20,342 nucleotides of DNA from a virus, in the IMG/VR virus record IMGVR_UViG_3300017788_000227, positions 1 to 20,342 of that record; one strand, written 5' to 3'. How positions within the stretch are numbered: position 1 is the first letter of the stretch; each line of letters opens with the position of its first letter. The position numbers were made by a program, and so were the translations under genes. Under the pieces are notes generated by a model. It was not told the origin of the DNA, ran no database searches, and was given only the letters and a program-made list of their open reading frames with translations. Of the stretch, positions 1 through 20,342 are shown one piece after another.

Positions 1-240
1 AGGATTGATGCCTATGGCAGTATTTCCTGGACCAGCATTGTAGTATAATGGTTCTCCAGTAACAAAAAAATGATTATCTATTACAAAAGTATCTGCACCA
101 AGTAATACTGAAGAAGTGCTTGATCCATCAAAAACTTTATGAAAGATAGGATCTCCTTCATGCGTCAATTTGAACGAATACCTAAAAGTTTCCGTTGCAG
201 CATTATATTGTTTGTTGACGGATCCTAACTCAAATCCCAT
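1..240 (-). CDS. Virion structural protein, 5' end only (partial)
   Basis: The first 80 residues of a minus-strand gene that continues past the left edge. It begins MGFELGSVNKQYNAATE at an ATG 16 bases downstream of the giant structural gene's stop, so it probably belongs to the same baseplate transcript. Residues about 46-65 contain a segment with NHFFVTGEPLYY, which resembles the (N/D)H-x-(F/Y)-x-x-G-E-x-x-x-Y signature repeated in the neighbouring 2735-aa protein. I infer that both share a repeated beta-rich module. A gp8-like or other baseplate/tail role fits the position, but the truncated sequence does not allow a family name. Confidence 0.75.
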   Translation of the reverse strand, partial: MGFELGSVNKQYNAATETFRYSFKLTHEGDPIFHKVFDGSSTSSVLLGADTFVIDNHFFVTGEPLYYNAGPGNTAIGINP

Positions 241-253
241 ATCGTTTTTGGAG

Positions 254-261
254 TATTTATG
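254..261 (-). promoter_or_regulatory. Weak T4-type late promoter-like motif
   Basis: The minus strand reads CATAAATA, one mismatch from the T4 late consensus TATAAATA. It overlaps the stop codon of the giant structural gene and lies 13 bases before the next ATG. That leader would be very short, so this may be coincidence in AT-rich DNA. Confidence 0.22.
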
Positions 262-3200
262 ATAAGATTACGATCGTATCATCTGGAACATCATCTGGTT
301 TATCAATTCTAATTTCAGAAGTTCTGACGATATATGCTTTATTTGCTCTTGGAGTAAATCGCAGTAAAGCATTTGCACCAGAAACAATCATGTCCACATT
401 TTGAATATCTCTTCTAGTATCGACTGATGTTGAAATGTTGTTATATTTTACATAATTTACAACATCTCCGTATACATTAGCAGCAACATGGAAGAATGAA
501 TATTCATTATCAGTAATGTTATGTACTTCTACCATATATTTTGTAGAAACATAATTATTAGAAGATGTTGTGGAAATTGTTTCTGCAGATGGTGTAGCAG
601 AAGAAGAAATATTTGTTCTTACACAATTCAAGGAAGCATCTCCAACCTCAAAACTTGTTCCAGGTCTTCCTGAAGAGACTGTAGTTGCAACACCAACTAA
701 AGTAGATAACATTGCAACAGTAACCCCAACACCTGCAGCAGGCAGCCATTTTAGGTGTAGTATATTAGTTGCTGTCATGTCTGCACTAAATGTGCCAAGA
801 CCAACCCCATTATCCATTTTGCCAAATTCAATATATTGTGCTGTTGATCCAATTCCTAAGAAAGATGCTTCTACAATATTTTTTGCATTTACACCAATTA
901 CTGAAACAACTACACTACCACTCTTGAACTGATTAGCATCAATAGATTGAATAATTTGTTCTGTTGGAGATCCAGATGCTGCTACAAAAGAAGCAACACC
1001 TACTTTTTGAATATGCCCAAATGAAGTAGTTCCAACACCAACGCCAGGTTCAATTTTTTCCTTATAGAATGTTATATCATAAGAGTATGTTGTATTGTAT
1101 GGCGAAAATAGAACTGACACAGTAGTTCCTGAAATTGATGTACTGAAATCGCCCAAATCAAACGCATCAGACAAATCTGAGTATTGGTTATTGAATGAAA
1201 TTGTTCCGTCATGAGATACAACAAATTCAGTATACTGAGTTTCGTTGAATGTGATACCTAGGGATGTATCAAGAACAACCTGTGCATAATATTTGATTGC
1301 TGATGCTTGATTGATATCAAAACTATCAAGTTCTAAAGATCTACTGATATCTGGATCAGAATAAAATTGTGGACTAATATCATCAATTTCAAGAACTCGG
1401 TTTGATTTGCAAATTAGAGCATCTCCAAATCTATTTGATTGGAAAACAATTTTATCACTAATTGTTGCGTCACTATTTGTTTGTTCATAAACCAAATCCC
1501 AATCATGCTTACAATAAATTTTTACTGGTTCTGGATTGACCAATACAATTGCACTTGCTTGAGAACCAATACCAGTAGAAACACTTGTACTTCCAAGACC
1601 AGCAAGACTATCTGAAGGAACAAGCAAATCCGAATGTTTTTTGAAACCTGCAATGTGTCCTAGACTATCTACAGGTTCACTCCAATTACTAATTTCAACT
1701 TTACTCTTTAGAGAATATGCGAATTGTTGATAATAATCACTGTCTTGAACTCTTTGGAAAAATTCATTCAATTTACCAGTATCTCTTTCCCATCCAAAAT
1801 CTTTAGATACTGTGGAATTTACATCAAAGTACCCAGAATAATTCTGCATACTTTCAATAATACCTGAAGCACCAGATACTGATCCTTTTAGCAAATCTCC
1901 AGTGTTCAATCCAACAAGAGTATCAACTCTTAGGATATTGGTGACTGGACCGTTTCCAGTAATTACTTTTGCAGTCGAACCATTTGTGTAAACTGTTTCG
2001 CCATTATAAAATTGCCCTTCTCTTAGTGTCAAACTAAACTTAGCAATATCTTTTTCATTAGAAACAGTACCATATTGTTGTCCATCATGAACTCCAGGAT
2101 TTTCATCTACTGCATAAGATATTGTTGCTTGATTGATAAGTCCAAATGCAGTATTTACCCCAGTGATAGTCCAAGATCTATATCCATATTCTGAAGAATT
2201 ATATCCTTTTCCAGTTGATACCCCAACATTTTCAACAACTACTCGATCTCCAACAGAGAATGGTAAAGGATTGCTTGTAGTAAATCCAGATGTTGGAGTT
2301 TGAAGTCTTAGTGTAACATTTGGAGCAGAATACGTAGCACTTATTATACCAACACCGTTAACATTATTGATTGCAATAACTTCATTATCTGTGCTGCTTA
2401 GATTACCACCACGCTCAATAATTTCTACTTCCGATACACTACTTCCTGATAATCTAGCGATTATACTTGCTTGAGTATTGATAACATCAGATTTTCTATT
2501 ATAGACAATAAGATCTGGTGCAGTTAGATATTTCGATCCTGTTGAAGTAATTGCAACAGTATCCACACTAAAATTATTCTTTAGAACAATAACTTGAGGA
2601 ACTGCTGCCTGTGGTTGTAAAGTTTTATCTGATGGGTAATCGTATCCGAAATCTAAAATTTGAACTGCGTCGATAGAACCGATATTAGATCCCTTTGCTC
2701 TCAAAGATGCTGAGGATCCAGTTGTAGATGCGACAGATACTGTTGGCAAAGATTTATAATTACTGCCACCGCCCAAGACATCAATTTTAGCAATAGGTCC
2801 AATTGCATTTGTGGAATTTGTATTATAATTGATATAAGAAGCACTTGTGTATCCAACACGTTCGGGAATTTCGGAAATATTGAAATTGAATGTTTGATTT
2901 GTTGTTGTAGTTATAGAATGAGTACCTGTAAACTTACTTGTATGTACAACAATTTTAGAATACTCATTTACATCCTTATCAATTTCAATTGTCTTTGTTG
3001 GTGTTTGTGAGTTGAATTTATAGTATAGTATTGATGGAACTTGCTCTGTAAAATGAACTGTGGTTTTTGCAGACGTAATTCCTGGCGCAAATTGGTTTAC
3101 TATTTCTAGCGATGAAACACCAGATCCAACAAACTTTTTATTATAATTTTGATCTAAGAAGAATTCTAATTTTGTGTTCAGTAGACTTGGGTGAGAAACA

Positions 3201-6200
3201 TCAAACTCTAAGAAATCGCCAGTAGCTACATCAATTTTAGGATTATTCAAAGATCCAAATCTTACAAATCTAGTAGTCGTATCATAGATTGCAGATACTG
3301 AACTTGTAGCAGTAGAAACTAAAGACAAATCAATTACATCGTCTGGTCTCAATCTATGAGAAGATCCTGTAGACACAATTACATCAACAGTCCTTGCATT
3401 AGCAGTAACAACGTTCCTTCTTGTTGTAAATGAATGACTATTTCCAATACCAATATTTCCATTGAAGAAAACTCTTGACAAATCAGAATTGATGCCAGTT
3501 TTTGTATTTGTAAGTGCAATCAGATCCTTTGTAAGTTTCTGCACATACATCTTCGATGGCATTGGTGAAGTTGTGTTTCCATCTAAAGAGTATGTTAGTG
3601 AAGTACCAGCGCCAGGACTGTAGAAAACTTCTTCACCGTGTACTAGTGGATTATCTGGTAGGAAAATACTTCTAGTTGGAATGAAGATAGACTTTGTTGT
3701 ATCTCCAGCACCAATGTATGAAATTGTCGTCCCAATACCAACCCCATAAGACAAACCTACACCAACAACAGAAGAAGCATCAAAGAATACTGTTTCATTC
3801 TTAGGTGTTGATAAATTTACAATATTATCCAACTCATAGGTGAACTTAGTTTCAAGTCTCGTAATTTCAGCGCCTGTAGTATGTGCTTGTCCAACAGTTC
3901 CATTATAATTTCTCAATAGATTTAGTCTATTGTTAGGTTTGTCAATAGACATAACAAGGAATTGTTCATCATCAACCTTCAATATATCATTGACTTCAAA
4001 TTTAGTAACACTATCTTTGATGTATAGGCTGGATGTCAATCCAACAACTTTCATTGATGTTCCTAATCCAGAACTTACAGACTTTACATTTATTCTGTGA
4101 GTTCCTCCAAGGTTATTGAAAGTAGTTGATCCAATTGCAGATATTGTTACATATGACCCATCAATAAAATTGTGTGGTAAGGTTGAAATTGCTGTTACTG
4201 TATTGTTATTGCATACAAGCGTTATTAGATTATTGGCAGTTGTAATTGTAGATGTGATGTTTGTTACGCCGACACCAGTAATCTTAGATACTTTTGCAAT
4301 TGCACCAAATCCAGAAGTATTTGAATTATCAAATACAATTCTATCACCAACGTTATAGTTCAATCCACTTTCTACAACATCAATCTGCTCAACGCCTCCA
4401 GATTTTATTTTTGAAATTTTAGATTGTGTTATTGTATTTTTATTTGAATTTGAAATGAATTCATATCCATTAGAAATTTTGTATGCATCAGTATTTCTGA
4501 TAAAATTTAGTGATAAAGGATCTATGTCTTGTGTTGAATTATACGCATAGTTGAAAATACTTGGCGTGTAGTTATACGTATTTCCAATTACGTATGGAAA
4601 TAGTGGTTGTCTTGATCCATTGAAAGGACTTCCGTTATCGTTTACGACAGATGATGATACTGTTGTAAAGTATGCATATACTCCATTAGGATACTCTGGA
4701 GTAACTGCAAATCTTCCATTGTGTTCATCTAAATCACCACTTCCCTGGACGTATGTAAAGTCTTCTACAAAAAATCCTGCAGGATATTGTGAAACATTTG
4801 GACCATCTACTCTTGCACCAGAAATTTTTACATAACTTGGTTCTAGGTATTTGAGTGCTCCAGTTCCATCAAAATTTCTATATGCATATGGTCCGTAAAT
4901 TGGACTTCCATCATATGCATATCCCAAAATTGGGGAATGTTGTGTACCAGTGTCTTGTAAAAATGTTCTTAGAGTTCTAGGAACATAGTAGTTTACGTAT
5001 GGATTTCCCAACTTACTACTTCTGACGGTTTCATAAAAACCATCATCAGATTTGACATCTCCAAGTTTTGCATATCTTTCAACTTGATTGACTGTCCATT
5101 GCTTCAAGTTCGTTGAGAATATTGCACCTCTTCCTGGAGTTTTTGCAGTAATTCTTGTACCATTCTCGGTGTATCCAGCAGCACCTTGATCTATAATATC
5201 AACTCTTACTATTTGTCCATTCGAAACAATCGCTTTTGCTTTTGCACCAACACCATCACCATCAATAATGATATCTGGAGAACTAAAGTAATTTGAACCA
5301 CCACTCTGGATGATTACACCATCCAATCTACCATTGATAATAAGTGGTCTCAAAGATGCATTTGATCCTTCAATAACTCTTACTTCTGGTCTATAATTAT
5401 CATTGATTACGGTTGATCCAAAATCACTTCCACCGTCTTTTACATGAATTGCATCAATAATACCCCTTACAACAGGAGTTGCAGTAGCATTCGCCGTAGT
5501 AATTCCTTGAGGACCATCTAATCTAACTGAAATGGGAGGATAATTGAATACATGATATCCAGATCCAACACTAGTCAATCCAACATAATTCGTCAGACTA
5601 GTGGAAATCGATACTCTAAATTGGTTGTTATCGACTTTTATGGCGTAATATTTTGTTGATGTACTTAGCCCACCAATTGCAAGTTCAGTGGAAGAATATG
5701 TCAGTTCTTCTCCAGAACTATATCCATGATTATTGATTGTGATTATATCTGTAAAAGTATTGATGCCTACAGGAGTTGTGGTATTTTCTCTATTGTAAAA
5801 AGTGCCATTTTCAATAACAAAAACTTTATCTACTTTCAGTCTTCTTTCTTTTGTAGAAAATGCATGAAATCCTTGCCCATTAGAAGTAATGTCTAAAGTA
5901 GCAATACCGACAAGTGCTTTTTGCCTGGTTTCCGCTAATGAAATTGTGTAATCATCATTTTTGATCACAAAATATGAAGCACCATTTATAAGTGTTCCTG
6001 GAGCAGTAGCAATACCAATTGGAGTAGTTCCACGAGTATTATATACAATCTCTTCTCCATTCTTGAACCCATGTGCTTCTGGGAATGTAAGTTTATCGGT
6101 AACAGTATCTACAATTCCACCAGTTGTGGTGCTATTAAAATCTACTTGATGAGAAACTAACTTCATCTTTGCTTCTGCAACCGCAGAACCATTTCCTCCA

Positions 6201-8464
6201 GTAATATAAACCGCTGGAGTAGATGTATAATCTAATCCTTCAGTATCAACTAGAATTTCTTGAATAGTTCCAGATACATGTGCGATTACAGACGATCCTG
6301 CACCTGCATGACCATCTTGAAATACTGATAATCTAGGGGGATTGATTACATCAAAGTCTGTTCCTTGGTTCAGAACGCTAACTGATTGTATAGGACCATA
6401 ATAAACCTTATCTGTCGATTTGCAAGAATAGATCTCTACACCGTTTACAAATAATCCTACTCCACCCTGAATAGTCTCATTTTTAGTCTCACTATACTCA
6501 GGAAGCGGAAACTTTCTTAGTAATTTTTGAGCACCTATTGTAGAAAATCCAACATTATTTGGAGTTAGTGAGTGTGTAGTAATGCCAGATAAATCAGATC
6601 CACCAAATACAGTTATATACTGACCCCTACGAACATTCTCTAATGAAAATGCAAGATATAAATTATTATCATCAATTTTCTTGACGTAATATGACTGTCC
6701 AGTGCTCAATCCAGAAAGTGATCCATTTGTGCTTGCTGGATTATAGACAACTAATTCGCCATCATTGAAATGGTGATCTGTTATTTGAATTGCTTGAGTA
6801 TCAGTTGTAATCCCAGAATTGGTAAAATTCCTAATTCTCTTTTGGGGATTTATATCCCAATGAGGAAGATTGTTTGAAGCAACATAAACATCTGAATTTG
6901 ATGAGTATGTATTTTGTACGTCAGCAGTATAGTTTAGATTTGTTTTTAGTTGTCTTCTTATAAAATGCTTTTTAGATAAATCTAAAGCAGGAGAATTTAC
7001 TTGAATGACTTTATTGTTTACAATCTGCAATAATGTTCCAACAATTACATTGCCATCTTCATCTACAATATCAAGAGTATCCCCAACATATAAAATATGA
7101 TCAGTAAAGAACCTGAACTCATATACGTTGGATCCCAATGATGTAATTGTATCTACAATGTATTTTGTTGGAGTATTATAAATCCATGAAGTAAATCTTC
7201 TATCTTTTTGCTCTATTCCTAACGTACTTACATTGATATCACTATCCAATTGCTGATTTAGTGCTTCACCGTCGAAATTGCTGATTGTTCCTACAATATT
7301 GAGAACAACTGGTTCCTCTAAATCTCCATTCTCATACGAATATGCTTCCAATCCAAATGCAACTACAGTTGAACCAATGCTTACAGTAGTTGTAACTCCA
7401 GAAACGCCTAAGAACTGAGTATAATTTTTATCAGTGTATTTCAGTTGAATATCTTCAAAAGTAAGATTGCCAGTTGTCCCAAATCCAACCGTGCTGTCTA
7501 CACATATAATTGTAGATCCAGCACCAGCAGTTTTTGTGACAAAAGTTTTACCTACTTGAAGAAACTTACCAATTGTTGTTCCTTTAGATATGGCAATTTT
7601 ATAATAAGTCTTTCCATTGATAATAGCACTTTCTACATTATAGATTGATCCACTCGTTTGTAGTGGTTGGGTATCTTGGAATAGTGTTTGTCCTTCAATA
7701 TTTCTTGGATTTCCACTAACTGCTTCACATACTAGAATATCATTTTTGATATAATCTGCATCTGACGGTTTGATAACAAATTTTTGAGGTTGAACCATTT
7801 CAACCTCTTCAGCGTATAGTGCTTTGAAGAGAATTTTGAATGCTTCTTCTGTTCCTTTTGACTTATAAAAATCTTTTGCTTGTCTAATGAAATTACTTTC
7901 ATTTAGATCTCCATATAAACCCCTTTCTTCAAATCCTGGAAGAACCTGTGTTTTTAGTTTCTTTAGGAACTCATTTAGGAAGATATTACTTAGATTTTCA
8001 ACTTTTGCTTGGGGTGCATGAGTGGCAATTCCACTAGAAGTAAACGTTAGATATTCTGGTTGATTGGTTTTAGTGTTTTTCTCAATTCCACTAAACCCAC
8101 GAATACAACCAGTAAATGCTGTTGATCCAATCCCAGTATATGTAATGATCTCATTGTCAATTTTCAACAAACCCCATTGTTTTGGCCAACCATCAGTTGA
8201 CTGCACATAGATGGTTTCATCAATACCACTGATATATGAAGTTAGTGATGTAAACCCAATGAGATTTCTTGTGTTTAGATAATCTAGACTTTTATATTCG
8301 ACTAGATTATCGGCAATATCAACTGGACCTCCCTGATACTCTTGAGAGTAATAATATTGCTTTAGGAATTCGCCAAAGTAAGGATTTTCGACATCAATAT
8401 ATTCAGGGATTTGGCTCTGAATGATTTCATTGATTTTGACTTTGGATAGGGAGGTTTCAATCAT
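257..8464 (-). CDS. Giant modular baseplate/tail structural protein (gp7 position), with YHYH-like segment
   Basis: A 2735-residue protein starting MIETSLSKVKINEI, 3 bases after the gp6 stop. In T4 the gp25-gp6 neighbourhood also encodes the large wedge protein gp7 (about 1030 aa); this one is far longer and I call it gp7-like by position only. Residues about 150-230 form a charged, probably helical N-terminal segment. At least five modules share an H-x-x-x-x-G-E-x-x-x-Y-like signature followed by a Y-Y/A-x-K-x-D-x-N stretch (near residues 560, 800, 915, 1430 and 1610). Glycine- and serine-rich beta repeats with GGSxY or GxxYxSxP occur near 700-760, 1000-1110 and 1880-2040. At residue 1181 a GYAYDGSPIYGPYAY segment matches the YHYH-domain pattern. 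The composition is rich in Ser, Thr, Gly, Asn and Val, as in extended virion proteins. No transmembrane segments or catalytic motifs were seen. Confidence 0.85.
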   Translation of the reverse strand: MIETSLSKVKINEIIQSQIPEYIDVENPYFGEFLKQYYYSQEYQGGPVDIADNLVEYKSLDYLNTRNLIGFTSLTSYISGIDETIYVQSTDGWPKQWGLLKIDNEIITYTGIGSTAFTGCIRGFSGIEKNTKTNQPEYLTFTSSGIATHAPQAKVENLSNIFLNEFLKKLKTQVLPGFEERGLYGDLNESNFIRQAKDFYKSKGTEEAFKILFKALYAEEVEMVQPQKFVIKPSDADYIKNDILVCEAVSGNPRNIEGQTLFQDTQPLQTSGSIYNVESAIINGKTYYKIAISKGTTIGKFLQVGKTFVTKTAGAGSTIICVDSTVGFGTTGNLTFEDIQLKYTDKNYTQFLGVSGVTTTVSIGSTVVAFGLEAYSYENGDLEEPVVLNIVGTISNFDGEALNQQLDSDINVSTLGIEQKDRRFTSWIYNTPTKYIVDTITSLGSNVYEFRFFTDHILYVGDTLDIVDEDGNVIVGTLLQIVNNKVIQVNSPALDLSKKHFIRRQLKTNLNYTADVQNTYSSNSDVYVASNNLPHWDINPQKRIRNFTNSGITTDTQAIQITDHHFNDGELVVYNPASTNGSLSGLSTGQSYYVKKIDDNNLYLAFSLENVRRGQYITVFGGSDLSGITTHSLTPNNVGFSTIGAQKLLRKFPLPEYSETKNETIQGGVGLFVNGVEIYSCKSTDKVYYGPIQSVSVLNQGTDFDVINPPRLSVFQDGHAGAGSSVIAHVSGTIQEILVDTEGLDYTSTPAVYITGGNGSAVAEAKMKLVSHQVDFNSTTTGGIVDTVTDKLTFPEAHGFKNGEEIVYNTRGTTPIGIATAPGTLINGASYFVIKNDDYTISLAETRQKALVGIATLDITSNGQGFHAFSTKERRLKVDKVFVIENGTFYNRENTTTPVGINTFTDIITINNHGYSSGEELTYSSTELAIGGLSTSTKYYAIKVDNNQFRVSISTSLTNYVGLTSVGSGYHVFNYPPISVRLDGPQGITTANATATPVVRGIIDAIHVKDGGSDFGSTVINDNYRPEVRVIEGSNASLRPLIINGRLDGVIIQSGGSNYFSSPDIIIDGDGVGAKAKAIVSNGQIVRVDIIDQGAAGYTENGTRITAKTPGRGAIFSTNLKQWTVNQVERYAKLGDVKSDDGFYETVRSSKLGNPYVNYYVPRTLRTFLQDTGTQHSPILGYAYDGSPIYGPYAYRNFDGTGALKYLEPSYVKISGARVDGPNVSQYPAGFFVEDFTYVQGSGDLDEHNGRFAVTPEYPNGVYAYFTTVSSSVVNDNGSPFNGSRQPLFPYVIGNTYNYTPSIFNYAYNSTQDIDPLSLNFIRNTDAYKISNGYEFISNSNKNTITQSKISKIKSGGVEQIDVVESGLNYNVGDRIVFDNSNTSGFGAIAKVSKITGVGVTNITSTITTANNLITLVCNNNTVTAISTLPHNFIDGSYVTISAIGSTTFNNLGGTHRINVKSVSSGLGTSMKVVGLTSSLYIKDSVTKFEVNDILKVDDEQFLVMSIDKPNNRLNLLRNYNGTVGQAHTTGAEITRLETKFTYELDNIVNLSTPKNETVFFDASSVVGVGLSYGVGIGTTISYIGAGDTTKSIFIPTRSIFLPDNPLVHGEEVFYSPGAGTSLTYSLDGNTTSPMPSKMYVQKLTKDLIALTNTKTGINSDLSRVFFNGNIGIGNSHSFTTRRNVVTANARTVDVIVSTGSSHRLRPDDVIDLSLVSTATSSVSAIYDTTTRFVRFGSLNNPKIDVATGDFLEFDVSHPSLLNTKLEFFLDQNYNKKFVGSGVSSLEIVNQFAPGITSAKTTVHFTEQVPSILYYKFNSQTPTKTIEIDKDVNEYSKIVVHTSKFTGTHSITTTTNQTFNFNISEIPERVGYTSASYINYNTNSTNAIGPIAKIDVLGGGSNYKSLPTVSVASTTGSSASLRAKGSNIGSIDAVQILDFGYDYPSDKTLQPQAAVPQVIVLKNNFSVDTVAITSTGSKYLTAPDLIVYNRKSDVINTQASIIARLSGSSVSEVEIIERGGNLSSTDNEVIAINNVNGVGIISATYSAPNVTLRLQTPTSGFTTSNPLPFSVGDRVVVENVGVSTGKGYNSSEYGYRSWTITGVNTAFGLINQATISYAVDENPGVHDGQQYGTVSNEKDIAKFSLTLREGQFYNGETVYTNGSTAKVITGNGPVTNILRVDTLVGLNTGDLLKGSVSGASGIIESMQNYSGYFDVNSTVSKDFGWERDTGKLNEFFQRVQDSDYYQQFAYSLKSKVEISNWSEPVDSLGHIAGFKKHSDLLVPSDSLAGLGSTSVSTGIGSQASAIVLVNPEPVKIYCKHDWDLVYEQTNSDATISDKIVFQSNRFGDALICKSNRVLEIDDISPQFYSDPDISRSLELDSFDINQASAIKYYAQVVLDTSLGITFNETQYTEFVVSHDGTISFNNQYSDLSDAFDLGDFSTSISGTTVSVLFSPYNTTYSYDITFYKEKIEPGVGVGTTSFGHIQKVGVASFVAASGSPTEQIIQSIDANQFKSGSVVVSVIGVNAKNIVEASFLGIGSTAQYIEFGKMDNGVGLGTFSADMTATNILHLKWLPAAGVGVTVAMLSTLVGVATTVSSGRPGTSFEVGDASLNCVRTNISSSATPSAETISTTSSNNYVSTKYMVEVHNITDNEYSFFHVAANVYGDVVNYVKYNNISTSVDTRRDIQNVDMIVSGANALLRFTPRANKAYIVRTSEIRIDKPDDVPDDTIVILS

Positions 8465-8467
8465 CTG

Positions 8468-10348
8468 TTATCTTGTTTTCTTGCCGTTTTGGTAACTTGA
8501 CTGAATATCAAATCTTGTTCCAGAAGTATTTGCACCTGATGAAATACTATCTTGCTTCATAAAGAAGTTGCTCTTAGAAACATCTAGTTGCAAATACAAT
8601 TCCTTTCTCGCTAGAACATCATTTGATAGAGGAACTGCTTGAACTTCAATAATATTGTCTGGTAAACTTGTTGAAGTAATATTTACAGTATCTATAAGGA
8701 TTTCGCCAGTGCTATAATTGACTGTACCAAACTTAGTTGAGAGAATATTGATCTCATCGTCAGATACCACTTTGAAAAGGAACAAATTACCAATATTTGA
8801 CCCATTTACAACCATATCTGAGAAATAGCAAGTCCCATCTACGTTTAGGACACTAAATCCTGTGCTCTTGATATTATAGTCATTCCTACCAGCATAGAAT
8901 TCATTATCAAAGCACAACTCATACTGAGTTGGATTATTTACTTTTGCAACTAAGTCTCTTCTAATTCTTACTGTCGTAATATTTGAAGTGATGGCAGTAT
9001 TTACACTGTCGATTAGTGAACAGACTTTGCTATATTTGAACCTTCCTCCAAATTGGTTCATTTCAGAACCTTTTGCATATGAAGTAATAGCAGAAACCAC
9101 ATCAGACTTCAAATTATTGGGATCTCCGACAAAGTTTGCATTATAATAGACGTAACTATCAATTTCTACGTAGAGATACTTTAGATCTATAAATTCAGGA
9201 ACAATTCCTGCAACAGAATAACTCTTCAGTGATTGTAAAAGTTGTTTTTTGGTAAAATCTGATAAGAATGATCCGTTTCTTGGTTTAGTTGCAATAAAAA
9301 CTCTTCCATATTGCGGTGGAGTTAGGTCTTCTCCGCCGTATGCACTGACACTTTCAATATTTGGGTACAGTGTTGGTAGAATTGCTTCATAATCACTTGC
9401 AGTTACTGCTCTATACTGCGATGAATACAGTCTAGGAGCGTAGTATTTGACGCTCTCAACGGGTTCTATCTCATCACCGTTCTCTGAGGGTGCTTGAGTA
9501 GTCAAATCAGCGATGAAGGACGTTACAGAAGCACCGTTTTCATCTAAAATATTACCAGCAAACCTAAAATCAGAAACTCCATTACCATCTTTACCATTTG
9601 TTTTGATGTATGAGACAGTAATTACGTTTCCAGACTGCAATTTCTTGCCAAAAACGCCATCACCAAACAAAATTTCGTATTTTTCGTCACTAGTTTCCTG
9701 AATTAGGTAAATATTTGACGTTGAAGTGATACCTAGGATATTATCAACTAACTTATACTCAATCGAAGTGGTATCTGTTGACGTATTTTTGACCCTTACA
9801 CGCAAAGTTGATGTATCTACGCTGTCATTTGGAATAATATAGCGTTGATTTGGTTGAGAATTATTGACTATCCAAGAATTTTCTAGATATTGACCTTGAT
9901 AAATTTCTAATGTACCAAAAGAATTGCCGTTTTGCGCTGCTACGGTGACTTTTTCTGGCAGAGAGAAAATATAATTGACATCAGAGACACTTCCATTAGC
10001 AACAACGCCTGGTTGAAATGAAATTGTATCTACAGATGTTGAAATTCCACTAATAAAAAATCCGACTGACGCTTTTGCTGCACGTTTTGAGCGAGGAACA
10101 TACCCAATATTGCGTGCAAGAGATACAACATTTTCGCGTAAGGTGGCGGAATCGATAAAAGTCTCGTTCACCACCATATTTGTGTTATATGCTGTGATAT
10201 AAGAGTTGTATGCAAGCAGATTTATGATGACCGATAGGTTAGAACCTTCAAAATCATAGTCTGTAAAATCAGTATTCGCTCTTAGATAATCCTTGATTGA
10301 GGTTTTTATATCCTCAAAGTTTAGATTTGTAAACTGTGTTAGTGCCAT
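8468..10348 (-). CDS. gp6: Baseplate wedge protein gp6
   Basis: A 626-residue protein, close to T4 gp6 (about 660 aa). The N-terminus (MALTQFTNLNFEDIKTSI, then NLLAYNSYITAYNTNMV and the RENVVSLARNIGYVPRS stretch) is characteristic of the gp6 / Mu J-like baseplate family. The middle contains a Y-x-A-P-R-x-Y-x-S-Q-x-R-A-V-T-A-x-D-Y-E segment near residues 300-325, also typical of baseplate J-like proteins. In T4, gp6 dimers tie neighbouring wedges into the inner ring of the baseplate. The start ATG overlaps the gp25 stop by one base (TAATG), consistent with translational coupling, and the giant structural gene follows after 3 bases. Confidence 0.92.
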   Translation of the reverse strand: MALTQFTNLNFEDIKTSIKDYLRANTDFTDYDFEGSNLSVIINLLAYNSYITAYNTNMVVNETFIDSATLRENVVSLARNIGYVPRSKRAAKASVGFFISGISTSVDTISFQPGVVANGSVSDVNYIFSLPEKVTVAAQNGNSFGTLEIYQGQYLENSWIVNNSQPNQRYIIPNDSVDTSTLRVRVKNTSTDTTSIEYKLVDNILGITSTSNIYLIQETSDEKYEILFGDGVFGKKLQSGNVITVSYIKTNGKDGNGVSDFRFAGNILDENGASVTSFIADLTTQAPSENGDEIEPVESVKYYAPRLYSSQYRAVTASDYEAILPTLYPNIESVSAYGGEDLTPPQYGRVFIATKPRNGSFLSDFTKKQLLQSLKSYSVAGIVPEFIDLKYLYVEIDSYVYYNANFVGDPNNLKSDVVSAITSYAKGSEMNQFGGRFKYSKVCSLIDSVNTAITSNITTVRIRRDLVAKVNNPTQYELCFDNEFYAGRNDYNIKSTGFSVLNVDGTCYFSDMVVNGSNIGNLFLFKVVSDDEINILSTKFGTVNYSTGEILIDTVNITSTSLPDNIIEVQAVPLSNDVLARKELYLQLDVSKSNFFMKQDSISSGANTSGTRFDIQSSYQNGKKTR

Positions 10349-10752
10349 TATAGTCTAGTTGGTTCTAAGATGAAGGTAATTGTTTGTGTAGGCGTTGATA
10401 AACCAACTATGTCATAAGATATTGTTATGTCTAGAGCATTATTATCTGGGTCTGGATCAACTTCAACGCTTTTTAGTACAACTCTTGGTTCAAAGTTTGT
10501 TATGACAGTCTCAATTTCAGTCTTGATTGGATCTGTGAAGTCTGTGGTTGCTAGTTCAAATAGTGCTCCACTAATTCTAGTACCAATGAGATTGTTGAAA
10601 AATACCTCTCCAACATGAATTCTTACTAAATTTTGAACAGAACGCTTGATTGCATCCTCATTTTTCAGTGGAAGAATATCATTAGTAACTGGATGACGCT
10701 TCATCGATAATGAAATATCTTTGAAACCCCTAGAAATTTTTTGAAGAGGCAC
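10348..10752 (-). CDS. gp25: Baseplate wedge protein gp25 (GPW/gp25 family)
   Basis: A 134-residue protein, almost the length of T4 gp25 (132 aa). It shows the family pattern: N-terminal F-x-D-I-S-L-S-M, an NEDAIKRSVQNLV helix, a long segment with V-F-F-N-N-L-I-G-T-R-I, and a C-terminal beta strand region. gp25 is the conserved wedge component placed beside gp6 and the sheath-initiation machinery. The start codon is GTG (the plus strand shows CAC), not ATG. The next Met is residue 17 and would cut off conserved N-terminal sequence, so GTG is preferred. A perfect TATAAATA late promoter motif lies 29 bases upstream, and the gene ends in a TAATG overlap with gp6. It therefore appears to head the baseplate operon. 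Confidence 0.93.
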   Translation of the reverse strand: MPLQKISRGFKDISLSMKRHPVTNDILPLKNEDAIKRSVQNLVRIHVGEVFFNNLIGTRISGALFELATTDFTDPIKTEIETVITNFEPRVVLKSVEVDPDPDNNALDITISYDIVGLSTPTQTITFILEPTRL

Positions 10753-10770
10753 TTTTTATAAGATCTTCGT

Positions 10771-10911
10771 CTATTTATTCGTATTTATAGGCATTCCGTA
10801 ACTGGGTTCTGTACCGTATTCCCAGTCGTCATAATCTTCATCATTACGAATTTTTTCATGAAGTTTATTTTGGATAGTCAAATTGTGAGTTTTTTCTTGT
10901 TCAAAGTCCAT
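10771..10911 (-). CDS. Small acidic protein, unknown function (46 aa)
   Basis: Reads MDFEQEKTHNLTIQNKLHEK, then an acidic NDEDYDDWEYGTEP stretch and a stop. It fills the gap between the 210-aa gene and gp25 on the same strand. It is rich in Asp, Glu and Tyr, has no membrane segment and no recognised domain. Codon structure and position immediately before the baseplate operon favour a real gene. Its last codons (Pro-Ile-Asn-Thr) double as the late promoter for gp25. Confidence 0.68.
   Translation of the reverse strand: MDFEQEKTHNLTIQNKLHEKIRNDEDYDDWEYGTEPSYGMPINTNK
10782..10789 (-). promoter_or_regulatory. T4-type late promoter for the gp25-gp6-structural operon
   Basis: The minus strand reads CTATAAATAC, containing the exact T4 late promoter octamer TATAAATA, the sequence recognised by the phage sigma factor gp55. 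It lies 29 bases upstream of the gp25 GTG start, a suitable distance for a short leader. It is inside the last codons of the upstream 46-aa gene, so the promoter is embedded in coding sequence. Confidence 0.7.
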
Positions 10912-10953
10912 AAATCGTCCGATTGAGTAAAATCAGAACTTTTTACGGGGTTT

Positions 10954-11586
10954 CTATCCCGAGATTTTCACAGTCTCATACATGAAGTCGTCTGAAGTTT
11001 CGATCTTTCTAAGGTTTTCCACAGAGTATTCTGTCAAATCTATTTCATAACCTGGGTTTTTTGTAATTCTATTTTTTGTCCATGCATCATCAAACCAAAG
11101 GATCTTATTATTAGGATACGCATAGAAGTTTCCATTATCCATTTTGAATACATGAGCACACTTATGTTCTGGTGTCTCACTAAAATTTGTATTCAAAGTA
11201 GATTTCGATTCCCATGACCAATCAAGGGTGAACAAATAAGTACCCTCATTTTTTTCTCCACGATAATTTATAAGTTCAGCTCTAAGATTTGCAAGTCTAG
11301 ATCTGACCTGAACATCAACATATGGGGAAAAACAATCCCACCACATGCACTCTTCTAACTTTGGAGCAGGAGCATCTGGTTTCCAACAAAATGCATGAAT
11401 AGGTCTTCTTGTCCAGTTTACACCATTTTCTAAAAATGCTTCAAATAGTGGAACATGTTTTTCTAAAGATGCTATAGAATGAACATCACATAGTGTCACT
11501 TCTCCATGACCTTTCTTATGATTGTATAAAAACTCATTACGAATGTAACAAGTTATTGTTGGCAGGTTGTGATTTAGATATGCCAT
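10954..11586 (-). CDS. Conserved-looking hypothetical protein (210 aa)
   Basis: I cannot assign a function. It starts MAYLNHNLPTITCYIRNEFL and is soluble, with many aromatic residues (notably a CMWWDCFSPYVDVQ stretch near residues 79-92 and LDWSWES further on). It contains several Cys and His residues (Cys13, Cys33, Cys67, Cys79, Cys84, and HKCAH near 144-148) that might bind metal, though no known metal-site pattern is clear. It is unusual in that the ATG follows directly on the U-tract of an intrinsic terminator, so no Shine-Dalgarno sequence is possible in the usual place. No alternative Met occurs before about residue 80, so the start is probably right. It carries one isolated TTTTCCACA at 11015-11023, probably by chance. 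Confidence 0.8.
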   Translation of the reverse strand: MAYLNHNLPTITCYIRNEFLYNHKKGHGEVTLCDVHSIASLEKHVPLFEAFLENGVNWTRRPIHAFCWKPDAPAPKLEECMWWDCFSPYVDVQVRSRLANLRAELINYRGEKNEGTYLFTLDWSWESKSTLNTNFSETPEHKCAHVFKMDNGNFYAYPNNKILWFDDAWTKNRITKNPGYEIDLTEYSVENLRKIETSDDFMYETVKISG

Positions 11587-11614
11587 AAAAAAAGACAGGA
11601 TTTTGTCCTGTCTT
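11587..11614 (-). terminator. Strong intrinsic terminator
   Basis: A perfect 9-bp stem, AAGACAGGA (11592-11600) with TCCTGTCTT (11606-11614), has a 5-base loop. On the minus strand it is followed by seven U residues (11587-11593, overlapping the stem base). It lies 9 bases after the stop of the 44-aa gene and ends exactly at the start codon of the 210-aa gene. Confidence 0.85.
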
Positions 11615-11623
11615 ATCTATACG

Positions 11624-11758
11624 TTATTTTGAATATGTTGACAATAATTTGTCTATAGTTATAGAAGCGTCAGTCAACTTTATCACCGCTGATGTTACCA
11701 TCAGTGACATTAGTAATGTTGATAAATCTATTCTATTGTCTATACGGATAAACTCCAT
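11624..11758 (-). CDS. Possible small protein (44 aa), unknown function
   Basis: An open frame starting MEFIRIDNRIDLSTLLMSLM, followed by VTSAVIKLTDASITIDKLLS. The centre (LLMSLMVTSAVI) is moderately hydrophobic but short for a confident membrane helix. It lies between the 47-aa gene and the terminator, on the same strand, with a 50-base gap upstream. No clear Shine-Dalgarno sequence was seen. The terminator placed just after its stop supports it as the last gene of a transcript, but the short length leaves doubt. Confidence 0.45.
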   Translation of the reverse strand: MEFIRIDNRIDLSTLLMSLMVTSAVIKLTDASITIDKLLSTYSK

Positions 11759-11808
11759 CTTCGATAAATGATGTGAAGTGGAATTCAAACCAATCTATTG
11801 ATTATGAA

Positions 11809-11952
11809 TTATTTTCCATGACCTCTGTAACGCTTTCCAGCACAATTTCTACTTGTCGCAGAAAGTTTTGTGTTCTTTGAGCGTCCCTGACGAGTATTTT
11901 TGGGATGAGATTCGATAATCTTTGACCCAGATGCAGATTTTTTCAATGCCAT
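11809..11952 (-). CDS. Small very basic protein (47 aa)
   Basis: Reads MALKKSASGSKIIESHPKNT, then a chain of Arg, Lys, Gly and Ser ending in KRYRGHGK. It is strongly basic with almost no hydrophobic residues, suggesting nucleic-acid binding or ribosome association (inference only). The ATG lies 3 bases after the stop of the 54-aa gene, which indicates one transcript. I believe similar short basic proteins are common in T4-like cyanophages, but could not check this. Confidence 0.72.
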   Translation of the reverse strand: MALKKSASGSKIIESHPKNTRQGRSKNTKLSATSRNCAGKRYRGHGK

Positions 11953-11955
11953 AAT

Positions 11956-12120
11956 TTATTCAATGTCGTAACCAAGATATTCTACCACGATATCGTCAGG
12001 ATGGGGAGTACCGTTTTGATAAAACTGATCCGCAAGTTCTTGCGTGATCTCCAACATTTCTTCTTCCGTTACGGAAGAGTAAATTCTTCTCCCCTGACAG
12101 TATATATCGTATTTCTCCAT
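11956..12120 (-). CDS. Small acidic protein (54 aa), unknown function
   Basis: Starts MEKYDIYCQGRRIYSSVTEE, followed by a predicted helix (EMLEITQELADQFY) and an acidic tail (HPDDIVVEYLGYDIE). It is soluble, with no recognised domain. It sits 32 bases after the glycosyltransferase stop and 3 bases before the basic 47-aa gene. A late-promoter-like TATAAGTA ends 24 bases upstream. The consistent protein-like composition over the whole frame supports it. Confidence 0.72.
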   Translation of the reverse strand: MEKYDIYCQGRRIYSSVTEEEMLEITQELADQFYQNGTPHPDDIVVEYLGYDIE

Positions 12121-12144
12121 GTGTAATTCGACACAAATTATTAC

Positions 12145-12152
12145 TACTTATA
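12145..12152 (-). promoter_or_regulatory. Late promoter-like motif before the 54-aa gene
   Basis: The minus strand reads TATAAGTA, one mismatch from the T4 late consensus TATAAATA. It lies immediately after the glycosyltransferase stop codon and 24 bases before the next ATG, much like the arrangement before gp25. Function is inferred from spacing and similarity only. Confidence 0.38.
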
Positions 12153-12914
12153 TTAGATAATTCGTGTCTTCTCGTGTCCAACACGGCAGACTGGATCACA
12201 CCAGATCTCAAATCCTGCTTTGATTGCATCAAGACAGAATGAAACGTCCTCACCACACATATCCTGCACTTCACCAGATTCAAATACTTGCATCTGAGGA
12301 GCAAACCAGGGATACTTCATTTCTGGATGTTCAAACACACCGTGCTTGATTAGTGTCCAACCAAATCCAGTGTAATCTACAGTGAATGGTTTACGACGCT
12401 TTTGAATGCCATCAACCATTTCGTGATTCATAACACCGCCATTGTTCTTGAAGTCATCTTCTTCAAGCCAATGTGCAACTGATGTTGTTACGCCATCTTC
12501 GGTTGCATACCAACCACAAGCAATATCCTTATCCATCCATACTAAACGATAGAATTGTTCAACATTGAAAACAATATCACTATCGATCCAGAGTTGGTAA
12601 TCATACTTTAGTTTACCGTCCCAAGGAAGTTGATCTGGTCCACGAAGAACATTAGCACCAAGACACTTACAACGGGCAAAGTTGACCATTGAAGAATAGT
12701 CTTGTGAAATCTGAATTGATGCACCGTTTTGTACAAGATCGAAACACAGTTGTACAAAATTTTTGAGATATGTATATGAAACGCCTCTACCAGGAAGACA
12801 AAAGACAATACTCTTGCCTTTGATCATTTTTTTTGCTTCTTCTAAACTAAACCCATCTGAATTATTAGAAGATGATGTGGGTGGTTTTGTAACCACTCTG
12901 AAACCTTTTGCCAT
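12153..12914 (-). CDS. GT-A type glycosyltransferase
   Basis: A 253-residue protein. After a low-complexity Ser/Asn linker (residues 12-20), a beta strand (KSIVFCLPG, 34-42) starts a nucleotide-sugar-binding fold. A DxD motif occurs as WIDSDIVF (Asp111 and Asp113), the usual metal/NDP-sugar site. Downstream are a CGEDVSFCLDAIKAG segment (acidic Glu222-Asp223, a likely catalytic base region, as in family 2 enzymes) and His247 in VGHEK, a common third metal ligand. It would transfer a sugar from an NDP-sugar to an unknown acceptor (phage DNA, capsid or host glycan). No membrane segment is present, so it is probably cytoplasmic. It is the last gene of the sugar-modification block and follows the carbamoyltransferase after 64 bases. 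Confidence 0.82.
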   Translation of the reverse strand: MAKGFRVVTKPPTSSSNNSDGFSLEEAKKMIKGKSIVFCLPGRGVSYTYLKNFVQLCFDLVQNGASIQISQDYSSMVNFARCKCLGANVLRGPDQLPWDGKLKYDYQLWIDSDIVFNVEQFYRLVWMDKDIACGWYATEDGVTTSVAHWLEEDDFKNNGGVMNHEMVDGIQKRRKPFTVDYTGFGWTLIKHGVFEHPEMKYPWFAPQMQVFESGEVQDMCGEDVSFCLDAIKAGFEIWCDPVCRVGHEKTRII

Positions 12915-12934
12915 GAATATACTTCAATTGATTT

Positions 12935-12971
12935 GTTTACGTAAACGGGTATCACCCAAAGGCATGATACC
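12935..12971. repeat. Two adjacent palindromes between carbamoyltransferase and glycosyltransferase
   Basis: A perfect 12-bp palindrome, GTTTACGTAAAC (12935-12946), lies beside an inverted repeat GGTATCA (12948-12954) / TGATACC (12965-12971) with a 10-base loop. They fill the gap after the carbamoyltransferase stop. The RNA hairpin has no U-tract after it, so it is a poor intrinsic terminator. A protein-binding operator or an mRNA-stabilising or processing hairpin is possible. Confidence 0.4.
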
Positions 12972-12978
12972 ACGTTAT

Positions 12979-14364
12979 TTAGAATACGTCAATATCATAA
13001 GTTTTAGAAAATTCTTCAGCATCTTTCCAAGTATTAACAATAGGCATACCACGAATGTTGAGCGATGTGTTTAGAAGAACTGGACATCCAGTACGTTCAT
13101 ACCAACACTCAAGTATTTCTCTAAGGATGCTAGAAGACCATATAGGGACTGTTTGAACTCTAGCGGTATTATCTACATGAACACACGCTGGGATCTCATC
13201 AGGACGCTTACAGTCATATACAAAGGACATATAGCGACTGTCTGATGGCATATCAAAATAATCTTGGCAGTGTTCCTCTAGAATTGCTGGAGCGAATGGG
13301 CGGAACTTTTGCCTCTTCTTTACTGTGTTGACTAAATCCTTCATCTCAAGCGTTCTAGGATCCGCTAGAAGACTTCTATTACCCAAAGCCCGTGGTCCAA
13401 ACTCAGCACGCCCATTCGCAACTCCACACATGCCTTTGTGAAGCAGTGCGTCAACAACCTCTTTTGGATCAACATAACGGTTTACATCATATCCCAAATA
13501 AGGACTAAAGTTTACTTTACCACCATAAGATAATAAAGCCGCACCTAAAGAAGCTCCAGCATCTCCAGGATTCGGCATAATCCATAGCGAAGGATACTCC
13601 CTTTGTAACTTAGCATTTACTACACAGTTCAAAGCAACTCCTCCACTATAACAAATATTATTACTAATACTTCCTGCTCTTTTGAATATTTCTTTCAGAC
13701 ACTCATAAAGAACAATCTCTGCACTCTTAGAGTTGTCTTCTGGTGTTCCTTCAAGAGAGATGGGAAAGCCCTTGTGGTTATTTCTAGAGAGCAAGTTACG
13801 CGCTTGTTCAACGTATAAGGGTCTTCCAAAGGCTCCCATACCCATAAAGATGTATTCTTCGTCTAAGGGTCTCAAACCTGCCCATTTCGTATAAGCCGAA
13901 TACCATAACCCAATAGAACTTGGATACTGCTTAGACCATACTTTTTTATACTTAGCACGTCCTTCCACCATCTGAGCTTGCCAGATTGAAGCAGTATCCC
14001 ATTCTCCAATACTGTCTACGACAACACATGCAGCAGATTGATAAGGAGATGTCTGAAATGCTGCAGCAGCATGGGAAAGGTGATGTGAATAATAATGTGA
14101 GGGAGTAATGTAAATATTTCTAGGTTTGAAAGCACTCTTATACTGTCCTGCAAAGAACTGACGAGTACGCTTTAACCAGGGACGTTCATAGAATGCTACA
14201 ACATCATCTTCAGTATGAAGCAGTGCTTCTGCACATACTGGTAGATTCAGATGCTTATCATGCTTTACTCGTGAATAACGTTCTGCATGAGAAGCAAACT
14301 TGATTTCTCCATTATTGACTACTGATATTGCAGCATCATGAAATCCTTCACTAAATCCAATCAT
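12979..14364 (-). CDS. Carbamoyltransferase, NodU/CmcH type
   Basis: A 461-residue protein with both parts of the family. The N-terminal kinase-like part has G-F-H-D-A-A (His9) and a metal-binding HHLSHA (His94 to His98) followed by VVVDSIGEWDT (Asp117). The C-terminal part has the signature V-A-N-G-R-A-E-F-G-P-R-A-L-G-N-R-S-L-L-A near residues 315-335 and RPFAPAIL after it. These enzymes use carbamoyl phosphate and ATP to place an O-carbamoyl group on a sugar or antibiotic, through a carbamoyl-adenylate. It is shorter than typical bacterial members (about 550-600 aa) but retains the key motifs. The gene starts 1 base after the dehydrogenase stop, so the two are probably co-translated. Such genes recur in marine cyanophages; the acceptor is unknown. 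Confidence 0.92.
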   Translation of the reverse strand: MIGFSEGFHDAAISVVNNGEIKFASHAERYSRVKHDKHLNLPVCAEALLHTEDDVVAFYERPWLKRTRQFFAGQYKSAFKPRNIYITPSHYYSHHLSHAAAAFQTSPYQSAACVVVDSIGEWDTASIWQAQMVEGRAKYKKVWSKQYPSSIGLWYSAYTKWAGLRPLDEEYIFMGMGAFGRPLYVEQARNLLSRNNHKGFPISLEGTPEDNSKSAEIVLYECLKEIFKRAGSISNNICYSGGVALNCVVNAKLQREYPSLWIMPNPGDAGASLGAALLSYGGKVNFSPYLGYDVNRYVDPKEVVDALLHKGMCGVANGRAEFGPRALGNRSLLADPRTLEMKDLVNTVKKRQKFRPFAPAILEEHCQDYFDMPSDSRYMSFVYDCKRPDEIPACVHVDNTARVQTVPIWSSSILREILECWYERTGCPVLLNTSLNIRGMPIVNTWKDAEEFSKTYDIDVF

Positions 14365-14365
14365 A

Positions 14366-15154
14366 CTAAGTTACAGACCAATCAATGACCGTGCGAATTT
14401 GAGTATTATAATCCCAAACAGATTTGAGCATACTTGCATCAATTCCGTTTGCTTCTAGTTGATTTATAAGAGAATTCAAATCTTTTGGAAAACAAGTTCC
14501 ACCAAACCCACGATCATTATCAATACCAGGAACCTGTGTATGAGACTTTCCAATTCTAGTATCAGAAGTCACACCAGAACAAACTGTTTCGTAATCCATT
14601 CCAACTGCTTCACAGAGATCATACATTTTATTAAAGTATGCGACTTTACAGGCAAGAAAACTATTTGCAAAGTATTTGATTGTCTCACTTTCATTGGACG
14701 TGGTAATTAGACTTGGAATATTAGGAAAGATTTGATTAAAAAATTCAACAAATTGGTTGCATAAATTTTGATTTCCACCAACTACATTTCTTTCAGAATT
14801 TCTAAAATCTTCTACAGCATTTCTTGCAGTAAGAAATTCTGGGTTATGGATTACATTATATTTTTGAGCAAACTTTTTAGTTGTTCCAATTGGCACAGTT
14901 GATTTTATTACAAAAATTCCATTCACCAATTTTGGTAAATTATCAAAAAAATTATTTAAAATTGAAAGATTACATTCTCCTGTGGACAGCATTGGTGTAG
15001 GTAGACAGACAAAAATAAACTTTTGCTCTAATACTTCTTCTAGAGTATTGAAAGATTTATTTTTGTCTATATCAAAAACCTTACAAGAAACCTTATCTCT
15101 TAGATTTTGGTAAACTGCATTACCAACAAAACCATTACCAACAATTCCAATCAT
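14366..15154 (-). CDS. UDP-glucose/GDP-mannose dehydrogenase-like protein (short form)
   Basis: The N-terminus MIGIVGNGFVG has the Rossmann NAD motif G6-x-G8-x-x-G11. Family landmarks follow: VFDID, FVCLPTP, IKSTVPIGTT, NPEFLTARNAVEDF, and a lysine in FLACKVAYFNK. The catalytic-cysteine loop is present as GGTCFPKDLNS (Cys221). Family members oxidise the C6 hydroxyl of a UDP- or GDP-sugar to a carboxylate in two NAD steps. At 262 aa it lacks the C-terminal UDP-sugar-binding domain of full enzymes (about 430 aa), so substrate binding must differ. I choose the ATG at 15154 over the in-frame TTG at 15160, because the ATG puts the first strand at the N-terminus. It overlaps no upstream coding beyond a few bases (stop of the 31-aa gene at 15157). 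Confidence 0.88.
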   Translation of the reverse strand: MIGIVGNGFVGNAVYQNLRDKVSCKVFDIDKNKSFNTLEEVLEQKFIFVCLPTPMLSTGECNLSILNNFFDNLPKLVNGIFVIKSTVPIGTTKKFAQKYNVIHNPEFLTARNAVEDFRNSERNVVGGNQNLCNQFVEFFNQIFPNIPSLITTSNESETIKYFANSFLACKVAYFNKMYDLCEAVGMDYETVCSGVTSDTRIGKSHTQVPGIDNDRGFGGTCFPKDLNSLINQLEANGIDASMLKSVWDYNTQIRTVIDWSVT

Positions 15155-15156
15155 AA

Positions 15157-15252
15157 TCAATCATCTTCATAAATGAAAGGGTCTTGACGACGGAGTTTCC
15201 ATAACTTATATTCACCTTTGATCCATCTAATTAGTTTTGCAATTGGGTTCAT
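15157..15252 (-). CDS. Small protein (31 aa), unknown function
   Basis: Reads MNPIAKLIRWIKGEYKLWKL, then RRQDPFIYEDD. It is amphipathic and basic in the first two thirds, with an acidic tail. Its ATG overlaps the stop of the preceding 52-aa gene (ATGA), and it ends 2 bases before the dehydrogenase ATG. This tight coupling is the main reason to accept so short a frame. Confidence 0.58.
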   Translation of the reverse strand: MNPIAKLIRWIKGEYKLWKLRRQDPFIYEDD

Positions 15253-15407
15253 TGTTTAATCTCCAATACTTTAATGTGTTCAGATGTATATTGCGTTGGA
15301 ATACCAGCAGAGATCATTTGTTGAATTTCTTTCGCACGCTGCTCGGCATCTTCTTTTGTAAGATTTTCAAATGCTATCATTTGATCAATGTATACGTTAT
15401 ATTTCAT
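15249..15407 (-). CDS. Small protein (52 aa), unknown function
   Basis: Reads MKYNVYIDQMIAFENLTKED, then a helical AEQRAKEIQQMISAG stretch and a strand-like EHIKVLEIKQ end. The strand-helix-strand look suggests a small compact fold. It overlaps the HNH gene's stop by 4 bases upstream (ATGA) and the 31-aa gene's start by 4 bases downstream, which places it firmly inside the operon. No domain is recognised. Confidence 0.65.
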   Translation of the reverse strand: MKYNVYIDQMIAFENLTKEDAEQRAKEIQQMISAGIPTQYTSEHIKVLEIKQ

Positions 15408-15793
15408 TGTATCACAGATCTTGTTGGTGTGCCATTCTTACCTCTTATATATCTCTTTTTTGCTCCTGTTGTTTTTGGTGTCCGCCATTCTTCTATTTTA
15501 TCCCAACGTTCTTGACTAAAAAAATATTGCTGGAAATACCAAATTTCTACTTCAGTATGAGACTTATCACGGTTGCATTCTTCACAACAACAAACCACAT
15601 TCATTAGTTCATCTGTGCCGCCGAGTGATTGGGGAACAACATGATCAATTGTCATTTGATCTTTATTTTCCCCACAGTATGCACAACAGTTATTCCATGC
15701 TTCCTTGATTGCTTTTCTCCATAATCTTATTGCGTCTGCTTTATTGTTCGCCTGCAGTTGATAAAGATACTCATCTGGAGAAGAGAGTAACAT
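15404..15793 (-). CDS. HNH endonuclease
   Basis: A 129-residue protein with a complete HNH nuclease core: a zinc ribbon Cys37-x2-Cys40 (CAYCGENK), the catalytic TIDHVVPQSLGG (His51), Asn65 in MNVV, and a second zinc pair Cys70-x2-Cys73 (CEECNRDKSH, with the last catalytic position near Asn74/His79). The family nicks or cuts double-stranded DNA with a divalent metal. It has a basic C-terminal tail (GAKKRYIRGKN) that could bind DNA. Phage HNH genes are often free-standing homing enzymes. Here the stop overlaps the next start by 4 bases, so the gene is embedded in an operon and not obviously a recent insertion. Target unknown. Confidence 0.88.
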   Translation of the reverse strand: MLLSSPDEYLYQLQANNKADAIRLWRKAIKEAWNNCCAYCGENKDQMTIDHVVPQSLGGTDELMNVVCCCEECNRDKSHTEVEIWYFQQYFFSQERWDKIEEWRTPKTTGAKKRYIRGKNGTPTRSVIQ

Positions 15794-15822
15794 TTAGTTT
15801 TATTGGAAGGTTCCAATAGTAT

Positions 15823-16380
15823 CTATAATGCTCGAAGTTCAAAACCAAAAGCCAATGATAATCGATCTTCTCCACTTGTATTTGTTAGTACTTGATGAGG
15901 TGTCCAGGATGGGAAAAATACACCAGAACCTTCTTTAGGTTCAAATTGTTTTTGGCAAGGAAGCTTATTGAATATTGTTCCCCAAGCACCATAAGATGTA
16001 TCTTGATGTGGATTGAGGATCAATAGATCTCCACAGTTCTTTGGTGCTTTTAGATAATATGTTCCTGCAATATGCGGATAATGAATGTGACAACGTTGGA
16101 TGGAAATATCTGCTCCCCAATTCAAGTTTAACCATAGTGAGTACAAATCCAATTCATAGTCTTTAACAGGATTGAGTAGGTATAATTTTTTACGAATAAC
16201 TGACTTTAGATTTTCTACAAAATATTGAAAGCATTCATGTTCCATCAAATATAAGTGTCTCATCGGGCTGAGTGAATTTGATGTCCAGTTTGCTCCTTGT
16301 TCTGTGTGAGAATAGGTAAAATCTATTATTCTTTGATCGACGGGGAGATTGAATTCCCAGGTAGGCAATATAAAACTCAT
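15823..16380 (-). CDS. 2OG-Fe(II) oxygenase-like protein
   Basis: A 185-residue protein with the layout of the 2OG-FeII_Oxy_5 family. It has the conserved NLNWGADISIQRCHIHYPHIAGTYYL-type region (His98, His100; metal site and A-G-x-Y-Y-L strand), LLILNPHQD (His125, Asp127), the distal iron ligand in FFPSWTPHQV (His162) and the 2-oxoglutarate-binding arginine in EDRLSLAF (Arg173). Such enzymes hydroxylate proteins, nucleic acids or small molecules using 2-oxoglutarate and oxygen. T4-like cyanophages commonly carry several. The start ATG overlaps the SGNH gene's stop by 4 bases. Which of His98, His100, His125 and Asp127 bind iron cannot be settled by eye. Confidence 0.82.
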   Translation of the reverse strand: MSFILPTWEFNLPVDQRIIDFTYSHTEQGANWTSNSLSPMRHLYLMEHECFQYFVENLKSVIRKKLYLLNPVKDYELDLYSLWLNLNWGADISIQRCHIHYPHIAGTYYLKAPKNCGDLLILNPHQDTSYGAWGTIFNKLPCQKQFEPKEGSGVFFPSWTPHQVLTNTSGEDRLSLAFGFELRAL

Positions 16381-16997
16381 AACCTTGATAATAATTCTTT
16401 AGCAAACTTACTATGCATTATAGCATTAGGATGAATACCATCACCAGTATCCATTTTTGGTGGTGCTACAAATCCTTCTTGATCTAGTGTTGTGATCATT
16501 TTGAATAATGGGTCGATTGTGATGCCTTTGTAAATATCTGGCGGACAAATATGAGACATGATGAGTTTGATATCACGATTTTGACAAAACTCTTGAATCA
16601 TAAGACAATTAATAATAAAGTTGTGGCGCATCATTTCATCTGTCCAGATATCTCGATAGAATGATATCCAACGCTTGTCTTTATAATATGTTGCTCTTTT
16701 TACGCTAGTGCTTTTCCAGTGTAGTTTAGATTGACTATCTTCTTTACTCGGCGCATCGCCAGTATACATCAAGCGATCTGGATAAGACCAGCAGATAATG
16801 ATCATATCAACTTTATTATCCAAACAATAATCTAGAGTAGTTCTAGTAATACGATCATTAGATGATCCGCATTTCGCAAGATTGACTTCTTCAATATCTA
16901 ATGCTTTACAAATTTTTGCGCTATATCTTTGATTGAGATAATTGTTTCCAAGATCTTTTCCCTCAGTAAAGGAATCGCCATTGAATAATATACGCAT
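16377..16997 (-). CDS. SGNH/GDSL-like hydrolase
   Basis: A 206-residue protein with the SGNH architecture: block I NGDSFTEGKDL (nucleophile Ser9), a glycine/asparagine region KCGSSNDRITRTT (blocks II-III-like), and the C-terminal catalytic pair DGIHPN (Asp186, His189). Families of this kind are esterases or acyl/acetyl hydrolases acting on sugars, lipids or peptidoglycan. No signal peptide is present, so it probably acts in the host cytoplasm. It appears to be the first gene of the sugar-modification operon, with its stop overlapping the oxygenase start (ATGA). A related gene lies at 18130-18864, beyond the plus-strand island. Confidence 0.78.
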   Translation of the reverse strand: MRILFNGDSFTEGKDLGNNYLNQRYSAKICKALDIEEVNLAKCGSSNDRITRTTLDYCLDNKVDMIIICWSYPDRLMYTGDAPSKEDSQSKLHWKSTSVKRATYYKDKRWISFYRDIWTDEMMRHNFIINCLMIQEFCQNRDIKLIMSHICPPDIYKGITIDPLFKMITTLDQEGFVAPPKMDTGDGIHPNAIMHSKFAKELLSRL

Positions 16998-17040
16998 ATT
17001 ATAGTTCTAGTCTGAGATATTTAGTTTTGGTCAAAAATCA

Positions 17041-17048
17041 AATAAATA
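17041..17048 (+). promoter_or_regulatory. Late promoter-like motif in the divergent gap
   Basis: The 71-base gap between the divergent SGNH gene (start 16997) and the sulfotransferase-like gene (start 17069) contains AATAAATA on the plus strand, one mismatch from TATAAATA, 20 bases before the plus-strand ATG. The gap must hold the promoters of both directions, but the region is so AT-rich that chance motifs are expected. Confidence 0.25.
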
Positions 17049-17068
17049 TTTTGTAAAATCAATATTAT

Positions 17069-17449
17069 ATGTATTTTCTATTTGTTCCAGGATTGCCTCG
17101 ATCTTACAGTACATCATTATACACTATAATCAAAGAAAATAATTCTTATGGCACATTATCAGAGAAAGAGTGTCCATACCTTTTTCAGATTTTTGCTGAA
17201 TTTAAACAAAAAAGTTTGAGATCTCATATATGTTTGAAAGAATTCCCAAACAAATCTAAAGAAAAAAATTTAGAAAACTATTTTCTTGGTCTTGAATCAA
17301 TAAAAAAATCTCATCATATTGGGGTATCAGATTTTTGCACTCGCAATCTCCGCATAAAGAAAGAAAATTTAGAGATAATTAAAAATTACTTGCCATATAA
17401 ATTTAGAACAGTATTACTATTTCGAGATCCTGTAAAACACTTATATTAA
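17069..17449 (+). CDS. Sulfotransferase-like protein, N-terminal part of a split gene
   Basis: 126 residues. The N-terminus LFVPGLPRSYSTSLY matches the 5'-phosphosulfate-binding loop of PAPS-dependent sulfotransferases (P-R-S-x-S-T). It ends at TVLLFRDPVKHLY followed by a stop, exactly where the family has its 3'-phosphate-binding motif R-D-P-x-x-x-x-x-S. The expected Ser is the next residue and is lost. The stop overlaps the ATG of the following frame (TAATG), which is shifted by -1. Restoring one base (for example reading TATTCAATG for TATTAATG) would give Tyr-Ser-Met and join the two frames into a protein of about 260 aa, a normal length for a small sulfotransferase. So this is either a pseudogene or a sequence error. 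It is plus-stranded and very AT-rich, unlike its neighbours. Confidence 0.75.
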   Translation: MYFLFVPGLPRSYSTSLYTIIKENNSYGTLSEKECPYLFQIFAEFKQKSLRSHICLKEFPNKSKEKNLENYFLGLESIKKSHHIGVSDFCTRNLRIKKENLEIIKNYLPYKFRTVLLFRDPVKHLY

Positions 17450-17853
17450 TGTATTGTCAGGAACAACTTTGGAATAGTCTTGAATATAACTCTATGCTAA
17501 ATTATAAAAAAATATCTTTGAATATTGATATTGAGATTAATTTTTACGCAATTGAAAAAATAAAAAAAAAATATAATTATGTTGATAAGTATGATGAGTT
17601 CAAAAATGTCTTCGGTGATAACATGCTTCATTTTGTCAGTGAAGAATTATTTACTTCAAAATCTCAACAAAATTTATTAGAAGATTTTTTATCTATACCA
17701 AAAAATTCTTTAGATTTTAGTGTTCATGCAAATAAATCCAATTCAAAGTTGTCTGTAGAAAAATATAATTCAATATTTACAGAAGTTAAACCTGTATATG
17801 ATCAATGGGAAAGCAAATTTGGATCTCTACCAAGTTGCTGGGGAAAATTATAA
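17449..17853 (+). CDS. Sulfotransferase-like protein, C-terminal part of a split gene
   Basis: 134 residues beginning MYCQEQLWNSLEY. The C-terminal half has the look of the last third of small sulfotransferases: a VSEELFTSKSQQNLLEDFL segment, an N-K-S motif, then VKPVYDQWESKFGSLPSCW. It lacks the nucleotide-binding P-loop, which is in the preceding frame, so alone it should be inactive. The ATG overlaps the previous stop (TAATG). Coupled translation of two pieces is possible, but a single-base deletion is the simpler reading. The stop is followed directly by another ATG (17854) that opens a decayed remnant. Confidence 0.7.
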   Translation: MYCQEQLWNSLEYNSMLNYKKISLNIDIEINFYAIEKIKKKYNYVDKYDEFKNVFGDNMLHFVSEELFTSKSQQNLLEDFLSIPKNSLDFSVHANKSNSKLSVEKYNSIFTEVKPVYDQWESKFGSLPSCWGKL

Positions 17854-18167
17854 ATGAAAAAAACCCTTTATCCTTCTTGGTGGATTTAGTAGAACTGCAT
17901 CATCATCTGAATACTTATCAAGGATTGTATCAATGCACATATGATAAGTATTCTAACATCTTTCCTACTTTTTGTTTTGATACTATTCAACTTATCAATC
18001 ATTATCATAAGAAGAATGAATTATCAGAGTTTTTAGGAATAGATATTCCAGACTTTGATCCAGTAAAAATAAACAGCACTAAAGATTTAGAAATATCAAA
18101 CTACCATTACAAAGTTGCAAAAAGAATACTCAAACCAGATATTGATTTTTATCAATCTCACTTATAA
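17854..18167 (+). pseudogene. Decayed sulfotransferase-like remnant with at least two frame breaks
   Basis: An ATG immediately after the preceding stop leads into a run of seven A residues (17857-17863). As written it ends after 11 codons. With one A fewer it reads MKKPFILLGGFSRTASSSEY, a second P-loop-like start, before stopping at 17942-17944. From about 17940 a third frame stays open to 18167 with KNELSEFLGIDIPDFDPVKI, NSTKDL and a NYHYKVAKRIL stretch, which resembles the C-terminus of a transferase. The whole is only about 100 codons, so an internal deletion is also likely. Its last 38 bases overlap the convergent SGNH gene. Assignment to sulfotransferases is tentative. Confidence 0.5.
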
Positions 18168-18864
18168 GATACTCTGCAATTTTTTGATGCCCCAATTCAT
18201 TTGGATGAGTTCCATTTAACCAATATGAATAATCTTTACTAATTGATGCATAGTCTTTACAATAGAACGATTTATTTTCTATTCGATTTGGAATAATACT
18301 TCCTGATATTGGTTCGATTTTTATGTCACTACAGTGTAATTCATATCCTCTTGAATATTTTTGTTGCGATGTATATATTGTCAGAAAAATTGTGTTTATA
18401 TTTCTATACTTTAGGTACTTAGACATTAAAAATAAATTTTTATAATAGTTTTGATGTCCATAATAATCAGTATAAATTTGTTTGTAAAAATCATTTGCTA
18501 ATGTAATATTATTACTAATTTTTTTCTCTATACTATGTTTCCAAATGGGAGAGCCAATAGAAACTGGTTTTATTATATCGTATTCTTTTTCTGTTTTGTC
18601 ATATAAGATAGTTCTAAGTTTTGTTGTAAATTGTATAATTGCTATATCACAAGTATTGCCTTCTTCAAACCAATTTATTGTGTTTTCTACAATCCAATCA
18701 TTACTTTTTCCAGATTTAGAAATATTATTATAAGTCTTATTATAATGTTCTCCAACTAAATGAGAAAACCTATGGGATTTTTGGTGTTCTAGATCGTTAT
18801 TAGGACCTTGTAATTCTGCTCCAAAAGTAAAAGAACAACCATTAAACAAAAAATTATAATGCAT
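18130..18864 (-). CDS. SGNH-like hydrolase family protein, second copy (possibly altered active site)
   Basis: A 244-residue protein starting MHYNFLFNGCSFTFGAELQG. The block I motif is G-C-S-F-T (Ser11). A SGKSNDWIVENT stretch follows near residues 50-61, and the C-terminus has NGTHPNELGHQKIAEYL (Asn217, His220). In the classical D-x-x-H pair the first residue is Asp; here it is Asn, so activity or mechanism may be changed. It is related in plan to the 206-aa SGNH gene but clearly diverged and more AT-rich. Its leader CAGGGTATAAAAATG gives a plausible Shine-Dalgarno (AGG) and is the last of three tandem copies of a repeat. It converges on and overlaps the plus-strand remnant by 38 bases. Confidence 0.72.
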   Translation of the reverse strand: MHYNFLFNGCSFTFGAELQGPNNDLEHQKSHRFSHLVGEHYNKTYNNISKSGKSNDWIVENTINWFEEGNTCDIAIIQFTTKLRTILYDKTEKEYDIIKPVSIGSPIWKHSIEKKISNNITLANDFYKQIYTDYYGHQNYYKNLFLMSKYLKYRNINTIFLTIYTSQQKYSRGYELHCSDIKIEPISGSIIPNRIENKSFYCKDYASISKDYSYWLNGTHPNELGHQKIAEYLISEIDKNQYLV

Positions 18865-18984
18865 TTTTATACCCTGAAAAATTTTTGAGATCTTACAAAA
18901 ACTCTATAATGATTTATATACCTGAAAAATTTTTTGAAATACCTTATAACCCTTATGGGATTTTTATACCTGAAAAATTTTTTT
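18863..18984 (-). repeat. Three tandem copies of a leader-like repeat upstream of the second SGNH gene
   Basis: On the minus strand the unit AAAAATTTTTCAGGTATAAA occurs at about 18960-18983, 18912-18937 (with TATATAAAT) and 18863-18888 (CAGGGTATAAAAAT), spaced about 48 bases apart. The last copy forms the ribosome-binding site and ATG context of the SGNH gene. The others end in ...AATC and start no long frame. Each also holds a near-match to the late promoter octamer. The intervening sequences differ. Confidence 0.8.
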
Positions 18985-18995
18985 ATAACCCTTAT
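18944..18995 (+). repeat. 13-bp repeat TTATAACCCTTAT, two direct copies
   Basis: Exact copies of TTATAACCCTTAT lie at 18944-18956 and 18983-18995, interleaved with the leader-like repeats. A third exact copy is present in inverted orientation at 19592-19604 inside the DnaA-box region, and a 10-base match at 19502-19511. Confidence 0.8.
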
Positions 18996-19057
18996 ATCTC
19001 TTTCGCGTTTTTGGTTCGTTGTAGGTTAGGGTAGTTAGCGTTTTTAGCTTTAGGCAT
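18992..19057 (-). CDS. Very short basic frame (21 aa), doubtful
   Basis: Reads MPKAKNANYPNLQRTKNAKE then Ile and a stop. It is basic and free of odd residues, and lies between the terminator of the 53-aa gene and the tandem repeats. The length is too small to separate from chance, and the only ribosome-binding candidate (GGGG, 3 bases before the ATG) is too close. Confidence 0.2.
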   Translation of the reverse strand: MPKAKNANYPNLQRTKNAKEI

Positions 19058-19079
19058 CGCCCCGCGAAGGTATAAGAAA

Positions 19080-19122
19080 CCCCCGCACATCACTGCCAAT
19101 AAGTGACAATGACGAACGGGGT
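19080..19122 (-). terminator. Probable intrinsic terminator after the 53-aa gene
   Basis: An outer stem pairs CCCCCG (19080-19085) with CGGGGT (19117-19122), and an inner stem pairs TCACT (19090-19094) with AGTGA (19102-19106). On the minus strand it is followed by GTTTCTT, a weak U-rich stretch. It begins 9 bases after the stop of the 53-aa gene. Confidence 0.5.
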
Positions 19123-19131
19123 GAATAACTA

Positions 19132-19293
19132 TCAGAACTCGATCACATCTGCTGTGGGTTGATTATAAGCGACTTGACAAACACTGTCAGATGTAGTAGA
19201 CTGCTCATCGGATGTAAGTGCATCCAAGATCGACAAGATCTCGTTGCCAGTGTTACCCAGACGCAGTGCAGAGATCATCAACGAAGCGGACAT
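19132..19293 (-). CDS. Small protein (53 aa), unknown function
   Basis: Reads MSASLMISALRLGNTGNEIL, then SILDALTSDEQ and a Ser/Thr-rich tail ending in ADVIEF. The N-terminal 30 residues would form an amphipathic helix pair joined by a GNTGNE turn. The composition is coherent throughout, GC content is higher than in the neighbouring island, and a terminator follows its stop, so I consider it real. I believe proteins with the GNTGNEIL core occur in other cyanophages, but cannot verify that. No Shine-Dalgarno is evident; the DnaA-box region lies directly upstream. Confidence 0.68.
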   Translation of the reverse strand: MSASLMISALRLGNTGNEILSILDALTSDEQSTTSDSVCQVAYNQPTADVIEF

Positions 19294-19367
19294 GAGTTAG
19301 TTATAACGAAGGTGTGTGTGGTAACTGTCTTTATAGGGCGAAGTTATTCCCATAAGTATATCGAAAG

Positions 19368-19657
19368 TTTTCCACAGGTATCACTGAGATCGCAATCTAT
19401 CACTCAAAGTAACACGAAGGGCACTGTGGAAAACTTATAATAAACTGGGGAAAACGTGTGGAAAACTTATAAGTTTGCTGTGGAAAAGTGTGCTGTGGTT
19501 CTTATAACCCTGGGGAGGATCTTATAGGTTCTCGGTGTGTCTCGGGGGTCTTATGGTGCGACTGCTAAGATGACAACGGCAGCGGGCATTTATAAGGGTT
19601 ATAAGTGTATCAGAGGTGTGTGGGAAGATATAAGAGTTTTCCACAACCTTTTCCACA
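19368..19657. other. Cluster of six cyanobacterial-type DnaA boxes: candidate replication origin
   Basis: TTTTCCACA, reported as the DnaA-box consensus of cyanobacterial origins, occurs exactly six times: plus strand at 19368-19376, 19637-19645 and 19649-19657; minus strand at 19425-19433, 19457-19465 and 19479-19487. A one-mismatch copy (TGGGGAAAA) is at 19446-19454. Two copies extend to the identical 16-mer TGTGGAAAACTTATAA (19425-19440, 19457-19472), 32 bases apart. Additional CTTATAA elements are at 19501-19507 and, inverted, at 19590-19596 and 19599-19605. The stretch has no convincing gene on either strand. About 0.16 exact copies would be expected in this whole window with equal base use. 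The function (origin, DnaA titration or regulation) is inferred. Confidence 0.7.
19590..19605 (-). repeat. Inverted third copy of the 13-bp repeat, with doubled TTATAAG
   Basis: The plus strand holds TTATAAGGGTTATAAG: two TTATAAG elements 9 bases apart. The segment 19592-19604 is the exact reverse complement of the 13-bp repeat at 18944 and 18983. Confidence 0.75.
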
Positions 19658-19660
19658 ACC

Positions 19661-19692
19661 TAATTAGATTATTTTTTACATTTATTATACAA
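19661..19692. other. AT-rich stretch beside the DnaA-box cluster
   Basis: An almost pure A/T run (TAATTAGATTATTTTTTACA and on) begins 4 bases after the last DnaA box and ends before the 98-aa gene. In known origins an unwinding element often sits next to DnaA boxes. It could equally be the untranslated end of the minus-strand gene. Confidence 0.35.
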
Positions 19693-19708
19693 TGCGCTTT
19701 TGCACATA

Positions 19709-20005
19709 CTAACAATTATCAGCGGTGCAGACATCATCAGTAACCAGAAACTTAGCGACTTCAGTATAATTATCCTGTTGCACTGGTGACTTTACTTTGC
19801 GTTCCATGATTTGCCGTTGGTAGTGTTGCACGCTATTGAGATTGGTTGTATAATAGTCGTGCAATTCTACCAGACGTTCACTAATAAGTTCAAGCAAATC
19901 ATCAATCAGATCGACTTCACCATTCGACGTACTATCAGTCAGCATGTCATCAATCAGATCGATGAAGTTCTGATTGAACTTGTTAGAACGATTTGAGAAG
20001 TTCAT
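19709..20005 (-). CDS. Small helical protein (98 aa), unknown function
   Basis: With the ATG at 20005 it begins MNFSNRSNKFNQNFIDLIDD and continues with two acidic leucine-rich helices (DLIDDLLELISERLVELHDY) and a NLNSVQHYQRQIME helix. It looks like an all-helical, possibly coiled-coil protein. An in-frame ATG at 20044 would add 13 residues, but it would lie deep inside the 45-aa gene upstream, so the later start (23-base overlap) is preferred. The stop lies next to the AT-rich stretch of the candidate origin. No family is recognised. Confidence 0.68.
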   Translation of the reverse strand: MNFSNRSNKFNQNFIDLIDDMLTDSTSNGEVDLIDDLLELISERLVELHDYYTTNLNSVQHYQRQIMERKVKSPVQQDNYTEVAKFLVTDDVCTADNC

Positions 20006-20120
20006 TGGTTTGGTAGTCAAGATTTTCAGTGATTGTTTCTTCATTGATGATAGTCAGAACATCATCTTCCCATCGGGTATCATTATAATCGAAGTCGGGT
20101 TGATAGTCAAGTTCGTTCAT
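19983..20120 (-). CDS. Small acidic protein (45 aa), unknown function
   Basis: Reads MNELDYQPDFDYNDTRWEDD, then VLTIINEETITENLDYQTNELLKSF. It is strongly acidic, with no hydrophobic segment. It begins 3 bases after the stop of the 51-aa gene and overlaps the 98-aa gene by 23 bases, as in a compact early-type phage operon. The frame is supported by this packing and by consistent composition. Confidence 0.58.
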   Translation of the reverse strand: MNELDYQPDFDYNDTRWEDDVLTIINEETITENLDYQTNELLKSF

Positions 20121-20123
20121 GAT

Positions 20124-20279
20124 TTACCAGAATACGAGTGTAGCAACGTTACCAAGTTTGGTTTGCTCATTGATGATTTCAAGAGCATGATTGTAAGTCT
20201 TGACTGTTACATAACGTGATCTACCTTTGGTTTCTGGGAATAGGTTGATCTTGTCAATGATGCGAACTTGATTAGACAT
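20124..20279 (-). CDS. Small basic protein (51 aa), unknown function
   Basis: Reads MSNQVRIIDKINLFPETKGR, then SRYVTVKTYNHALEIINEQT and a strand-like NVATLVFW end. The pattern of strand, basic loop, helix, strand suggests a small folded protein, possibly nucleic-acid binding (inference). Its ATG overlaps the stop of the upstream partial gene by 8 bases. Confidence 0.62.
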   Translation of the reverse strand: MSNQVRIIDKINLFPETKGRSRYVTVKTYNHALEIINEQTKLGNVATLVFW

Positions 20280-20342
20280 TTGCGAGTAGTTTTTGGGTGT
20301 GGTGAATGATGCCTTGGGAGACTTCTTTCTGTTTGGGGATTA
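20272..20342 (-). CDS. C-terminal end of a gene cut by the right edge
   Basis: The final 22 codons before a TAA read IPKQKEVSQGIIHHTQKLLA then Asn-Val. It is open to the window edge and overlaps the next start by 8 bases, the usual packing of this operon. Too little remains to assign a function. Confidence 0.5.
   Translation of the reverse strand, partial: IPKQKEVSQGIIHHTQKLLANV

Follow-up and report, generated by a model that had tools for sequence, protein, structure and literature searches.

Described origins and the cyanophage locus

Phage lambda and the DnaA-dependent plasmids pSC101, F, R1 and P1 are accessory replicons that draw on host DnaA at or near the origin, and their origins work with an own initiator (O, Rep) and iterons. 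In E. coli, datA and DARS are non-coding DnaA-box clusters with inverted pairs; they stimulate DnaA-ATP hydrolysis or ADP release and contain IHF/Fis sites. The origins of phage T4 combine a promoter with an unwinding element and initiate through an R-loop; the known ones use a middle promoter and are not known to contain DnaA boxes. In cyanobacteria, the nine-base word TTTTCCACA is the DnaA box, for which binding tests are available; it is used by S. elongatus 7942, Anabaena 7120 and Cyanothece, and Synechocystis is noted as an exception (PMC4674748). The first-pass annotation of the DNA studied here had called this form cyanobacterial with reference to Synechococcus and Synechocystis. The first part of this statement holds, but the Synechocystis part is unsupported because of the exception just mentioned.

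The analysed window, 20,342 bases long, is part of the record of a T4-like virus of cyanobacteria, and it carries an array of TTTTCCACA boxes. The locus is like the cyanobacterial chromosomal oriC, where this word lies upstream of dnaN (PMC4674748), in having the same box, the same flanks, 11/21/22/32-bp phasing and an intergenic position. Unlike oriC, it does not adjoin dnaA or dnaN, the adjacency of which is a criterion of the chromosomal origin. It is located instead among small phage genes, with a conserved phage element next to it. Further differences are box pairs placed back to back at 13 bp, a promoter enclosed by the two groups of boxes, and the optional nature of the boxes in the family. 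With T4 origins it shares the T4-like phage background and, judging from the family consensus, probably a promoter whose transcript would enter an AT-rich zone, whereas the sigma70 consensus and the host-type DnaA boxes set it apart. As in lambda and the plasmids, an accessory replicon would draw on host DnaA; however, no initiator or clear iterons were identified at the cyanophage locus. It resembles datA and DARS as a non-coding box cluster with inverted pairs and differs from them in that the array belongs to a phage and its position is tied to a promoter. The locus would be of a kind already known, the DnaA-dependent accessory replicon, and, if demonstrated, would matter considerably for T4-like phages. 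In a limited set of open-access papers, we found no link between cyanophages and DnaA boxes, nor a direct one between DnaA and cyanophage origins.

The DnaA-box array and its conserved position

Six exact copies of TTTTCCACA were confirmed between positions 19368 and 19657 in both orientations, each where it had first been reported. Group A includes the exact boxes at 19368..19376 on the plus strand and at 19425..19433, 19457..19465 and 19479..19487 on the minus strand, as well as a variant box with one mismatch, TTTTCCCCA, at 19446..19454 (minus). The variant is an exact TTTTCCACA in the relatives L040, L187 and L212, and the box at 19479 is lost in L010. Group B consists of the exact plus-strand boxes at 19637..19645 and 19649..19657. 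With TTTTCCCCA in register, the minus-strand run 19425-19446-19457-19479 proceeds in steps of 21, 11 and 22 bp. An isolated further copy of the exact word was found at 11015, away from the array. The count is indeed far above chance, as had been claimed, since shuffled versions of the whole 20 kb window contained 0.5 copies on average and never more than 3, compared with six in the array.

The window runs from T4-type baseplate genes (gp25) through auxiliary genes and the non-coding gap with the array to the start of a small-gene region. The name of the gp6-like ORF (8468-10348) was assigned from position and relatives. The array is intergenic, bounded by the minus-strand ORFs 19132-19293 and 19709-20044, and its flanks are small phage ORFs without family matches; the former ORF (19132..19293, 53 aa) lies between the conserved element and the array. 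The GC content of the array is 43% versus 35% for the window, and short direct repeats are present within it. As for the auxiliary genes that separate gp25 from the array (ORFs among 12979-14364, 14366-15160, 10954-11586 and 15404-15793), PHROG matches indicated a Nol-like carbamoyltransferase and a family labelled ferredoxin, and reading of the translations added a nucleotide-sugar dehydrogenase-like ORF and an HNH-like ORF.

Four close relatives (L010, L040, L187 and L212, of which L040 and L187 are near-identical) share 76-88% identity with the window over this stretch. They keep the layout (345+ 401- 422- 433- 455-, followed by one to three plus-strand boxes), and across the five close relatives 80% of the box columns are invariant versus 53% for the rest of the array. 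Other groups differ in layout, for example L424 (523+ 544+ 565+ 621- 636- 680- 693+), and a 56-bp gap between facing arrays recurs among them. The largest phage arrays contain seven to eight boxes, in both orientations. A blastn search with an array as the query returned only short matches that were chance-like or confined to box pairs.

The locus is marked in most relatives by a conserved non-coding element, the core of which, TTGTAGGTTAGGGTAGTTAG, lies at 19019..19038 (plus strand), about 350 bp to the left of the array; conservation extends over approximately 18990-19046. This wider stretch, TTTTTGGTTCGTTGTAGGTTAGGGTAGTTAGCGTTTTTA, is strongly conserved, occurs once per genome in most Kyanoviridae searched, and is followed by a variable hairpin-like sequence, CACGAACG/CGTTCGTG. 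The element was found once per genome in 13 of the 19 cyanomyophage records searched, and in those inspected it is on the small-gene side of gp25. Scanning IMG/VR with the element alone, independently of any box search, yielded 116 loci. On the gp25 side, these contained no boxes in 375 kb; the opposite side had 41 boxes in 168 kb, most frequent at +250..+750 from the element, a peak that the reversed word did not show. Boxes were present in 18 of the 116 loci; in the set as a whole, many contigs stop shortly after the element.

Next to these loci, 21 complete or near-complete cyanomyophage genomes were considered, a cluster being defined as two or more boxes within 60 bp. Clusters occurred in 12 of the 21 versus 0.14 expected with randomly placed boxes (maximum of 3 in 20,000 simulations); some of the 12 are closely related, three having the same 31-bp pair, and are not independent samples. 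The carriers are the well-studied isolates Syn9, S-PM2, S-SM1, S-SM2, Syn19, S-SSM5, S-ShM2, P-SSM7 and Syn1, as well as DSL-LC02, DSL-LC03 and one IMG/VR isolate record. Nine of the 12 have their cluster no more than 1.7 kb from the element, which is next to the gp25 module; S-PM2, Syn1 and DSL-LC03 lack the element. The locus is at 52.5 kb in Syn9 and at 49.3 kb in S-SSM5. No cluster was found in P-SSM2, P-SSM4, P-HM1, S-SSM7, S-RSM4, S-SKS1, Bellamy, Sf-FS3 and S-SCSM2R, which means that the module is an optional one and that the family as a whole does not require the boxes. Thus, the boxes are clustered rather than spread evenly over the genome, and the question raised in the first-pass annotation, whether relatives keep them at the same place, is answered positively by the element-only IMG/VR loci, the cyanomyophage genomes and the close relatives. 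Both outcomes, either of which could have refuted the annotation, favour a function of the boxes.

Box grammar, promoter and AT-rich zone

Same-strand boxes in the phages are spaced with peaks at 11/12, 21/22 and 32/33 bp, and their flanks follow the consensus A-G-TTTTCCACA-G-G-TTT. Both the spacing peaks and the flank consensus agree with those of TTTTCCACA clusters on cyanobacterial chromosomes. Of 59 cyanobacterial genomes, 48 contain phased pairs and none the reversed pattern. Of 26 picocyanobacterial dnaN loci, 15 have the exact word; when one-base variants are counted as well, the number rises to 20, and most of these boxes lie no further than ~350 bp upstream of dnaN. Because the word, flanks and spacing are those of chromosomal clusters and a box is present near dnaN at most of these host loci, host DnaA is most likely the protein that would bind the phage boxes. 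It should be noted that tandem DnaA-box pairs occur in just 10 of 61 picocyanobacterial genomes (G066-G126), while phages of that family keep long arrays. This scarcity was considered as an argument against host DnaA and was set aside, being offset by the boxes near dnaN in 20 of the 26 loci.

A de novo comparison revealed a family consensus consisting of TTGACA, about 17 bases, TGATA..ATG and then GC.AAGATCACAACA.CT.GACACATTTA. This consensus resembles a sigma70-type promoter directed opposite to the neighbouring genes, and the conserved AAGATCACAA is its predicted transcription start. Scores of at least 18 were reached on the antisense strand at 33 of 110 loci, compared with 2 on the other strand and 0 on the other side of the element. 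In a profile built on ~40 distinct strong copies, box density was 15-20 per kb at -200 and +50 from the promoter and near zero past 500 bp, and AT content was 0.66-0.73 at +20..+160 versus 0.51-0.63 in the 200 bp upstream. Around 14 promoter copies found without box searching, almost all boxes were located at 0..+200. Since the boxes gather around the promoter while its distance from the element varies, they are tied to the promoter and not only to the element.

In the window, the corresponding position is a conserved block at 19549..19592 (plus strand), with TATGGT (19552-19557) followed by GCGACTGCTAAGATGACAACGGCAGCGGGCATTTA, from which transcription would start near 19567. The block is assigned by alignment and position and is weak by score. 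The relatives have TTGACA-N17-TGATA..AT here, whereas no -35 is recognisable in the window's block, that is, its promoter is degenerate. A strict promoter model placed its best hit elsewhere in the window at noise level, so that the assignment depends on the alignment; a loose model gave a score of 16, inside the control range. Promoter-like sites directed leftward are also found near the array, for example at 19190-19162 (11/12 match). The region of the predicted transcript folded only slightly better than shuffled sequences (z -1.3), and neither an Rfam match to a structured RNA nor a tRNA was found.

The AT-rich run reported to follow the array is present: CTAATTAGATTATTTTTTACATTTATTATAC (19660..19691, plus strand) adjoins group B, is conserved in the close relatives and is a candidate unwinding element. 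It is, however, not exceptional, as it is only mildly unstable, at approximately the 4th percentile of duplex stability in the window for 50 bp and the 33rd for 100 bp.

Possible functions of the locus

Three options had been offered at the outset, namely an origin, a decoy for host DnaA and a DnaA-controlled promoter. Among them, an origin-type site fits best owing to the chromosomal box grammar, the conserved promoter and the AT-rich zone; a pure decoy is unlikely, and control of transcription by DnaA is possible, perhaps as part of the same device. Phased boxes on both sides of a promoter, an AT-rich zone, one conserved place in most cluster genomes and the lack of genes to serve fit a replication origin at which DnaA and RNA polymerase of the host would act. 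In our opinion, the locus is rather probably an oriC-like, transcription-coupled site that binds host DnaA and controls phage DNA replication.

Judging from the sequence features, we suggest the following course of events. Host DnaA would assemble in helical phase on the group A boxes, which precede the short host-type (sigma70) promoter, and on the group B boxes, which follow it. Transcription from this promoter would proceed into the AT-rich zone, against the neighbouring genes, and DnaA together with the transcript would open this zone, providing a first fork or an R-loop primer. Such a fork or primer could then be used by the phage's own T4-type replisome (gp59/gp41/gp43), after which recombination-dependent replication would take over. 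T4-like cyanophages carry T4 replisome and recombination genes (gp59, UvsX, UvsY), so DnaA would supply the first opening only; with these genes, initiation as in T4 could also take place. A missing gp59 helicase loader was considered as a reason for the use of DnaA and rejected, as gp59 is annotated in P-SSM4, Syn9, S-SM1, S-SM2, P-HM1, Syn19 and S-SSM5.

The main rival, which we consider unlikely but serious, is a DnaA-controlled transcription switch, in which the bound array would activate or repress the locus promoter or a leftward early promoter and sense the host cell-cycle state without being an origin. It is favoured by the fixed distances at which groups A and B flank the conserved promoter, by the leftward promoter-like sites and by the degenerate -35 of the window, which is as in activator-dependent promoters. 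However, the rightward transcript would be antisense to the neighbouring genes, origins are the more typical place for downstream boxes within a transcribed AT-rich zone, and the length of the arrays with their two orientations also speaks against a switch.

Less probable is a DnaA sink or a datA-/DARS-like regulator of DnaA-ATP, which would titrate host DnaA or shift its nucleotide state and thereby stop or restart host initiation. The exact boxes are more numerous than the few near dnaN in most picocyanobacteria, they would be multiplied by phage genome replication, and back-to-back pairs are present. Titration, though, requires neither the position nor the phasing of the boxes, nor that they be linked with a promoter and an AT-rich zone, and S-SSM5 has only two boxes in its 176 kb genome, both at this locus, which makes a pure decoy unlikely. 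It is very improbable that TTTTCCACA is recognised by coincidence by a phage-encoded or another host protein, such as a packaging or transcription factor. The 13-bp back-to-back pairs, common in phages and absent or rare in the chromosomal set, and the nearby conserved element without a known function would agree with such a binder, but the word, flanks and spacing peaks are those of the chromosomal clusters, and hosts carry this word upstream of dnaN. As for chance or a simple expansion of repeats, to which the short direct repeats might point, both are refuted by the number of genomes with clusters and by the boxes being kept better than the spacers across diverged relatives, the latter ruling out repeat expansion.

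Returning to an origin that responds to host DnaA, its extension to many T4-like cyanophages is, in our estimate, evenly balanced. In this case, their replication would begin from a single hybrid origin, a DnaA-box array fused with a host-RNA-polymerase promoter, and host DnaA, perhaps reflecting the host cell-cycle or light state, would license the first round. For replication start in marine T4-like cyanophages, the prior literature that we found gives one predicted origin, a single theta origin in Syn9 according to a review (PMC2984593), which agrees in kind with the origin reading; one short locus is now named in Syn9 and the other well-studied isolates listed above. GC skew was examined as a possible proof of the origin and gave no clear signal: the detrended extremes are weak, lie 2-13 kb from the locus and have a sign that would sooner point to a terminus, with differences in composition between early and late genes as a confounder. 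If host DnaA acts at the locus, the phages would tie their replication to the initiation system of the host, and this system differs between cyanobacteria. The T4 paradigm of DnaA-free initiation driven by transcription and recombination would then fail for a very abundant group of marine viruses. The presence or absence of clusters among close phages offers a natural comparison.

Several box clusters lie in other settings. In DSL-LC03 (L471, OR003938.1, 80123-80579), which lacks the element, seven boxes occur in 460 bp at a place so far without a tie to gp25, representing a second location type. The 284-kb contig IMGVR_UViG_3300027541_000009 (L374, L413) contains clusters of five and four boxes at 29.3 kb and 239.1 kb, approximately 210 kb apart, possibly reflecting two origins or a mixed assembly. 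In addition, element-less viral contigs, e.g., L009, L011, L018 and L026, contain pairs of TTTTCCACA separated by 3 bp, for example GGT or ACC.
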